In this document: one piece after another, positions 1 to 64,000 of the stretch
Layout: each line of letters opens with the position of its first letter
Position numbering within the stretch: the stretch's first letter is position 1
Assembly: GCF_000526795.1 (NCBI RefSeq)
Contig: NZ_JAGT01000001.1
Coordinates: 457,001-521,000 of the forward strand
Reading direction: 5' to 3'
DNA from: Ruminococcus flavefaciens AE3010
Lineage (GTDB): Bacteria; Bacillota; Clostridia; Oscillospirales; Ruminococcaceae
Length of the DNA: 64,000 bases
Translations under genes and position numbers: made by a program
The notes under the pieces: model-generated
Seen by the model: only the letters and a program-made list of their open reading frames with translations
Database searches by the model: none
Told to the model about the DNA's origin: nothing

Positions 1-49
1 TAGTGCCGCATACGGATATGAGCTTGCAGGAGGTGTTTACGATGGCTGA
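1..49 (+). CDS. gatA: Probable C-terminal end of GatA (partial)
   Basis: Reading from base 2 gives about 15 residues containing AAYGYELAGG before a TGA at 47-49. Aspartyl/glutamyl-tRNA amidotransferase subunit A proteins commonly end with a similar alanine/tyrosine/glutamate helix, and gatA normally precedes gatB. The frame overlaps the chosen gatB start at 42 by 8 bases, which fits translational coupling. Only the last few codons are in the window, so this rests on context and a short motif. Confidence 0.5.
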   Translation, partial: SAAYGYELAGGVYDG

Positions 50-1481
50 GCTTGAATGTGCCATAGGTCTTGAGGTCCACGCTGAGCTCAGTACTGCGAC
101 CAAGATATTCTGCGGCTGTAAAAACGAGTTCGGAGCAGCTCCCAATACTCACGTTTGTCCTGTGTGTCTCGGACTCCCGGGGACACTTCCTCGGCTTAAC
201 AGCAAGGTCTGTGACTACGCTGTTAAAATGGGGCATGCACTTGGCTGTAAAATAAATAACGTAAGCCATTTGGACAGAAAGAACTACTTCTATCCCGATC
301 TGCCGAAAGCCTATCAGATATCACAGTCAGAGATACCCATATGCGGCAGAGGAAGCCTTGATATAATGGTTGACGGCGAGATATGCTCTGTGGGTATAAC
401 ACGTATCCATATTGAAGATGACGCAGGGAAGCTTATACATGATGATGATTTTGCAGGTACGCTGTGTGATTATAACCGCTGCGGATTTCCGCTTATCGAG
501 ATAGTTACAGAGCCTGATATACGCAGCTCACGTGAAGCTTATGTTTTTCTTGAAACTATCCGCAGTATACTCAGGTATATTGATATATCCGACTGTAAAA
601 TGCAGGAGGGCAGTATTCGCTGCGATGTAAATGTATCCGTTCACGAAAAAGGTACACCTCTTGGAGAACGCTGTGAGCTGAAGAACGTAAACAGCTTCAG
701 TGCCGCAGTCAGAGGCATAGAATATGAAATAAAGCGACAGACCGATATTATCAGCTCAGGTATCAAAGTAGAGCGGGAAACAAGGCGATGGGATGACAAA
801 AAGGGTATCAGTACTATTATGAGGACTAAGGAGAATATGCAGGATTACAGATTCTTTCCTGAGCCCGACCTGGGAGATATAGTTCTTGATGCTGAGAGGA
901 TAGAGCAGCTTCGCGGTGAGATACCCGAGCTCCCGAACCGTAAAATGATACGTTATGTCACAGAACATGGAATGAATTGTGATGCGGCATTTACTATTGC
1001 AGATTCACCTGATAAGGCAGCACTTTATGATGAGTGTGTTGCACTTGGAAAGTGTAAGCCCCGCTCTGCGGCAAACAGAATACTCGGTGATGTTACAAAG
1101 TTCATGAACGATACAGGTAGAAGCATATCTGATACGCCGCTGACTGCGGATAACCTCAGTGAGCTATGCGCTGCAGCTGAGAACGGGATAATATCAAGCA
1201 CAGGAGCAAAGCTTGTATTCAATGAACTGTTAACACAGGGCGGAGATGTTTCGGAGATAATTGAAAGACTTGGGCTTGCTCAGAATTCAGACGATGGATT
1301 CCTCAATGATATTGCGGACAGGGTAATAGCTGAAAACGAGAAGAGCGTCTGCGATTATATGAACGGAAAGAAAAATGCTCTCGGATATCTTGTGGGACAG
1401 GCTATGAAGCTCTCAACAGGTAAGGCTGCCCCTGCAAAGCTTAAAAGCATGATCGAAAACAAAATTAAAAAGGAGAATTGA
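42..1481 (+). CDS. gatB: Asp-tRNA(Asn)/Glu-tRNA(Gln) amidotransferase subunit B
   Basis: GatB works with GatA and GatC to convert misacylated Glu-tRNA(Gln) or Asp-tRNA(Asn) to Gln-tRNA or Asn-tRNA in the cytoplasm. The 479-residue product has the family length. Its N-terminus carries the GLEVHAEL motif, followed by a Cys cluster (CGCKNEF, then CPVCLG) and the family block YFYPDLPKAYQISQ. The C-terminal YqeY-like tail is present (VGQAMKLSTGK). A longer frame opens with GTG at 3, but ATG 42 has a GCAGGAGGTG ribosome site 7 bases upstream and matches the usual start. The next gene begins 1 base after its stop. Confidence 0.97.
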   Translation: MAELECAIGLEVHAELSTATKIFCGCKNEFGAAPNTHVCPVCLGLPGTLPRLNSKVCDYAVKMGHALGCKINNVSHLDRKNYFYPDLPKAYQISQSEIPICGRGSLDIMVDGEICSVGITRIHIEDDAGKLIHDDDFAGTLCDYNRCGFPLIEIVTEPDIRSSREAYVFLETIRSILRYIDISDCKMQEGSIRCDVNVSVHEKGTPLGERCELKNVNSFSAAVRGIEYEIKRQTDIISSGIKVERETRRWDDKKGISTIMRTKENMQDYRFFPEPDLGDIVLDAERIEQLRGEIPELPNRKMIRYVTEHGMNCDAAFTIADSPDKAALYDECVALGKCKPRSAANRILGDVTKFMNDTGRSISDTPLTADNLSELCAAAENGIISSTGAKLVFNELLTQGGDVSEIIERLGLAQNSDDGFLNDIADRVIAENEKSVCDYMNGKKNALGYLVGQAMKLSTGKAAPAKLKSMIENKIKKEN

Positions 1482-1482
1482 T

Positions 1483-1833
1483 ATGAAATTTATATGTTAT
1501 CCAAAATGTACTACCTGTCAGAAAGCAAAGAAATGGCTTGATGAAAATGGTATATCCTATGAACTGAGAGACATTAAGGAGAATAATCCAACTGCTGATG
1601 AACTAAGAGAGTGGTATAAGAACAGCGGGCTGCCCTTGAAGAAATTCTTCAACACAAGCGGACTGCTCTATAAGTCTATGGAGCTGAAAAATAAGCTGCC
1701 GAATATGAGCGACGACGAGCAGATAAAGCTCCTTGCGACAGACGGAATGCTTGTTAAAAGACCTATCCTTGTCAGTGGGAAAAAAGTTCTTGTCGGTTTC
1801 AGAGAAAAGGAATACGAGGAGCTATTCAAGTAA
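1483..1833 (+). CDS. ArsC/Spx-family thioredoxin-fold protein
   Basis: A 116-residue protein of the ArsC/Spx superfamily, close in size to Bacillus YusI-type proteins and shorter than Spx itself (about 131). A CxxC pair sits at residues 9-12 (CTTC), and near the end is the family cis-Pro region RPILV followed by VGF. Such proteins are either arsenate-reductase-like enzymes or Spx-like RNA polymerase partners. The sequence does not separate these, and no arsenic genes are adjacent. It is cotranscribed with gatB: its ribosome site (AAAAGGAG) lies in the last gatB codons, and a strong terminator follows. Confidence 0.85.
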   Translation: MKFICYPKCTTCQKAKKWLDENGISYELRDIKENNPTADELREWYKNSGLPLKKFFNTSGLLYKSMELKNKLPNMSDDEQIKLLATDGMLVKRPILVSGKKVLVGFREKEYEELFK

Positions 1834-1841
1834 TACTAAAG

Positions 1842-1864
1842 GCGGACGACATGTCCGCTTTTTT
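1842..1864 (+). terminator. Rho-independent terminator after the gatB operon
   Basis: Six-base GC stem GCGGAC/GTCCGC with a five-base loop, followed by six T. It separates the gatB operon from copA. Confidence 0.9.
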
Positions 1865-1879
1865 GTTAGCTGCGGTTAA

Positions 1880-1908
1880 TTGACAGTTGTCAGCATTTAG
1901 GGTATAAT
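1880..1908 (+). promoter_or_regulatory. copA promoter with overlapping operator-like dyad
   Basis: Consensus TTGACA (1880-1885), 17-base spacer, TATAAT (1903-1908). A perfect dyad TGACAGTTGTCA (1881-1892) overlaps the -35. Its core GACANNTGTC is one base from the CopY cop-box (K)ACANNTGTA, so a copper-responsive repressor site is likely by inference. No regulator gene lies nearby. Confidence 0.8.
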
Positions 1909-1932
1909 TATATAAATGAAAGGAGCAGGATT

Positions 1933-4443
1933 ATGAAGCAGTATAATGTAACAGGAATGAGCTGTGCTGCATGCAGTGCGAGAGTAGAAAAGGCTGTATC
2001 ATCAGTTGATGGCGTTACGTCATGTTCTGTCAGCCTGCTTACTAATTCTATGGGTGTTGAAGGCACAGCGTCTGCCGAGGCAATTATCGCTGCCGTAAGA
2101 AATGCAGGCTACGGTGCATCAGAAAAGGGCGGAAGCAGATCGGAGGCTTCAAAGCTCGATGAACTTCGGGATACCGAAACGCCCAAGATGAAGCGCAGAC
2201 TTATTGCGTCTCTTGTATTCCTGTTCGTTCTTATGTATATCTCTATGGGACACACCATGTTCGGAGCTCCTTTACCGTCTGCAATGGCAGGCAATCATGT
2301 AATGACAGCTCTTGCGGAGCTGCTTCTCGCCGCCATAGTAATGGTCATCAATCAGAAATTTTTCATAAACGGATTTAAAGGCATTATAAACCGCTCACCC
2401 AATATGGACACTCTTGTAGCACTTGGTTCGGGAGCATCTTTTATTTACAGCACAGCGGTACTGTTTATGATGACAGCAGCACAGCAGCGAGGTGATGCCG
2501 CAGCTGTACACTCATATATGCACGATCTGTATTTTGAGTCTGCGGCAATGATACTCACGCTGATAACTGTTGGAAAGATGCTTGAAGCACGTTCAAAGGG
2601 AAAAACTACCGATGCACTGAAAAGTCTTATGAAGCTTGCTCCCGAAACTGCTGTTATTATCCGTGACGGCAGTGAGGTCAAGATCCCTGTGGAGCAGGTA
2701 AAGAAAGGCGATATATTCGTTGTACGTGCAGGAGAAAGCATACCTGTTGACGGAATAGTTATTGATGGAGAAAGCGCTGTTAACGAATCGGCTCTTACGG
2801 GTGAGAGCATACCCGTAGATAAAACAGTGGGCGACAGTGTATCGGCTGCGACTATTAACAGCTCGGGATATATGCGCTGTGAAGCCACCCGTGTAGGTGA
2901 AGATACAACGCTGGCGCAGATCATCAAAATGGTCAGTGACGCAGCTGCGACTAAAGCTCCTATTGCGAAGATAGCCGATAAGGTCTCCGGAGTATTTGTG
3001 CCTGTGGTAATAGGCATAGCACTTCTGACATTTATTATATGGCTTATAATAGGGAAGAATGTAGGCTTTTCACTGGCAAGAGCAATCTCAGTTCTTGTAA
3101 TAAGCTGTCCCTGCGCATTGGGACTTGCCACACCTGTTGCCATAATGGTAGGAAGCGGCGTAGGCGCAAGGAACGGTCTTTTGTTCAAGACAGCCGCTTC
3201 TCTTGAAGAAGCGGGAAAAGCACAGATAATAGCTCTTGATAAAACGGGAACTATTACAAAAGGCGAGCCGATCGTAACAGATATTATCCCTGCTGCTGAT
3301 TTTTCGGAGCAGGAGCTTCTTGCAATTGCCTATTCACTCGAAATAAAAAGCGAACACCCCCTTGCAAGGGCAATAGTGCAGTATGGCAGCGACAACGGTA
3401 TTAAAGCTGACGATGTCACTGAGTTCAAGGTCATGGCAGGCAATGGCGTATCGGGAAAGTGCGGAGAAAGCTCATATATAGGCGGAAATCACAGCCTTGT
3501 AAGTTCGTCGGCAGATATCAGTGATGAAATTATCTCAATAGCTGAGAATCTTTCGGAACAGGGAAAGACACCTCTGTTTTTCGCAGTGAACGGAAAACTC
3601 GCAGGAATCATTGCCGTAGCCGACGTTATAAAGGACGACAGTGCACAGGCAATAAGCGAATTAAAGAATATGGGCATTCGCGTAGTGATGCTGACTGGTG
3701 ACAATGAAAAAACAGCGGCTTCTATCGGTACTCAGGCAGGCGTTGACGAGGTTATAGCGGGTGTTCTTCCTGAGGGTAAGGAAGCTGAAATACGCAGGCT
3801 TAAAAAGCAGGGAAAGGTGATCATGGTTGGTGACGGTATCAATGATGCTCCTGCGTTAACAGCGGCTGATATGGGTATTGCCATTGGAGCAGGTGCAGAT
3901 GTAGCAATTGACGCGGCGGATATAGTTCTTATGAAGAGTCGCCTGAGAGATGTTCCTGCGGCAGTAAGGCTCAGCAGAGCAGCTTTGCGTAACATACGCC
4001 AGAACCTGTTCTGGGCTTTTATCTATAATATTATAGGTATACCTCTTGCAGCAGGTGTGTATTCAAAGCTTTTCGGCTGGCAGATGAACCCGATGTTCGG
4101 AGCGGCAGCAATGAGCCTTTCAAGCTTTTTTGTTGTGACTAATGCACTTAGACTAAACCTTTTCAAAGTCCATGACAGCAGCCGCGATAAAAGACGCGCG
4201 AATACTTCTGCGGAAGCAAGTGAGCAAACAGGAACTTTAACCGTAAAGATAAAGGGCATGATGTGCGGACACTGTGAAGCAAGAGTGAAAAAGGCTCTGG
4301 AAGAGCTTCCTTTTGTCGATGAAGCCCTGCCAAGCCATGAAAAGGGGACTGCCGAGATAGCTTTGTCAGGCAATATGGACGAAAAAGCTGTCACGAAAGC
4401 AGTTACCGCTGCAGGCTATAAATATCTTGGCATAAAACAGTGA
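1933..4443 (+). CDS. copA: Copper-exporting P1B-type ATPase with N- and C-terminal HMA domains
   Basis: ATP-driven heavy-metal export across the cytoplasmic membrane, most likely Cu(I). The 836-residue protein starts with an HMA domain ([11 protein letters not shown], metal ligands CxxC near residues 10-15). It has the metal-site CPC in transmembrane helix 6 (about residue 392), the phosphorylated Asp in DKTGT (about 436), and the hinge GDGINDAP. Unusually, a second HMA domain ([11 protein letters not shown], about 772-836) sits at the C-terminus, as if a CopZ chaperone were fused on. Ribosome site AAAGGAG lies 7 bases before the ATG. Monocistronic between two terminators. Confidence 0.95.
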
Positions 4444-4452
4444 AACATAATG

Positions 4453-4479
4453 AAAAGCAGTCTTTAAGGCTGCTTTTTT
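4453..4479 (+). terminator. Terminator after copA
   Basis: Stem AAAGCAG/CTGCTTT around a short loop, followed by a T run. Confidence 0.85.
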
Positions 4480-4508
4480 CAGTATATCGGGAAATTATTG
4501 CTGCGGAC

Positions 4509-4537
4509 TTGCAAAAGTCACGGAAATGTGATATAAT
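4509..4537 (+). promoter_or_regulatory. Promoter of the topoisomerase operon
   Basis: TTGCAA (4509-4514), 17-base spacer, extended -10 TGATATAAT (hexamer 4532-4537). Confidence 0.8.
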
Positions 4538-4578
4538 ATCAAAGTATGCATTAAAACGTGACCGAAAGGCAGAGGATT

Positions 4579-6558
4579 ATGGCTAAGAAACAAGATTACG
4601 GCAATGACAGTATATCAATGCTCAAGGGCGCGGACAGAGTCCGTAAGCGCCCTGCGGTTATATTCGGCTCTGACGGCTTGGACGGCTGCGAGCACTCAAT
4701 TTTTGAGGTCATCTCCAACTCTATTGACGAGGCTCGCGAGGGCTACGGCAATAAGATAATCATTACTCATTACAGGAATAACGATATTGAAGTCGAGGAC
4801 TTCGGACGCGGCTGTCCTGTTGACTATAATAATAACGAAAAGCGCTATAACTGGGAGCTTGTCTACTGTGAGCTCTATGCAGGCGGTAAGTATGATACAG
4901 CTGCTGAGTCTTATGAGTATTCACTGGGACTTAACGGACTTGGTCTTTGTTCTACCCAGTATTCGTCTGAATTTATGGACGTTGAGGTAATACGTGACGG
5001 TTTCAAGTACGACCTGCACTTTGAAAAGGGCAATAACGTAGGCGGCTTAAAAAAAGAGCCCTGCAAGAAAAAGCAGACAGGAACCAAGACACGCTGGCGC
5101 CCCGACCTTGAAGTATTCACTGATATCAGTGTTTCCGACGAGTTCTTCTGCGATATTCTTAAACGTCAGGCTATAGTAAATCCAAATATACTCTTTGTGT
5201 TCCGCTCGGAAAATGAAGCAGGCGGCTTCAATGAGCAGGAGTTCTTCTACGAGTCGGGTATAACCGAGTATGTTCAGGAGATAGCAGGTGAGGGTGCGCT
5301 TTCTTCCATACAGCACTGGACTGCTGAAAAAAAGGGACGCGACCGTGATGATAAGCCCGAGTATAAGGTGAAGCTTGATGTGGCAGTAACTTTCTCCAAC
5401 AAGGCAAAGCTCACGGAGTACTATCACAATTCAAGCTTTCTTGAACACGGCGGTTCGCCCGAGGAAGCTGTAAAGCGTGCTTTTGTCGCACAGATAGACA
5501 GCTATATCAAGTCTGTGAACGGCTACCAGAAGAATGAGGGAAAGATAACTTACCCCGATGTTGAGGAAAGTCTTATTCTCGTTTCCTCGTCCTTCTCGAC
5601 CCAGACTTCATATGCCAATCAGACCAAAAAGGCTATTACCAATAAGTTTATACGCGAGGCTATGACAGAGTTCCTGCGCCATCAGCTGGAGGTCTACTTC
5701 ATTGAGAATCCCGATGAGGCTCAGAAGATAGCCGAGCAGATACTTATAAACAAAAGAAGCCGTGAAAATGCGGAAAAGGTACGTCTTAACGTAAGAAAAA
5801 AGCTGACAGGTACTATCGACCTTGCAAATATGGTGGAGAAGTTCGTAGACTGCCGTACCAAGGACGTTTCACGCCGTGAGATATATATCGTGGAGGGTGA
5901 TTCGGCTCTCGGTTCTGTAAAGCTTGCAAGAAACGCGGAGTTTCAGGCAATCATCCCTGTCCGCGGCAAGATACTCAACTGCCTTAAAGCAGAGTACTCC
6001 AAGATATTCAAGAGTGAGATAATCACTGATCTTATCAAGGTCCTTGGCTGCGGAGTCGAGGTCACTACCAAAGCCAACAAGGAGCTTTCAAACTTTGATA
6101 TAAACAATTTCCGTTGGAGCAAGATAGTTATCTGTACCGATGCGGACGTTGACGGCTTCCAGATAAGAACCCTCATACTCACCATGCTTTACAGACTAAC
6201 TCCGACTCTTATCGAGCAGGGCTATGTCTATATAGCTGAGTCGCCGCTATTTGAAATAAATACTAAGGAAAAGACATATTTTGCCTATACCGAGCAGGAA
6301 AAGCAGCGTATACTTGAAATGATCGGCGATAAAAAGCACACCATACAGCGCTCGAAAGGTCTCGGTGAGAACGAGCCCGATATGATGAGCCTTACGACTA
6401 TGAACCCTGATACCCGACGTCTTATCAAGGTAACTGCGGAGGATATCACCGAGTCTGCAGAGGTATTTGAGATGCTTCTCGGAGACGATTTACAGGGACG
6501 TAAGGATTATATATCCGAATACGGCGCTGACTATCTCGAGCTTGCTGATATAAGCTAA
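4579..6558 (+). CDS. Type II DNA topoisomerase, subunit B (ParE/GyrB-like)
   Basis: ATPase subunit of an ATP-dependent type II topoisomerase (topoisomerase IV or gyrase type). GHKL ATPase motifs are visible: N-box EVISNSIDEA, G1 DFGRG, G2 GLNGLG. The TOPRIM domain follows: EGDSA (about residue 440), RGKILN, and DADVDG for metal binding. The 659 residues fit the family. ATG 4579 is preferred over GTG 4558 because AAGGCAGAGG precedes it. It heads a three-gene unit with a zinc-ribbon gene and the A subunit. Canonical gyrA/gyrB are expected elsewhere, so this pair is probably topoisomerase IV or a lineage-specific third enzyme. The sequence alone does not decide. Confidence 0.92.
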   Translation: MAKKQDYGNDSISMLKGADRVRKRPAVIFGSDGLDGCEHSIFEVISNSIDEAREGYGNKIIITHYRNNDIEVEDFGRGCPVDYNNNEKRYNWELVYCELYAGGKYDTAAESYEYSLGLNGLGLCSTQYSSEFMDVEVIRDGFKYDLHFEKGNNVGGLKKEPCKKKQTGTKTRWRPDLEVFTDISVSDEFFCDILKRQAIVNPNILFVFRSENEAGGFNEQEFFYESGITEYVQEIAGEGALSSIQHWTAEKKGRDRDDKPEYKVKLDVAVTFSNKAKLTEYYHNSSFLEHGGSPEEAVKRAFVAQIDSYIKSVNGYQKNEGKITYPDVEESLILVSSSFSTQTSYANQTKKAITNKFIREAMTEFLRHQLEVYFIENPDEAQKIAEQILINKRSRENAEKVRLNVRKKLTGTIDLANMVEKFVDCRTKDVSRREIYIVEGDSALGSVKLARNAEFQAIIPVRGKILNCLKAEYSKIFKSEIITDLIKVLGCGVEVTTKANKELSNFDINNFRWSKIVICTDADVDGFQIRTLILTMLYRLTPTLIEQGYVYIAESPLFEINTKEKTYFAYTEQEKQRILEMIGDKKHTIQRSKGLGENEPDMMSLTTMNPDTRRLIKVTAEDITESAEVFEMLLGDDLQGRKDYISEYGADYLELADIS

Positions 6559-6571
6559 GGGAGCGATGATT

Positions 6572-6796
6572 ATGAAAAAGATCAGAATGACAAAATGCCG
6601 CTTCTGCGGCGGTACTGAGTTCATTACAGGCTATCAGAATTTTTATGGTGCTGTTTACAGTGCGGACAGTATGCTGAGATCCACATCTCTGTATCATACT
6701 ATCTGCAGAGACTGCGGAAGCGTTGTGAGAAGCTTTGTCAAAGATCCCGAAAAACTCATCAAAAAGAGCGAAAGACGTAAAGAAGGAGAAGAATAA
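6572..6796 (+). CDS. Small zinc-ribbon protein in topoisomerase operon
   Basis: A 74-residue protein with two CxxC pairs (CRFC near the N-terminus, CRDC near residue 47), consistent with a single zinc ribbon. The rest is polar, with a basic C-terminus. ATG 6572 is chosen over 6566 because the AAGGGAG ribosome site is 8 bases away instead of 2. Its stop abuts the ATG of the topoisomerase A subunit, and it follows the B subunit by 13 bases, so the three are probably co-translated. Function unknown. A role with the topoisomerase is inferred from position only. Confidence 0.75.
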   Translation: MKKIRMTKCRFCGGTEFITGYQNFYGAVYSADSMLRSTSLYHTICRDCGSVVRSFVKDPEKLIKKSERRKEGEE

Positions 6797-9037
6797 ATGC
6801 CAAAAAAAAAGGAAACTCCCAAAAAACAGCCTGCTTTCAAGCATGAAGCTTATATTGAGGGCTCGGGAAGCGTAGTTGATGAAAAGATAACAGATACGCT
6901 TAAAAAGAATTACATGCCCTACGCCATGAGCGTTATCATCTCCCGTGCACTTCCTGAGATAGACGGCTTCAAGCCCTCACACAGAAAGCTCCTATATATG
7001 ATGTATAAAAGGGGACTTCTCAGCCCTGATAAGGAGCGTTCAAAGTCTGCCAACGTGGTGGGCGAGACCATGAAGCTCAATCCTCATGGCGACCAGGCTA
7101 TATATGAGACTCTTGTTCGTTTGACAAGGGGAAACGAGGCTCTTCTTCACCCGTTCATTGACAGCAAGGGAAACTTCGGCAAGCAGTATTCCAGCAAGAT
7201 GCACTTTGCGGCTCCTCGATATACAGAGGTAAAGCTTGAAAAGATATGCAACGAGCTTTTCCGTGATATCGACAAGGAGACTATAGATTTCGTACCAAAC
7301 TACGACAATACCATGCAGGAGCCAACACTGCTCCCTGCAACTTTTCCAACTGTACTTGTAAACTCAAATACAGGTATTGCAGTATCAATGGCAAGTAACG
7401 TGTGTCCCTTCAACCTTGAAGAGGTCTGTGAGACCACAATAGCTCTCATGAAAGACCCGAACCATGATATCCTCAGCACATTAAAGGGTCCTGATTTCCC
7501 TGGCGGAGGACTTATGCTCTATGATGAAGCCGAGCTCAACAAGGTCTATGAGACAGGTCGAGGCAGTATCAAGGTACGCTCCAAGTACAGCTATGATAAA
7601 GCCGCTAACTGTATCGAGATAACCGAAATACCTTACACAACCACTATCGAGGCTATTATCGAGAAGATAATCGACCTTGTAAAGCAGGGAAAGATAAGAG
7701 AGATATCATATATCCGTGACGAGACTGATATCGACGGTCTCAAAATAGCTATTGATCTTAAACGCGGCACAGACCCTGATAAACTCATGCAGAAGCTGTA
7801 TCGCCTGACGCCGCTTCAGGACAGCTATCCCTGCAACTTCAATATCCTCATTGCAGGTACTCCAAAAGTAATGGGTGTCCGCGAAATACTTATCGAGTGG
7901 ACAGCATTCCGTGAGGAGTGCGTCCAGCGCAGGACTTACTACGACCTGCAGAAGAAAAAAGAGAAGCTTCATTTGTTGGAAGCGCTCTCAAAGATACTTC
8001 TTGATATTGATAAAGCTATAAAGATTATCCGCGAGACCGAGAACGAAGCAGACGTTGTGCCTAACCTTATGATCGGATTCGGTATCGATGAGATACAGGC
8101 TGAATACGTTGCTGAGATTAAGCTCCGCAATATCAATAAGCAGTATATTCTTCGCCGTGTGGAGGAGGTCGACCAGCTCAAAAAGGATATTGAGGAAATG
8201 GAAGACATTCTCCGAGATAAGAAGAAGATACGCAAGATAATCGTAAATGAGCTCCGCGACGTTATCAAGAATTACGCTCAGCCCAGAAAGACCATGTTCT
8301 ATTATCAGGCTGACGTCGAAGAAGCAGAAGAGATCGACGATACTCCCGATTATCCTGTTAATATTTTCGTTTCTGACAGCGGATACTTCAAGAAAATAAC
8401 TCCGCAGTCTCTGCGAATGAGCAGCGAGCAGAAGCTAAAAGAGGGCGACTTCATCAGCCAGAGCTTTGAGGCTACTAATAAAACAGAGCTGGTATTTTTC
8501 TCTGATAAGGCTCAGGCATACAAAACGAGAGCAAGTGCTTTTGATGATACTAAGGCAAGCGTTATGGGTGACTATATCCCTGCAAAGCTCAGCTTTGATG
8601 AGGGAGAGGGACTTAAAACTCTTGTTGCCACAACTGATTACAGCGGATATATTGTATTCTTCTTTGAAAACGGCAAGGCAGCAAAGGTTCCGATGAAGTC
8701 ATATGAGACCAAGACGAACCGTAAGAAGCTTGCAAATGCTTATTCGTCAAAATCTCCTCTTATTGCGGCACTGTTTATATCAGAAGATTCAGATATACTT
8801 CTCAGAACAACAAGCGGTCATGCTCTTGTATTCAATACAGGTATGATATTGCCAAAGTCCACAAGAGACTCACAGGGCGTTCAGGTAATAACTTTGAGAA
8901 AGAAAGCTCTGCTTTCGTCAGCTGCTCTCATCGCTCCCGAGGAGCTTCCGGAGCTTGAAAAGTATCGCTCAAAGAGTGTTCCTGCCGCAGGAAAGCCTGC
9001 CAAGGAGCTGGGTGACAGCAATCAGCTCACATTCTGA
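6797..9037 (+). CDS. Type II DNA topoisomerase, subunit A (ParC/GyrA-like)
   Basis: DNA cleavage/rejoining subunit partnering the B subunit upstream. The 746 residues begin with a basic Lys-rich tail, then YAMSVIISRALPEIDG and the quinolone-pocket region HGDQAIYETLVRL. The catalytic Tyr lies in AAPRYTE (about residue 129). A long coiled-coil segment (about 385-490) is followed by a reduced C-terminal beta-propeller region. I see no clear GyrA-box, which favours a relaxing/decatenating enzyme over a supercoiling gyrase (inference). AGAAGGAG lies 8 bases before the ATG. Confidence 0.92.
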   Translation: MPKKKETPKKQPAFKHEAYIEGSGSVVDEKITDTLKKNYMPYAMSVIISRALPEIDGFKPSHRKLLYMMYKRGLLSPDKERSKSANVVGETMKLNPHGDQAIYETLVRLTRGNEALLHPFIDSKGNFGKQYSSKMHFAAPRYTEVKLEKICNELFRDIDKETIDFVPNYDNTMQEPTLLPATFPTVLVNSNTGIAVSMASNVCPFNLEEVCETTIALMKDPNHDILSTLKGPDFPGGGLMLYDEAELNKVYETGRGSIKVRSKYSYDKAANCIEITEIPYTTTIEAIIEKIIDLVKQGKIREISYIRDETDIDGLKIAIDLKRGTDPDKLMQKLYRLTPLQDSYPCNFNILIAGTPKVMGVREILIEWTAFREECVQRRTYYDLQKKKEKLHLLEALSKILLDIDKAIKIIRETENEADVVPNLMIGFGIDEIQAEYVAEIKLRNINKQYILRRVEEVDQLKKDIEEMEDILRDKKKIRKIIVNELRDVIKNYAQPRKTMFYYQADVEEAEEIDDTPDYPVNIFVSDSGYFKKITPQSLRMSSEQKLKEGDFISQSFEATNKTELVFFSDKAQAYKTRASAFDDTKASVMGDYIPAKLSFDEGEGLKTLVATTDYSGYIVFFFENGKAAKVPMKSYETKTNRKKLANAYSSKSPLIAALFISEDSDILLRTTSGHALVFNTGMILPKSTRDSQGVQVITLRKKALLSSAALIAPEELPELEKYRSKSVPAAGKPAKELGDSNQLTF

Positions 9038-9042
9038 TAAAA

Positions 9043-9070
9043 AATCCCGAAAGCAATTGCTTTCGGGATT
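9043..9070. terminator. Bidirectional terminator between topoisomerase operon and aldolase
   Basis: Perfect 14-base inverted repeat (arm AATCCCGAAAGCAA) with T-rich flanks on both strands. It serves the convergent genes on either side. Confidence 0.85.
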
Positions 9071-9077
9071 AATTTTA

Positions 9078-10052
9078 TTATTCCTGAGAAATGATCTCCT
9101 TGTAGAACTCAGATACGTCCTTGCGCTTTTCTTTTGTGTACTGGATAGCTGTTCTTGGGTGCTGGTTGAAGAGACCTGTGAGGAGATACTGGAGATCATA
9201 GCCCCATACAGCACCCTCTTCACGTAGCCTGTCCATATGCTTCTCGATAAACTGGAATACAGGATAAGCATTGTACTTCGGATTTTTCAGGAATCCGAGA
9301 AGAAGCTCCATTGCACAGTTGCCTGCGCCTCTTCCCATTGATGAATATGTAGCGTCGAGCCAGTCTACACCGTCACCAACAGCCTCGATAGTATTTGCGA
9401 ATGCAAGCTGCTGATTGTTATGTGCGTGGATACCGACTTTCTTTCCGTACTTGTCAGCTGCCTCAAGGTAAAGATCGGCAATGCGAGCCAACTGCTCGGG
9501 ATAAAGTGCGCCAAAGCTGTCAACGATATAGAAAACATCAACAGGAGACTGTCCAAGAATGTCAAGAGCTACTTTAAGGTCGCCCTCCTGAGCGTTTGAT
9601 ATAGCCATAATATTACAGCTAACCTCATAGCCCTTCTTCTTTGCGTCCTCGATCATATCAACAGCAGTCGGTATCTGATGGAGATAAGTTGCAACACGGA
9701 TAAGGTCAACAGGGGAGTTCTCACGCTCTACAATGTCCTGCTTATAGTTGCAGCGTCCAACATCAGCCATAATGGCGATCTTTAAGTCCGTGTGGTTTTC
9801 ACCAACTATCGTGCGGATATACTCATCATCGCAGAACTTGCATGGACCGAATTCTTCTACCTTGAACATTTCCTTGTCAGCTCTGTAGCCGAATTCCATA
9901 TAATCAACGCCTGCTTTGATGTTTGCAAGGTAAAGATCCTTGACAAATTCATCTGTAAATCTGAAATTGTTTACAAGTCCGCCGTCACGGAGAGTTGCGT
10001 CTACAACTCTAACATCTGATCTGTAATTCATAAGTTTAGAAATCTCTTTCAT
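9078..10052 (-). CDS. DRE-TIM aldolase (HMG-CoA lyase/4-hydroxy-2-oxovalerate aldolase-like)
   Basis: A 324-residue TIM-barrel metallo-lyase of the HMGL-like family. The metal-site signature DATLRDGG is near the N-terminus, and the HAHNNQ metal-binding loop is near residue 203. Relatives cleave or form C-C bonds of 2-oxo acids (4-hydroxy-2-oxovalerate aldolase, isopropylmalate/homocitrate synthases). The short length without a regulatory domain favours a plain aldolase. No partner acylating aldehyde dehydrogenase is adjacent, so the substrate is unknown. It is a single gene with its own strong promoter and a leader bearing 8-bp tandem repeats. Confidence 0.8.
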   Translation of the reverse strand: MKEISKLMNYRSDVRVVDATLRDGGLVNNFRFTDEFVKDLYLANIKAGVDYMEFGYRADKEMFKVEEFGPCKFCDDEYIRTIVGENHTDLKIAIMADVGRCNYKQDIVERENSPVDLIRVATYLHQIPTAVDMIEDAKKKGYEVSCNIMAISNAQEGDLKVALDILGQSPVDVFYIVDSFGALYPEQLARIADLYLEAADKYGKKVGIHAHNNQQLAFANTIEAVGDGVDWLDATYSSMGRGAGNCAMELLLGFLKNPKYNAYPVFQFIEKHMDRLREEGAVWGYDLQYLLTGLFNQHPRTAIQYTKEKRKDVSEFYKEIISQE

Positions 10053-10085
10053 TTTTATCCCTCTTTAAAAATTGAACTGTAACAC

Positions 10086-10109
10086 TTTAAGCTTTTGAGC
10101 TTTTAAGCT
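10086..10109 (-). repeat. Three tandem 8-bp repeats in the aldolase leader
   Basis: On the + strand the units are TTTAAGCT, TTTGAGCT and TTTAAGCT, directly adjoining. They lie between the -10 and the ribosome site of the aldolase gene, so they are in its 5' untranslated region. Confidence 0.6.
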
Positions 10110-10133
10110 TTAAAGCGTTGCGTTTCTTTATAT

Positions 10134-10162
10134 AGTATAGCACACAATCAATCCTTTGTCAA
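10134..10162 (-). promoter_or_regulatory. Aldolase promoter
   Basis: Minus-strand TTGACA (10157-10162), 17-base spacer, TATACT (10134-10139). Confidence 0.85.
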
Positions 10163-10208
10163 ATACTTTTTTAAGGTTTAATAGCCGAATTTTTTGTATA
10201 AAATAACA

Positions 10209-10229
10209 ATGGACCTCAAAGAGGTCCAT
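10209..10229 (-). terminator. Terminator after the LUD/CmpB gene pair
   Basis: Nine-base stem ATGGACCTC/GAGGTCCAT with a three-base loop. The minus strand continues into a T-rich stretch. Confidence 0.75.
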
Positions 10230-10233
10230 GTAA

Positions 10234-11061
10234 TTAATTATTTTTATTGTTTATGTTCCTTTGAAGCTCTTCAAGCTGCTGCTTAAATCCTTTTAGATCA
10301 GAAAAATTCAGCTGAGGGAAAGCCTTTGAGATACGTCTGAGCGTCATGCTGCGTCTTTCGCGGAGTGCTGCATATTTATCTTTAAGCTCGGCAAGCTTTT
10401 CTTTATATTCGGCATTTCGTTCATCAAGCTGTGTTTTCTTATCCATAACGTGTTCGACGCCGGTGAACAGTTTTTCGCCTGTCTTATCAGATATTTTTCG
10501 CATTTCAGCGGATATGCCTTCAAGAAGTACAAGTCTTTGCTTTATGTGTATTATAGCCGCGACTGTTATAATAGTATCGCTGATAAAGCCGATAAGAATA
10601 GCAGAGACCATTATGATCCCAAGTGTATGAGGAATATCGCTGACGATTTTTTCTGTCAGCGGGTGAATGAGCCGAACCGTTACAAGACAGGCCACTCCCC
10701 ATAAAAGTGAGAACTTCAGGCAAATATAACCTTTCAGATTAAATCGTTCTTCGGAATAATCCCACCATTTTTGAGCAAAAATCTTTTCAAGGAGAAAGCC
10801 TGTAATAAGCTCAAGAAAAGTTGTAAGCAGCACTGAGCCAATATATAGTATCACAATGTTTTCCTTGATAGGGTCAAGAGCAAAGCAGACAAGAATCACT
10901 CCGAATCCGTATATAGGACAGTATGGACCGTTCAGAAATCCTCGGTTGATAAATTTACCGTGCTCGACTGCCTGATATACGACTTCCAGACACCAGCCTA
11001 AAAAGGCATATATAACGAAATAGCTTGCTGTATGATATACGGCAAGAGCAGTATCAATCAT
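10234..11061 (-). CDS. CmpB-type putative membrane permease with coiled-coil tail
   Basis: A 275-residue integral membrane protein resembling the Pfam family labelled putative ABC-transporter type IV (CmpB). It carries the early motifs FLGWCLEVVY and NRGFLNGPYCPIYGFG. About five to six hydrophobic helices fill residues 10-170. A charged, coiled-coil-like cytoplasmic segment (about 175-275) contains KLAELKDKYAALRERR. The transported substrate is unknown and no ABC ATPase is adjacent, so the transporter label is weak. The gene starts 3 bases after the LUD gene stop and is surely cotranscribed with it. Confidence 0.75.
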   Translation of the reverse strand: MIDTALAVYHTASYFVIYAFLGWCLEVVYQAVEHGKFINRGFLNGPYCPIYGFGVILVCFALDPIKENIVILYIGSVLLTTFLELITGFLLEKIFAQKWWDYSEERFNLKGYICLKFSLLWGVACLVTVRLIHPLTEKIVSDIPHTLGIIMVSAILIGFISDTIITVAAIIHIKQRLVLLEGISAEMRKISDKTGEKLFTGVEHVMDKKTQLDERNAEYKEKLAELKDKYAALRERRSMTLRRISKAFPQLNFSDLKGFKQQLEELQRNINNKNN

Positions 11062-11064
11062 TGC

Positions 11065-11736
11065 TTAATATCCAAGCTCTTCGCCGACAATTATTACCTT
11101 TATACGACCCTTATGGCGCTGCTGAGCAGATATAAGGTAGTTGCAGCATATTCTGCCGTCACCGCCGCAGCCGTCGGACATCTGATGGTCTGCCTTTAAG
11201 AGAGAAACACATTCGCCTTTTTCCTTGCAGTAGGTCTCACAGTTAAGACGTACACAGTTAGGCGGAGCAGCCTCACGCTTGACGCGGAGCTCAGCTTCTT
11301 TGAGGTCTCTGACGATCTTATTGTATCCTGCGATGATTATAACTGACTTCGGGCCGAATGCTATTGCGGCGATACGGTTGCTGTTTCCGTCAACATTGTA
11401 GAGAACGCCGTCTTCTGTTATAGCATTGGAGCTTGATATATATACATCGGCAAAAAATGCTTTTCTGTAGATCTCAGCGGCTTCCTCGGGAGTTGCAGCC
11501 TTTGAACGGTCAAGATAGCTGTAGTCTGGGGAGCTGATAAGCTCCTTAATACCGCACTCAGCCATAGATACAGTTCCGCCGTGGGTTATAACGTCGCCTT
11601 TATTTAGAAGCTCCTTAACGATCTTACAGACATCATTTTTTGATTCTGCATAGTAGAACTCCATATTGTTCTTTTTTAGGTTCTCACCGACCTTATTTAT
11701 TCTTTTTTCGAGTATTGCTTTTTTGTTATCGTCCAT
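11065..11736 (-). CDS. LUD-domain protein with Cys-rich C-terminus
   Basis: A 223-residue protein of the LUD (LutC/YkgG-like) family, seen in the opening region and the segments GDVITHGGTVSMAECG and FGPKSVIIIAGYNKIV. LutC is part of lactate oxidation, but stand-alone LUD proteins of clostridia have no proven role. The last 75 residues contain about eight cysteines (CVRLNCETYC, then GEC, DGCGGDGRICC), which suggests a metal or Fe-S site; this is inference. AAAGGAG precedes the ATG. Only 25 bases separate it from the hpf terminator, so it may depend on read-through from hpf. Confidence 0.8.
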   Translation of the reverse strand: MDDNKKAILEKRINKVGENLKKNNMEFYYAESKNDVCKIVKELLNKGDVITHGGTVSMAECGIKELISSPDYSYLDRSKAATPEEAAEIYRKAFFADVYISSSNAITEDGVLYNVDGNSNRIAAIAFGPKSVIIIAGYNKIVRDLKEAELRVKREAAPPNCVRLNCETYCKEKGECVSLLKADHQMSDGCGGDGRICCNYLISAQQRHKGRIKVIIVGEELGY

Positions 11737-11761
11737 AATTAAAAACTCCTTTATAAATTTA

Positions 11762-11787
11762 ATATGCGGGACTTATGTCCCGCATAT
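11762..11787 (-). terminator. Hairpin terminator after hpf
   Basis: Perfect 11-base stem (ATATGCGGGAC and its complement) with a 4-base loop. The T tract is only moderate, so read-through into the LUD gene is plausible. Confidence 0.75.
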
Positions 11788-11802
11788 CATATTGAACATA
11801 TA

Positions 11803-12330
11803 TCAAGCGTTATCAGGTTCGAGAACGGCGTAGTTTCCGTCGTCACGCTTGTAAACAACATTTATATCGCCTGTCTCGGCATTTGTGAACATGAAGAACT
11901 CATGGTCGAGCATGTTCATTTGGAGAATAGCCTCGTCGATATCCATAGGTCTCATCTTGAACTTCTTGTGCTTGATTACCTCATACTCAACAGTTTCGGG
12001 TACAGGGTAAGCAAATGCTTCCTTGAAAGCGGCGTCCTTCAGTTTCTTTTCGACCTTGGTCTTGTTCTTGCGTATCTGTCTGATGATCTTGTCTATTGCA
12101 TCGTCAAGGGCAACGTACTTGTCCTCGGCAGATCTTTCAGCACGGAAAATAATGCTGTTATATTTTACTGTGAGCTCAAGAACTATCTGTGTCTTGATCT
12201 CGGAAATTACAATTTTTGCATCAGCGTCCTCTCCAAAGAATTTTCCCAGACGGGAGTCGATCCTCTTTTCAGCGTACTCTGTGAAGTTGGTTGGAATCTG
12301 CATTTTTTTAGCTGTGATAGTTGTTTTCAT
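11803..12330 (-). CDS. hpf: Long-form ribosome hibernation promoting factor
   Basis: A 175-residue protein with an N-terminal S30AE/RaiA domain (residues 1-100, TEYAEKRIDSRLGKFF) and the C-terminal dimerisation domain of long HPF. The latter includes the conserved KHKKFKMRPMDIDEAILQM and HEFFMFTNAETG. Long HPF pairs two 70S ribosomes into inactive 100S dimers in slow growth. The frame extends 12 codons upstream, but ATG 12330 follows AAAGGAGG at good spacing and matches the family start. Single gene with its own promoter. Confidence 0.95.
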   Translation of the reverse strand: MKTTITAKKMQIPTNFTEYAEKRIDSRLGKFFGEDADAKIVISEIKTQIVLELTVKYNSIIFRAERSAEDKYVALDDAIDKIIRQIRKNKTKVEKKLKDAAFKEAFAYPVPETVEYEVIKHKKFKMRPMDIDEAILQMNMLDHEFFMFTNAETGDINVVYKRDDGNYAVLEPDNA

Positions 12331-12380
12331 ATTGGTCCTCCTTTTTGCTCTGTAAAAACAAAGCATAAGTTTATGGTTAT

Positions 12381-12409
12381 ATTATACCATAAAAGAAATG
12401 GGCTTACAA
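12381..12409 (-). promoter_or_regulatory. hpf promoter
   Basis: Minus-strand TTGTAA (12404-12409), 17-base spacer, extended -10 TGGTATAAT (hexamer 12381-12386). Confidence 0.75.
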
Positions 12410-12471
12410 TAGAATTTTATTAATTTTGTATAAATGCACAAAGAGCTTACCATTATTTGTTTGTTTTGACA

Positions 12472-13830
12472 TCAATAATTGTTTTTTAAATTATCAAGAA
12501 GCACCTGAGCAACTTGTTCAGTGGTAAGATATCCGCTGTCTTTATTCTCGATAAGAATACAAAATGCAATAGGGAATGAAGGATCGTCAACAAAGCCAAC
12601 AAGTAGGGAATTTTCCTTTGCACCTTCATCTACCTGAGCAGTACCGCTCTTGACGCCGACTGTATACCCGTTTATAAGCCATGAATACCTGTCAGCGCCA
12701 TTTGTAAGCATTATCTGTTTGACGGTTGATGCAGTGCTTTCCGAGAAGATCTTCTCGCTGTACTGAGTTTTTGCTTTTTCTTTTTCGTGACCGCTAAGAT
12801 CGGTAACGTGATCGATAAGATAGGGCATGGTCATTTTGCCTGTGCCGTTTGCAATGGCGCTCTGCCACATCATAAGCTGAATAGGACTGACAAGAGTATC
12901 ACCCTGACCTATACAGCCCCACTGTGTGCGGAATTCATATGAGTTCTCAAGAGTAGTGGATGCTGTTTCACATTCTATGCCGTTTATATCGATGTATGTT
13001 GGCGTACCGCCGTTGAGAACATAGCCCATTTTCTCATACTGTTTTTTGACCTTGTCAAGAGGCATATCAGGATCTTCAATAAGCTGAGCAAAGAATGGGT
13101 TGCAGCTGTTTTCAAAGGCTTCCTGAATATTCTGAGTACCATGACCATAGATGTTGTGGCAGTCAATATCGTTGCCTGTTTTATTTGTATATTTTCCATT
13201 GCAGGTGTAGCTCTTGGAGAAAAGCCTTGCGCTGCCCATTATCTCAACAGCAGAAATTACTGTGGAGACTTTCTGTGTTGAACCCGGGACTGTTCCGTAA
13301 AGATTCTTGGAGAGAAGTGTACCTGATTTAAAGCTGCCTAATCCTTCATAGCCCTTTGTAACATCAAGAGAGGGGAGACTTGTGCAAACAAGAATCTCAC
13401 CTGTTTTATAGTTATAAGCTGATACACAGCCCTCCATATAACCATAGGTGTTGTACACAGCGCGGTTGGCATTATGGTCAAGAGTAGTGTAAATTGCAGC
13501 TTTACCGCCGTTTTTTAGTCCCTCTGAGAAGCTGTAGTTGTTCAGCTTCTGCAAATTGCGGGCTACAAGGGTATTATCCATTTGCCCCTTGTCATCACCG
13601 ATTATGTTTCCAACGTCAATGAGATAGTTGTCAGGATAAGAGCCCTGTCCGGTACCGTCAAAGAGAACATCGCCTCTGCGGTCATATACAAATCCGAGCT
13701 GACGTGTATCTGAGTTCATCATATAAAAATCAGCTTCATGGTTAATTTTTAGTACAAGAAATGCCATACCTGCAATAAACAGGAGTATGATAAGACTGAT
13801 AATACGCTGAGTTCTTCTTATGCTTTTCAT
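12472..13830 (-). CDS. Penicillin-binding protein, class B transpeptidase-like
   Basis: D,D-transpeptidase for septal or elongation peptidoglycan cross-linking, anchored by one N-terminal helix (residues about 10-30). The active-site motifs are present: Ser in STQK (after VPG), SCN of the SxN motif (ENSCNPFF), and KSG near the end. At 452 residues it lacks the long dimerisation module of typical FtsI/PBP2 and resembles actinobacterial PbpA. Its ATG overlaps the stop of the FtsW/RodA gene (ATGA), indicating coupled translation with its SEDS partner. Confidence 0.92.
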   Translation of the reverse strand: MKSIRRTQRIISLIILLFIAGMAFLVLKINHEADFYMMNSDTRQLGFVYDRRGDVLFDGTGQGSYPDNYLIDVGNIIGDDKGQMDNTLVARNLQKLNNYSFSEGLKNGGKAAIYTTLDHNANRAVYNTYGYMEGCVSAYNYKTGEILVCTSLPSLDVTKGYEGLGSFKSGTLLSKNLYGTVPGSTQKVSTVISAVEIMGSARLFSKSYTCNGKYTNKTGNDIDCHNIYGHGTQNIQEAFENSCNPFFAQLIEDPDMPLDKVKKQYEKMGYVLNGGTPTYIDINGIECETASTTLENSYEFRTQWGCIGQGDTLVSPIQLMMWQSAIANGTGKMTMPYLIDHVTDLSGHEKEKAKTQYSEKIFSESTASTVKQIMLTNGADRYSWLINGYTVGVKSGTAQVDEGAKENSLLVGFVDDPSFPIAFCILIENKDSGYLTTEQVAQVLLDNLKNNY

Positions 13831-15119
13831 TCCTGCCACCTCCACGTAGGTACGTTATCTTCCTTCTTTTTGTGTTTAGGCTCTTTGAAGGAAGGCGACT
13901 GACCTGCCATAAGCATACCTATCATGAATCCGCTTACCATAAGGGAACTTCCTCCTGCGGAAATAAACGGAATGGTAACGCCCGTAAAGGGGATAATATT
14001 GCAGGAACCGAATATATTGAGAGCCATTTGAACTACGAAAGCAGAACAAACGCAGGCAGAAATGGTTCCGTGATAGTATGAACGAGCAGGATTTACAAGG
14101 GGGACAGATGCCATTACAAGAATTGCAAATATTGCCATAAGAGCAAAGAGAAGTCCCCATTCTTCACTTATAGTGGCAAAAACAATATCGTTTTCATAGG
14201 CAAAAACATTTGAAAGGAAACCGTTTCCGGGACCTACTCCGAACCAGCCGCCCTTAGCAATGGCAATAAGTGCCTGAGACTGCTGATAGCCGTCTCCTGT
14301 CTTATCGCTCCAAATATCGACATGAAGTCTGTGCTGTACATATTCAGGGGCATATTTCAGACCGATCAGAACAAAAAATATAACCAGTGCAATTACACCA
14401 AAGAGCTTCTTCTTTGAAAATTTAGCCTTTGGATAACATATTCTGAGCAGGAAGCCGACTGCGAAAATACTTAAAAAAGTAGGCAGGCTTCCGTAGTCAT
14501 GGGATTTGACCTGTACAAGACAAACAATAGCAGTAAGTGCAAGCAGAGCAATATTTTCGTAAACAACGCTGAATGTCAATATCTTGTGCTTTTTCTGCTG
14601 GTCAGCGATCGATGTAGCGCAGGCAAGAATGAACAGCGGCTTAGCAAATTCAGACGGCTGTATTGCGAAGCTGCCTATTCTTATCCACATATCCTCCGCG
14701 CTGGTAAATATAAGAACTACGAGCATTACAAAGCATACGCCGCCGTAGATAAATGGCTTTTTGTCCTGTAGCAGCTTGTGATTCCTGCAAAGTATATAAC
14801 CTGCTTTGCAGGAGGCGAGACAAACTATGCAGGTAATAAGGTGCTTTAAATCAAATCCGACTTTTCCGAAGCAAGACTGAAAAATAAAACTCATATTAAG
14901 AATGAGTATCAGCAGAAAATCAAGAACATATGAGGTCTGCTTAAAAAACAGGATTATAACAAAATAGGAAATATCCAGTATAAGAACTGCTGCACCTAGA
15001 ACAGCTACGTCTCTTACGTCTGTATAATTACCGTTGAAATATACGTTTACAAGCATTGCGATATGCGCTATCAGCACAAATATACAAGAGAAAACGTATG
15101 CAACAGGGTTAGCGTACAC
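13827..15119 (-). CDS. SEDS-family peptidoglycan polymerase (FtsW/RodA)
   Basis: Polytopic SEDS glycosyltransferase that polymerises lipid II with its cognate class B PBP, encoded next. Hallmarks include SFAIQPSEFAKP, the loop GVGPGNGFLSNVFAYENDIVFATISEEWG, and the late GVTIPFISAGGSS segment. A start at 15218 is possible in frame, but GTG 15119 has AAGGAGG 7 bases upstream and begins just before the first membrane helix, giving 430 residues. It overlaps the end of the FHA gene by 11 bases. Whether it acts in division or elongation cannot be told from sequence. Confidence 0.92.
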   Translation of the reverse strand: MYANPVAYVFSCIFVLIAHIAMLVNVYFNGNYTDVRDVAVLGAAVLILDISYFVIILFFKQTSYVLDFLLILILNMSFIFQSCFGKVGFDLKHLITCIVCLASCKAGYILCRNHKLLQDKKPFIYGGVCFVMLVVLIFTSAEDMWIRIGSFAIQPSEFAKPLFILACATSIADQQKKHKILTFSVVYENIALLALTAIVCLVQVKSHDYGSLPTFLSIFAVGFLLRICYPKAKFSKKKLFGVIALVIFFVLIGLKYAPEYVQHRLHVDIWSDKTGDGYQQSQALIAIAKGGWFGVGPGNGFLSNVFAYENDIVFATISEEWGLLFALMAIFAILVMASVPLVNPARSYYHGTISACVCSAFVVQMALNIFGSCNIIPFTGVTIPFISAGGSSLMVSGFMIGMLMAGQSPSFKEPKHKKKEDNVPTWRWQE

Positions 15120-15528
15120 GTTCTGACCTCCTTGCTCTGAAAATAAGTCGGCGATTGCCAAGTGTAATGAGATCGTTTTCGTGAAGTACAGCCTCACGGA
15201 CCATACTGCCGTTGACAAAGAGTCCTGATTTGGAGCCCATATCGTGTATAGTCCATATACCGTTTGAAACAGTCAGCATTGCATGATACCTTGATACAGA
15301 AAGATCGGGGAGTCTTATATCCGCCGACGCGTGACGCCCGATGAGGACTTCGTCGCAGCCAAGCTCATAAGTAACGCCCTGTTCTGTAAGTACCATATCA
15401 TGTGACAGCTCATGCCATGTCTTTTTTGATGATTTACGTTCACGATAAGCAGTCAGCAGAAGCACGAGAATGCAAATATCAAATGCCGCAGCTGCTGTAA
15501 TACATAAAATCGTATCAAGTGATTCCAA
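15109..15528 (-). CDS. Membrane-anchored FHA-domain protein
   Basis: A 139-residue protein with one N-terminal transmembrane helix (residues about 8-28) followed by a forkhead-associated domain (about 60-135). The FHA signature is GRHASADIRLPDLSVSRYHA then GSKSGLFVNG. FHA domains bind phosphothreonine, so a Ser/Thr kinase is the expected upstream signal; none is in the window. The order FHA, SEDS protein, PBP parallels the actinobacterial fhaB-rodA-pbpA cluster, suggesting phospho-control of wall synthesis (inference). GGAGGG ribosome site. Confidence 0.9.
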   Translation of the reverse strand: MESLDTILCITAAAAFDICILVLLLTAYRERKSSKKTWHELSHDMVLTEQGVTYELGCDEVLIGRHASADIRLPDLSVSRYHAMLTVSNGIWTIHDMGSKSGLFVNGSMVREAVLHENDLITLGNRRLIFRARRSERVR

Positions 15529-15805
15529 AAGAAACCCTCCGTTTCGATAATGCTCTACAATGATTTGAACATTGCGGCGGTTATTGAATATAAGTTTACT
15601 ATACCATATGAGTGAAGCTTATACGGTATAATCGCCCGATTACAGGGAGCAAATCCTTGATTTGCGTATCTGCAAGGGCTTTTGATCAAGTATAATGAAT
15701 GCATTTACATTCATTATATCATATAATTCATTAAACAGCAACAAACAACAAACGAATATTAAAGCTACAATAAAAATCCCGAAGAGCTGCTCTTCGGGAT
15801 ATATT
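15529..15805 (-). other. Intergenic region between ftsH and the FHA gene
   Basis: Holds a TGGTATAGT extended -10 (minus strand, hexamer 15598-15603) as the likely start of the FHA-FtsW-PBP transcript, with only a weak -35. It also holds an 11-base AT-rich perfect dyad (15691-15718) and the ftsH terminator. No gene or RNA seen. Confidence 0.55.
15770..15800 (-). terminator. Terminator at the end of the rnj-ftsH operon
   Basis: Twelve-base perfect stem (ATCCCGAAGAGC and complement), followed on the minus strand by TTTTTA. Confidence 0.85.
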
Positions 15806-17713
15806 TTATATATTGCTGTCGCTTCCATCAAGATCAGCCTTTTCGTATGGAGGGATCTCGTCAGGAATATCGGAAACATCAACTATGAGCTCATTTTTCA
15901 TAAGCTTGTCAAAGTCATCGCCATCTATCTTTTCATATTTCAGAAGATATTTTGCAAGGAGATGCATTTTATCAGCATTTGCTCTGAGTATCTCAAGACA
16001 ATTTGCATACGCCTTGTCAATAATAGCTCTGACTTCTTCGTCGATCTGAGCTGCAACAGCCTCGCTGTAGTTCTTTGTATGACCATAATCCTTACCGAGG
16101 AATACCTCGTCATTATCCGAACCGTATACAACTGTACCAAGCTTGCTTGAGAAGCCGTACTTTGTAACCATTTTTCTTGCGGTAGCAGTTGCACGCTCAA
16201 TGTCGTTTGATGCTCCTGTGCATATGTCATTGGTGAATAATTCCTCAGCACAGCGTCCGCCAAGCAGTGAAATGATATTCTCGAACATTGTTGTCCTTGT
16301 AAGATGCTGATCGTCCGTTTCGGGACGGTATATTGTCATACCTGCAGCCATTCCGCGCTGAATTATAGTAACCTGATGAACCTTATCCTGGGTTTTGAGG
16401 TTATATGAAGCAATTGCATGACCTGCTTCATGATAAGCAGTGATGAAGTTATCACGCGGAGTAACGATCCTTGACTTCTTTTCAGGACCTGCAATGACTT
16501 TCAGAGTAGCTTCCTCAATGTCTGCTTCTGTAATAGAAAGGCGGTCATTTCTTGCAGCAAGGAGAGCAGCCTCGTTAAGAACATTTTCAAGGTCTGCACC
16601 TGTAAATCCTCGTGTAGTTCTTGCAATACGCTTGATGTCAACATCGGGGCCAAGAGGCTTGTTCTTTGAGTGAACGAGAAGTATCTCCTCACGTCCCTTA
16701 ACATCGGGATATCCAACCACGATCTGCCTGTCAAAGCGTCCCGGACGCAGCAGAGCAGGGTCAAGGATATCACGTCTGTTTGTAGCAGCAAGAACGATAA
16801 CGCTGTCGTTGCCTGTAAATCCGTCCATTTCAACAAGGAGCTGGTTAAGAGTCTGCTCACGCTCGTCGTGTCCGCCGCCGAGACCTGCGCCTCTGTGACG
16901 TCCCACCGCATCGATCTCATCGATGAATATTATAGCAGGAGCATGTTTCTTTGCCTGCTCGAAAAGGTCTCTTACACGTGAAGCACCCACACCGACGAAC
17001 ATTTCAACGAAATCGGAACCCGAGATAGGGAAGAACGGGCAGCCTGCCTCGCCTGCAACAGCACGGGCAAGAAGAGTCTTACCTGTACCTGGAGGGCCGA
17101 GCAAAAGAACGCCCTTGGGCACCTTTGCACCAAGCTCTGTATATTTCTTTGGATTTTTTAGATAGTCAACTATCTCGATGAGTTCCTGTTTTTCTTCGTC
17201 AGCACCTGCAACGTCCTTGAAAGTCGCCTTTCTGCCGCTTGCACCGTTTTTCAGGTTTGCTTTGCCGAATGTAGCGTACTTTCCGCCGCCGCCGCCCTGC
17301 TTCATCATGAAGTAGAGTATAGCGATACCGAGAAGAATTGTAAGAATAACAGGTATCAGAGAATAAAGCCAGGTCCTGTCTGTTATCTTGATATAATCCT
17401 GTTCAAGAGGTTTATCGTGATGAGCGTTGTATTCCTTACGATAATCCTTGGTATCCTCAAGAAAGATATTTACATTGGGGACAGTGTAATGTCTTTCCTT
17501 TTCTTCGTCGTTGATAGTGTACGTGAGATCACCTGTACCGAGATCAAGTACATAACTTGATACTTCATAATTATCAAAATAACTGATTATGGTAGTGTAC
17601 TCGGTCCTATCGGTATTTGCATTCAGCTTTGAACTAATAAGAACAAGGCATAATACCGCGATGGTAATAACGATAAGATAGGTAAAAACTCCCTTACTTT
17701 TTTTAGGTGTCAA
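15806..17713 (-). CDS. ftsH: ATP-dependent zinc metalloprotease FtsH
   Basis: Membrane-bound AAA+ protease for quality control of membrane and regulatory proteins. The 635-residue product has two membrane helices (about 10-30 and 110-130) flanking an extracytoplasmic domain. A Gly-rich linker follows, then Walker A GPPGTGKT, Walker B FIDEID, and the second region of homology [20 protein letters not shown]. The zinc site is HEAGH (about 435). The start is TTG, with GGAGAGGA just upstream. It ends an operon downstream of tilS. The hprT gene often found between tilS and ftsH in Bacillus is missing here. Confidence 0.97.
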
Positions 17714-17733
17714 ATTATCCTCTCCATTCTTTA

Positions 17734-19065
17734 TTATCTGTTTACTGAAATTTTAAGACATCTGACTGTATTATTATCAGGCGTAACACGGTCGGCTATA
17801 CCGATCCCCTCCGCAAAAACCGTGCCTGCCTCATCTTCGATAAAGTGAAGTGTAGGACGAATTTCAGCATCAATAGTTTCATTTATCAGTTTTTTCACGG
17901 AAGAAGTGAAGCTCCGTCCGCTAAGTCTTATTTTATCGCCGAACTTGCGGCTTCGTAAAACAGTCCTTCCATTTATTTTATCATAATCAAGGAGATAAAA
18001 TGTGGATTTTTTATGAACAGCTTCAATTTTCTTCAAATTATCACATTCGATAATTTCGCAAAAAAGCTCACAGTTGTCGAAAATTCGGTTTGTACCGATT
18101 TCAAGTGGTATTTCTTTATACTCACTTGTCGGAGCAGATATTTTTTTCAGTTCTAATGAACCGTTGGCTCCGATCAGATATACATCTCCAGAAATATTTA
18201 TCTTTCCGCTGTTAACAAGTACCTTATCGGCTTCCTCAAGACGTTTGTGAGAATAGGGAAGCTTTTTTTCCGTAAGAAGCCGAGAGATACAGCGTTTCCT
18301 GATTACCGCAGAATAGCCGTCCAGTCCATTTAATAAATCGCCGTTTCTGCAATTCGTCATTGCTTCATCTGTGAGTTCCTCTATAAATGCGTTTTCTTCG
18401 CGTACGGTATTTATAGAGTTTATGGACGTTTCTACTGTCGAGATGTTTATCTCTCCGAGAAGCGGCAGTATTTTATGCCGTATCTTGTTTCGTGTATAGT
18501 CGTCAGAAAGATTTGTGCTGTCTGTTACAAAAGTCTGAGAGCGTTCAGAAAGAAAGGCTTCTATCTCCTGACGGGTGACAGTAAGAAGCGGTCTTACGAT
18601 ATTACCGCGAACAGGGGGGATACCTGCAAGTCCTTTGATACCTGTTCCTCGTGCGAGGTTCAGTATGACGGTTTCAAGATTATCATTTGCATTATGAGCT
18701 GTAGCAAGCCTTTTACCCTCGGAATATTCCTTAAAGATATCATATCGGAGAACTCTTGCGGCTTCCTCGGTAGAAAGAGAATGCTGCACTGCATATGAGC
18801 TTACATCGCACGAAACAGCTATAAATGGTACATCAAGCTTTTTACAGAGTTCCTGACAGAATTGCTGGTCACTGTCACTTTCTGCTCCGCGGAGACAGTG
18901 GTTCACATGCAGTGCTTCAACGTTTATATGAAGCTTTTCGCTAAGCTCACACATGCAAATAAGAAGCGTAACGCTGTCAGCGCCGCCTGACAGACCGCAG
19001 ACGACCGTGTCACCCTGCGTGACCATCTTATTATCCGTTATAAATTTGTAAACCTTGGTTAACAT
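17734..19065 (-). CDS. tilS: tRNA(Ile)-lysidine synthase
   Basis: Modifies C34 of the CAU-anticodon tRNA(Ile) to lysidine, using ATP and lysine. The N-terminal PP-loop SGGADSV (residues 26-32) marks the ATP pyrophosphatase domain, followed by the family signature [15 protein letters not shown]. The C-terminal TilS domain ([14 protein letters not shown]) completes a normal 443-residue protein. It starts 2 bases after dnaB, so the operon is tightly packed. An essential housekeeping enzyme. Confidence 0.95.
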
Positions 19066-19067
19066 GG

Positions 19068-20423
19068 TCAGATATTCTCAGGCGGAGCATTGTAATCAGG
19101 ATTGGAAAAGCGTGTGAACTGACCGTCCCAGATGAGCTCCACAGTGCCCGTTTCACCGTGACGGTTTTTCGCCACGATACATTCGGATATATTTTGCCGC
19201 TGGCTTTCTTTATTGTAGTAAGCGTCACGATAGAGGAAAAGAACTATATCAGCGTCCTGCTCGATAGAACCCGATTCACGCAGGTCTGACAGCATCGGAC
19301 GTTTATCGGTACGGCTCTCAACAGCACGGGAGAGCTGAGAAAGCAGTATTACAGGAACATTGAGCTCCTTAGCCATTACCTTGAGCTGACGGGTTATCTC
19401 ACTGATTACGGTAACTCGGTTATCCGAACGTGATGTTGACTCCATGAGCTGAAGGTAGTCTATAATTACAAGACCAAGATTCTTAGTTCTGCGGAGCTTG
19501 GCTTTCATCTTCTGAACTGTCATGCTCGCTGTATCATCGATATAGAGGGGGAGCGTGCTGAGATAGCCTGCACTTGTGGCGAGCTTGACCCAGTCGTCAC
19601 CTGATATTCTACCGTTTCGGAGAGTGTTTGACTCTACAAGTGCTTCGGTAGAGAGTATTCTTGTGGCGATCTGCTCCTTTGACATTTCGAGATTGAAGGT
19701 AACAACTTCCTTTTCGGCACGCCTTGCCACATTTGTAGCTATATTCATGGCAAATGAAGTCTTTCCCATACCCGGACGGGCGGCAATTATGATAAGATCG
19801 GACTTATTAAGTCCTGAGGTAATGCTGTCAAGAAGAGTAAAGCCCGTTCTTGCGCCCACATATTTATCCTTATCGGGCCCCGAGATCTTGCCAAGGCGGT
19901 CATAGGCTTCGGAAATAGCCTCTGAAAGGGGAACAAGTCCTCTTACATCACGTCCCTGACGTATATCGTAGATCTTCTGCTCTGCTGCATCAAGAAGAAG
20001 CTGAGCATTCTGCTCGCCCGACTGTACTTCTTCAAGAATGGACCTTGCAACATAGCTGAGACTTCTGAGAAAATACTTATCCGCAACTATCTTGCAGTAG
20101 CTCTCGATATTAGCAGTGGAAGGGAGCATATTTCCAATCTCTGCAAGGTACCTTCTGCCCTCGGCAGGGCTATCAAAAATATGCTGTTTTTCCGCCTCGT
20201 TGAGCACTGTCACGATATCAACAGGCAGGCTCATCGAGTTCATTTGCAGCATAATGGAGTAAAGGGCTTTATGCTGATCATTGTAGAAGTATTCGGGCTT
20301 TATGAGCTCGATGACATCTGAAAGGACCTGCGGATCGGAGATTATCGCTCCTAAAACAGACTGCTCCGCCTCGATACTGTGGGGCAGTTCTCTGGCGGAG
20401 AGCAGGATATCATTTTCGTCCAT
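19068..20423 (-). CDS. dnaB: Replicative DNA helicase DnaB
   Basis: Hexameric 5'-3' helicase at the replication fork. The N-terminal domain opens with PHSIEAEQSVLGAII. The RecA-like core has Walker A ARPGMGKTS and Walker B VIIDYLQLM, with SREISRQLK-type and DLRESGSIEQDAD elements. No intein is present. ATG 20423 (AGGTG 6 bases upstream) is preferred to GTG 20432. The neighbours gdpP-rplI-dnaB reproduce the order known in Bacillus and many clostridia. Confidence 0.97.
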   Translation of the reverse strand: MDENDILLSARELPHSIEAEQSVLGAIISDPQVLSDVIELIKPEYFYNDQHKALYSIMLQMNSMSLPVDIVTVLNEAEKQHIFDSPAEGRRYLAEIGNMLPSTANIESYCKIVADKYFLRSLSYVARSILEEVQSGEQNAQLLLDAAEQKIYDIRQGRDVRGLVPLSEAISEAYDRLGKISGPDKDKYVGARTGFTLLDSITSGLNKSDLIIIAARPGMGKTSFAMNIATNVARRAEKEVVTFNLEMSKEQIATRILSTEALVESNTLRNGRISGDDWVKLATSAGYLSTLPLYIDDTASMTVQKMKAKLRRTKNLGLVIIDYLQLMESTSRSDNRVTVISEITRQLKVMAKELNVPVILLSQLSRAVESRTDKRPMLSDLRESGSIEQDADIVLFLYRDAYYNKESQRQNISECIVAKNRHGETGTVELIWDGQFTRFSNPDYNAPPENI

Positions 20424-20435
20424 ATTATGCACCTA

Positions 20436-20882
20436 TCAGCCTTCGCTGACTTCAACGTCGATAGTCTCTGCAATTCCGTTATAAAGCTTTACTGATGCGG
20501 TATAAGAACCGAAATTCTTTATATCAGTGCTGAGAACTATCTTTTTCTTATCGACTTTTACGCCGAGCTGCTGTGACAGAGCGTCGGCAACATTTGCAGC
20601 AGTGACTGAGCCGAAGAGCTTTCCGTTCGAGCCTGCCTTAGCGATGATCTCGACTTTTTTGCCCTTGATCTTGGCAGCTGCGTCCTTTGCAGCCTGTATG
20701 TCCACATCTATCTTATGCTGAGCAGATGCCTGAGCGCCCTCCAGCTTGTTCATATTAGCTGCTGTGGCTTCAACTGCGTAACCCTTAGGCAGCAGCATAT
20801 TGCGAGCGTAGCCGTCTGCTACATTTTTTATTTCTCCCTTTTTACCTGAACCTTTAACGTCCTGTAAAAAAATTACCTTCAT
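20436..20882 (-). CDS. rplI: 50S ribosomal protein L9
   Basis: Binds 23S rRNA. The 148 residues begin [17 protein letters not shown] and contain the linker [13 protein letters not shown], as in all bacterial L9. An in-frame TTG lies four codons upstream (20894), but the protein family starts at ATG 20882; the AAAGG ribosome site is about 12 bases away, slightly long. It sits between gdpP and dnaB in the same operon. Confidence 0.97.
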
Positions 20883-20900
20883 TAGTTTATCCAACCTTTC

Positions 20901-22877
20901 TTACTGTGAATTTTCCGTATTTTTACGGCATTCGTCTATTGCATATATAAGTGATTTTACAGCGTCCTCAACAGAGATTCCTTCCAGCTGTGTAGCAGCC
21001 ATTGTTTGATGACCGCCTCCGCCAAGCTGTTCCATTATCACCTGTACATTGAGTGCGCCGAGTGATCTTGCCGAGATATTCAGTGTGTTTCCTGTCCTGT
21101 AAATTACAAAGGAAGCATCTACATCTGTGATACCGAGCAGCTCATCGGCTGCCTGCGGTGCTACAAGGCGTATGTCGTCAGACTTGAAATCAGCTGCTGC
21201 GATAGCACAGTTATTATGTATCTTTGCAGAAGCAACTATCTGAGTTTTACGTCTGTATGAATCAATAGAATTGGAGAACAGCAGCTTTACAGCAACAGTA
21301 TCTGCTCCCATTTTTTTCAGGAAAGCAGCAGCTTCAAATGTCCTGACACCTGTACGCATTACAAAGTTCTTGGTATCAAGCATGATTCCTGAAAGAAGCG
21401 CGTCTGCAAAACACGTCCTCAGCTTCTCGTCACCGTCGTAATTGAAGTATTCAAGAAGCTCGGTTACCATTTCCGAAGCCGATGAAGCATAAGGCTCATG
21501 GTGGAAGATAACTGCATTGTCTATAAAGTTGACGGTTTTTCTATGGTGGTCGATAACAACTACATTTTTAGCCTTTTCATAGAGGACTCTGCTTTCAATG
21601 TAGTCCTTATTGTGGGTATCAACGATGATTAGCAGATCATTCTGTGCGATCATTCCCTCTGCTTCGGACGGAGTGACAAAAAGACCGCCTTCTGTTTCTT
21701 CGTCAACTATATCAATAAGGTTTGTTGCAAGATTTTTTGTACGATCAACAGCAATATAAACAGATTTGCCCACAAGGGAAATAGCTCCTGCAAGGCCGCA
21801 GGCTGCTCCCACAGAGTCAAGATCACCGAAGCGATGACCCATAATGAAGATATTATCGCTGTTCATTATAAGATCCTGAAGTGCATTTGCGATTATCCTT
21901 GTTTTTGAACGGGAGCGTTTTTCAATGCCGTTTGATACGCCGCCGAAGAATCTGTATCCGTTGTCCGTCTTTACCACAGCCTGATCGCCGCCTCGTCCGA
22001 GGGCCATATCAAGGCACTGACGGGCGATCTTTTCGCTTTCTGCAAGGGAAGCAGCTCCTTGCCCGACGCCAATGGAGAAGGTGAGGGGATACTTTCCTGA
22101 AATTTTGATGTTTCTTGCAGCGTCAAGTATCTTGAATTTGCCGTTTATTATCTCGTCAACATGGTGGTTTTCAAGGATAGCAAAGAATGTATTTGAGGAA
22201 GTCTTTTTTATGAAGCCGTTTGTTTTGCTCATAAAATTCTCAATGAGCTTTTCGGTCTCAACAGAAGCCTGTGCCTTTTCGCTTTCCTTTGCGTTCTGCA
22301 TTATATCATCATAGTTGTCGATGTTTATTATAACAACATTGGGGTGAGATTCGTCCATACGCTTTTTGACTGTATAGTAGCTTGTATCGTCATGAAAATA
22401 CAGCACAAGGAAGGACATATCATTTTTATCGAATTTTTCAGCTGTTACATTATAGATCGAGCCATTCATGGGGCATATGGCAGAACCGTTCTTTTCAAGC
22501 ATATTCATGTCTATATTGACAAAGCCTTCAAGCTCAAGTCCGTACACATCTTGTCCCAAGCCGATTTTTTCGGCGAATATCTGATTATACCAGACAAATT
22601 GTCTGCTGTCATCGATAACTGCCACAGGAGCGGGGAGCGAATTCATAAATTCAGCAGCAGAGCTTTCAAGATGCTGATTCATTTTTGAAATGCGCCGCAT
22701 AGAATTTCTGGAATAAATTATAGTATAAATAACACAGATTAGAATTAATAAGACTACGGACAGTACCAGTACATTCAGCACCTTGTTGCTTTGGTCGATC
22801 AGCAGATATGTTGGTATAAGCGCTACGAGAACCAAAACATGGAGAATCATCAGAACTGCCGGAAATTTCTTTTTCAA
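20901..22877 (-). CDS. gdpP: Cyclic-di-AMP phosphodiesterase GdpP
   Basis: Hydrolyses the second messenger c-di-AMP. The 658 residues show two N-terminal membrane helices (about 5-55), a PAS-like domain, a degenerate GGDEF domain, and the DHH/DHHA1 catalytic module. Catalytic motifs are HRFGDLDSVGAA, VDTHN, DHHRK, and GGGGHQTMAA near the end. The start is TTG at 22877, with AAAGGAGC 6 bases upstream and no better ATG. Coupling with rplI and dnaB is conserved in Firmicutes. It follows rnj by 55 bases. Confidence 0.95.
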   Translation of the reverse strand: MKKKFPAVLMILHVLVLVALIPTYLLIDQSNKVLNVLVLSVVLLILICVIYTIIYSRNSMRRISKMNQHLESSAAEFMNSLPAPVAVIDDSRQFVWYNQIFAEKIGLGQDVYGLELEGFVNIDMNMLEKNGSAICPMNGSIYNVTAEKFDKNDMSFLVLYFHDDTSYYTVKKRMDESHPNVVIINIDNYDDIMQNAKESEKAQASVETEKLIENFMSKTNGFIKKTSSNTFFAILENHHVDEIINGKFKILDAARNIKISGKYPLTFSIGVGQGAASLAESEKIARQCLDMALGRGGDQAVVKTDNGYRFFGGVSNGIEKRSRSKTRIIANALQDLIMNSDNIFIMGHRFGDLDSVGAACGLAGAISLVGKSVYIAVDRTKNLATNLIDIVDEETEGGLFVTPSEAEGMIAQNDLLIIVDTHNKDYIESRVLYEKAKNVVVIDHHRKTVNFIDNAVIFHHEPYASSASEMVTELLEYFNYDGDEKLRTCFADALLSGIMLDTKNFVMRTGVRTFEAAAFLKKMGADTVAVKLLFSNSIDSYRRKTQIVASAKIHNNCAIAAADFKSDDIRLVAPQAADELLGITDVDASFVIYRTGNTLNISARSLGALNVQVIMEQLGGGGHQTMAATQLEGISVEDAVKSLIYAIDECRKNTENSQ

Positions 22878-22932
22878 CTTTAAGCTCCTTTCGGATAAGC
22901 CGTCAAAGCTTTTTAAGCTCTGGCAGAGCGTA

Positions 22933-24759
22933 TCATGTTTCCATGATAATAGGAAGAATCATAGGACTGCGCTTTGTCTTTTGATAAATATAGTCGGAAA
23001 GTGCGTCACGAAGCTTGCCTTTAAGTGAATTCCATTCTCTGAGCTCACTTGCGGAGCAATTTGCAAGAGTATCGGTAAGAAGACCCTTTGCCTCGTCCAT
23101 AAGTTCCTCTGATTCACGGACATATACAAATCCTCTGGATATGATATCAGGACCTGCAACGATCTCATTGCTGCTTCTCTCAATTCCTATAACGATAATA
23201 ATAAGTCCGTCCTGAGCAAGGTGCTTTCTGTCACGGAGAACTATAGAGCCTACATCTCCGACACCAAGGCCGTCAACGAGAACTCTTCCCGCAGGCACCT
23301 GTGATACGACTTTCATTGTATTTCCATCGGTCTCAATAACGTTGCCTATTTCTGCAATAATTACATTATCCTTTGGCATTCCCAGCTGCAGAGCAAGGTC
23401 CGCATGCTTTTTTAGATGCTTGTACTCGCCGTGAACAGGGATAAAGAACTTAGGCTTTGTAAGAGAATGCATGAGTTTGAGCTCTTCCTGACAAGCGTGT
23501 CCCGAAACATGTACCTCGTACATAGCCTCATAGACTACCTCAGCGCCTGATTTCATCAGTTCGTTTACAACTCTTGTAACGAACTTCTCATTGCCCGGGA
23601 TAGGTGTTGCCGAGATAATGATGAAATCCATGGGAGTGATATTGACCTTTTTATGGTCGTTCATAGCCATTCTTGTAAGAGCTGACATTGGCTCACCCTG
23701 ACTTCCCGTAGTTATAAGAACGATACGCTCGCTCTCATAGCGGTTCATCATTTCGATATCGATGAATATGCCCTCAGGAGCGTCAAGATAGCCCAACTCA
23801 ATAGCTGTATTGATTACATTTACCATGCTTCTGCCGAATACAGCGACTTTACGTCCATATCTTGCAGCGCAGTTTACTATCTGCTGAACACGGTGTATAT
23901 TTGAGGAGAAAGTAGCGATAATGATTCGCTTTCCCTCGCCTTTCTGAAAAAGCTTATCGAATGAATCACCGACAGTTCTCTCGGAATGAGTATATCCGGG
24001 GCGCTCGGCGTTGGTGGAATCAGCCATAAGAGCAAGAACTCCGCGGCTCCCGAGCTCTCCGAAACGTGCAAGATCGATGATCTTTCCGTCAATAGGGGAG
24101 TAATCTACCTTGAAATCGCCTGTATGAACTATAACTCCAGCAGGAGTATGGATAGCCATACCAACAGAATCGGGGATAGAATGGTTGACCTTGATGAACT
24201 CAACAGCCATACAGCCCATTTTTACTGTCTTTTTGGGCTCAACGATGTTGAGGTTGACTTTCCCGTAAAGTCCCTGTTCCTTGAGTTTGCCCTCGATAAG
24301 ACCGATAGTAAGTCTTGTGGCGTAAACAGGAACATTTATCTTTTTGAGAAGATATGCAAGTCCGCCTATATGGTCTTCATGACCGTGAGTGATGACGATA
24401 CCTCTTATTTTTTCCTTGTTGCGCTCAACATAGGTAAAATCAGGGATAACAATATCAACACCGGGCATATCTGCATCAGGGAAAGCAAGTCCGCAGTCGA
24501 GAATGAAAATATCATTTGAGCACTCAAATACGGTCATGTTCTTGCCTATCTCATTAAGTCCGCCAAGCGGGATTATCTTAACAGGAGTCTTTTTTACTTC
24601 CTTAGGCTGTCTTGAACGTGTTCTGCCCTTTGCCGGTGCAGAAGCCTCCGCCTTTACAGCGTTATCTTTTGTTGTTTTTTCCTTTGAAGAAGTTCTTCTT
24701 CTGTACGTTCTCTTTGGAGCGTCAGACTTCTTAGCGTTGTTTTTTTCTTTTTCGTTCAC
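22933..24759 (-). CDS. rnj: Ribonuclease J
   Basis: Metallo-beta-lactamase ribonuclease with 5'-exo and endo activity, central to mRNA decay in Firmicutes. The catalytic motif is HGHEDHIGG (about 130-140), followed by the beta-CASP domain and C-terminal domain, for 608 residues. An unusual basic, Lys/Arg/Ala-rich N-terminal extension of about 60 residues precedes the conserved VKIIPLGGLNEIGKN. The start is GTG 24759, with GAGGT 6 bases upstream. A leader of about 360 nt with strong predicted structure precedes it. Confidence 0.95.
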   Translation of the reverse strand: MNEKEKNNAKKSDAPKRTYRRRTSSKEKTTKDNAVKAEASAPAKGRTRSRQPKEVKKTPVKIIPLGGLNEIGKNMTVFECSNDIFILDCGLAFPDADMPGVDIVIPDFTYVERNKEKIRGIVITHGHEDHIGGLAYLLKKINVPVYATRLTIGLIEGKLKEQGLYGKVNLNIVEPKKTVKMGCMAVEFIKVNHSIPDSVGMAIHTPAGVIVHTGDFKVDYSPIDGKIIDLARFGELGSRGVLALMADSTNAERPGYTHSERTVGDSFDKLFQKGEGKRIIIATFSSNIHRVQQIVNCAARYGRKVAVFGRSMVNVINTAIELGYLDAPEGIFIDIEMMNRYESERIVLITTGSQGEPMSALTRMAMNDHKKVNITPMDFIIISATPIPGNEKFVTRVVNELMKSGAEVVYEAMYEVHVSGHACQEELKLMHSLTKPKFFIPVHGEYKHLKKHADLALQLGMPKDNVIIAEIGNVIETDGNTMKVVSQVPAGRVLVDGLGVGDVGSIVLRDRKHLAQDGLIIIVIGIERSSNEIVAGPDIISRGFVYVRESEELMDEAKGLLTDTLANCSASELREWNSLKGKLRDALSDYIYQKTKRSPMILPIIMET

Positions 24760-25118
24760 TATATGACCTCGCTTTCAAAAATAGGGAAAGACATTCACAT
24801 GAACGCAGTGAAGGTCTTTAAAATATGTAAAAAAGCGACGGAATATTACATTGTGTAAAAATGATGCTGTTATCACAGAAATGTAAAATAAAGTGTTATC
24901 TTTAAAATAGCGATAAAAATACTGACCACATCAAGCAGGCAAACGTACAAGCTCTTGGATTTTGAGCCGAACCTGTTGGGATATGTGACCTGATAACATT
25001 ATGATTCCGAAGCTGTTGACCGTATATCGCCTTACGGTCTTATATCTTAATGACGATTTTTCGCCATAAAAGCCTAATTAAAAGTGTCATGACATTATTT
25101 GCCAAGCATAACTATTCA
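24760..25118 (-). promoter_or_regulatory. Long structured leader of RNase J mRNA (or embedded small RNA)
   Basis: From the strong promoter at 25125-25153 to the GTG start, about 358 nt carry no open frame. I can pair GTTATC 24895-24900 with 24992-24997, CACAT 24927-24931 with 24983-24987, CAAGCAGG 24932-24939 with 24972-24978, and GCTC 24951-24954 with 24964-24967. These give one long irregular hairpin. A second hairpin is GACCGT/ACGGTC (25018-25039). A third, imperfect one (24790-24816) lies near the start codon. Regulatory function is inference. A 6S-like RNA is an alternative. Confidence 0.55.
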
Positions 25119-25124
25119 ACTATA

Positions 25125-25153
25125 ATTATACATAATCATGTGTCTGCTGTCAA
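25125..25153 (-). promoter_or_regulatory. Promoter of the rnj-ftsH operon
   Basis: Minus-strand TTGACA (25148-25153), 17-base spacer, TATAAT (25125-25130): a full consensus match far upstream of rnj. The 130 bases between here and agcS are AT-rich, with nothing else recognisable. Confidence 0.85.
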
Positions 25154-25284
25154 GAGCAAAAATGTTACAGAGTAAACATTAGTCAAAATCCATAAAATTT
25201 TACTGAGAGTTGAATTTATTGTATAGTGAAATCAATCATCTGTAATGATATTTCTATTTTATATATTGGCGTTAATACATACTT

Positions 25285-26523
25285 TTATTCGCGCCTGACA
25301 TTTTTTATTAAAAGAATAAGAGCTATGAGGTTTGGAAATGCCATTAATCCGTTGGAAATGTCGGATACAGACCATATTGCTTCGGCTTTGAACAGAACTC
25401 CCATGGAAGCTGCCAGTGAGAATACAAAAGCAAAAATAAGCGTATTTTTAATTTTAAAGAGGTATCTGAATGCAGTTTCTCCGCAGTAAAACCAACCTAT
25501 AACAGTGCAAAGAGCGAATACGAACATGATAACAGCAATAAAGAGATCCGTTTTGTCTCCTATAACATTGATAAACGTACTTCTTACCGTTTTATCCTTC
25601 GAGCCGCACAGTATCACAACAGCTGTAAGCGTACAGCATAGCATCGTATCAATAAAAACCTCCAGCATACTGCTCATTCCCTGAACTATGCCGTTATTTG
25701 CATTGTCGGAGGAACTGTGCAGAATAGGGGAACTTCCCAGACCAGCTTCGTTAGAAAAAACTCCTCTGCGAAGCCCGGCCGATACTGCTTTAGAGAGCGT
25801 ATACCCGGATATACCGCCAATTGTTTGTTTTATCCCGAAAGCTTCTTGAAATATCCGAGTAAAAACGATTTTGAGATCAGACTTGTATTTAACTATTACT
25901 ATCAAGCATAAAACAGTATATAATACTGTTGCAAACGGCAAAAGAAACTGTGCTGCCGAGCCAATCCGCTTTGCACCTCCGCTGATTATAGCGAAAATAA
26001 GTACAAATAATACTAATGCCAGCAAAAACGGCGGTATATCGATGCAGGCCAGAACACTTTCGGAAAGAGCGTTTGCTTGTACCATTCCGCCCATACCAAA
26101 GCAGGCAAGAACACAGCATATCGAGAAAAAAGCAGCTATTCGCTTACTGCCGAGACCCTTTTCTATATACGCCATTGTTCCGCGTACCGATTCATCGGTA
26201 TATTTTGCTGAAAGGCTGTTTTCCGCATATACAGTTGCCATTCCGAGAAAGGCAGATACCCACATCCAGAAAACCGCACCTGCACCGCCGATGGAAATCG
26301 CTGATGCAACTCCTGTTATATTACCTGTACCCATTGCTGTTCCGAGGGACATACATATTGTTTTGAACTGAGCGCGGAAACCTCCTTTTTTCGCACGTCT
26401 GAGAAAATACGGAAATATTCTGAACTGTATGAATCTTAGCTTTAAGGTATATATTATACCTGTTATCAGAAGAAGAAAAATAAGTCCGCCGCCCCATACA
26501 AATGAATTGATCTTTTCAAGCAT
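25285..26523 (-). CDS. Sodium:alanine/glycine symporter (AgcS family)
   Basis: Na+-coupled small amino-acid uptake. The 412-residue polytopic protein (about ten helices) shows GTAMGTGNITGVASAI and the AgcS hallmark GGAGAVFWMWVSAFLGM with following TVYAE. FSNEAGLGSSPI lies near residue 255. It is somewhat shorter than typical AgcS (about 450). Substrate (alanine or glycine) is by family only. The Na+ gradient could come from the decarboxylase pump at 50688-54124. AAGGAGC lies 10 bases before the ATG. Divergent from the PH-domain pair. Confidence 0.9.
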   Translation of the reverse strand: MLEKINSFVWGGGLIFLLLITGIIYTLKLRFIQFRIFPYFLRRAKKGGFRAQFKTICMSLGTAMGTGNITGVASAISIGGAGAVFWMWVSAFLGMATVYAENSLSAKYTDESVRGTMAYIEKGLGSKRIAAFFSICCVLACFGMGGMVQANALSESVLACIDIPPFLLALVLFVLIFAIISGGAKRIGSAAQFLLPFATVLYTVLCLIVIVKYKSDLKIVFTRIFQEAFGIKQTIGGISGYTLSKAVSAGLRRGVFSNEAGLGSSPILHSSSDNANNGIVQGMSSMLEVFIDTMLCCTLTAVVILCGSKDKTVRSTFINVIGDKTDLFIAVIMFVFALCTVIGWFYCGETAFRYLFKIKNTLIFAFVFSLAASMGVLFKAEAIWSVSDISNGLMAFPNLIALILLIKNVRRE

Positions 26524-26571
26524 ATCGACAGATGCTCCTTGTAAAGTTTACAATTTGTTTTTAAATTTTGT

Positions 26572-26600
26572 TTTACATTAAATAATATTTGTGATATAAT
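26572..26600 (+). promoter_or_regulatory. Promoter of the PH-domain gene pair
   Basis: TTTACA (26572-26577), 17-base spacer, extended -10 TGATATAAT (hexamer 26595-26600). Confidence 0.75.
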
Positions 26601-26648
26601 AAAGAGTAAATCATTAAAAGGATTTTTTAATGAGAGAGGGGGCGGAGA

Positions 26649-27101
26649 ATGAAGCAATATGTACCTGACAGGCATTGTCTGTCAACTTTGAGGATACTTA
26701 TAACTGCGGCTGTTGGTATTATATCTGCTGCGGCAAAGTATTTTATCCCTTTTGATAATATTGTATTTATTATTGTAGTTTCGGCTGTTTCAATAGCCTG
26801 CTTTGAAATGTTCATTCATCTCCCCATGTATTTTTCGTCCATAAAATATACAGCCACTGAGACGGAAGTAATGAAAAGCAGCGGCGTCTTTATAAAAGTT
26901 CATCAATCGGTTCGTTATTCATCTATTCAATATACAACTATCATCAGCAGCCCCTTTTCTCAGTATACGGGATTTAATTTTATAATATTCTTCGTTTACG
27001 GCGGTCAGCTGAGACTTCTTTTTCTCAAGCAGTCGGACGCCAAGGAGATACTTGAGCTTTCGGGCAGCATAAGTGTAAAGGGGGATAGGTATGTACCATG
27101 A
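26649..27101 (+). CDS. Bacterial PH-domain membrane protein (YdbS-like)
   Basis: A 150-residue protein with two hydrophobic helices near the N-terminus (about 12-60) followed by a bacterial PH domain (bPH_2). The pattern YTATETEVMKSSGVF...VRYSSIQYTTIISSP is typical. It pairs with the larger protein downstream, overlapping it by 11 bases, as ydbS-ydbT do in Bacillus. There the pair contributes to resistance to some antimicrobial peptides. That role is not shown here and is offered only by homology. Confidence 0.8.
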   Translation: MKQYVPDRHCLSTLRILITAAVGIISAAAKYFIPFDNIVFIIVVSAVSIACFEMFIHLPMYFSSIKYTATETEVMKSSGVFIKVHQSVRYSSIQYTTIISSPFSQYTGFNFIIFFVYGGQLRLLFLKQSDAKEILELSGSISVKGDRYVP

Positions 27102-28554
27102 ACACCCTCTGAAAATATTAAAGTATTCAGCGAAGAACATATGGCTTCTGATTTTTCCTCTGCTTCGCGGAGTCTACACTTATCACTTTGACAAAAACTG
27201 GCTGTACAGCTGGGTCAAGGGCGCATGGTTCGATATAGCAGTTCTCGGAGCCATCATTATTTTCGGTTTTATACGCTGGTTCTTTTCCAAAATCGACTTC
27301 ACCCAGGAGGAGCTCGTTCACCGTGAAGGAGTATTTGTGCGTGTGAATACCTATATCCCATTCAAGAATGTCAGCTCAGTCACCATCGAAAGACCTTTTT
27401 ATATGTCAATGTTCAGAGCTATGCGCTTCAGGTGTGATACACGTGCAGGGATTTTCAAGACCGTTGATCTGAAGCTTCTTGTAAGTAAAAAAACACGCAA
27501 CGCTATAATGCACCATATGCCTGATATCAATGAAAACGAGAAAATAAATGGTATACCACAGCCCAACTCCCTTTCTGTACTTCTTTTCTCCGTTTTCTTT
27601 TCCAGCGGCTTTTCGGGAACTATCTATCTTGCCACATTCTTCTTCAAGGGCGGAGATATTGCCTATGACATTATCAGCCGCTCATTAAATATTCTTACCG
27701 CTGAAACAGCCAAGCTCACCGAAAAACTGGTCCTCAAGATACCTACAGCGGCGATATTTATCGGTGTATTCTTTATCGGTTCATGGTTTTTGTCTTTTCT
27801 TGTAAACCTGTTCAGATACGGCAGATTCAGTATAGACTGCGATAAGAATTGCATGAAGGTCGCCTATGGTATTTTTGACCGTAAGGAATACAGGATAAAA
27901 AACTCACATATAAATTATACAGATCTGCGGCAAAACCTGATAATGAAGCTTTTCAAGGCAGTAGCTGTTAATATAAACTGTGCCGGTTACGGAGCTTCAA
28001 AGAATCGCCTTCCTGTGCTTCTTCCTGTAAAACTGGAAAAGAAGCTGGGCAGCAATTTACAGGTAATAGGCATATACAGCGGAATAAGGAACGATTACAG
28101 CGCACAGCCCGCAGGTATAGGCTCTTATCTGCTGATACCCCTTGTTGTAGCAGCGCTTATATTTCCGTCACATGACTGGTTGGCGAAGCTTTTTCCCCCT
28201 TTTTCGGAGCTCTCATTCTTCGTCGCTGTCATGCTGGAGATACCTGCTGTATGGTTCATAATTGTTAAATTCGTAGCTCTTCTCACCAGCGGAGTTGCTC
28301 TGTATGATGATAAGATAATGATACGCTGCTCCATATGGACTCGTTTTCATACAGTTGTGTCGGAGCGTAAAAAGATCGTCAAAATAGAGCTTGAACAGAA
28401 CCTTTTACAGGCTATGAGCGGCAGATGCGCCATGAGTATATGGTTTGAGGGTGAAGAGCACAAGCGCTTCAAGATAAAGGCTATGAAAGCAGCCGATGTA
28501 AGAAAAATAGCCGATATTCTTGGCTATAAGCTTGGCGAAAAGGTTGAAGCTTGA
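27091..28554 (+). CDS. Bacterial PH-domain membrane protein (YdbT-like)
   Basis: A 487-residue membrane protein with three bPH_2-like domains, each next to hydrophobic helix pairs. Domain starts are marked by FTQEELVHREGVFVRVNTYIP (about 70), FSIDCDKNCMKVAYGIFDRK (about 250) and LYDDKIMIRCSIWTRFHTVV (about 410). It begins inside the end of the YdbS-like gene with AAAGGGGG upstream, so the two are co-translated. The rnpB promoter overlaps its stop codon. Possible envelope-stress function is inference. Confidence 0.8.
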   Translation: MYHEHPLKILKYSAKNIWLLIFPLLRGVYTYHFDKNWLYSWVKGAWFDIAVLGAIIIFGFIRWFFSKIDFTQEELVHREGVFVRVNTYIPFKNVSSVTIERPFYMSMFRAMRFRCDTRAGIFKTVDLKLLVSKKTRNAIMHHMPDINENEKINGIPQPNSLSVLLFSVFFSSGFSGTIYLATFFFKGGDIAYDIISRSLNILTAETAKLTEKLVLKIPTAAIFIGVFFIGSWFLSFLVNLFRYGRFSIDCDKNCMKVAYGIFDRKEYRIKNSHINYTDLRQNLIMKLFKAVAVNINCAGYGASKNRLPVLLPVKLEKKLGSNLQVIGIYSGIRNDYSAQPAGIGSYLLIPLVVAALIFPSHDWLAKLFPPFSELSFFVAVMLEIPAVWFIIVKFVALLTSGVALYDDKIMIRCSIWTRFHTVVSERKKIVKIELEQNLLQAMSGRCAMSIWFEGEEHKRFKIKAMKAADVRKIADILGYKLGEKVEA

Positions 28555-28579
28555 CTTTTTTATGAAATAATGATATTAT
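28551..28579 (+). promoter_or_regulatory. rnpB promoter
   Basis: TTGACT (28551-28556) overlaps the stop codon of the preceding gene; 17-base spacer; TATTAT (28574-28579). The predicted start at about 28586 coincides with the 5' end of the P1 helix. Confidence 0.8.
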
Positions 28580-28585
28580 TAACAA

Positions 28586-28929
28586 GTGAGCAGACTATGC
28601 GGTAGCGGAAACGTTTTAGTTTACGAGGAAAGTCCGAGCATCACAGAGCAGGGTAGCTGCTAACGGCAGCCGAGGGCGACCTTAGGGCAAGTGCAACAGA
28701 GATATACTGCCGTCATTTTGACGGTGATGGTGGAAAGGCGAGGTAAGAGCTCACCAGAGCGCTGGAGACAGCGCTGCTATGTAAACCCTATCCGATGCAA
28801 CGTCTATTGGTGTCTGTTATCATAACGTCGGCTCGGCGGATAACAGGTAATGACGGCTTGAGCTTATCGGCGACGATAAGCGTAGATAAATTACCGCACA
28901 CGACAGAACTCGGCTTATCGGTCTGGTCA
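28586..28929 (+). ncRNA. rnpB: RNase P RNA (class A)
   Basis: Catalytic RNA that matures tRNA 5' ends. The universal P4 strand GAGGAAAGTCCGAGC lies near 28625, GGGCAAGTGCAACAGAGAT near 28685, and the 3' P4 partner ACAGAACTCGGCTTA near 28903. P1 is formed by GAGCAGAC at the 5' end and GTCTGGTC at the 3' end. The length of about 344 nt and the extra internal stems fit the ancestral A type. Ends are estimated from P1 and the promoter. Confidence 0.95.
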
Positions 28930-28930
28930 T

Positions 28931-28960
28931 AAAAAAAGAGAGCATATGCTCTCTTTTTTT
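28931..28960. terminator. Bidirectional terminator between rnpB and araC-type gene
   Basis: AAAGAGAGCAT/ATGCTCTCTTT perfect stem flanked by A runs and T runs. It works for both convergent transcripts. Confidence 0.9.
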
Positions 28961-28968
28961 GTTATATA

Positions 28969-29820
28969 TCAGTCACGCCACATTTTTCTGTAGGAAAAGC
29001 AGGTGAGATTTTCGGATTTTTTGAATTGCCTTGCGAAATAGCTTTGGTCATTGAACCCGCATAGATGAGCGATTTCCTCAACTGACTTATCGGAGAAGCG
29101 TAAAAGCTTCTTGCCGTAATTGATTCGGGCGTTGATTATGTGCTGAAAGATCGTCTTCCCGTAAATATGCTTGTATTCTCGTGTGAGATAATATTTGCTT
29201 ATATAAAACTCCGAGGAAAGCTTTTCGAGGGAAATATCTTCCGTAAAATGATCCTCTATATAGCTGTTTACGGCAGCAAGCTTCTGTTTCAGAGCTGAAT
29301 CGTACTGCTGCTCATTATTATTGAATGTCAGAGAGATAGTAAGCAGATCAACGATGTATTTTGAAGTATACAGCTCCGCATTAGACTCATTTTTTTCGTG
29401 AAGCTCGATAATTTTACTGATATCAGAGACGACTTTATCGAAGAAAAGAGGTCTGAAAGTATGTTTTGAATTTGAAGCAAAAAAATCATAGTACTGCTGT
29501 GAAGCACTGCCGTTAAAGTATATCCACATCATTTCCCACGGTTCGTTTTCTGAGCTTTTACAGCAATACCGCTTACGGCAGTCTATGAAGAAGCAATCAC
29601 CTTTTACAAGTGAAATTGATTCGTCTTCGACTGTAAGATCACCACGACCGCTGACAACGGCTCCTATGAGAAAAAGCTCAAGGTCACGGCGAGCTGCTGA
29701 ATACGGGTCTTCTTTCATTGTGCTGCCTGCTTCCTGTATATAGAAGAAGGCGCTTTTGGCAGCAGGAGTAGGTGTGGATATTATTCGTTTTGAAAGCTTA
29801 TTTCTGTATTTTTTTTTCAT
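28969..29820 (-). CDS. AraC-family transcriptional regulator
   Basis: A 283-residue regulator with an N-terminal cupin-like sensor region (about 30-150) and a C-terminal double helix-turn-helix (about 185-283). The C-terminal part contains LEKLSSEFYISKYYLTREYKHIYG and VEEIAHLCGFNDQSYFARQFKK. Such proteins often sense sugars, but no target operon adjoins. The start is odd: the only good ribosome site (AAAGGAG) is spaced for an out-of-frame ATG at 29830, and the annotated ATG is followed by nine A. One A fewer would join that start to this frame. Confidence 0.9.
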   Translation of the reverse strand: MKKKYRNKLSKRIISTPTPAAKSAFFYIQEAGSTMKEDPYSAARRDLELFLIGAVVSGRGDLTVEDESISLVKGDCFFIDCRKRYCCKSSENEPWEMMWIYFNGSASQQYYDFFASNSKHTFRPLFFDKVVSDISKIIELHEKNESNAELYTSKYIVDLLTISLTFNNNEQQYDSALKQKLAAVNSYIEDHFTEDISLEKLSSEFYISKYYLTREYKHIYGKTIFQHIINARINYGKKLLRFSDKSVEEIAHLCGFNDQSYFARQFKKSENLTCFSYRKMWRD

Positions 29821-29866
29821 GATGTTCCATACTCTGACTCCTTTATAAAAGCTTTGCTATAAATTA

Positions 29867-29895
29867 ATTATACCACAAAAAGAAACTAATGTCTA
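29867..29895 (-). promoter_or_regulatory. Promoter of araC-type gene
   Basis: Minus-strand TAGACA (29890-29895), 17-base spacer, extended -10 TGGTATAAT (hexamer 29867-29872). The -35 overlaps the end of the upstream gene. Confidence 0.65.
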
Positions 29896-30144
29896 TAGAA
29901 GCAGAAACAGTACAATACCAAGAAATAAAGCCAGCAGAGCAGCTAAAACAGCTTTTTTGAGCCTGTTCCTTTTCCCTGTACCTTTATCAGGCATCAGACT
30001 GTGAAGAAGCCGTTCGGCTTCCTTGCGCCTGACAGCTTCAGGGAATACGGTAACATTGGGTCTTACATAAAGTACAGCCTTTTCAAAATACAGACTGTCA
30101 GGATTTTGAATCTCGATAATGTTTTTGTTTACACCTTTAACCAT
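29893..30144 (-). CDS. Small tail-anchored membrane protein, unknown function
   Basis: An 83-residue protein not recognised as a named family. The first 50 residues are soluble (INPDSLYFEKAV-type segment, then a helix with RRKEAERLLHSLM). A basic stretch KGTGKRNRLKK precedes a C-terminal hydrophobic helix (about 64-83), the layout of a tail-anchored protein with its N-terminus in the cytoplasm. GAGGAG precedes the ATG. It lies 51 bases after the OGG-type glycosylase gene, in the same direction, so it may be the second gene of that transcript. Confidence 0.65.
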   Translation of the reverse strand: MVKGVNKNIIEIQNPDSLYFEKAVLYVRPNVTVFPEAVRRKEAERLLHSLMPDKGTGKRNRLKKAVLAALLALFLGIVLFLLL

Positions 30145-30195
30145 AATATCTCCTCAAAAGTTATTTATGGGGAGTATCGGCAGATTTTTTATGGT

Positions 30196-31017
30196 TTATT
30201 CGCCTTGTTTGGGCAAATTCCTTATGTAATGAAAAAGATACTGCTGAGCTATACCACCTTTGCTTTTGGCAAATTCAGGGAATCCTTCCGGGTAATACTG
30301 AGCGAGAACTCGTTTTATCCACACATCAACAGGGAATGCTTCTGTCCTGTACATTCCAAAAAGCAGAACACATTCAGCGACCTTAGGTCCAACGCCTTTT
30401 ATCTGCTTCAGAGCAGTACGGGCTTCGTCTATCGGCATTTCTGCGATCTTATCGAGACTGATCTCATTATTGGCAGACTTGCAGGCGGCGTCGAGAATAT
30501 ATTTTGCGCGGAAGCCGCTTCTGAGATATGCCAGAGACTCTTCTGTTTCGGAACTGAGCTGCGGCGGGTCGGGAAATTTCCCTTTGTAATGCTCGCAGAG
30601 ACGGTCGATAATGCCTTTGATACGGGGAATATTATTGTTCTGGGAAATAATAAAGGAAATAAGGCACTCCCAGCTGTCCTGCTTCAGCAAGCGGATGCCC
30701 TGTGCAAATTCGCAGGCCTTTGAGAGAGTTTCATCTTCCGAAAAGCAGCGCTTCAGCTCTGAGTAGTCGGTCTCAAAGTCAAAGTAGTTTATCCACTTTG
30801 AGACAAAATCGTTCTCAGATGTATCGTGAAAAATAAAATTACTTTTGCTTGTCTGCGAGATCGTAAGTTTGTCGTTTATAAAATATCCCTCATATGTACA
30901 GCCATAATCAGAGGGTATCTTTTTCCAGCGGAAAGCCTGTCCGCAGTCAAGAGTTTCATCAAGGTCGAGGTCTGGTTCATGTACGATAATATCTCTGCCT
31001 TGTACGCGGTAATCCAT
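30196..31017 (-). CDS. 8-oxoguanine DNA glycosylase/AP lyase (OGG1-type)
   Basis: Base-excision repair enzyme of the HhH-GPD superfamily with an OGG N-terminal domain (DLDETLDCGQAFRWKK). The helix-hairpin-helix is LKQIKGVGPKVAECVLLFG. Its Lys (in GPKVAEC) corresponds to the Schiff-base nucleophile and the Asp in FPVDVWI to the catalytic Asp. The 273 residues are normal for the bacterial clostridial form. Removal of 8-oxoguanine fits an anaerobe exposed to occasional oxygen. Confidence 0.92.
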   Translation of the reverse strand: MDYRVQGRDIIVHEPDLDLDETLDCGQAFRWKKIPSDYGCTYEGYFINDKLTISQTSKSNFIFHDTSENDFVSKWINYFDFETDYSELKRCFSEDETLSKACEFAQGIRLLKQDSWECLISFIISQNNNIPRIKGIIDRLCEHYKGKFPDPPQLSSETEESLAYLRSGFRAKYILDAACKSANNEISLDKIAEMPIDEARTALKQIKGVGPKVAECVLLFGMYRTEAFPVDVWIKRVLAQYYPEGFPEFAKSKGGIAQQYLFHYIRNLPKQGE

Positions 31018-31051
31018 ACTGCAGCTCCTTTACAAAAAATTTATTGATCGG

Positions 31052-31081
31052 TTGTACTTGATTTTTCTATTAAATTATACT
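31052..31081 (+). promoter_or_regulatory. Candidate promoter of the TPM lipoprotein/ABC operon
   Basis: TTGTAC (31052-31057), 18-base spacer, TATACT (31076-31081). A second TATAAT lies at 31086-31091 without a matched -35. Confidence 0.5.
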
Positions 31082-31120
31082 AAAATATAATAGTAATTAC
31101 AAGAGCAAGGAATGATTTTT

Positions 31121-31996
31121 TTGAAAAAATTTTTATCCGCAGCTGTTTTTGCAGCTGCTGTCGCACTTACGATCTGCAGCTGTTCCTCAAAGAGCAGCAC
31201 CTATGTACCAAAGCACAACGTCGAAGCAACAAGCCAGCCATTTACGGAACGCGAGGTAAAAGCTGCCGAGGGAACGTATGTCTTTGACAAAGCAGGTCTG
31301 CTAAGTCTTGAAGATACAAAAGCATGCAACGACTATGCAGGCTGGCTGTATAATGCGAAGCTTATTAACACGGCTGTCATTACGGTAAATGAGCTCGGTG
31401 ATAAATCGCCTTATGATTATGCTGCTGATGCATTTGCTGATATATATGAAGCAAAGGGCAGCTGCCTTATAATTCTCATAAATAATGACACTAATGAAGA
31501 TGTTGTCTATAAAACGGGCACCTGTCTGACAAATATAGGTGAAAAAGCTCAGGAAAACGCTGTATACTGGTCCACAAAGGAGATAATGAAAGGCGATTAC
31601 AGAAAAGGGATCATGCGTCTTTTACAGCTGGGAGAGCTGTGCCCCGATCATATAACCGATAATGTTCAGCTTTTTGAATATGAGCAGAGCAAGGCTTTGG
31701 AGAAAGCTCTTTCATCGTGTAAGGAAGATATAACGCTTCTTGTCTCAAAAAACAACTCAACAACGCCAAATGAAGATATACTGAAAACCTATTATAAACG
31801 TAAATACATCGACAAAAGCGGGATAATGCTTATGCTTGATACAAAGAGCAGAAAAATGATCGCATACTCCGAAGAAAAGACACCTAAGGAGCTTGATACA
31901 GCGCTAAAGGCAGCAAATGAACTTACCGTCAAGGAGGACTATTACGGTGCTGTTAATAAAATAGTTGAAGCCATGGACGGAAAAACAGTTTCATGA
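31121..31996 (+). CDS. TPM-domain lipoprotein
   Basis: A secreted lipoprotein of 291 residues: a basic start, hydrophobic helix and lipobox-like LTICSC, so the mature protein probably begins at a Cys near residue 20-22. Residues about 50-165 resemble a TPM domain (YVFDKAGLLSLEDTKACNDY, then ITVNELGDKSPYDYAADAF). This fold occurs in YgcG-like and photosystem-repair proteins. TTG 31121 is chosen because AAGGA is 9 bases upstream; an ATG at 31112 touches that site. The ABC exporter gene follows 28 bases downstream. Confidence 0.75.
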   Translation: MKKFLSAAVFAAAVALTICSCSSKSSTYVPKHNVEATSQPFTEREVKAAEGTYVFDKAGLLSLEDTKACNDYAGWLYNAKLINTAVITVNELGDKSPYDYAADAFADIYEAKGSCLIILINNDTNEDVVYKTGTCLTNIGEKAQENAVYWSTKEIMKGDYRKGIMRLLQLGELCPDHITDNVQLFEYEQSKALEKALSSCKEDITLLVSKNNSTTPNEDILKTYYKRKYIDKSGIMLMLDTKSRKMIAYSEEKTPKELDTALKAANELTVKEDYYGAVNKIVEAMDGKTVS

Positions 31997-32024
31997 ACAA
32001 AAATAACATTGGGAGTTGATATTT

Positions 32025-33890
32025 ATGCCGCCTGTTGGTGGACCGCGAGGAATGGGCTACCTTACCGATGAGGAAAAGAAAAACCGCCCTAAAGTTACAA
32101 AAGCACTGCTCAAAAGGATTTTTTCCTATCTGAAGCCGTATTGGAAGCAGATGCTTATAGTTCTTGCAGCTATAATCATTTCATCGACGCTTACCCTTCT
32201 GCCATCTGTTATTACAGGTAAGATAATCGACGAGGGACTTATTGGAAGAAGTCTCAATAAACTGATATTCTTTATCGTGATGTCATTGGCAGTAACTCTC
32301 GGAGCTAATCTCATAGGAGTACTTGAAAGCTACATGAATACATGGATAGCTCAGCATATAACCTATGATATGCGCAATAAGATGTATGCTCATTTGCAGA
32401 AGATGTCCCAGAGATTCTTTACATCGAATAATCAGGGCGATATCATAACGCGAATGACAAGCGATATATCGGGCGTTCAGCAGATAATCACAAATACACT
32501 GACAAGTATATTATCAAACTCCATTACTCTCATAGTTGCTATGATAGTAATGTTCAGACAGAACTGGGTACTTGCAATCGTGGGTATGCTTGTGGTGCCG
32601 CTTTTTGCTATACCCACACGAAGCGCAGGAAAAACAAGGTGGTCCATAACCAAGGAATCACAGGCTTGCAGCGATGAGATCAACGGCATACTCAATGAGA
32701 CAATGTCTGTCAGCGGTCAGCTTCTGGTAAAGCTTTTCGGTATGGAGCAGACTGAGTACGACAGGTACGAAAATGTCAACCGCAAGATGATAAAGCTAAA
32801 TATTCGTGAGGGAATGGCGGGGCGCTGGTTCAGAGTTGCTCTTACAACATTTTCAAGCATCGGACCTATGCTCATATATCTTGCAGGCGGTATTCTCATG
32901 ATGAAGTATGATTCTGATCTCACTGTGGGCGATATCACAGTACTTGTGGCTCTTCTCGGCAGAATGTACGGTCCTGTTAATCAGCTTCTGAATATTCAGG
33001 TGGACTGGATTCGCTCAATGGCTATGTTTACAAGAATATTTGAGTATTTCGATATGCCGGTGGAGATAGAGAACGCTCCCGACGCCATAACTCCCGATAA
33101 AGAGCCCGAGGGCGAGGTGGAGTTCAGAAATGTGGGCTTCTATTACGATAAGGAGCGTCAGATACTCAATGATATCAACTTCTCCCTTGAAAGCGGCAAG
33201 TGCATTGCTGTTGTCGGTCCCTCAGGCTCGGGAAAGAGTACTCTTGTAAATCTTATTCCTCGCCTTTACGACGTTACCGCAGGAAGCGTACTGTTTGACG
33301 GTATTGACGTCAGGAAGCTTGATCTTGAGTATCTTCGCAAGCATATAGGCATCGTTAGTCAGGAAACATACCTTTTCAACGGAACTATCCGCGAAAACCT
33401 TCTGTACGCAAAGCCTGACGCTACAGAAGAGGAGCTTATTGAAGCCTGCAAGCAGGCTAATATCTACGAATTCATTGAAAAGCAGGAGACAGGTCTTGAT
33501 ACTGTTGTCGGAAACAGAGGACTGAAGCTCTCAGGCGGCGAAAAACAGCGTATATCAATTGCCCGCGTACTGTTAAAGGATCCTGCGCTCATGATTTTTG
33601 ATGAAGCTACATCTGCTCTGGATTCTATATCCGAGCAGAAGATACAGGACGCCATAGATCCCCTAATCTCGTCAAGAACAAGTATTCTTATCGCACACAG
33701 ACTTTCCACTATTCTCGCCGCTGATGAGATACTTGTCATCAAGGACGGTATAATATCAGAAAGAGGTACTCACAGCGAGCTTGTGAATAAGGGAGGAGTA
33801 TATACCGAGCTTTACAAGACGCAGTTCAGTAAGGCTGAAAGCGGTACAGAACGTTTTGAATATACAGAAGGCGAGGATAATACGGACTAA
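32025..33890 (+). CDS. ABC exporter (permease-ATPase fusion)
   Basis: A half-size ABC exporter of 621 residues. Six membrane helices in residues about 40-340 are followed by a nucleotide-binding domain: Walker A GPSGSGKST (about 405), signature LSGGEKQR, Walker B LMIFDEATSALD and the switch His in AHRLS. It would act as a homodimer or heterodimer in the cytoplasmic membrane; the substrate (lipid, drug or peptide) is unknown. ATG 32025 has GGGAG 9 bases upstream, better than TTG 32016. Confidence 0.9.
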   Translation: MPPVGGPRGMGYLTDEEKKNRPKVTKALLKRIFSYLKPYWKQMLIVLAAIIISSTLTLLPSVITGKIIDEGLIGRSLNKLIFFIVMSLAVTLGANLIGVLESYMNTWIAQHITYDMRNKMYAHLQKMSQRFFTSNNQGDIITRMTSDISGVQQIITNTLTSILSNSITLIVAMIVMFRQNWVLAIVGMLVVPLFAIPTRSAGKTRWSITKESQACSDEINGILNETMSVSGQLLVKLFGMEQTEYDRYENVNRKMIKLNIREGMAGRWFRVALTTFSSIGPMLIYLAGGILMMKYDSDLTVGDITVLVALLGRMYGPVNQLLNIQVDWIRSMAMFTRIFEYFDMPVEIENAPDAITPDKEPEGEVEFRNVGFYYDKERQILNDINFSLESGKCIAVVGPSGSGKSTLVNLIPRLYDVTAGSVLFDGIDVRKLDLEYLRKHIGIVSQETYLFNGTIRENLLYAKPDATEEELIEACKQANIYEFIEKQETGLDTVVGNRGLKLSGGEKQRISIARVLLKDPALMIFDEATSALDSISEQKIQDAIDPLISSRTSILIAHRLSTILAADEILVIKDGIISERGTHSELVNKGGVYTELYKTQFSKAESGTERFEYTEGEDNTD

Positions 33891-33911
33891 AGACAGAAAG
33901 GAAGGAAACAT

Positions 33912-34604
33912 ATGAGCGAAAAAGACTTCATTACAGAAGCATTTGACAATCTCCCCGCACTTACGGACAACAGCGAGTCAATGAAGGAGATGTTCTCTCA
34001 TGTTTTCTATGATTTTTTACAGCTTCAGCACCTTTACGATTCGGCTATTGAAGTAGTAAGGACACATCTAAACATTCTTGACAATGAATTCAGTGTTAAA
34101 TTCCAGAGAAATCCTATCCATAATATTGAAAGCAGACTGAAATCGCCACAGTCCATAATCGGGAAACTACAAAAAAAGGGACTGCCTATCTCTACAGATG
34201 CCGCAAGGAAGAATCTGCTCGACCTTGCGGGAATCCGTGTTACCTGCTACTATATATCTGACATATATGCAATAGTCGAAATGCTTGGCAGACGTGATGA
34301 TTTCACTGTTATAAAGCGCAAGGACTACATTAAGAATCCAAAGCCCAGCGGATACAGAAGCTATCATATGATACTGAATGTGCCTGTTTATCTGTCAACT
34401 CACAAAGAATATGCTCCTGTAGAGATACAGATACGAACCATAGCCATGGATTTCTGGGCAAGCCTTGAGCATCAGCTCAAATATAAGACCTCGACGGAGA
34501 TAACCCCCGAAATATCCGAAGAGCTCCGTGAATGCGCCGAAAGAATAGCTGAGACTGATATCCAGATGCAGCGGTTATATATGCAGATAAATGATATGGA
34601 ATAG
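33912..34604 (+). CDS. Small alarmone synthetase (RelQ/YjbM-like)
   Basis: Single-domain (p)ppGpp synthetase of 230 residues without hydrolase or regulatory domains. The RelA/SpoT synthetase core shows KSPQSIIGKLQKKG, DLAGIRVTCYY, KPSGYRSYHM and VEIQIRTIAMDFWASLEHQLKYK, with the catalytic Glu in VEIQIRT. A C-terminal helix (RECAERIAETDIQMQRL) matches the tetramerising tail of RelQ enzymes. It follows the ABC exporter by 21 bases, so it probably shares its transcript. Confidence 0.92.
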   Translation: MSEKDFITEAFDNLPALTDNSESMKEMFSHVFYDFLQLQHLYDSAIEVVRTHLNILDNEFSVKFQRNPIHNIESRLKSPQSIIGKLQKKGLPISTDAARKNLLDLAGIRVTCYYISDIYAIVEMLGRRDDFTVIKRKDYIKNPKPSGYRSYHMILNVPVYLSTHKEYAPVEIQIRTIAMDFWASLEHQLKYKTSTEITPEISEELRECAERIAETDIQMQRLYMQINDME

Positions 34605-34633
34605 AAAAAACTCGCCGTTTCGGCGAGTTTTTT
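34605..34633 (+). terminator. Terminator after the alarmone synthetase gene
   Basis: AAACTCGCCG/CGGCGAGTTT stem with a 3-base loop and a T run. Confidence 0.9.
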
Positions 34634-34680
34634 CGTCAAAAAGCTGCTTAAAGCTTTCTGTTCAACAAAAAAAATACCCG

Positions 34681-34709
34681 TTCACATTGTATCCTGTTGA
34701 TGTTATAAT
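34681..34709 (+). promoter_or_regulatory. Promoter of the 34751 gene
   Basis: TTCACA (34681-34686), 17-base spacer, extended -10 TGTTATAAT (hexamer 34704-34709). Confidence 0.65.
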
Positions 34710-34750
34710 GATATTGTCATATGACGGAACAAAACGAAGGGAGCATAAAT

Positions 34751-35053
34751 ATGTTCGGGATAGTAAAAAGAATAAAGCATGAGGTTAAAGACAAAACTGT
34801 ATATATGGAGATATACGGCGATAACAAGGTCACGTACCGTGTTCTGAGCGGAAGGCTTTATATGTACGGTGACGAATTTATTACATACGGGATAGAGGTC
34901 ATCGACAGAAAAAGCGGCGAAAAGGAGATAATATCCGATTTTTCACGTAATATCGAAGATGCTGTAGCTTTTGCAGAGGCTCTGATATCAGAGAGATGCC
35001 GCCCGAGACAGCTTTACAGTAAGGCGCTTGATTTTCTAAGAGTATCTATTTGA
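34751..35053 (+). CDS. Conserved hypothetical protein (DUF6514-like)
   Basis: A 100-residue soluble protein. The beta-rich segment YMYGDEFITYGIEVIDRKSG and the ending RQLYSKALDFLRVSI recall a clostridial family of unknown function that I believe is DUF6514; the match is from memory. ATG 34751 (GAAGGGAG 7 bases upstream) is preferred to an in-frame ATG at 34721. It is transcribed alone from its own promoter. No function can be assigned. Confidence 0.65.
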   Translation: MFGIVKRIKHEVKDKTVYMEIYGDNKVTYRVLSGRLYMYGDEFITYGIEVIDRKSGEKEIISDFSRNIEDAVAFAEALISERCRPRQLYSKALDFLRVSI

Positions 35054-35072
35054 ATTTTTTTCTCCGTGGCTG

Positions 35073-35101
35073 TTGCTTTTTATTATGTTTTATGTTATAA
35101 T
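35073..35101 (+). promoter_or_regulatory. Promoter of the ydbC-like gene
   Basis: TTGCTT (35073-35078), 17-base spacer, extended -10 TGTTATAAT (hexamer 35096-35101). Confidence 0.7.
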
Positions 35102-35147
35102 ACTAAATTGAATGGTAAACAGCCAAAAAATGAAAGGAGAAATGAAA

Positions 35148-35387
35148 ATGGCAGAGCTTAAATACGAAATAACAGAGAAGGTAGGCGTTCTCTCAGAGAA
35201 TGCAAAGGGGTGGACAAAGGAGCTTAATATGGTAAGCTGGAACGAGCACGAGCCAAAGTACGATATCCGTGAGTGGTCTCCCGATCATTCAAGAATGGGT
35301 AAGGGCGTTACTCTTACAGCTGACGAGCTTGCAGAGCTCAAGGAGCTTCTTGCAGGCATCGACCTTGATTCCTTCGATGAAGAATAA
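35148..35387 (+). CDS. YdbC/PC4-like single-stranded DNA-binding protein
   Basis: A 79-residue protein matching the bacterial PC4 homologue family (YdbC). The strand pattern ITEKVGVLSENAKGWTKELNMVSWN and YDIREWSPDHSRMGKG-type core are visible, ending in an acidic helix (ADELAELKELL). PC4-fold proteins bind single-stranded DNA and may act in transcription or replication. The third Met (35148) has AAAGGAG 8 bases upstream. The frame extends upstream to 35112, but that lacks a site. Confidence 0.85.
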   Translation: MAELKYEITEKVGVLSENAKGWTKELNMVSWNEHEPKYDIREWSPDHSRMGKGVTLTADELAELKELLAGIDLDSFDEE

Positions 35388-35390
35388 TAA

Positions 35391-35415
35391 AAAGGCAGCT
35401 CATCGAGCTGCCTTT
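35391..35415. terminator. Bidirectional terminator between ydbC-like gene and uppP
   Basis: AAAGGCAGCTC/GAGCTGCCTTT, 11-base perfect stem, 3-base loop, with A/T flanks on both sides. Confidence 0.85.
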
Positions 35416-35417
35416 CG

Positions 35418-36281
35418 TCATTTTATAAGAGCTTTTCCACCGAAATAGAGCAGTACAAGTATACCGAGCACTATTCTGTACCAGCCGAAGACCTTGAAAT
35501 CGTGTTTTTTTATGTAGTCCATAAGGAATTTGATAACGAATATTGAGACAAGGAATGAAACAACGCAGCCAATAAGAAGGACTGCCAGCTCACTGCCTGT
35601 GAAGTCGAATCCGAATTTTACAAGTTTAAGGAGACTTGCTCCGAACATAACGGGAATAGCAAGATAGAATGTGAATTCAGCTGCTACAGTACGAGAAACT
35701 CCGATAAGAAGTGCTCCGACAATAGTTGCACCCGAACGTGAGGTTCCCGGAAAAACAGCTGCTATAAGCTGAAAAGCGCCGATAATGAATGCTGCATTGA
35801 ATGTGAGTTCGGATATTGTTTTTATCTTGGGATTTTTGCCTTTGTTCCAGTTTTCAACAACAATAAATGCGATACCGAAAACAATGAGCGCTACTGCAAC
35901 CGTCCACGGATTGTAGAAATGCTCGTCTATCCAGTCATCAAGCAGGAGTCCGATAACAGCTGCTGGTATGCAGGCTGCAAGGACTTTGAACCACATCATA
36001 AAGATATCTGTCTTTATCATCTGACCGAAAGGTGATTTGTTCAGCGGGTGAGCGTTGTCTTTCTTGCCGAAGGGCCACAGCTTCTTCCAGAATATGACAA
36101 CGACAGCAAGAATAGCTCCAAATTGTATTACAACGTCGAACATCTCTTTGAAGTCATCTGACTGGTCGAGTTTTAAGAATTCGCCGACAAGGATAAGATG
36201 TCCTGTACTGCTTATGGGCAGCCATTCAGTGATCCCCTCGACGATTCCGAGAATAATTGTTTTGATTATCTCCCAAATCAT
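35418..36281 (-). CDS. uppP: Undecaprenyl-diphosphatase (BacA type)
   Basis: Recycles the lipid carrier undecaprenyl diphosphate for cell-wall synthesis. The polytopic 287-residue product has the two signature regions: GIVEGITEWLPISSTGHL near the N-terminus (catalytic Glu and phosphate-binding Ser) and FPGTSRSGATI near residue 185. Overexpression gives bacitracin resistance in other species. Single gene with its own promoter. Confidence 0.96.
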   Translation of the reverse strand: MIWEIIKTIILGIVEGITEWLPISSTGHLILVGEFLKLDQSDDFKEMFDVVIQFGAILAVVVIFWKKLWPFGKKDNAHPLNKSPFGQMIKTDIFMMWFKVLAACIPAAVIGLLLDDWIDEHFYNPWTVAVALIVFGIAFIVVENWNKGKNPKIKTISELTFNAAFIIGAFQLIAAVFPGTSRSGATIVGALLIGVSRTVAAEFTFYLAIPVMFGASLLKLVKFGFDFTGSELAVLLIGCVVSFLVSIFVIKFLMDYIKKHDFKVFGWYRIVLGILVLLYFGGKALIK

Positions 36282-36321
36282 AGTTTATTTTTTCCTTTCA
36301 ATTTAAAAATCAGCATTTATA

Positions 36322-36350
36322 AGTTTATCATTTCAATAAAGAAAAGTCAA
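36322..36350 (-). promoter_or_regulatory. uppP promoter
   Basis: Minus-strand TTGACT (36345-36350), 17-base spacer, extended -10 TGATAAACT (hexamer 36322-36327). Confidence 0.75.
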
Positions 36351-36384
36351 CACATAATTTCAGATATGACAAAATTGTTATTTT

Positions 36385-37053
36385 TTATATATCGTGTTCC
36401 TGATTATGCTGTAACCGAAATTTTCGTTTGGATATTGTAAGTATCCCTGCTTTTTTCAGTCTTGATATCTCACGCTGTAAGGCGCTTCTGTTTACGCAAA
36501 GGTAGTCTGAAAGAGCAGTAGTTGAAAAAGGTATCTGAGGAGCTTTGCCTTTTGGAGTTTTTTCCTCTATGATACTCAGACAGATGATAAGCTTATCCTC
36601 AATGGAGCGCTGGCTCAGGACTTCGATACGTTCATTCAGGGATATAGCCTTTTCAGACATAAGATCAAGTAGATTTTCGACTACACGTGAATGGCACTGA
36701 CAGGCGTTTTCGCATCTTTTTGTAATTTCAGACCGTTTAACAAACATGACTTCGCAGTCGCTTTCAGCAACTATCTCAATACCGCTTCGCTGTGAGGCTG
36801 TAAAAGTGAAATATACCCCGAAAATGCTTTGTTCTTCAAGGGATTCCAAAATAGAACGTACACCATTCATATCATAGCGTACCATGACTGCTGTGCCGTT
36901 TAATATTATTCCGAGCTTGTCGGGATTATCAGAGTAATCCATTATGCGGTTTCCGGACTTGAATTTCTTTATATCCGCGTTAAAGCAGCTTATCATGCGG
37001 TGACAGTCGTCATGCTCAATGCCTTTAAATAGTATATTATCTTCAGGTAACAT
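36385..37053 (-). CDS. Crp/Fnr-family transcriptional regulator, Cys-rich
   Basis: A 222-residue regulator with an N-terminal cyclic-nucleotide-binding-type beta barrel (about 10-115), a dimer helix (about 120-150), and a C-terminal winged helix with recognition segment TTALSDYLCVNRSALQREISRLKKAG. It has eight cysteines, four of them at C100, C114, C118 and C120 (CENACQCH). This could hold a redox or metal cofactor, though that is unproven. ATG 37053 has AGGAGAG upstream. It is divergent from the small glycyl-radical-like gene and reverse rubrerythrin, with a 16-bp palindrome between them. Confidence 0.9.
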   Translation of the reverse strand: MLPEDNILFKGIEHDDCHRMISCFNADIKKFKSGNRIMDYSDNPDKLGIILNGTAVMVRYDMNGVRSILESLEEQSIFGVYFTFTASQRSGIEIVAESDCEVMFVKRSEITKRCENACQCHSRVVENLLDLMSEKAISLNERIEVLSQRSIEDKLIICLSIIEEKTPKGKAPQIPFSTTALSDYLCVNRSALQREISRLKKAGILTISKRKFRLQHNQEHDI

Positions 37054-37069
37054 AAAAAAACTCTCCTGA

Positions 37070-37085
37070 TGTTGCATATGCAACA
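37070..37085. promoter_or_regulatory. Perfect 16-bp palindrome, likely operator of the Crp/Fnr regulator
   Basis: TGTTGCATATGCAACA. Its centre (37077.5) lies 41.5 bases upstream of the predicted + strand start (about 37119), the classic class II position for Crp/Fnr activators. On the minus strand it lies about 12-27 bases downstream of the regulator gene's own start, so binding there should repress. The same sequence is not seen elsewhere in the window. Confidence 0.8.
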
Positions 37086-37102
37086 GATTTTTAATATGTT
37101 TT

Positions 37103-37131
37103 ATGATACAATATATTCAGACATTTGTCAA
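37103..37131 (-). promoter_or_regulatory. Promoter of the Crp/Fnr regulator gene
   Basis: Minus-strand TTGACA (37126-37131), 17-base spacer, TATCAT (37103-37108). It overlaps the + strand -10 face to face. Confidence 0.7.
37104..37112 (+). promoter_or_regulatory. Activator-type promoter of the NrdD-tail/rubrerythrin genes
   Basis: Extended -10 TGATACAAT with no -35 match: the -35 position is occupied by the edge of the palindrome. This is what a class II activator-dependent promoter looks like. Confidence 0.7.
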
Positions 37132-37158
37132 TACTATGTTTATGGAGGTCAAAATATT

Positions 37159-37425
37159 ATGAAAATCAATGTTATCGGCGAACAGCTCTCACAGGACGAG
37201 ATCAACGCCTATATCGACTATGGCAAGAAAAAGTACAGCGACAGAGAGATTCTTGGCATGACAGTAAAGACCGACGGTGAATACGTTGATCTCCGCTATG
37301 ATTTTGCGCAGGATGTTCCTTTCGACAGAATAAGAAGAATTACAGGCTATCTCGTTGGTACACTTGACCGTTTCAACAACGGAAAACGTGCAGAGGAGCA
37401 TGACAGAGTAAAGCATTCAGTTTAA
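37159..37425 (+). CDS. Small protein with NrdD-like glycyl-radical motif
   Basis: An 88-residue protein. Its last 30 residues carry RITGYLVGTLDRFNNGKRAE and then DRVKH. This matches the C-terminal glycyl-radical loop of anaerobic ribonucleotide reductase NrdD (pattern R-V/I-T-G-Y followed by W/F-N-x-G-K and DR). The candidate radical Gly is residue 63. The first 55 residues are not the large NrdD barrel; they form a short alpha/beta unit. It may be a stand-alone spare radical domain analogous to GrcA/YfiD for pyruvate formate-lyase, or simply a fold relative. GGAGG precedes ATG 37159. Rubrerythrin follows. Confidence 0.75.
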   Translation: MKINVIGEQLSQDEINAYIDYGKKKYSDREILGMTVKTDGEYVDLRYDFAQDVPFDRIRRITGYLVGTLDRFNNGKRAEEHDRVKHSV

Positions 37426-37496
37426 AATGTCCATTTCAGCAAGGCTTTCAGCTTAGCACGGACTAAAATATTTTAAAACTATGGAGGTATACTACT

Positions 37497-38048
37497 ATGA
37501 AAACCTATGTATGTCCAATTTGCGGATACGTTCACGAAGGAAACGAACCACCTGAAAAATGTCCACAGTGCGGTGTTCCCGGCTCAAAGTTCATTGAGAA
37601 GGAAATGGGCGACAAGCTTGTTTTTGCCTGCGAGCATGAGCTTGGAGTTGCAAAGGCTGTAACAGATCAGGAGATCCTTGACGGACTTAGATCTAATTTC
37701 AGCGGTGAGTGTTCAGAGGTTGGTATGTATCTTGCAATGGCAAGAGTAGCTTACAGAGAGGGCTATGCTGAGATAGGCGCTTACTGGGAAAAGGCTGCAT
37801 ATGAGGAAGCTGAGCACGCTGCTAAGTTTGCAGAGCTTCTCGGCGAGGTGCTTTCATCTTCCACAAAAGAAAACCTTGAAAAGAGAGTTGCTGCCGAGCA
37901 CGGTGCAACAGAGGGCAAGCTCAGGCTCGCTAAGAGAGCTAAAGAGCTCAATCTGGACGCTATCCATGATACAGTTCATGAAATGGCAAAGGACGAAGCT
38001 CGTCACGGCAAGGCTTTCGAGGGACTTCTCAAGAGATACTTCGGTTAA
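37497..38048 (+). CDS. Reverse rubrerythrin
   Basis: Non-haem di-iron peroxidase that removes hydrogen peroxide in anaerobes. The rubredoxin domain comes first (CPIC at 6-9, CPQC at 22-25), followed by the four-helix diiron domain (ExxH pairs, for example EEAEHAAKF and [10 protein letters not shown]). This is the reverse order seen in Clostridium acetobutylicum reverse rubrerythrins. 183 residues. AGGAGGT-like site upstream. It is 71 bases downstream of the NrdD-tail gene and probably shares its Crp/Fnr-controlled promoter. Confidence 0.95.
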
Positions 38049-38060
38049 TTATACATAAGA

Positions 38061-38085
38061 GCGAGGCAAATGCCTCGCTTTTTTT
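38061..38085 (+). terminator. Terminator after reverse rubrerythrin
   Basis: GCGAGGCA/TGCCTCGC stem followed by seven T. Confidence 0.92.
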
Positions 38086-38123
38086 ATAAAAATGAACTTT
38101 TTGTTTAATTTTGACTAAAGTCC

Positions 38124-38152
38124 TTGAAATGGAAGATCAAATTTGATATAAT
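38124..38152 (+). promoter_or_regulatory. Promoter of the GH3 beta-glucosidase gene
   Basis: TTGAAA (38124-38129), 17-base spacer, extended -10 TGATATAAT (hexamer 38147-38152). Confidence 0.75.
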
Positions 38153-38188
38153 GTATTCATAATATTTTTTCGCAGGGAGGCTATTGCT

Positions 38189-40957
38189 ATGAAAAGAACT
38201 CTTGACTGGAATAAATATCTTGAAAAAGCCGCAGAAATTGTTGCTGAGGGCATTGTCATGCTAAAAAATGACAATAATGCTCTGCCGCTGGATATGAGCA
38301 AGACGGTTTCTGTTTTCGGACGTATACAGCTCCATTATTATAAGAGCGGTACAGGCTCTGGCGGTATGGTCAATGTATCAAAGGTAACAGGCATCGTTGA
38401 CGGACTTGCGGAAGCAGGCGTTAAGATAAATGAAAAACTGCGTGATATATACCGCAAATGGGACGAAGAGAACCCCTTTGATCAGGGCGGAGGCTGGGGC
38501 GGAGAGCCATGGAACCAAAAGGAAATGCCTCTTGACGACAGCATAGCCGAGGAAGCTGCGTCTGTAAGTGAAACTGCTATTGTTATAATAGGCAGAACAG
38601 CAGGCGAGGAGCAGGACGCACGTCTTGAAGAAGGCTCCTATCTTCTCACATCTGTGGAGCTTGATATGCTGAGAAAAGTTAGGAAGTATTTCAAGAAAGT
38701 CGTTGTACTTCTCAATGTCGGCGGACTTATCGACCTTGAGCAGATATTGGAATGCTCACCTGATTCATTATTATATGTATGGCAGGGCGGCATGACAGGC
38801 GGAACAGGTACTGCTGCTGTACTGACAGGTAAGGCCAGCCCATCGGGCAAGCTTCCTGACACGATAGCATATAAAATTTCAGATTATCCCTCGGACGAGT
38901 ATTTCGGTGACAAGAATAAAGCGGTTTATGCAGAGGATATTTTCGTAGGCTACCGCTGGTTCGAGACCTTTGCAAAAGACAGAGTTCTATATCCATTTGG
39001 CTTTGGATTATCGTATACAACATTTGATATTGAATTGACTTACGCAAAAAAATACGATAGTGAAAGCATGATCAATGTCAGAGTGACAAATACAGGAAGC
39101 TACCGCGGCAAGGAAGTCGTTCAGGTATACTGCGAAGCTCCACAGGGGAAGCTTGGCAGAGCCAAGAGAGTCCTCTGCGGATTTGTAAAGACAAAAGAAC
39201 TTGCGCCGGGCGAGTCACAGTCCTTGAAAATAAAAATAGATCACAGAGATATAGCTTCATATGATGACAGCGAGGGCAAGCATTGCTGGGTACTTGAAAA
39301 AGGCAGATATGCGCTCCATATAGGCAGCAACGCGAGAAACTGTATCGATCAATTCCATTTTGAGATAGAAGAAGATACAGTTATTGAGCAGTGTTCGCAG
39401 GTGCTGGCACCTGTTGAAGCCTTTGAAAGATTCAAGGCAGCTGAGAACGCTGAGGGGATTACGAAGATATTGGAAAGTGTCCCTCTCAGCAATGTTGACG
39501 AAGAAAAGCGCAGACTCGAACATCTTCCAAAGGAGATTGCATACACAGGAGATAAAGGTATAAAGCTTGTTGATGTGAAGAACGGAAATGCCACAATGGA
39601 GCAGTTCGTTGCTCAGCTGTCAGACCACGATCTCTCGTGTATAATTCGCGGCGAGGGCATGGGAAGTCCGAGAGTAACTGCAGGAACAGCTTCTGCATTT
39701 GGCGGAGTTTCCGATGAACTCGTTAAATTCGGTATCCCTGCGGGATGCTGTTCTGACGGTCCATCAGGAATGAGACTCGACTGCGGAACAAAGGCTTTCA
39801 GCCTGCCCAATGGCACGCTTATAGCTTCTACCTTCAACCGTGAGCTTGTCGAGGAGCTTTTTGAGTTCATGGGAACTGAAATGATAGCAAACAAGGTGGA
39901 TTGCTTGCTCGGCCCCGGAATGAATATTCATCGTCATCCACTTAACGGCAGAAACTTTGAGTACTTCTCGGAAGATCCTTTCCTCACAGGACAGATGGCT
40001 TCGGCAGAGCTAAACGGACTTCACAAAGTTGGTGTTACAGGTACAATTAAGCACTTCTGTGCAAACAATCAGGAGACGAACCGTCATTTCCTTGATTCAG
40101 TTGTGTCCGAAAGAGCTCTCCGTGAGATATATCTCAGAGGGTTTGAAATAGCTGTTAAAGTAGGAGGAGCCAAAACGATAATGACGACCTACGGAGCTAT
40201 AAACGGCTTATGGACCGCAGGAAGCTTTGATCTGAACACTGTGGTGCTTCGTGACGAATGGGGCTTCAAGGGCTTTACCATGACTGACTGGTGGGCGAAT
40301 GTTAACTACAGAGGTGAAGAACCAAAGCGAAGCTATTATGTTCCTATGGCAAGAGCTCAGAACGACGTATATATGGTCTGCTCAGACAGCTCTTGCGTTG
40401 ATGCGGATATTGAAGCTGCACTAAAGAACGGCTCCCTCACAAGAGCGGAGCTTCAGCGAAATGCAATGAATGTACTTGGTTTTATTATGGGCACCCACGC
40501 AATGAAGCGCCTCATTGGAGAAGAAGACATTGTTGAGATAATAAACCGTCCCGACAGTGAAGAGCTGTCTGACGAACCTGTTGTTTTCTACGAAATTGAG
40601 GATTCTTTAAAGCTTGATCTTTCAAACATCAGAAGCGAAAAGGGTAAGAATCACTCATTTGCACTTATCATAAAGAAGCTTGGCTGGTATAATGTTACTA
40701 TCACAGCATCATCTGTTCAGAGCCCGCTTGCGCAGATACCTGTTACCATATTTGCAATGGGTACAGCCAGCGGCACTCTTACATGGAACGGAACAGAGGG
40801 AAAGCTCATACCGCTGGCCTGTGAAATACCCATGTTCTCACGCTTTACGGCAATACGCCTTTATTTTGCACAGAACGGACTCGATCTTCACAGCATAGAA
40901 TTCAAGCTTGTACGCGAAGCTGATAATATGGATCTTGCCTTTGCCGAGGAGAATTAA
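38189..40957 (+). CDS. GH3 beta-glucosidase with inverted domain order
   Basis: Retaining beta-glucosidase, likely cytoplasmic (no signal peptide), hydrolysing cellodextrins or related glucosides. In the 922 residues the GH3 C-terminal alpha/beta domain comes first (IIGRTAGEEQDA, about 140-260). A fibronectin-type domain follows (about 290-390), then the GH3 TIM barrel (about 490-760) containing CCSDGPSGMRL, KHFCANNQETNRH and the nucleophile Asp in TMTDWW. A beta-rich C-terminal extension follows. The same inversion is known in Ruminococcus albus beta-glucosidase, which this resembles closely from memory. An ArsC-like gene starts 3 bases after its stop. Confidence 0.95.
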   Translation: MKRTLDWNKYLEKAAEIVAEGIVMLKNDNNALPLDMSKTVSVFGRIQLHYYKSGTGSGGMVNVSKVTGIVDGLAEAGVKINEKLRDIYRKWDEENPFDQGGGWGGEPWNQKEMPLDDSIAEEAASVSETAIVIIGRTAGEEQDARLEEGSYLLTSVELDMLRKVRKYFKKVVVLLNVGGLIDLEQILECSPDSLLYVWQGGMTGGTGTAAVLTGKASPSGKLPDTIAYKISDYPSDEYFGDKNKAVYAEDIFVGYRWFETFAKDRVLYPFGFGLSYTTFDIELTYAKKYDSESMINVRVTNTGSYRGKEVVQVYCEAPQGKLGRAKRVLCGFVKTKELAPGESQSLKIKIDHRDIASYDDSEGKHCWVLEKGRYALHIGSNARNCIDQFHFEIEEDTVIEQCSQVLAPVEAFERFKAAENAEGITKILESVPLSNVDEEKRRLEHLPKEIAYTGDKGIKLVDVKNGNATMEQFVAQLSDHDLSCIIRGEGMGSPRVTAGTASAFGGVSDELVKFGIPAGCCSDGPSGMRLDCGTKAFSLPNGTLIASTFNRELVEELFEFMGTEMIANKVDCLLGPGMNIHRHPLNGRNFEYFSEDPFLTGQMASAELNGLHKVGVTGTIKHFCANNQETNRHFLDSVVSERALREIYLRGFEIAVKVGGAKTIMTTYGAINGLWTAGSFDLNTVVLRDEWGFKGFTMTDWWANVNYRGEEPKRSYYVPMARAQNDVYMVCSDSSCVDADIEAALKNGSLTRAELQRNAMNVLGFIMGTHAMKRLIGEEDIVEIINRPDSEELSDEPVVFYEIEDSLKLDLSNIRSEKGKNHSFALIIKKLGWYNVTITASSVQSPLAQIPVTIFAMGTASGTLTWNGTEGKLIPLACEIPMFSRFTAIRLYFAQNGLDLHSIEFKLVREADNMDLAFAEEN

Positions 40958-40959
40958 CG

Positions 40960-41301
40960 ATGAATATACAGATTTTTGGTACTAAAAAGTGCTTCGACAG
41001 TAAAAAAGCCGAGCGCTATTTCAAGGAACGTGGCGTAAAATACCAGTTCATAGACATGAAAGAAAAGGGTATGAGCCGCGGAGAGTTCAATAATGTGAAG
41101 CAGGCTGTGGGCGGTACTGACATGCTTATAAATACCGATCATAAGGATAAAGACCTGCTTGCAATGCTGCAATATCTGTCCGAGGAGGACAAGGAGGAAA
41201 AGATACTGGGAAATCCTCAGATAATACGAACTCCTGTAGTCAGAAACGGTAAAAAAGCGACCATTGGCTACTGTCCCGATGTATGGAAAGAATGGGAATA
41301 A
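40960..41301 (+). CDS. ArsC-family protein, single active-site Cys
   Basis: A 113-residue ArsC/Spx-superfamily protein. The active-site loop is GTKKCFDSKKAERYF with one Cys at residue 11, unlike the CxxC protein at 1483-1833. The cis-Pro region RTPVVRNG and GYCPDVWKEW end the domain, so it is full length. Related proteins are annotated as arsenate reductases or YffB-like glutathione-dependent thiol enzymes, but function is unproven. It follows the beta-glucosidase by 2 bases with a ribosome site (GAGGAG) in that gene's end, so the two are cotranscribed. Confidence 0.85.
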   Translation: MNIQIFGTKKCFDSKKAERYFKERGVKYQFIDMKEKGMSRGEFNNVKQAVGGTDMLINTDHKDKDLLAMLQYLSEEDKEEKILGNPQIIRTPVVRNGKKATIGYCPDVWKEWE

Positions 41302-41374
41302 TATTGTTAAATAATAAAAATATTTCTATAACAGGAAAAAATTGCTAAAAGGTAGTGCATTTTTCTTTAAAATA

Positions 41375-41383
41375 TGTTATAAT
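41375..41383 (+). promoter_or_regulatory. Promoter -10 of the ydjI-like gene
   Basis: Extended -10 TGTTATAAT (hexamer 41378-41383) without a clear -35. The 95-base leader contains a small hairpin ACGGAAA/TTTCCGT (41418-41439). Confidence 0.5.
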
Positions 41384-41478
41384 TACAATATGTTGGTTAA
41401 AAACTGACAGATAATTGACGGAAATCAGCTATTTTCCGTGAAATTTTATAGGGATCATTCCCGAAAGGAGCTTAAATT

Positions 41479-42816
41479 ATGGGACTTATCAAGGCAGCTC
41501 TCGTAGGAGCAAGTCAAACACTGGCTGATACATGGCTGGAATTCTTCGTATGTGAATCAATTCCTGCTGATGTTCTCGTTGTAAGAGGAAAGAAGCAGCT
41601 TGGCAAACATTCTTCCAACACAAAGGGAAATGATAACGTAATCTCCGACGGAAGCGGTATCGTTGTACATGAAGGTCAGGCTATGATCATGGTCGACCAG
41701 GGCGTGGTAACTGAAATTGCTACAGAGCCCGGCGTATACAAATATGAAACAGGTACTTCACCCAGTATCTTCTCCAGCAGCTTCGGTGCTGGTCTCAAGG
41801 AGACCTTCAAGGAGATGTGGGATCGTATCAAGCACGGCGGTACAGCTGCTAAGGATCAGAGAATTTACTACTTCAATATGAAGGAGCTCGTTGACAATAA
41901 GTTCGGTACACAGAACCCTGTTCCTTTCAGAATGACATATCCCGATCTCGGAAGAAGCTTTACTGTAGGCGTTCGCTGCAACGGTATCTACTCCTACAGA
42001 ATTGCTGATCCTGTAGTTTTCTACGTTAACGTATGCGGAAACGTTACAGACAGATATACTCGTTCAGAGCTTGACAATCAGCTCAGAGGCGAATTCGTTG
42101 ATGCTCTGCAGCCTGCATTTGCTGCTATCTCAGCTACAGGTATCAGATACGATGAGCTTCCCGGCAAGCAGAGCGAGGTTAAGCAGGCATTTGAGACACA
42201 GGTAAATCCTGTATGGATCGAGAAGAGAGGTCTCAAGATCTGGTCCGTAAGCATTCTTTCAGCAACTGTAAGCGACGCTGATATGAAGCGTATCCAGGAA
42301 TTTGAAGACAGAGCTTGGAACCGCGATCCCGGCAATGCTGCTGCTACTCTCGTTGAAGCGCAGGCACAGGCTATGCAGAACGCCGCAAGCAATCCAAACG
42401 GTGCTGCAATGGGACTTTTCGGTATGGGCATGGCTCAGCAGGCAGGCGGCATGAATGCTCAGAGCCTCTTTGGTATGGCGCAGCAGAATCAGGCACAGCA
42501 GGCTCAGCAGCCACAGCCACCTACAGGCGGCGCAGCTGAATCATGGAAGTGTGAGTGCGGCGAGACAAATACAGGCAAGTTCTGCGCAAGCTGTGGAAAG
42601 CAAAAGCCTGTTGTACTTACTCCCGATGGCTGGACATGTGACTGCGGCGCAGTAAATAAGGGCAGATTCTGCTCAAACTGCGGACAGAAAAAGCCTGAGG
42701 GCGCACCTCTCTACAAGTGTGACAAGTGCGGCTGGGAACCTGAGGATCCAAAGAATCCTCCTAAGTTCTGCCCTGAGTGCGGCGATCCTTTCACCGATGA
42801 TGATATTGTAAAGTAA
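41479..42816 (+). CDS. SPFH-domain protein with C-terminal zinc ribbons (YdjI-like)
   Basis: A 445-residue protein. Residues about 1-290 form the SPFH/virion-core-like domain seen in Bacillus YdjI (ESIPADVLVVRGKKQL, GIYSYRIADPVVFYVNV, GLKIWSVSILSATVSD). A Gln/Ala/Gly/Met-rich linker (about 300-350) leads to three CxC/CxxC zinc-ribbon units (WKCECGE, FCASCGKQKP; WTCDCGA, FCSNCGQKKP; YKCDKCGW, FCPECGD). In Bacillus the relatives belong to a membrane-stress operon with PspA. A partial terminator separates it from the zinc-ribbon gene downstream. Confidence 0.9.
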   Translation: MGLIKAALVGASQTLADTWLEFFVCESIPADVLVVRGKKQLGKHSSNTKGNDNVISDGSGIVVHEGQAMIMVDQGVVTEIATEPGVYKYETGTSPSIFSSSFGAGLKETFKEMWDRIKHGGTAAKDQRIYYFNMKELVDNKFGTQNPVPFRMTYPDLGRSFTVGVRCNGIYSYRIADPVVFYVNVCGNVTDRYTRSELDNQLRGEFVDALQPAFAAISATGIRYDELPGKQSEVKQAFETQVNPVWIEKRGLKIWSVSILSATVSDADMKRIQEFEDRAWNRDPGNAAATLVEAQAQAMQNAASNPNGAAMGLFGMGMAQQAGGMNAQSLFGMAQQNQAQQAQQPQPPTGGAAESWKCECGETNTGKFCASCGKQKPVVLTPDGWTCDCGAVNKGRFCSNCGQKKPEGAPLYKCDKCGWEPEDPKNPPKFCPECGDPFTDDDIVK

Positions 42817-42825
42817 TTACTACAT

Positions 42826-42857
42826 AACGGGCGGACCTCGGCGTCCGCCTGTTTTAA
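42826..42857 (+). terminator. Terminator or attenuator after the ydjI-like gene
   Basis: Eleven-base stem AACGGGCGGAC/GTCCGCCTGTT (one wobble) followed by TTTTAAT. The weak T tract may allow read-through to the next two genes. Confidence 0.7.
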
Positions 42858-42884
42858 TATAAAGATATTGATGAGGTGAAAAAG

Positions 42885-43967
42885 ATGCCTGATGTTATGG
42901 AATACAAGTGTCCTGCCTGCGGCGGAAAGCTTGAATTTGACAGCAACACTCAGAAGATGAAATGCCCCTTTTGTGATTCTGAATTTGATGTTGAGTCTTT
43001 AAAGGAATATGACAGTGTTCTTGAAAATGCCAAGGAAGATGATATGGCATGGGAATCAGAAGCGGGAAGCGAATGGAGCGAGGGCGAAGCTGAGGGCATG
43101 CGTGTTTATAAGTGCAAGTCCTGCGGCGGCGAGATCATTACAGACGCAACTACTTCCGCAACTACGTGTCCCTACTGTGATAATCCTGTTGTTATGAGCG
43201 GTAATTTCTCGGGTGTACTCAAGCCTGATAGAATAATTCCTTTCAAATTCGATAAAAATGCAGCAAAAAACGCGCTTAATAAACATATTGAGGGCAGAAA
43301 GCTGCTTCCAAAGGTTTTCAAGGACCAGAATCACATCGACGAAATTAAGGGAGTTTACGTTCCTGTATGGCTTTTTGACGCCGAAGCTGACGCTCAGATT
43401 ATATACAAGGCTGAAAAAATTAAACGCAGGAGCGACAACAACTTCAATTATATTGAAAGAAGCTACTACTCTGTAAGACGTGAGGGCAGTGTTGTTTTTG
43501 AAAACGTACCTGTAGACGGCTCAAAGAAAATGGCCGATGAGCTTATGGAGTCCATAGAACCGTTTGATGCAAATGGTGCTGTTGATTTCCAGACTGCATA
43601 TTTATCGGGATATCTTGCGGATAAATACGATGTAACAGCCGAGGATAGCGTTGAACGTGCAAATCAGCGTATAAAAAATACAACGGAGCAGCTTTTCGCA
43701 AGCACTGTACAGGGATATGATACGTTCAATAAGGAAAACGGAAATATTTCTCTTAAAGGAGGAAAAGCGAAATACGCGCTTTATCCCGTATGGCTCCTTA
43801 ATACTACATGGAACGGAAATAAGTATACCTTTGCTATGAACGGTCAGACGGGTAAATTTGTGGGAGATCTGCCTGTCGATTCGGGAGCAGCTATGAAGTG
43901 GTTCATTGGCGTATCGGCAGCTGCAACTGCTGTTTGCTTTATTTTGATGCGTGTTTTAGGCTTATAA
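42885..43967 (+). CDS. TFIIB-type zinc-ribbon membrane protein (YdjG-like)
   Basis: A 360-residue protein with two N-terminal zinc ribbons (CPACGGK/CPFCDSEF and CKSCGGE/CPYCDNPV), an acidic linker between them, and a central domain resembling the clostridial/Bacillus YdjG proteins (GVLKPDRIIPFKFDK, KGVYVPVWLFDAEADA, ALYPVWLLNTTWNG). One transmembrane helix closes the C-terminus. ATG 42885 has AGGTG 6 bases upstream; GTG 42876 overlaps that site. It probably acts with the SPFH protein at the membrane (inference from the ydjGHI arrangement). Confidence 0.8.
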   Translation: MPDVMEYKCPACGGKLEFDSNTQKMKCPFCDSEFDVESLKEYDSVLENAKEDDMAWESEAGSEWSEGEAEGMRVYKCKSCGGEIITDATTSATTCPYCDNPVVMSGNFSGVLKPDRIIPFKFDKNAAKNALNKHIEGRKLLPKVFKDQNHIDEIKGVYVPVWLFDAEADAQIIYKAEKIKRRSDNNFNYIERSYYSVRREGSVVFENVPVDGSKKMADELMESIEPFDANGAVDFQTAYLSGYLADKYDVTAEDSVERANQRIKNTTEQLFASTVQGYDTFNKENGNISLKGGKAKYALYPVWLLNTTWNGNKYTFAMNGQTGKFVGDLPVDSGAAMKWFIGVSAAATAVCFILMRVLGL

Positions 43968-43979
43968 GGAGATGAGAAA

Positions 43980-44450
43980 ATGAGTTTGAAAAAATTCGCA
44001 GCAGCTGCTGCTTCTGTTTTGCTTATGTTCTGTGCAGCAGGCTCAATGGGTCAGAAAACTCCTTCACTTAATATTGCAATGACGGCTTCTGCAGATTATG
44101 AATTTGAATTTATTGACGAGGACGATGCCGAAGATATACTGAATGACTATGCAGGTGAATATGACGCAAGTGCAGGTACACAAGATGAACGTGTTGGCGC
44201 AAGTCAGCCAAGCCCTATACAGACATTTTTTATCAGTCTTATAATCGGAATGCTTATAGGATTTGTAGTTGTATCGATAATGAGATCAAGTATGAAGTCT
44301 GTTCACAAAAAAGCAGGTGCAACAGATTATCGAAAGCAGGATGGTTTCAAGCTGTCCGTCAAAACAGACGACCACCTTGGCACTAAAGTCGAAAAATCTC
44401 CTATTGCAAGAGCAACAGCCCCTACTCAGAATAATATTTCAAAGAAATAA
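43980..44450 (+). CDS. YdjH-like membrane protein lacking the TPM domain
   Basis: A 156-residue protein: signal-like N-terminus (FAAAAASVLLMFCAAGS), short acidic segment (about 38-70), one transmembrane helix (FFISLIIGMLIGFVVVSIM, about 82-100) and a basic tail (SSMKSVHKKAGATDYRKQDGF). The helix and tail resemble the end of YdjH-type TPM proteins, but the TPM domain expected between signal and helix is absent. It follows the zinc-ribbon gene by 12 bases with AAGGAGATG upstream, so it is the third gene of the ydjI-like set. Confidence 0.7.
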   Translation: MSLKKFAAAAASVLLMFCAAGSMGQKTPSLNIAMTASADYEFEFIDEDDAEDILNDYAGEYDASAGTQDERVGASQPSPIQTFFISLIIGMLIGFVVVSIMRSSMKSVHKKAGATDYRKQDGFKLSVKTDDHLGTKVEKSPIARATAPTQNNISKK

Positions 44451-44470
44451 TACTATCCGCAATATTTGAG

Positions 44471-44499
44471 TTGACAAAACAACATCTTTGTTATATAAT
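44471..44499 (+). promoter_or_regulatory. glmS promoter
   Basis: TTGACA (44471-44476), 17-base spacer, TATAAT (44494-44499), a full consensus match. The short leader has no room for a glmS ribozyme. Confidence 0.85.
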
Positions 44500-44574
44500 A
44501 AATATACTATGGCTTTTTTCAATATAAATTATTGATTAATAAAAGATTATTACATAAACTGGAGGAAATAAAAT

Positions 44575-46413
44575 ATGTGCGGAATCGTTGGCTTTACAGG
44601 AAGTGCGCAGGCAGCACCTATTCTGCTTGACGGACTTTCAAAGCTTGAATACAGAGGCTATGACTCAGCGGGAATCGCTGTTCGTGACGGCGAAAAAGAG
44701 ACTGAGGTCGTAAAGGCTAAGGGAAAGCTTAAAGTCCTCAAGGAAATGACAAATAACGGTAATGCTGTAAAGGGCGATTGCGGTATTGGTCATACACGCT
44801 GGGCAACTCACGGTGAGCCGTCAGCTCTCAATGCTCATCCTCACAGCAGTGACGACGAAAATGTTATTGCAGTTCATAACGGTATTATCGAGAATTATCA
44901 GGAGCTCAAGGAGAAGCTTGTAAAGAGTGGTTACAGCTTCAATTCTCAGACAGATACCGAGGTAGCTGTCAAACTTATCGACTACTATTTCAAGAAGTAC
45001 GGTCTCGGACCAGTAGATTCTATTGCTCGCGCAATGATCCGTATAAGAGGTTCTTACGCTTTATGCGTAATGTTCAAGGATTATCCCGGTGAGATATATA
45101 CTGCACGTAAGGACAGCCCGATGATAATCGGTATCGCAAACGGTGAAACATATGTTGCTTCCGATGTTCCCGCTATCCTTAAATATACAAGAAATGTATA
45201 CTATATCGGCAATATGGAGATCGCTAAGCTTGAAAAGGGGGCAGTTACTTTCTACAATATTGACCGTGAAGAGATCACAAAGCCTCTCACAGAGATCAAG
45301 TGGGACGCTGAGGCTGCTGAAAAGGGCGGTTTCGAGCACTTCATGCTCAAGGAGATTCACGAGCAGCCAAAGGTTGTGCGTGATACTATCAACTCAGTAA
45401 TAAAAGACGGAAAGATCGATTTCTCCGATGTGGGACTCACAGACGAGGAAATGCAGAAGATCAGTCAGATATACATTGTTGCCTGCGGAAGCGCATATCA
45501 CGTTGGTATGGCTGCACAGTATGTTATTGAGGACTTCACATCTATTCCTGTAAGAGTTGAGCTTGCTTCCGAATTCAGATACAGAAAGATGTCTCTTGTT
45601 AAGGACAGTCTTGTTATAATCATCAGCCAGTCAGGTGAAACAGCTGACAGCCTTGCAGCTCTCAGAGAGGCAAAGGCTAAGGGCATAATGACTCTTGGTA
45701 TCGTTAATGTTGTTGGTTCTTCAATTGCACGTGAAGCTGATAACGTATTCTACACACTTGCAGGTCCCGAGATTTCTGTTGCAACTACAAAGGCATACAG
45801 CACTCAGCTCATTGCTGCATATCTGCTTGCCCTTCAGTTTGCTGTTGCAAGAGGAGAAATGACAGAGGAGAAGTGTGAAGAGCTTCTTAATGAGCTTTAC
45901 ACTATTCCTGACAAGATCGAAAAGATACTTGAGGATAAGGAGCGTATCCAGTGGTATGCAAACAAGCTTGCAAGCGCTAAGGACGCATTCTTTATCGGAC
46001 GAGGCATTGACTACGCTATCGGACTTGAGGGAAGCCTCAAGATGAAAGAGATCAGCTATATCCACTCCGAGGCTTACGCCGCAGGTGAGCTCAAGCACGG
46101 TCCTATCAGCCTTATCGAGGAGGGCGTGCCTGTTATCGGTGTACTTACCCAGCAGGATCTTTATGAAAAGACCGTAAGCAATATGGTCGAGGTAAAGAGC
46201 CGTGGCGCTTCTCTCATGGGACTTACAACATATGGGAATTACAGTATGGAGGATCTTGCTGACTTTACAGTATATATTCCTCAGACCGATTGCCATTTTG
46301 CAGGCAGTCTCTCGGTCATCCCGCTTCAGCTTCTCGGATACTATGTATCGGTTGCAAAGGGCTATGATGTAGATAAGCCGAGAAATCTTGCAAAGAGTGT
46401 TACAGTAGAATAA
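44575..46413 (+). CDS. glmS: Glutamine-fructose-6-phosphate aminotransferase
   Basis: Makes glucosamine 6-phosphate from fructose 6-phosphate and glutamine, the entry to amino-sugar and wall synthesis. In 612 residues the N-terminal class II glutaminase domain has the nucleophile Cys2 (CGIVGFTG). Two SIS domains follow (CGSAYHVGMAAQY; ISQSGETADSLAALREAKAKG; GRGIDYAIGLEGSLKMKEI), and the protein ends in the conserved DKPRNLAKSVTVE. GGAGG lies 9 bases upstream. No glmS ribozyme is seen upstream, unlike in Bacillus. Confidence 0.97.
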   Translation: MCGIVGFTGSAQAAPILLDGLSKLEYRGYDSAGIAVRDGEKETEVVKAKGKLKVLKEMTNNGNAVKGDCGIGHTRWATHGEPSALNAHPHSSDDENVIAVHNGIIENYQELKEKLVKSGYSFNSQTDTEVAVKLIDYYFKKYGLGPVDSIARAMIRIRGSYALCVMFKDYPGEIYTARKDSPMIIGIANGETYVASDVPAILKYTRNVYYIGNMEIAKLEKGAVTFYNIDREEITKPLTEIKWDAEAAEKGGFEHFMLKEIHEQPKVVRDTINSVIKDGKIDFSDVGLTDEEMQKISQIYIVACGSAYHVGMAAQYVIEDFTSIPVRVELASEFRYRKMSLVKDSLVIIISQSGETADSLAALREAKAKGIMTLGIVNVVGSSIAREADNVFYTLAGPEISVATTKAYSTQLIAAYLLALQFAVARGEMTEEKCEELLNELYTIPDKIEKILEDKERIQWYANKLASAKDAFFIGRGIDYAIGLEGSLKMKEISYIHSEAYAAGELKHGPISLIEEGVPVIGVLTQQDLYEKTVSNMVEVKSRGASLMGLTTYGNYSMEDLADFTVYIPQTDCHFAGSLSVIPLQLLGYYVSVAKGYDVDKPRNLAKSVTVE

Positions 46414-46417
46414 TTAC

Positions 46418-46448
46418 AAAAAGGCTGTCGTTTTACGTCAGCCTTTTT
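46418..46448 (+). terminator. Terminator after glmS
   Basis: AAAAAGGCTG/CAGCCTTTTT stem with T run, 4 bases after the stop codon. Confidence 0.88.
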
Positions 46449-46476
46449 AGGTTGAAGACGGAACAGGAGAATAAGA

Positions 46477-47115
46477 GTGAAAGACAAAAAAGTATCAATA
46501 ACCGAATTGGGTGATCCGCGCAAGCCTCATGGCGACGCAGGTGCAGAAATGCTTGCAGGCATGAACGAACACCATGCTCCCGTAACAGATTGGGCTCTTG
46601 GATTTTTTGAGTTCAGGGATAATGACAATGTTCTTGATATTGGCTGCGGCGGCGGTGAGACAATAAGAAAAATGTCGCAAAAGGTTAAAAACGGAAAGAT
46701 CATCGGTGTGGATTACTCTGAGCTTTCTGTAAAACTTTCAACAAAGCATAATATAAACGATGTTGAATGTGGAAAAGTCAAAGTCGCTGAAGCATCTGTA
46801 GAGAAACTTCCTTTCGAGGATAATTCTTTTGATAAAATAATTACGGTTGAGAGCTTTTATTTCTGGCCTGAGCCGCAGCAAAATCTTAAAGAAGTATACC
46901 GTGTTCTTGCAAAAGGCGGTAAATTCCTTATCGTTGCTGATATAAACGGCGATGCAGAGCTTGACAAGGAAGATATTGAAGGGATACAAAAGTATCGGCT
47001 CTTCAATCCCACACTTGCAGAATTTTATGAACTTCTTGAAAATGCAGGCTTTAAAGCAATAAAAATACACACTCAGGACGGTAAAAAATGGGTTTGTGCA
47101 GAGGGAAACAAGTAA
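46477..47115 (+). CDS. Class I SAM-dependent methyltransferase
   Basis: A 212-residue Methyltransf_11-type enzyme. Motif I is VLDIGCGGGETI (about 52-63), followed by IIGVDYSELSVKL and the acidic loop KLPFEDNSFDKIITVESF. The substrate is unknown; sequence-close relatives are simply called class I SAM methyltransferases. The start is GTG 46477 with AGGAG 8 bases upstream. It reads toward yunB and the two stops are only 8 bases apart, with no strong terminator between them. Confidence 0.85.
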   Translation: MKDKKVSITELGDPRKPHGDAGAEMLAGMNEHHAPVTDWALGFFEFRDNDNVLDIGCGGGETIRKMSQKVKNGKIIGVDYSELSVKLSTKHNINDVECGKVKVAEASVEKLPFEDNSFDKIITVESFYFWPEPQQNLKEVYRVLAKGGKFLIVADINGDAELDKEDIEGIQKYRLFNPTLAEFYELLENAGFKAIKIHTQDGKKWVCAEGNK

Positions 47116-47123
47116 AATCAGAC

Positions 47124-47771
47124 TCAATTGACTGAATCAATAAAAGAATATGGGTTATAGTCGGGCACATCTCCAACGATTACGTTTTCAGCGATAATAA
47201 ACTCAAACTCCACACATGTCTCAAAGCTGTAAAGCGGTACTGATGATGTCATTTTTACCTTTATGATCGCAGTTATCCTGTGGCATGTCTGATTGACTCC
47301 TGCACTTTGGAAGTCGTTTCGGAGCTTTATCTGTGCCGAACCTACAGGCGATACTCTTATTCTGATTTTAGGACCTTTACCTGACAGAATATGTGAGTTT
47401 GCAAGCGAACCTATTGGTATTTTAGTTGATTTTTGACTGCTTTTTTCAAGGTTTCTGTTTAAAAGTTCTCCAAGCTCTGACTGTACCTTGTTGATGTTAT
47501 AAGGTATAGTCTCTATCGCTGTGACTTTTTTCTTGTCGTCATATAAAACAGCTGCAAAATCGCTGTATGTAAATCTGTTATCTTCTAGGTAATCCGAGAC
47601 TGTTTTTTCGATAATATCAGTGGCGTTCTTCTGAGCAATATGCTCCGCCTGCAATTCAGCTACGGGACTTATTCTTTTTTCTATTATAAATAGAATGACC
47701 AAGAAAGCCAAAGTCACAAATACAACAAATATTTTACATCTTGATTTGCCGGATTTTTTTCTGTACCTCAT
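47124..47771 (-). CDS. yunB: Sporulation protein YunB
   Basis: A 215-residue protein with a basic start and one N-terminal membrane helix (about 14-32), then the YunB pattern: TDIIEKTVSDYLEDN, TAIETIPYNINKVQSEL, and KIPIGSLANSHILSGKGPKI. In Bacillus yunB is expressed in the mother cell during sporulation and affects spore formation. Its presence suggests the organism, or a recent ancestor, forms endospores. AAGGTGG precedes the ATG. Divergent from the TetM-like fusion gene. Confidence 0.88.
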   Translation of the reverse strand: MRYRKKSGKSRCKIFVVFVTLAFLVILFIIEKRISPVAELQAEHIAQKNATDIIEKTVSDYLEDNRFTYSDFAAVLYDDKKKVTAIETIPYNINKVQSELGELLNRNLEKSSQKSTKIPIGSLANSHILSGKGPKIRIRVSPVGSAQIKLRNDFQSAGVNQTCHRITAIIKVKMTSSVPLYSFETCVEFEFIIAENVIVGDVPDYNPYSFIDSVN

Positions 47772-47891
47772 ATTCCACCTTATTTTAGTATTTATTGGTA
47801 TTATATTCTTTATTATATCGTTATGTGATAGTTTATTTGTATTCAGTTTTCTTTATTATGAAATTATTCATATGTAACAGGAGGTGATACG

Positions 47892-50459
47892 ATGAAAAGA
47901 ATTACTGTTGGAATAACTGCTCATGTGGATTCGGGTAAGACAACACTTGCAGAAGCGATGCTTTATAAGTCAGGAAGTATACGCAGTCTCGGACGAGTTG
48001 ACAGCGGAAATACAGTTCTTGACACAAATTCAATAGAAAAAGAACGCGGAATTACCATTTTTTCTGCACAGGCTGAGCTTTTCACAAAGGATTCTCGGAT
48101 CACGCTCCTTGATACTCCTGGACACGTCGATTTTCTTGCAGAAACCGAGCGAACTATGTGTGTCCTTGATTATGCTATATTAGTTATAAGCGGTACAGAC
48201 GGCGTTCAGAGCCACACTTCCACATTATGGAATATGCTCAGAAAGTATGAAGTACCTGTTTTTATCTTCGTAAATAAAATGGACCTTATTGGTGCTGATA
48301 AAAGCTTTGTTGTAAATGATCTCAGAAGCCGCCTGTCGCAGAACATAGTTGATTTTACAGCTGATTACCGCGATATTTCGGAAAATACAGCACTTTGCGA
48401 TGAAGAGATCATGGAAAAATACGTTGAAAACGGCTTCGTGGAAAAGAATGATATTATACATGCTCTGAACGAGCGACGAGTTTTTCCCTGCTTTTTCGGC
48501 TCTGCTTTAAAGATGCAGGGCGTTGAGGAGTTTTTATCGGTTATTGATGAATACACATGCGAAAAAACATACCGAAATGAATTCAGTGCCAAGGTCTATA
48601 AGATCTCTTACGACTCAAAAGGGAGCCGTCTCACTCATATGAAGATAACAGGCGGCTGTCTGAAAATGAGGGACGAGCTTTGTTATACTGACTGCGATGG
48701 CAGCGAGCAAAAAAGCAAAGTAAGCTCTATTCGTTTTTACACAGGCGAAAAGTTTAGAACATCTGATACCGCAGAAGCAGGTGATATATGTGCTTTAACA
48801 GGTCTTGTCGGAACTTTTGCGGGACAGGGTATAGGCTCCGAGAGAAGTTCAAGCGATGTTTTGTTTGAGCCTGTTATGACGTATAGAGTTATTTATCCAA
48901 AAGAAAAAAATGCCTTTGATGTTCTTAAAGAGCTCCGGCTTCTTGAAGATGAAGATCCTCAGCTCCATATTTGCTGGAATGAGCAGAACAAAGACATTCA
49001 TATACAGATAATGGGGGCTGTACAGCTTGAAGTGCTGACAAAGCTTGTTTTTGAACGTTTCGGATATGCTGTCTCATTTGAGAATGGTGCGGTCACTTAT
49101 AAAGAAACTATAAAATCATCTGTTGAGGGAGTAGGACATTATGAGCCCCTGCGCCACTATGCCGAAGCTCATATACTTCTTGAACCAATGCCGAGAGGCA
49201 GCGGCATTATCTTTGATACAGTATGCTCCGAGGATGAGCTTGATCGCAACTGGCAGAGACTGATATTGACACATCTTGAAGAGAAAACTCATCTTGGTGT
49301 TCTGACAGGTTCCCCCATAACCGATATAAAGATGACTCTCGTTTCGGGAAAAGCACATTTGAAGCATACAGAGGGCGGAGATTTCCGACAGGCAACTTAC
49401 CGCGCCGTAAGACAGGGACTTCGTCTTGCTGAATCTATATTGCTTGAACCATACTATGATTATGAGATAGAACTTCCCACTGAAAATGTCGGTAAAGCAA
49501 TATCTGATCTCCAGCATATGTGTGCAGAATTCGAGGCTCCCGAAAGTCTTGGAGAGATGTCAATAATTCGTGGAAACGCACCTGTTTCCGAGATAAACGA
49601 CTACCGCTCTGACTTTATTGCATATACTCACGGAAAGGGAAGAATATCTTTTGCACTTAGCGGCTACAAAGAGTGTCACAATACTGAAGAGGTAATTGAA
49701 GAAATAGGTTATGATTGTGACAGGGATACCGAAAACAGTGCTGATTCAATATTTTGCAGTCACGGAGCGGGATATGTCGTAAAATGGAATGAAGCCTATG
49801 AACATATGCACCTTCCGCTTATTTCAAATGATGCCGAAGATATTGACAGCAACGAACAGCGAAACGAAAAAGCTGCCAGATTCATTGAAAAAGCCGTAAG
49901 TGACGAGGAGCTTATGGCGATATTTGAAATGACCTACGGTAAGATAAACAGAGATCCCGTAAGAGCCTTCAAGAAAACGAAAGCTGCATCGATAGAAGAT
50001 AAAAAAGTTCGGCTTCCTCAATATGAGGGACCTGACTATCTTCTCGTTGACGGATATAATATTATTTTTGCATGGGACGACCTCAAAAAGATAGCTGAGG
50101 AGAATTTAGACGCCGCAAGAGCCGAGCTGATACACAGAATGTGCAATTATCAGGGCTATAACGGAAGTGAACTTATCCTTGTGTTTGATGCTTACAAAGT
50201 AAAGGGCAAGCATCGTGACATTGAAAAGTATTGCAATATTAATATTGTTTACACAAAGGAATCGGAAACAGCTGATTCTTACATTGAAAAGGTCAGTCAT
50301 GAGCTTTCGAAGAAACACAGAGTCCGCGTGGCGACTTCTGACGGACTTGAACAGATGATAATTCTCGGTAACGGAGCAATGAGGATATCCGCAGCAGAAT
50401 TCAGAAAGCGGGTAGATGCTGCCGAGAGCGCAATAAAAGAGTTTATTGACGCATTATAA
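47892..50459 (+). CDS. TetM-like ribosomal GTPase fused to a Rae1/YacP NYN nuclease
   Basis: An 855-residue two-part protein. Residues 1 to about 650 are an EF-G/TetM-type GTPase: P-loop AHVDSGKTT (10-18), RGITIF, DTPGHVDF (74-81), NKMD (about 128), then translation-factor domains ending in GKGRISFALSGY and GAGYVVKW. Residues about 710-855 are a complete NYN-domain ribonuclease like Bacillus Rae1 (YacP): LLVDGYNII, ILVFDAYKVKG, TKESETADSYIEK, VATSDGLEQ, with the acidic residues of the active site kept. Rae1 cleaves mRNA in the ribosomal A site, where TetM also docks. AGGAGGTGA ribosome site. Confidence 0.9.
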   Translation: MKRITVGITAHVDSGKTTLAEAMLYKSGSIRSLGRVDSGNTVLDTNSIEKERGITIFSAQAELFTKDSRITLLDTPGHVDFLAETERTMCVLDYAILVISGTDGVQSHTSTLWNMLRKYEVPVFIFVNKMDLIGADKSFVVNDLRSRLSQNIVDFTADYRDISENTALCDEEIMEKYVENGFVEKNDIIHALNERRVFPCFFGSALKMQGVEEFLSVIDEYTCEKTYRNEFSAKVYKISYDSKGSRLTHMKITGGCLKMRDELCYTDCDGSEQKSKVSSIRFYTGEKFRTSDTAEAGDICALTGLVGTFAGQGIGSERSSSDVLFEPVMTYRVIYPKEKNAFDVLKELRLLEDEDPQLHICWNEQNKDIHIQIMGAVQLEVLTKLVFERFGYAVSFENGAVTYKETIKSSVEGVGHYEPLRHYAEAHILLEPMPRGSGIIFDTVCSEDELDRNWQRLILTHLEEKTHLGVLTGSPITDIKMTLVSGKAHLKHTEGGDFRQATYRAVRQGLRLAESILLEPYYDYEIELPTENVGKAISDLQHMCAEFEAPESLGEMSIIRGNAPVSEINDYRSDFIAYTHGKGRISFALSGYKECHNTEEVIEEIGYDCDRDTENSADSIFCSHGAGYVVKWNEAYEHMHLPLISNDAEDIDSNEQRNEKAARFIEKAVSDEELMAIFEMTYGKINRDPVRAFKKTKAASIEDKKVRLPQYEGPDYLLVDGYNIIFAWDDLKKIAEENLDAARAELIHRMCNYQGYNGSELILVFDAYKVKGKHRDIEKYCNINIVYTKESETADSYIEKVSHELSKKHRVRVATSDGLEQMIILGNGAMRISAAEFRKRVDAAESAIKEFIDAL

Positions 50460-50469
50460 TAGCAATAAA

Positions 50470-50494
50470 AGACTTGCGATGTGCAAGTCTTTTT
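50470..50494 (+). terminator. Terminator after the GTPase-nuclease gene
   Basis: AGACTTGC/GCAAGTCT stem, 5-base loop, T run. Confidence 0.9.
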
Positions 50495-50554
50495 GTTTGT
50501 TCTGTGTCAGATTTTGTTTAAATAAAAAAATAATTATAAAATTGGAAAAAATAG

Positions 50555-50583
50555 TGGAAATTTGTTTTTAACTGTGATATAAT
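50555..50583 (+). promoter_or_regulatory. Promoter of the decarboxylase Na+ pump operon
   Basis: Extended -10 TGATATAAT (hexamer 50578-50583) with a partial -35 TGGAAA (50555-50560) at 17 bases. The leader is about 100 nt, AT-rich, with no obvious fold. Confidence 0.6.
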
Positions 50584-50687
50584 AAAATTTGATTGGGGTT
50601 TTTGCAGGAAATGCATTATATCCCACTGTTTAATTACTTATATAAATTTTTTCTGCTATGCAGAGTTATTTTTGAGGAGGCTTGTAC

Positions 50688-52085
50688 ATGAAAAAAGTGC
50701 AACTGACAGAAACCGTTTTGCGTGACGCCAATCAGTCATTGATGGCAACACGTCTGCCTTATTCGGATTATGAGGGTATCCTCGCCGATATGGACAAGGC
50801 AGGATATTACTCTATCGAGTGCTGGGGCGGAGCTACCTTCGACTCATGTCTGCGTTATCTCGGTGAGGATCCGTGGGAGAGACTTCGCAATCTCAGAAAG
50901 AATCTTCCCAACAGCAGACTCCAGATGCTTCTCAGAGGTCAGAATCTTCTGGGCTATAAGCACTACCACGACGATGTAGTAGAGAAGTTCATTGAACTTT
51001 CTATCAAAAACGGTATCGACGTTATCCGTATCTTTGATGCTCTCAATGATTTCAGAAATATTGGTACAGCTCTTGAAGCTACGAAGAAATACGCAACAGA
51101 AAAGACTATCGCTTCAGGATGTATCTCATACACACAGAGCCCCGTACATACAGTTGACAAGTATATTGAGATGTGCAAGGAGCTCAAGACAATGGGCTTT
51201 GATACCATCTGCCTCAAGGATATGGCAGGTACAATGTCTCCTTATGAGGCTGAGCATCTTATAAAGGGCATCAAGGACGCTATCGGCGATATGACACTTA
51301 TACTCCATACTCACTGTACAACAGGTATGGCTTATATGACACTTACCAAGGCTATCGAGTCAGGCATTGATGTTATCGACTGTGCAACATCATGCTTCTC
51401 AGGCGGTACATCTCAGCCTGCAACAGAGACAATGTTCTATGCTCTCCAGCAGTACGGCATTGAGTCAGGTCTTAATGAGGACATTATAAATAAAGTAAAC
51501 GATTACTTCAAGCCTATCAAGCAGAAGTATATCGACAACGGACAGCTCAACCCAAAGAGCCTTGCAACAGATGCTCAGGCTCTCGTTTACAAGGTGCCCG
51601 GCGGTATGCTTTCAAATATGATCGCCAACCTTACAGATATGCACGCTATGGATAAGTTTGATGATGCTCTCGCTGAAATTCCAAAGGTAAGAGCCGATAT
51701 GGGTTATCCTCCGCTTGTTACCCCTCTTTCACAGATGGTGGGAAATCAGGCTGTAACAAACGTTCTTGTAGGCGAAAGATACAAGAATATCTCCAAGGAG
51801 ATAAAGAATTACATAAAAGGCGAATACGGCAATCCTCCTGCACCTATCGCACAGGAGCTTGTTGAGAAGGTACTCGGTGACAGCGAAGCAGTTGACTGCC
51901 GTATCGAGGATCAAAAGCGCACAGGCGAAGAGTTCACAGCTGCAAGAGAAGCTCTCGGTGACCTTTGCCGCAGCGAGGAAGATGTAATGAGCTACATCTG
52001 CTATCCCGATCAGACTATAAAGTTCCTTAATGACCGCAAGGCTAAGGAAGAGAATGAAGCAGTATACACAATTGAAGAAATGTAA
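50688..52085 (+). CDS. oadA: Oxaloacetate decarboxylase alpha subunit (carboxyltransferase)
   Basis: Transfers the carboxyl group from oxaloacetate (or a related acid) to biotin on a separate carrier. The 465-residue product is a DRE-TIM carboxyltransferase: TVLRDANQSLMATRLPY at the start, CWGGATFDSCLR, LLRGQNLLGYKHY, and the metal/biotin region LHTHCTTGMAYMTLTKAIE. It has the PYC_OADA conserved domain but no biotinyl domain, which is supplied by the third gene. ATG 50688 has GAGGAGG 7 bases upstream. First gene of oadA-oadG-BCCP-oadB. Confidence 0.93.
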   Translation: MKKVQLTETVLRDANQSLMATRLPYSDYEGILADMDKAGYYSIECWGGATFDSCLRYLGEDPWERLRNLRKNLPNSRLQMLLRGQNLLGYKHYHDDVVEKFIELSIKNGIDVIRIFDALNDFRNIGTALEATKKYATEKTIASGCISYTQSPVHTVDKYIEMCKELKTMGFDTICLKDMAGTMSPYEAEHLIKGIKDAIGDMTLILHTHCTTGMAYMTLTKAIESGIDVIDCATSCFSGGTSQPATETMFYALQQYGIESGLNEDIINKVNDYFKPIKQKYIDNGQLNPKSLATDAQALVYKVPGGMLSNMIANLTDMHAMDKFDDALAEIPKVRADMGYPPLVTPLSQMVGNQAVTNVLVGERYKNISKEIKNYIKGEYGNPPAPIAQELVEKVLGDSEAVDCRIEDQKRTGEEFTAAREALGDLCRSEEDVMSYICYPDQTIKFLNDRKAKEENEAVYTIEEM

Positions 52086-52097
52086 GGAGGCAGAGTT

Positions 52098-52487
52098 ATG
52101 TATGATAATCTCTTGATTTCTGCCGCTTCTCAGGCTGTTGACGATATGTCTGTCGGCGACGCAGCAGTAACCGCTTTATTCGGATACGCTGTTGTTTTTG
52201 CAGGACTTGTGTGTCTTATGATAGTTCTGTATATTACAGGATCTATTTTCAAATCCAAGGACGCAAAAGCAAAGGCTGCCGCAGAAGCTGCTGCAAAAAA
52301 GGCTGCTCCCACAGTTCCTGCAGCTGAAACAAAGGCAGAGCTTCCTCTTGCACCGGGCTCAGCAGGTCATGTCAAGCTCTTTGACGTTCCTGATAAGGAA
52401 GCTGCAATGATAATGGCTATCGTTGCCGATAAAATGCAGAAGCCGCTCAATGAGCTGCACTTTATTTCCATTAAGGAGGTCAAATAA
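52098..52487 (+). CDS. oadG: Decarboxylase pump gamma subunit (OadG)
   Basis: A 129-residue protein with one N-terminal membrane helix (about 25-50), an Ala/Lys-rich linker, and a C-terminal soluble segment. Gamma subunits tether alpha to the membrane-embedded beta subunit and assist assembly. Identification rests on topology, size and position in the operon, because gamma subunits are poorly conserved. TAAGGAGG lies upstream and the BCCP gene starts 2 bases after its stop. Confidence 0.85.
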   Translation: MYDNLLISAASQAVDDMSVGDAAVTALFGYAVVFAGLVCLMIVLYITGSIFKSKDAKAKAAAEAAAKKAAPTVPAAETKAELPLAPGSAGHVKLFDVPDKEAAMIMAIVADKMQKPLNELHFISIKEVK

Positions 52488-52489
52488 TC

Positions 52490-52891
52490 ATGAAATATAA
52501 AGTTACACTTAACGGTAAAACCTATGAAGTAGAGGTAGAGCAGGGAAAAGCTGTTCTTCTTGAAGAATATGAAGCACTTGCCCCGGCTCAGGCAGCACCT
52601 GCAGCTCCTGCTGCCGCTGCTCCGACAGCAGCTCCTGCTCCTGCGGCTGCACCCGCCGCTCCTGTAAATCTTGCAGCAGGCGAGACAGTAACAGCACCTA
52701 TGCCCGGAAATATCCTCCGAGTTGACGTAGCTCAGGGCGATACAGTAAAGGCAGGTCAGATTCTCATTATACTTGAGGCTATGAAAATGGAGAACGAGAT
52801 CGTTGCTCCGAAGGATGGCACAGTTGCTCAGGTCGTTACAAGCAAGGGAGCAGTTGTTGATACTGGCGCTCCTCTTGTTGTTATAGCATAA
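52490..52891 (+). CDS. Biotin carboxyl carrier protein of the decarboxylase
   Basis: A 133-residue biotinyl carrier. A short N-terminal segment (about 1-25) leads through a long Ala/Pro linker (about 30-62) to the lipoyl/biotinyl domain, with the biotin-accepting Lys in EAMKMENEI (about 100). It carries the carboxyl group between OadA and the Na+-translocating OadB. As a separate gene this resembles the glutaconyl- and methylmalonyl-CoA decarboxylase layout, so the substrate could also be a CoA ester in principle. Confidence 0.94.
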   Translation: MKYKVTLNGKTYEVEVEQGKAVLLEEYEALAPAQAAPAAPAAAAPTAAPAPAAAPAAPVNLAAGETVTAPMPGNILRVDVAQGDTVKAGQILIILEAMKMENEIVAPKDGTVAQVVTSKGAVVDTGAPLVVIA

Positions 52892-52903
52892 GGGGGACAG
52901 AAA

Positions 52904-54124
52904 ATGGACATTCTCGAAACCCTAAAGACCCTTTGGGAAAGCTCTGGCTTCCATAGCTTTCTCATTGACGGAGGCTGGAAAAATCTCATAATGATTTTTG
53001 TTGCCTGCGTCCTTCTTTACCTCGGAATAAAGAAAAAGTTTGAACCGCTTCTTCTTGTTGGTATTGCGTTTGGCTGTCTTCTCGTTAACCTTTCATACTT
53101 TATAGGCGGCGACACTTCCGATGCACTTTATCACCTTGATCTCTGGGATCAGTTCCTCGATGAAGGCAGTGAGTTCCACCACAGCTACGGACACATTATG
53201 GCTCACGGCGGACTTCTTGATATCCTTTATATGGGTGTTAAGGCAGGTATCTACCCTTCACTTATATTCATGGGCGTTGGTGCTATGACAGACTTCGGTC
53301 CGCTCATTTCCAATCCTAAGAGCCTTCTCCTGGGCGCTGCTGCTCAGATGGGCGTATTCCTCGCATTTTTTGGAGCTATATGTCTCGGATTTACAGGCAG
53401 TGAAGCAGCTTCCATCGGTATCATCGGCGGTGCCGACGGTCCTACTGCTATATTCCTGACGACACGTCTTGCTCCTCATCTGCTCGGTGCCATTGCTATC
53501 GCAGCTTATTCATACATGGCTCTTATCCCTATGATACAGCCGCCTCTTATGAAGCTCCTTACAACTAAGAAGGAGAGAGAGGTAAAAATGGAGCAGACAC
53601 GAGTTGTTTCCAAGACAGAGAAGATCATTTTCCCGATAATCGTTGCAATGTTTGTTATTCTTCTTCTCCCGTCAACCGCTCCTCTTATCGGCTGCCTTAT
53701 GCTCGGTAATCTCTGGAGAGAGTGCGGAGTTACAGAGAGACTTTCCGATACAGTACAGAATGCTCTTATGAACATCGTAACTGTATTCCTCGGAATCTCT
53801 GTTGGTGCAACAACGGTTGCTGACAGATTCCTTTCACTTGAGACGATCAAGATCATAGTTCTTGGTCTTACAGCATTCTGCTTCTCAACTGTCGGCGGAC
53901 TTCTTGTCGGCAAGATCATGTACAAGGTCACAGGCGGCAAGGTAAATCCTCTTATCGGTTCCGCAGGTGTTTCTGCCGTTCCTATGGCTGCTCGTGTATC
54001 TCAGATGGAAGGTCAGAAGGCTAATCCTTCAAACTTCCTGCTCATGCACGCTATGGGCCCGAACGTAGCAGGCGTTATTGGTTCTGCTATCGCAGCAGGT
54101 TTCCTCCTTGCAGTATTTAAGTAA
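52904..54124 (+). CDS. oadB: Na+-translocating decarboxylase beta subunit
   Basis: Polytopic 406-residue subunit (about ten helices) that decarboxylates carboxybiotin and exports Na+. The ion-path signature IGGADGPTAIFLTTRLAPHL (about 170) with its essential Asp is intact, as is the second repeat GSAGVSAVPMAARVSQ near the C-terminus. Together with the preceding genes it forms a complete primary Na+ pump. The Na+ gradient may drive AgcS-type uptake (25285-26523). A terminator follows. Confidence 0.95.
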   Translation: MDILETLKTLWESSGFHSFLIDGGWKNLIMIFVACVLLYLGIKKKFEPLLLVGIAFGCLLVNLSYFIGGDTSDALYHLDLWDQFLDEGSEFHHSYGHIMAHGGLLDILYMGVKAGIYPSLIFMGVGAMTDFGPLISNPKSLLLGAAAQMGVFLAFFGAICLGFTGSEAASIGIIGGADGPTAIFLTTRLAPHLLGAIAIAAYSYMALIPMIQPPLMKLLTTKKEREVKMEQTRVVSKTEKIIFPIIVAMFVILLLPSTAPLIGCLMLGNLWRECGVTERLSDTVQNALMNIVTVFLGISVGATTVADRFLSLETIKIIVLGLTAFCFSTVGGLLVGKIMYKVTGGKVNPLIGSAGVSAVPMAARVSQMEGQKANPSNFLLMHAMGPNVAGVIGSAIAAGFLLAVFK

Positions 54125-54138
54125 AATAATATAAAAAT

Positions 54139-54182
54139 GACCCGAAGGCAAGCCATACGACCTGCTTTCGGGTTTGTTTTTT
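54139..54182 (+). terminator. Terminator after the Na+ pump operon
   Basis: ACCCGAAGGCA/TGCTTTCGGGT stem (one wobble), 12-base loop, T-rich tail. The tail overlaps the stop codon of the convergent gene. Confidence 0.85.
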
Positions 54183-54841
54183 AGATATATTTGCTTGCTT
54201 CTTTTAAACTCAGGCTGCTTAAAGCGCTTTTATTTCGCTCTATGAAGCTCTTTACCCAAGCGGGAGCTGTTTTTGAGTATTCCCTCAGCGCCCATCCGAT
54301 AGCTTTATTTATAAAGAATTCGTCGGTACCAAGGCAATTGAGTATTATTTTTGATAACAGCTCGGTATCGGTTTTTTTCTTTATATGCCAGCTGGTGCTG
54401 GATAGCTGTTCTTTTCAGCCAGATATTATCGCTTTCGGACCATTCTATCATAATTTTGCCGACTCTGTTATCTCTCAGACCGATATCACCGATGACTTTG
54501 CAAAGAAAATCAATAGTATCCCACCATGATCTGGCGGTAATATAAGACTTTATTTTCTCAATATCTTCAAAAGTAAGGTGCTTCTTCATAGCAATAAGAT
54601 AATCATAAACAAGATACTGTAATTCTCTGTGTTCATCTTCATAGCATTTATCAAGGAAATCCCAGTCTATTGTTTTTCCTTTTTTCTCTGATTTGATGAA
54701 GTCTTTATATAATTCCTTGCGCTCAGGCGAGGGTATACCATAGAATACGAATTTGTTTTTCATATATTTTGACATAGCTGCGGCATTTTCAGGATCTGCA
54801 TGCCTTTCAAACAGGTCTTTTATCGAAATGTACTTGCTCAT
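54181..54841 (-). pseudogene. DNA alkylation repair protein (AlkD-like), frameshifted
   Basis: HEAT-repeat DNA glycosylase family (AlkC/AlkD). The frame from ATG 54841 reads MSKYISIKDL through RSWWDTIDFLCKVIG and IWLKRTAIQHQLAYKEK, then runs off to an early stop at 54305. The adjacent frame carries the expected family C-terminus: CLGTDEFFINKAIGWALREY then SKTAPAWVKSF, stopping at 54181. The break falls in a run of seven A (minus strand, 54372-54378); six A would restore one frame of about 220 residues. It is a genuine frameshift, slippage, or a homopolymer sequencing error. Confidence 0.8.
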
Positions 54842-55002
54842 CATTTTCACCTTGAATACTTTTATAAGATTTTTGCAAATAATATTATACATTACACACG
54901 CAGTTTTGTCAAATAAACGCCCGAATTCGTGGACATTTCTGCCTTTTTTGAGCCTGCTACAAAAATTTTACATCTTTAACTTGAAAAATATTACGGAAAA
55001 GC

Positions 55003-55031
55003 TTGCAAAATCTTTCAGAATAGTGTAAAAT
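55003..55031 (+). promoter_or_regulatory. Promoter of the pgk-tpiA-gpmI operon
   Basis: TTGCAA (55003-55008), 17-base spacer, TAAAAT (55026-55031). Confidence 0.7.
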
Positions 55032-55100
55032 AGAAATGTACGTTGTTAATATTATAACAACAGCTAAGAATGTATTATATTACGAAAGGATGTCATACCC

Positions 55101-56321
55101 ATGGCAGGATTAAACAAGGTTACTGTAGAAGACATTAACGTTAAGGGCAGAAAGGTACTCGTTAGAGTTGATTTCAACGTTCCTATGAAGGACGGCGTTA
55201 TCACAAACGATAACAGAATCCAGGCTGCTCTCCCAACTATCAATAAGCTCGTTGAGAACGGTGCAAAGGTTGTTCTTTGCTCACACCTCGGCAAGCCAAA
55301 GAACGGTCCTGAGGCTAAGTTCTCTCTTGCTCCCGCAGCTAAGAGACTCGGCGAACTCGTTAAGACAAATGTTATCTTCGCAGCTGACGATACAGTTGTA
55401 GGCGACAACGCTAAGAAGGCTGTTGCAGCTATGAAGGACGGCGATATCGTAGTTCTCGAGAATACACGTTTCCGCGGCGACGAGGAGACAAAGAACGGTG
55501 AGCAGTTCTCCAAGGAGCTTGCTGACCTTATCGACGGCGAAGTATTCGTAATGGACGCTTTCGGTTCTGCTCACAGAGCTCATGCTTCAACAGCAGGCGT
55601 TACAAAGTTCGTTAAGGAGACAGCTGTTGGTTACCTCATGCAGAAGGAGATCCAGTACCTCGGTAATGCAGTAGAGGTTCCAGAGAGACCGTTCGTTGCT
55701 ATCCTCGGCGGCGCTAAAGTAGCTGATAAGCTCAACGTTATCTCTAACCTCCTTGAAAAGTGCGATACACTTATCATCGGCGGTGGTATGGCTTACACAT
55801 TTATAAAGGCACAGGGCGGTTCTATCGGTAAGTCACTGGTTGACGAAGAGAAGCTCGACTACTGCAAGGAAATGCTTGCAAAGGCTGAGAAGCTCGGTAA
55901 GAAGATCCTTCTCCCTGTTGATACAGCTATCGCTGCTTCATTCCCTGATCCTATCGACGCTGAGATCGCTGTAGACTACGTTGACGCTGACAAGATCCCT
56001 GCTGACAAGATGGGACTTGATATCGGACCAAAGACAGCTGCTATCTTTGCTGAGGCTGCAAAGTCTGCTAAGACAGTTGTTTGGAACGGACCTATGGGCG
56101 TATTTGAGAACCCAACACTCAAGAAGGGTACAGTTGCTGTTTGTGAGGCTCTCGCTGAGGCTGATGCTACAACTATCATCGGCGGCGGTGACTCTGCTAC
56201 AGCTGCTATCCAGCTCGGCTTTGCTGATAAGATGAGCCACATCTCAACAGGCGGCGGTGCTTCACTTGAATACCTTGAGGGTAAGGTACTCCCAGGCGTT
56301 GCAGCTATCGCTGAAAAGTAA
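55101..56321 (+). CDS. pgk: Phosphoglycerate kinase
   Basis: Glycolytic transfer of phosphate from 1,3-bisphosphoglycerate to ADP. The 406 residues carry [11 protein letters not shown], the substrate region [10 protein letters not shown], the hinge and nucleotide loops GGAKVADKL, and the terminal GGGDSATA and [14 protein letters not shown] motifs. A good AAAGGATG ribosome site lies upstream. GAPDH is not adjacent. Codon choice is strongly uniform (GCT, AAG, GTT), as expected for a highly expressed gene. Confidence 0.97.
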
Positions 56322-56335
56322 GAATATAAACAATC

Positions 56336-56357
56336 GGGCGGATAGAGATATTCGCCC
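56336..56357 (+). other. Intercistronic hairpin after pgk
   Basis: GGGCGGAT/ATTCGCCC stem, 6-base loop, no T run. It may stabilise or mark a processing site in the pgk-tpiA mRNA. A sequence-related hairpin follows tpiA. Confidence 0.6.
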
Positions 56358-56383
56358 TTATTGTGATAAATGGGGATACGATT

Positions 56384-56611
56384 ATGAAAAAATGTAACTG
56401 CACATGCAAATTTACTGAGGAACTCAAAAGCAGCGGTACAGCTATATGGCTGTTTGCTGTATGCAGCTTCCTTGCAGGCATCATCTTAGGTTTTTTCCTT
56501 TCTCCAATAAAGAAAGGCGTAAAAATAGGCTGCAACAACGGTAACAGCTCTTATAAAAGCGAGCCGGATATGCTGCCGTACTACGACGATGAAGACGAAA
56601 TCAAATTCTGA
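56384..56611 (+). CDS. Small membrane protein between pgk and tpiA, unknown function
   Basis: A 75-residue protein starting MKKCNCTCKFTEE (three cysteines in six residues), then one hydrophobic helix (AIWLFAVCSFLAGIILGFFL, about 20-39), a short basic segment, and an acidic tail ending DDEDEIKF. Not recognised as a named family. ATG 56384 is preferred to 56363 on spacing from GGGGA. It lies 62 bases after pgk and 18 before tpiA, in the same direction, so it is part of the glycolytic transcript. Function cannot be assigned. Confidence 0.65.
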   Translation: MKKCNCTCKFTEELKSSGTAIWLFAVCSFLAGIILGFFLSPIKKGVKIGCNNGNSSYKSEPDMLPYYDDEDEIKF

Positions 56612-56629
56612 TAAAAGGAGTTAATTAAC

Positions 56630-57406
56630 ATGAACAAGTCATTAAGAAAGGCTATTATCGCAGGTAACTGGAAAATGAACAAGACTCGTCCCGAGGCAAA
56701 GGCACTTCTCGAGGCTATCAAGCCCCTCGTTGCAAACGCTGAGGGTAAGATCGAGGTAATCGCTTGCGTACCTTTTACAAACCTTGAAACAGCTATCAAC
56801 ACAACAGCAGGCAGCAACGTAAAGATCGGTGCTGAGAACGTTCACTTTGAGAAGAGCGGCGCTTTCACAGGCGAAATTTCTGCTGATATGCTCACAGAGC
56901 TTGGCGTTGAGTACGTTGTTATCGGTCACAGCGAGAGAAGACAGTACTTCGGCGAGACAGACGAGACTGTTAACAAGAGAACTATTGCTGCTCTTGAAGC
57001 AGGTCTCAAGCCTATCGTTTGTGTTGGCGAGCTCAAATGGGAGCGCGAGTGCAACATCACTGAGGAAGTTATCGCTCGTCAGATCAAGCTCGACCTTTGG
57101 TCACTGACAGCAGAGCAGGTAAAGAATGTAGTTATCGCTTATGAGCCTGTATGGGCTATCGGTACAGGTCTTACAGCTACTCCCGATCAGGCTGAGGAAG
57201 TTTGCGGATTTATCCGTGCACAGCTTGCTAAGCTTTTCGATCAGGCTACAGCTGACGCTGTAACTATCCAGTACGGCGGTTCTATGAATGCTAAGAACGC
57301 TGCCGAGCTTCTTGCTAAGCCCAACATCGACGGCGGTCTTATCGGCGGTGCTTCACTGAAGGCTGAGGACTTTAACGTAATCGTACAGGCTGCTGTAAAC
57401 GGCTGA
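56630..57406 (+). CDS. tpiA: Triosephosphate isomerase
   Basis: Interconverts dihydroxyacetone phosphate and glyceraldehyde 3-phosphate. The 258 residues have GNWKMN (catalytic Lys), GHSERR (His electrophile), the catalytic Glu loop YEPVWAIGTG, and the phosphate loops YGGSM and GGLIGGASL. AAAGGAG lies 10 bases upstream. It lies between the small membrane protein gene and gpmI in the same operon. Confidence 0.98.
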   Translation: MNKSLRKAIIAGNWKMNKTRPEAKALLEAIKPLVANAEGKIEVIACVPFTNLETAINTTAGSNVKIGAENVHFEKSGAFTGEISADMLTELGVEYVVIGHSERRQYFGETDETVNKRTIAALEAGLKPIVCVGELKWERECNITEEVIARQIKLDLWSLTAEQVKNVVIAYEPVWAIGTGLTATPDQAEEVCGFIRAQLAKLFDQATADAVTIQYGGSMNAKNAAELLAKPNIDGGLIGGASLKAEDFNVIVQAAVNG

Positions 57407-57424
57407 TAAAGTTTATATTTATGA

Positions 57425-57443
57425 GGGCGGATATTTTCCGCCC
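57425..57443 (+). other. Intercistronic hairpin after tpiA
   Basis: GGGCGG/CCGCCC stem, 7-base loop, then CTTATG. It shares its stem and flank with the hairpin after pgk. Confidence 0.6.
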
Positions 57444-57466
57444 TTATGTATGAAAGGAAAATTATA

Positions 57467-58987
57467 ATGTCAAAAAAACCTGTTGCACTTATAATCATGG
57501 ACGGCTTCGGCTACAATCCCGATACATACGGCAATGCTATCGCTGCCGCTAAGAAGCCCAACATAGACAAATACATGGCTGAGTGCCCCAATACTATAAT
57601 CGGCGCAAGCGGACTTGACGTTGGTCTGCCCGACGGACAGATGGGCAACTCTGAGGTAGGTCACACCAATATCGGTGCAGGACGTATCGTTTATCAGATG
57701 CTCGTTAAGATCTCCAAGGATATCAAGGACGGCACCTTCTTCAATAACAAGGCTATCCTTGATGCTATGAATAACTGCAAGGCAAAGGGCAGCGCCCTCC
57801 ACCTTATGGGACTTCTTTCACCCGGCGGTGTTCACAGCCATATGGAGCACATGTACGGTATCGTTGAAATGGCTAAGAAAAACGGTCTTGACAAGGTTTA
57901 TATCCATGCGTTCCTTGACGGACGTGATGTTCCGCCTTCGTCTGCTGCCGAGTATATGGAAGAAGCAGTTGCAGAGCTCAACAAGATCGGCCTCGGCAAG
58001 GTAGCTACTATCTCCGGACGTTTCTACGCAATGGACAGGGATAACGCTTGGGACAGAGTTGAAAAGGCTTATGCTGCACTGGTTTACGGTGAGGGCGTAA
58101 AGGAAACAGATCCTGTACAGGCTATCAAGAACTCCTACGCTAATGAAGTTACTGACGAGTTCATGCTTCCTACTGTTATCGAGGGCGGCGCTCAGATAAA
58201 GGCTGACGACAGCGTTATCTTCTTCAATTTCCGTCCTGACAGAGCAAGACAGATCACACGTTCATTCGTTGATCCTGAGTTCAGCGGTTTTGAGAGAAGA
58301 AACGGCTTCTTTAATGTTAACTTTGTATGCATGGCTCAATATGATGCAACAATGCCAAATGTATCAGTTGCATATCCTCCCGAGCAGCTCACAATGACAA
58401 TGGGCGAGTACCTTGCAAAGCTTGGCAAGACACAGCTCCGTATTGCTGAGACACAGAAGTATGCGCACGTTACATTCTTCTTCAACGGTGGTGAAGAGAA
58501 GCAGTTCGAGGGCGAAGACAGAATTCTTATCAAGTCGCCTGACGTTCCAACATTCGACCTCAAGCCTGAAATGAGCGCTTATGAGGTTTGCGATGCTGTA
58601 TGCGAAGCGATCGACTCAGACAAGTATGATGTTATCATACTCAACTACGCAAACTGCGACATGGTAGGTCATACAGGCATATTCGATGCAGCTGTAAAGG
58701 CTGTTGAGGCAACTGATACCTGCGTAGGACGTATGGTAGACAAGATACTTGCAAAGGGCGGTGCTGCTCTTATTACAGCTGATCACGGTAACGCTGATAA
58801 GATGATGGAGCCTGACGGCAGTCCTTTCACAGCTCATACAACAAACCCTGTTCCGCTCATTGCAGTCGGTGTAGAGGGTGAGCTTATTGAAGGCGGCGTT
58901 CTTGCAGACCTTGCACCTACAATGCTCGATATCATGGGAGTACCTCAGCCTGCTGAAATGACAGGAAAGAGTCTCCTCAAGAAGTAA
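57467..58987 (+). CDS. gpmI: 2,3-bisphosphoglycerate-independent phosphoglycerate mutase
   Basis: Mn2+-dependent isomerisation of 3- to 2-phosphoglycerate. The 506 residues show the metal/alkaline-phosphatase fold: LIIMDGFGYN, the phosphorylated Ser in GNSEVGHTNIGAGR, the HAFLDGRDVPP loop, and the C-terminal metal ligands NYANCDMVGHTG and TADHGNADKM. ATG 57467 follows GAAAGGA; in-frame ATG 57446 overlaps the hairpin. Last gene of the operon. Confidence 0.98.
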   Translation: MSKKPVALIIMDGFGYNPDTYGNAIAAAKKPNIDKYMAECPNTIIGASGLDVGLPDGQMGNSEVGHTNIGAGRIVYQMLVKISKDIKDGTFFNNKAILDAMNNCKAKGSALHLMGLLSPGGVHSHMEHMYGIVEMAKKNGLDKVYIHAFLDGRDVPPSSAAEYMEEAVAELNKIGLGKVATISGRFYAMDRDNAWDRVEKAYAALVYGEGVKETDPVQAIKNSYANEVTDEFMLPTVIEGGAQIKADDSVIFFNFRPDRARQITRSFVDPEFSGFERRNGFFNVNFVCMAQYDATMPNVSVAYPPEQLTMTMGEYLAKLGKTQLRIAETQKYAHVTFFFNGGEEKQFEGEDRILIKSPDVPTFDLKPEMSAYEVCDAVCEAIDSDKYDVIILNYANCDMVGHTGIFDAAVKAVEATDTCVGRMVDKILAKGGAALITADHGNADKMMEPDGSPFTAHTTNPVPLIAVGVEGELIEGGVLADLAPTMLDIMGVPQPAEMTGKSLLKK

Positions 58988-58992
58988 TATTA

Positions 58993-59019
58993 AAAGCGGA
59001 TCAAGTGATCCGCTTTTTT
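58993..59019 (+). terminator. Terminator after gpmI
   Basis: AAAGCGGATCA/TGATCCGCTTT stem, 2-base loop, T run. Confidence 0.9.
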
Positions 59020-59043
59020 GTTGCATTTGGTTTACTTATGTGG

Positions 59044-59072
59044 TTGCAAATACTAACAAAAAATGGTATAAT
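59044..59072 (+). promoter_or_regulatory. Promoter of the apbE operon
   Basis: TTGCAA (59044-59049), 17-base spacer, extended -10 TGGTATAAT (hexamer 59067-59072). Confidence 0.75.
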
Positions 59073-59100
59073 TATTTGAGTTTAAATTAGGAGAGCACTT

Positions 59101-60144
59101 ATGTCAGTAAAAAAAAGCCTGATATTAATGTTGTTTGCCGCGTCTGCATTTTTTGTCGGCTGCGGCAGCACGAATAACGATGATAGAAAAACTTACGAAG
59201 CTGTGACCCGTGATGTATTTGCAATGGATACATATATGAATATGAAAGCCTATGGCAAAGAAGCTGAAACAGCTCTTGAAGAGGCAGAAAATCGAATACA
59301 TAAGCTTGAAGAGGAATTGTCAGCTACATCTGAGACAAGCGATATATGGAAGATAAATCATTCCAACGGAAATGAGGTCGCGCTATGCGATGACACAGCT
59401 GTACTGATTGAAAAAGCGATCGAAGTCGGCAGCTGCACCAATGGAGCCCTTGATATTACTGTTTTTCCTATTCTTAAAGAATGGGGATTTACAACAGGGG
59501 AGTATCATATACCAGAAAAAGCTAAGCTCGATACACTGCTGAGTAATGTGGATTACAGAAAAATCGAGATTGATGGGAATTCTGTTTCAATTCCTTATAA
59601 TTCCGAGATTGATCTTGGAGCACTTGCAAAAGGATATACAGGTGACGAAATAATGAAAATATTCAAGTCACATGGTATCGATTCGGCAATAGTAAGTCTC
59701 GGAGGTAATGTTCAGGCAATTGGAAGCAAGCCTGATGCCTCGGCATGGAAAGTTGCGGTACGTGACCCTTTTTCTCCCGATACAGATATGTGCGTTGTTG
59801 AGGTAAAGGACAAGGCTGTAATAACTTCGGGCAACTATGAAAGATTCTTCACTGATGATTACGGTCAAAAATACTGGCATATAATTGATCCTGCTGATGG
59901 GTATCCTGCTGATAACGGCTTTGTTTCGGTCACAGTAATAGGCGATAACGGACTTAACTGCGACTGCCTTTCAACAGCACTTTTTGTTGCAGGAGAAGAT
60001 GGATATGAAAATATAATAAAAGAGTATGCCGATTACGATTTTATCTTTGTTACAGACGATGAAAAAATTCTCTATACGAAAGGGATTGCTGATAATTTCC
60101 AAAATATTAGCTCCATGACTGCTGAGGTGATTGCTGTTGACTAA
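59101..60144 (+). CDS. apbE: FAD:protein FMN transferase (ApbE), lipoprotein
   Basis: Attaches FMN covalently to Thr/Ser of extracytoplasmic proteins. The 347-residue product is a lipoprotein (signal helix then lipobox FVGC, Cys at about 21). ApbE motifs present: FAMDTYMNMKAYG, GALDITVFPILKEWGF, IDLGALAKGYTGDEI, SLGGNVQAIGSKP, HIIDPADGYPAD and the metal-binding Asp in CDCLSTALF. Its last codons overlap the next gene's ribosome site and start. With NusG_II and Gx genes downstream it forms a likely extracytoplasmic flavin/redox unit. Confidence 0.93.
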   Translation: MSVKKSLILMLFAASAFFVGCGSTNNDDRKTYEAVTRDVFAMDTYMNMKAYGKEAETALEEAENRIHKLEEELSATSETSDIWKINHSNGNEVALCDDTAVLIEKAIEVGSCTNGALDITVFPILKEWGFTTGEYHIPEKAKLDTLLSNVDYRKIEIDGNSVSIPYNSEIDLGALAKGYTGDEIMKIFKSHGIDSAIVSLGGNVQAIGSKPDASAWKVAVRDPFSPDTDMCVVEVKDKAVITSGNYERFFTDDYGQKYWHIIDPADGYPADNGFVSVTVIGDNGLNCDCLSTALFVAGEDGYENIIKEYADYDFIFVTDDEKILYTKGIADNFQNISSMTAEVIAVD

Positions 60145-60493
60145 AGGACTGAAAGCTCTTATTATTTCTGTTGGTCTGATATTTTTAGTGTCTCTTACTG
60201 CGGTGTTATTAAGTCTGAGGAAAACTGATAAGACCTATGTGGAGATAGTTCAGAACAATAAGGTCATATATTCATTTGACCTTGCAGTCGAAAAGAACAG
60301 GACATTTTGTATAGAAGCTGCTGACGGCGGCTGGAATGAAGTAAAGATCGAAAACGGAGAGATATCGATATGCGATGCGGATTGTCCTGACAGGACCTGT
60401 GTAAAAACAGGTATTCTGCGCTCTGAAAGTGTACCTATAGTATGTCTGCCGCACAGACTTGTCATCAGATTTGCTGATAAGGAGAATAAATAG
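60137..60493 (+). CDS. NusG domain II-containing membrane protein
   Basis: A 118-residue protein with one N-terminal membrane helix (about 8-28) and an extracytoplasmic NusG_II-type beta domain. It has four conserved cysteines in CDADCPDRTC and VCLPHRLVI. TTG 60137 is chosen because GAGGTGA is 6 bases upstream; TTG 60131 touches that site. It overlaps apbE by 8 bases. NusG_II proteins occur beside Gx transporters and apbE in flavin-based electron-transfer clusters (EetA-like), which is the best guess here. Confidence 0.85.
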   Translation: MTKGLKALIISVGLIFLVSLTAVLLSLRKTDKTYVEIVQNNKVIYSFDLAVEKNRTFCIEAADGGWNEVKIENGEISICDADCPDRTCVKTGILRSESVPIVCLPHRLVIRFADKENK

Positions 60494-60494
60494 A

Positions 60495-60995
60495 ATGAAA
60501 GCACGCAGAATCACTAAACTTGCACTTTTAACAGCTGTGGCGCTCATAATATTCATCATCGAGCTTCAGATACCGAACATCATACCTATTCCGGGCGTTA
60601 AGCTTGGACTTGCAAACATCGTTACCGTATATGCTGTTTATAAGTATTCTGCAAAGGAAACTGCTGCCATAGTATTGACAAGAGTATTGCTTGGCGCCAT
60701 TTTCGGAGGTAATATAGCAGCTATAATGTACAGCATGGCCGGTGCTGTTATGTGTCTTGTAGGTATGCTGCTTGTCAAACGTATCGTTCCTTTGAAGTAT
60801 ATTTGGCTCAGCAGTATTTTAGGCGCGATACTGCATAATACAGGACAGATCATAGTTGCTGTTCTCGTTATGCGGTCCTTTGCGGTCATCTCTGTATATC
60901 CGTTTTTGCTTACAGCAGGCTGTATCGCAGGAGCGTTCACAGGTTTATGTGCGCAGTTTCTCATTAAAAGAGGAAGTCTTGAAAAAACGGATTGA
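60495..60995 (+). CDS. Gx transporter family protein (EetB-like)
   Basis: A 166-residue membrane protein with five or six helices, of the family often misnamed heptaprenyl diphosphate synthase component I. Motifs are IELQIPNIIPIPGVKLGLANIV and LLGAIFGGNIAAIMYSMAGA. Family members sit next to NusG_II proteins; in flavin-based extracellular electron transfer loci they are called EetB. It starts 1 base after the NusG_II stop. No quinone synthase or type II NADH dehydrogenase gene is in this window. Confidence 0.85.
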   Translation: MKARRITKLALLTAVALIIFIIELQIPNIIPIPGVKLGLANIVTVYAVYKYSAKETAAIVLTRVLLGAIFGGNIAAIMYSMAGAVMCLVGMLLVKRIVPLKYIWLSSILGAILHNTGQIIVAVLVMRSFAVISVYPFLLTAGCIAGAFTGLCAQFLIKRGSLEKTD

Positions 60996-61020
60996 AAATT
61001 TCTTCGGGATATGTTATAAT
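60992..61020 (+). promoter_or_regulatory. Promoter of the 61039 gene
   Basis: TTGAAA (60992-60997) overlapping the upstream stop codon; 17-base spacer; extended -10 TGTTATAAT (hexamer 61015-61020). Confidence 0.7.
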
Positions 61021-61038
61021 ATCTTTGAGGTGAAAAGA

Positions 61039-61266
61039 ATGAATCCAATGAATATGATAAAGCTGAAATCACTTTTTGATAGGTTCAAGGAGAATCATCC
61101 GAAGCTGCCGCTTTTCTTTAAAGCTGCCGTTGGCTCGGTCAGAGAGGGGAGTATTATCGAGATAAAGGTAATTCCTCCCGAAAGTGATGAAAAGACGATA
61201 ATAACAAATCTTAAAGTTAATTCCGAAGACATCGCTCTTTTTGAAGAGCTGAAAGATATGACATAA
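61039..61266 (+). CDS. Small conserved-looking hypothetical protein
   Basis: A 75-residue soluble protein starting MNPMNMIKLKSLFDRFKE, with a predicted first helix, then strands (GSIIEIKVIPPESD, TIITNLKVN) and a final acidic helix. Not recognised. It has its own promoter, a GAGGTGA ribosome site and a terminator right after the stop, which together support a real gene. It is too close to its promoter to belong to the Gx operon. Confidence 0.7.
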   Translation: MNPMNMIKLKSLFDRFKENHPKLPLFFKAAVGSVREGSIIEIKVIPPESDEKTIITNLKVNSEDIALFEELKDMT

Positions 61267-61292
61267 AAAGCTGCCGCTTATGCGGCAGCTTT
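61267..61292. terminator. Bidirectional terminator between 61039 gene and cobO-like gene
   Basis: AAAGCTGCCGC/GCGGCAGCTTT, 11-base perfect stem, 4-base loop. Confidence 0.85.
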
Positions 61293-61806
61293 AGTATTCT
61301 ATACCTTTTCTTGCAGAAATTCCCTTATTGTATGGGTGCTTTACAGCTTTCATTTCAGTCAGATAATCAGCAGCTTCAATCAGCTTATCCGAAGGAGCGC
61401 GTCCCGTCATAACTACCTCGCATTTGCTTATCATGTTATCTATAATCTTATCCGCAAGCTCTGTATCAACGAGCTTTTTATTGTATGCATCAAGGAATTC
61501 GTCAAGTACGATAAGCTGAACGTCACCGTCTATTAGTATTTTTTCCGCTCTTCTGAGCATTTCGTTATGCTCTTCGGTAACTGCGCTGAGTTCCTTATCA
61601 TTCATTAAAAAAGTGAATTTGCTGCATTTTTCACAGCATATCACATCAATATTCTCAATATTTTTCAGAACGGATATCTCAGAGGAAGAACCGTTTTTCA
61701 AAAACTGAAATACGGCTGTTTTAAGACATGCACCGCTTGCACGTACAGCAAGACCTATTGCAGCAGTAGTTTTCCCTTTTCCGTTTCCGTAATAAATATG
61801 AAGCAT
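61291..61806 (-). CDS. Cob(I)yrinic acid a,c-diamide adenosyltransferase (CobO/BtuR)
   Basis: Adenosylates corrinoids to make coenzyme B12 forms. The 171-residue protein opens with HIYYGNGKGKTTAAIGLAVRA, the P-loop of the CobA/CobO/BtuR family, and has the LIVLDEFLDAYN Walker B region. The C-terminal substrate region is slightly divergent (ending HPYNKGISARKGIEY). ATG 61806 is preferred; a GTG at 61815 lies inside the ribosome site. No other cobalamin genes are adjacent, so it probably serves B12 salvage. Confidence 0.9.
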   Translation of the reverse strand: MLHIYYGNGKGKTTAAIGLAVRASGACLKTAVFQFLKNGSSSEISVLKNIENIDVICCEKCSKFTFLMNDKELSAVTEEHNEMLRRAEKILIDGDVQLIVLDEFLDAYNKKLVDTELADKIIDNMISKCEVVMTGRAPSDKLIEAADYLTEMKAVKHPYNKGISARKGIEY

Positions 61807-61824
61807 TACTATCACCTCAGATAT

Positions 61825-61853
61825 ATTATATCATTTTAAATTACTGTTTGCAA
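61825..61853 (-). promoter_or_regulatory. Promoter of the cobO-like gene
   Basis: Minus-strand TTGCAA (61848-61853), 17-base spacer, extended -10 TGATATAAT (hexamer 61825-61830). The implied leader is very short (about 12 bases). Confidence 0.75.
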
Positions 61854-61865
61854 CTCTGAAATTTC

Positions 61866-61894
61866 TTGACAATGCCGTTATTTCGTAATATAAT
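61866..61894 (+). promoter_or_regulatory. Promoter of the HAD phosphatase gene
   Basis: TTGACA (61866-61871), 17-base spacer, TATAAT (61889-61894), back to back with the cobO-like promoter. Confidence 0.85.
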
Positions 61895-61925
61895 GTTTAT
61901 TGTTAATGATTAAGGAGTGTTAATG

Positions 61926-62714
61926 ATGCGATCGGTAATTTTTTTCGATATTGACGGTACTCTTGTAACAGAAGATGCAAGAGCTATTATTCCCCAAAGC
62001 ACACGTGAAGCTATTGAGCTTACGCGCAAAAAAGGAAATCTGACTTTTATTAATTCGGGACGAACTGCTTTTAATATAAACGACAGAGTCAAAGAGCTTG
62101 GATTTGACGGATACATATGCGGCTGCGGAACATATATCGAATACGACGGAGAAGTTATGTTTTCGAGGACCATTCCGCAGGATCAGTGCAGAAGTATAGC
62201 AGAACTTATGAGAAAATGCAATGTTACGCCTGTATATGAACATTCGGAAGGGTATTTTTTTGACGACTCAGCTGTTATGACGGACGGACTAAAAGAATTT
62301 ATGGATGTATTCGTAGATTCGGGTATAGACATAAGTGGCAGGGTAGAGGACGAAGATTTCGGATTTGACAAATTTGTTATTTGGGTAAATCCTCAGAGTG
62401 ATATGGAACTGTTTAACCGTGAAATAGGTAAGAATTTCTCTATCATCGACCGCGGCAGCGGATTCTACGAGAATGTACCGCTTGGTTATTCAAAGGCAAC
62501 GGGTATAGATATGGTTTTAAAAAGACTTGGTATCCCAATGGAAAATGCTTATGCAATAGGGGACAGCATGAACGATCTTCCTATGCTTGAAGCTGTTCCG
62601 AATAGTATTGCAATGGGCGGAGCTGAGAAGATCTATCCCTATGTATCGTATATAACGTCTGCTATAGAAGAGGACGGAATAAAAAACGCACTGTTACATT
62701 TCAATTTAATATAA
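61926..62714 (+). CDS. Cof-type HAD-IIB family phosphatase
   Basis: A haloacid dehalogenase superfamily hydrolase of the Cof subfamily, acting on sugar phosphates or nucleotides; the exact substrate is unknown. It has motif I FFDIDGTLV (nucleophile Asp), motif II FINSGR, motif III Lys in YSKATGIDMVLKRLG, and motif IV AIGDSMNDLPMLE. ATG 61926 and ATG 61923 are both 5-8 bases from AAGGAG; the exact start is uncertain by one codon. Single gene, with no clear terminator downstream. Confidence 0.9.
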   Translation: MRSVIFFDIDGTLVTEDARAIIPQSTREAIELTRKKGNLTFINSGRTAFNINDRVKELGFDGYICGCGTYIEYDGEVMFSRTIPQDQCRSIAELMRKCNVTPVYEHSEGYFFDDSAVMTDGLKEFMDVFVDSGIDISGRVEDEDFGFDKFVIWVNPQSDMELFNREIGKNFSIIDRGSGFYENVPLGYSKATGIDMVLKRLGIPMENAYAIGDSMNDLPMLEAVPNSIAMGGAEKIYPYVSYITSAIEEDGIKNALLHFNLI

Positions 62715-62798
62715 CAGAACGTATATGAGTTGTGCATAAATTGCTGTTTTTTTCAAATATTGCGCTTTAGCGTTGCTGTTTTTTGGATTTTATACTTA

Positions 62799-62827
62799 TT
62801 GAAAAATATTATTTATCATGATATAAT
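62799..62827 (+). promoter_or_regulatory. Promoter of the PPi-phosphofructokinase gene
   Basis: TTGAAA (62799-62804), 17-base spacer, extended -10 TGATATAAT (hexamer 62822-62827). The 64-base leader can form AGCC/GGCT and GCTCA/TGAGC hairpins and lacks a well-spaced ribosome site before ATG 62898. Confidence 0.7.
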
Positions 62828-62897
62828 ATAATTGAAGCCATGCGGCTAAATATATGGGAGGGACGGCTCACATTCTTTGCTGAGCTAAATATTAAAT

Positions 62898-64000
62898 ATG
62901 AATATTGCAGTTGCACAGTCAGGAGGTCCTACCTGCGCTATAAACGCTTCTTTGGCAGGTGTTTTCAATGCAGGTAAAAAAAGCGGCAGGATCGATAAGA
63001 TATTTGGCGTTTTAAACGGAATCGAGGGTATCATCAATGATCAGATGGTAGATCTTTCAGAGAAGATCAACAGCGACGTAAGCTATCAGCTTCTTCTTAG
63101 AACACCTTCCGCTGTTCTTGGATCATGCAGAAAAAAGCTTCCAAGCTACACTGAGAGCACTGAGGTCTATGAAAAAATAACGGCAGTACTTCGCTGGCGT
63201 GATATAGGCTTATTCTTCTATATCGGCGGAAATGATTCAATGGATACTGTTGCAAAGTACTCAGAATATCTCCGTGCAAACAATATTGACGATATAAAAA
63301 TAATCGGTATTCCCAAAACAATTGATAACGACCTTTGTGAAACCGATCATTCCCCCGGATTTGGCTCAGCTGCAAAGTATGTTGCTGCAACAGTACAGGA
63401 GATAACCCGTGACGGTAATGTTTACAGTATCCCGTCGGTAACGATAATCGAAACAATGGGACGTCACGCAGGCTGGCTTGCAGCAGCTTCATGCTGCATC
63501 AGAGCCAATGGTGAAAGTGCTCCGCATCTGGTATATCTTCCCGAAACAACATTCAGCATTGAGGGCTTCCTCAGAGATGTAAAGGAACAGATGAAAAAAC
63601 ATCGAGCTGTTATTGTAGTTGTTTCAGAGGGCGTGAAAACAGCTGAGGGCAAGTTTGCGGCAGAAGAATACCAGTCAGGTCAGAAAGATGTTTTCGGACA
63701 TACATATCTTTCAGGAATCGGCAAATTTCTCGAAAAACTGGTGGGCGCTGAAATAGGCTGCAAGGTACGTTCTATAGAGCTTAACGTTATGCAAAGATGC
63801 AGCTCGCATATAGCCTCCTTAGAGGATATACAATCAGCAGAGGCAATCGGCATGGCAGCTGTAAATGCAGGCCTTGAGGGAAAATCCGGCTGTATGATGA
63901 CATTTGTAAGGGAGTCAAATATGCCGTACAGCTACAGAATAGATATGGTAGACGCTGCAAAGGCTGCTAACCGCGAAAAATTCTTCCCGCGTGAGTGGAT
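62898..64000 (+). CDS. PPi-dependent 6-phosphofructokinase (partial, runs off the window)
   Basis: The first 367 codons are inside the window. The start MNIAVAQSGGPTCAINASL is typical. GGNDSMDT at about 110-117 has Asp (113) where ATP-dependent enzymes have Gly. PKTIDND at about 139-145 has Lys (140), again the PPi-type residue, followed by TMGRHAGW. These positions are the accepted markers of PPi-dependent phosphofructokinases. Such an enzyme makes the step reversible and saves ATP. GGAGGGA lies about 35 bases upstream of ATG 62898, too far for a normal site. Confidence 0.93.
   Translation, partial: MNIAVAQSGGPTCAINASLAGVFNAGKKSGRIDKIFGVLNGIEGIINDQMVDLSEKINSDVSYQLLLRTPSAVLGSCRKKLPSYTESTEVYEKITAVLRWRDIGLFFYIGGNDSMDTVAKYSEYLRANNIDDIKIIGIPKTIDNDLCETDHSPGFGSAAKYVAATVQEITRDGNVYSIPSVTIIETMGRHAGWLAAASCCIRANGESAPHLVYLPETTFSIEGFLRDVKEQMKKHRAVIVVVSEGVKTAEGKFAAEEYQSGQKDVFGHTYLSGIGKFLEKLVGAEIGCKVRSIELNVMQRCSSHIASLEDIQSAEAIGMAAVNAGLEGKSGCMMTFVRESNMPYSYRIDMVDAAKAANREKFFPREW

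Follow-up and report, generated by a model that had tools for sequence, protein, structure and literature searches.

Fusions of a translational GTPase to a Rae1-like nuclease have been in print since 2015, when Atkinson et al. (BMC Genomics; PMC4342817) reported that the 'Tet' proteins of ten Clostridiales species had acquired a YacP-like NYN RNase domain, and proposed a new resistance mechanism with RNase activity, the ability of the domain to act as an rRNA RNase being left in their account to be tested. Tet proteins are described in the same paper as using the tip loops of domain IV to interact with tetracycline and dislodge it on the ribosome (PMC4342817), whilst other papers present the free Rae1 of Bacillus subtilis as an endonuclease that cuts mRNA in the A site (PMC12320835, PMC6613710). 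The sections of Atkinson et al. drawn on here hold no description of a separate GTPase subfamily, of unfused members, of the domain IV tip motif or of an exclusion with free Rae1 (PMC4342817). Among the results listed by our literature searches, which had little subscription coverage, there is no other paper on the GTPase-NYN fusion; the fusion is known, but no functional test of its job was found. A 2018 paper by Condon, entitled as a work on the distribution of Rae1, may mention the fusion.

The window analysed here is a stretch of 64,000 nucleotides from Ruminococcus flavefaciens AE3010, in which one gene encodes both modules. Its product shares the architecture and the lineage of the clostridial fusions of Atkinson et al. 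(PMC4342817), in that both modules stand in one clostridial protein; in contrast to their treatment of the fusions as Tet resistance proteins in the sections consulted, the present data place the GTPase outside the Tet proteins, and point to members without the nuclease, to a single fusion followed by a single loss, and to a near absence of genomes that combine the fusion with free Rae1. The features of the locus, with coordinates in the window and residues in the protein, are:

47879..47888, + strand: ribosome-binding site AGGAGGTGAT, 3 bases 5' of the ATG (read from the sequence)
47892..50459, + strand: fused gene, 855 amino acids, stop codon included (reading of the open reading frame)
47898..48557, + strand: GTPase (G) domain, residues 3-222 (PF00009, GTP_EFTU)
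48579..48818, + strand: EF-G domain II, residues 230-309 (PF22042, EF-G_D2)
48867..49079, + strand: EF-G domain III, residues 326-396 (PF14492, EFG_III; 26.8 bits against a cut-off of 27, slightly under)
49089..49430, + strand: EF-G domain IV, residues 400-513, the most conserved domain of the family (PF03764, EFG_IV)
49128..49166, + strand: domain IV tip motif 1, GxGHxEPLxHYxE, residues 413-425 (alignments)
49356..49388, + strand: domain IV tip motif 2, usually HxKHTxGGDFR, residues 489-499 (alignments)
49440..49682, + strand: EF-G domain V, residues 517-597 (PF00679, EFG_C)
49683..49820, + strand: C-terminal extension of the GTPase subfamily (FCxxG...W...MH), residues 598-643 (alignments)
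49821..50039, + strand: variable linker, residues 644-716 (alignments)
49902..49940, + strand: short conserved linker motif (E..I...T[YF]), residues 671-683 (alignments)
50040..50441, + strand: NYN_YacP (Rae1-like) nuclease domain, residues 717-850 (PF05991; final ~26 profile positions unmatched)
50467..50493, + strand: terminator-like hairpin directly 3' of the stop codon (pattern match only)

The gene is a single, uninterrupted frame of 855 codons opening on an ATG, and the first-pass annotation was right to read it as one protein joining a GTPase to an NYN domain, with EF-G-type domains I-V followed by NYN_YacP at residues 717-850. Its ribosome-binding site, AGGAGGTGAT, is strong; upstream, a YunB-type sporulation gene runs divergently, and the downstream neighbour is a cluster of the oxaloacetate decarboxylase type. 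With its own ribosome-binding site, a hairpin at the stop codon, a divergent gene on one side and a separate cluster on the other, it therefore looks like a one-gene unit. The GTPase motifs A10-H-V-D, G15-K-T-T, D74-T-P-G-H and N128-K-x-D are invariant in 22/22 aligned members of the family. The C-terminal extension is common to fused and unfused proteins, and most unfused proteins end there or soon after. Between the extension and the nuclease lies a linker of ~85 residues (median distance from W632 to the NYN domain 86, range 76-131, n=34 fused proteins), with a mean identity of only 0.23 and a kept core of E673 (34/36), I677 (33/36), T681 (32/36) and Tyr or Phe at 682 (33/36).

Whilst the first-pass annotation called the GTPase TetM-like, this does not hold as an identity. 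TetO and TetM are its nearest solved relatives by sequence in a search of PDB sequences, and share with it domains G-V and the high conservation of domain IV. However, it scores 436.9 bits against the NCBIfam tet_protect model NF012153, far below the cut-off of 775, as do nine more proteins of the family (378-444 bits); scores of 853 and 874 bits were obtained for two genuine Tet proteins encoded in genomes of this class. The YSPVST tip loop of TetM, which includes P509, is absent and HLKHTEGG stands in its place, with K491 aligned to P509; the C-terminal extension and the added NYN domain are further differences from TetM and TetO. EF-G-like domains G and II-V are all recognisable, that of domain III slightly under the cut-off, and the domain order is that of EF-G, with H489 aligned to H573 of Thermus thermophilus EF-G. 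In contrast to EF-G, the protein scores 304 bits against the EF-G equivalog TIGR00484 (cut-off 659.4), and the conservation gradient across its domains is inverted, domain IV being highest. A Tet identity was consequently rejected on the score, the missing loop and the separate clade of the family (support 100), and by its sequence the GTPase is a distinct translational GTPase subfamily, near but outside the Tet ribosomal-protection proteins, which merits a name of its own instead of 'Tet'.

Domain IV is where this family is most constrained. Across 59 members, a set chosen in part through its tip motifs and hence biased towards domain IV, the mean pairwise identity of domain IV is 0.655, the highest of the domains, compared with 0.516 for the G domain, and domain IV identity exceeds that of the G domain in 1698/1711 pairs. 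In 37 EF-G-like proteins the order is reversed, with domain IV least conserved (0.501, compared with 0.642 for the G domain), whilst five Tet-like relatives follow the pattern of the family (0.626 and 0.498); among seven Tet and Tet-like proteins, domain IV lies above the G domain in 10/21 pairs. High conservation of domain IV, as in Tet-like relatives and unlike EF-G, points to a task in the A site, and domain IV is probably the business end of the family, as for a ribosomal-protection-type factor. Being common to Tet-like proteins, this conservation is no proof of a new task; the tip itself differs from that of Tet proteins, from which we infer a different A-site ligand.

The tip motifs GxGHxEPLxHYxE and HxKHTxGGDFR are common to fused and unfused members with few exceptions, namely Ser at 489 in Ligilactobacillus (L.) salivarius, Gln or Val at 491, Asp at 496, and one Cys and one Asn at 461. 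Residues H416, E418, H422, E425, H492, D497, R499, R504 and R507 are invariant in 59/59 members. They are also kept in L121, a complete fused protein whose tip reads HTDSQDFR and HYSE, without H461 and H467, and which, having been missed by the motif filter, stands outside the member counts and trees. Tip motif 2, or a variant differing by one residue, occurs in every member fetched without use of a tip motif, comprising 19 fusions found through the NYN domain, nine fetched as best matches, and eleven from standalone-yacP genomes. By alignment, the conserved motifs map to the two domain IV loops of EF-G that hold H573 and the region of a residue which we take to be labelled Q500; these two loops reach the decoding site. 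H489 and H492 were rejected as a unique mark of the family, with H..HT also present in the Tet-like proteins L085 and L123 and Ser at 489 in L. salivarius, and only the wider tip motifs, not these two histidines alone, are distinctive.

The nuclease half was identified correctly at the outset as a relative of YacP/Rae1. It matches PF05991 at 166 bits (cut-off 24.6) and the solved B. subtilis YacP chains 5mq8/5mq9 with E about 1e-28, and its acidic residues D720, D766, D795 and D817 align with D7, D53, D81 and D104 of YacP (positions counted from the alignment). The expectation that the acidic residues are kept in homologues is borne out, with Asp at all four positions in 36/36 fused and 27/27 standalone proteins aligned, and in L121; D720 belonged to the motif by which the proteins were picked, D766, D795 and D817 did not, and none of the NYN loci fetched was lost to the filter containing D720. 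Furthermore, across 36 fused proteins the pairwise identity of the NYN domain (0.548) comes close to that of the G domain (0.581). In contrast to the B. subtilis enzyme, the window nuclease sits behind a GTPase and its match stops at position 140 of the 166 of the profile, leaving the final ~26 unmatched. The match ends before position 159 in 65/116 long frames but only 1/96 short frames, and reaches position 159 or beyond in 51/116 and 95/96 respectively, so that the C-terminal end of Rae1 has seemingly been lost from many of the fused proteins. From sequence alone, this shortening looks as if the GTPase had taken over ribosome targeting. In B. subtilis, Rae1 R166P turned up among suppressors (PMC6613710).

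The spread of the fusion, which the first-pass annotation had wished to see checked, proves to be wide. NYN_YacP was matched in 250/393 genomes of the class (Clostridia), with 143/393 giving no match. Setting aside 31 of the 250 (30 extra species of genera already queried, and G320, which holds a 27-aa sub-cut-off fragment) leaves 219 genomes classified by frame length, of which 115 have only long frames (at least 800 aa), 95 only short frames (at most 230 aa), eight intermediate frames and one, G343, both; no second NYN was scored for G180, G234 and G268 on account of sub-cut-off matches of about 21 bits, or for G429 on account of its fragments of 81 and 49 aa (26.5 and 21 bits). By family, 20 of 54 have only long frames, 28 only short, five are mixed and one has an intermediate frame alone. 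All 19 long frames fetched, which come from other clostridial families, are true GTPase-NYN fusions, the 20th region fetched being a standalone yacP. In the family of the window, Ruminococcaceae, NYN occurs in 27/61 genomes with one match each, and at the level of the phylum 219/398 genomes have a match, with long frames in further families among the matches listed. The host genome (3.7 Mb, 3 contigs, 98.9% complete) has a single NYN_YacP match in a genome-wide profile search, the fused gene itself, and no separate yacP was found in it, a point that the first-pass annotation had wanted checked. With coexistence of the fused and standalone forms confined to 1/219 classified genomes, the fusion appears to have replaced Rae1.

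The GTPase also occurs without the nuclease. A likely unfused member (score at least 467 bits) is present in 21/79 standalone-yacP genomes, confirmed by the second tip motif in 13 of those 21, with the other 58/79 lacking a clear member (one, G190, being borderline at 362 bits), and 4/31 NYN-free genomes carry an unfused member. Among 900 plasmid records with a match, only two span 80% or more of the query, and both of these are large replicons. Additionally, a contig scan, excluded from the frequencies given here, its patterns having fallen on general GTPase motifs, listed at least 80 loci; of these 80, 18 passed the motif filter and L121 is the 19th, 58 others have 26-34% identity, and L122, L124 and L125 are fragments that extend no further than the beginning of domain IV.

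In a quick tree of the GTPase part (36 fused, 23 unfused and 7 outgroup proteins; L115, cut by its contig, left out, and L075 dropped as the same gene as L059), the family separates from the outgroup with a support of 100, and two changes of state are needed, one gain of the fusion and one later loss of the NYN domain. Members of the loss clade (support 92) come from one genome of the window's own family, from two Bifidobacterium, from a Collinsella and from L. salivarius. In the NYN tree, built on 34 fused and 27 standalone proteins, a split with a support of 0.90 contains all fused proteins and one standalone protein, from G269. We infer from these sequence trees that the GTPase would be an old stand-alone factor to which the nuclease was added once, the fusion then taking over from the free enzyme.

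The reading we favour, with moderate confidence, is that the protein may be a housekeeping A-site ribosome factor of Clostridia, which would couple GTP-driven docking or clearing by domain IV to mRNA cleavage by the tethered Rae1. Where the A site is stalled or obstructed, the GTPase in its GTP form would dock, like TetM, where EF-G binds the ribosome, and the special tip of domain IV would enter the decoding centre and displace or sense a ligand other than tetracycline. Upon GTP hydrolysis domain IV would withdraw, and the tethered Rae1 module would move in and cut the A-site codon, with the truncated mRNA passing to tmRNA-type rescue and the message being destroyed. As the A-site space that the modules are expected to occupy is one and the same, they should work one after the other; this turn-taking is an added assumption, and the length of the linker may let the nuclease act once domain IV has left. 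Coupling of two A-site activities appears a reasonable reading of the sequences, and coexistence in 1/219 genomes is what would be expected if the fusion does the work of Rae1. The GTPase itself seems to have no need of the nuclease, since 4/31 NYN-free genomes carry an unfused member and one sub-clade has apparently lost the NYN domain, and Rae1 seems to have no need of the GTPase, since 58/79 standalone-yacP genomes show no clear member. A bolder proposal, offered tentatively, is that the subfamily could be an unrecognised class of A-site factor with a specialised, perhaps metal-binding or catalytic, domain IV tip acting on an A-site ligand or on A-site RNA, and joined once to Rae1 in gut Clostridia to give a rescue enzyme that works in two GTP-timed steps, 'clear then cut', and replaces free Rae1.

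The strongest rival is simple tethering without hand-over, in which the GTPase clears an A-site ligand of its own (a peptide, a factor or an inhibitor), the NYN domain acts just as Rae1 ordinarily does, and fusion fixes only dosage and location. Occurrence of unfused GTPase and standalone Rae1 both apart and together (21/79 standalone-yacP genomes, 13/21 verified by motif) suits this well, as does the sub-clade that lost NYN yet keeps the GTPase; the rarity of coexisting fused and free NYN (1/219), the short motif kept within an otherwise variable linker and the C-terminal end missing from many fused NYN domains all speak against it, and we regard it as possible but doubtful. A role in stable RNA has been proposed generally for YacP-like NYN domains in literature cited by Atkinson et al. 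(PMC4342817), and the GTPase might on that basis recruit the nuclease to the ribosome for the maturation or trimming of rRNA or tRNA. This is unlikely, with B. subtilis Rae1 being described as an endonuclease of mRNA in the A site (PMC12320835, PMC6613710) and with 143/393 genomes of the class having no NYN match, unlike what is expected of an essential maturation enzyme.

Both the resistance and the toxin readings are disfavoured. That the protein is a ribosomal-protection protein against tetracycline with an added RNase, the suggestion of Atkinson et al. (PMC4342817), would fit TetO and TetM as the nearest solved relatives, the Tet label on 5/11 NCBI-named relatives among the 120 listed and the Tet-like conservation of domain IV, but the score of 437 bits against a cut-off of 775, the replacement of the YSPVST tip including P509 and the separate clade (support 100) make it quite improbable. 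Indirectly, L. salivarius argues the same way. Its megaplasmid carries an unfused member (379 bits), the megaplasmid copies among the matches listed being mostly labelled TetM/TetW/TetO/TetS, and one study records tet genes in every L. salivarius strain that it compared (PMC5701484), yet strains P1CEA3 (MIC 1; PMC10778751) and MP100 (MIC 2; PMC8200559), in both of which the unfused gene is assumed to be present, are reported under the tetracycline cut-off. Other strains are reported as resistant, often with tetL or tetM detected by PCR (PMC8065712), and JCM1046 is described as having a tetM transposon (PMC4165912). A ribosome-directed toxin or defence protein, the 'toxin-like' option of the first-pass annotation, draws on the presence of RelE-family toxins among the A-site endonucleases (PMC12320835). 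It must be judged highly improbable for a widespread, single-copy NYN in a single-gene unit, with no neighbour family in more than 3 of the 19 loci compared, no adjacent antitoxin partner in that comparison, and no PADLOC match.

If resistance function is absent, Tet labels on fused and unfused copies would inflate resistome counts. The prediction that annotators would miss the fusion is correct in part: 11 of the 120 relatives listed have an NCBI name, which is 'TetM/TetW/TetO/TetS...' for five, and 10/12 of the plasmid matches listed bear a Tet label, but the name is 'translation factor GTPase family protein' for the other six, and the fusion was already published in 2015 (PMC4342817). Rae1 usually takes the fused form in much of the class (115/219 genomes with only long frames), and ribosome quality control in many gut bacteria may thus run through the fused protein. 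The fusion also offers a direct test of the timing of an A-site nuclease.

The surroundings of the gene vary. Standalone yacP loci examined mostly have neighbours that we take to be rlmB-like or sigH-like, whereas the fused gene is without them, and a weak mrnC-like match, used to seek the old place of yacP, shows yacP absent beside neighbours that are presumably obg-like and yebC-like genes. In blastp of the neighbours of 19 loci, no neighbour family was common to more than three, a longer antisense frame masking the gene itself at L106 and L119. The closest named relative among the 120 listed is an R. flavefaciens protein with 98% identity. A BrnT/CopG pair adjoins one of the fused genes.

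The diverged fused protein of Lachnospiraceae AC2029 departs from the window protein at the tip of domain IV, which reads HTDSQDFR and is without the equivalents of His461 and His467 (window-protein numbering); all four conserved acidic residues of its NYN domain are nonetheless kept.

Locus L121, 6001-8955: fused protein, 985 aa

In genome G269, a standalone NYN protein (locus L037) is placed within the clade of fused NYN domains, and this genome also carries a deep-branching unfused GTPase. The standalone protein perhaps reflects fission or transfer. Two unfused family members are found in genome G166, and another lies on megaplasmid pHN3 of L. salivarius CECT 5713, where its database label is likely a misannotation.

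Locus L198, 4986-6920: unfused family member, labelled tetracycline resistance

A separate Tet-like group is formed by the proteins of L082, L085-L087, and L123, with the two members scanned both falling under the NCBIfam Tet cut-off (504 bits for L082 and 580 bits for L085, vs 775 bits), and with the domain IV tip H..HTHPxDF present in L085 and L123. This group, too, is possibly not involved in tetracycline resistance.

The neighbours of the fused gene in the window are as follows, with the sodium pump cluster downstream of it being ordinary.

47124-47771, (-): YunB-type sporulation protein gene (PF09560), divergent from the fused gene
50682-54124, (+): sodium pump cluster of the oxaloacetate decarboxylase type, with OAD_beta and a carboxylase domain
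54305-54892, (-): DNA alkylation repair gene (PF08713)

On an Agathobacter rectalis plasmid, the one locus inspected for it, a toxin-antitoxin pair lies immediately upstream of the fused gene.

Locus L199, 4310-4818, strand opposite to the fused gene: BrnT-type toxin and CopG antitoxin
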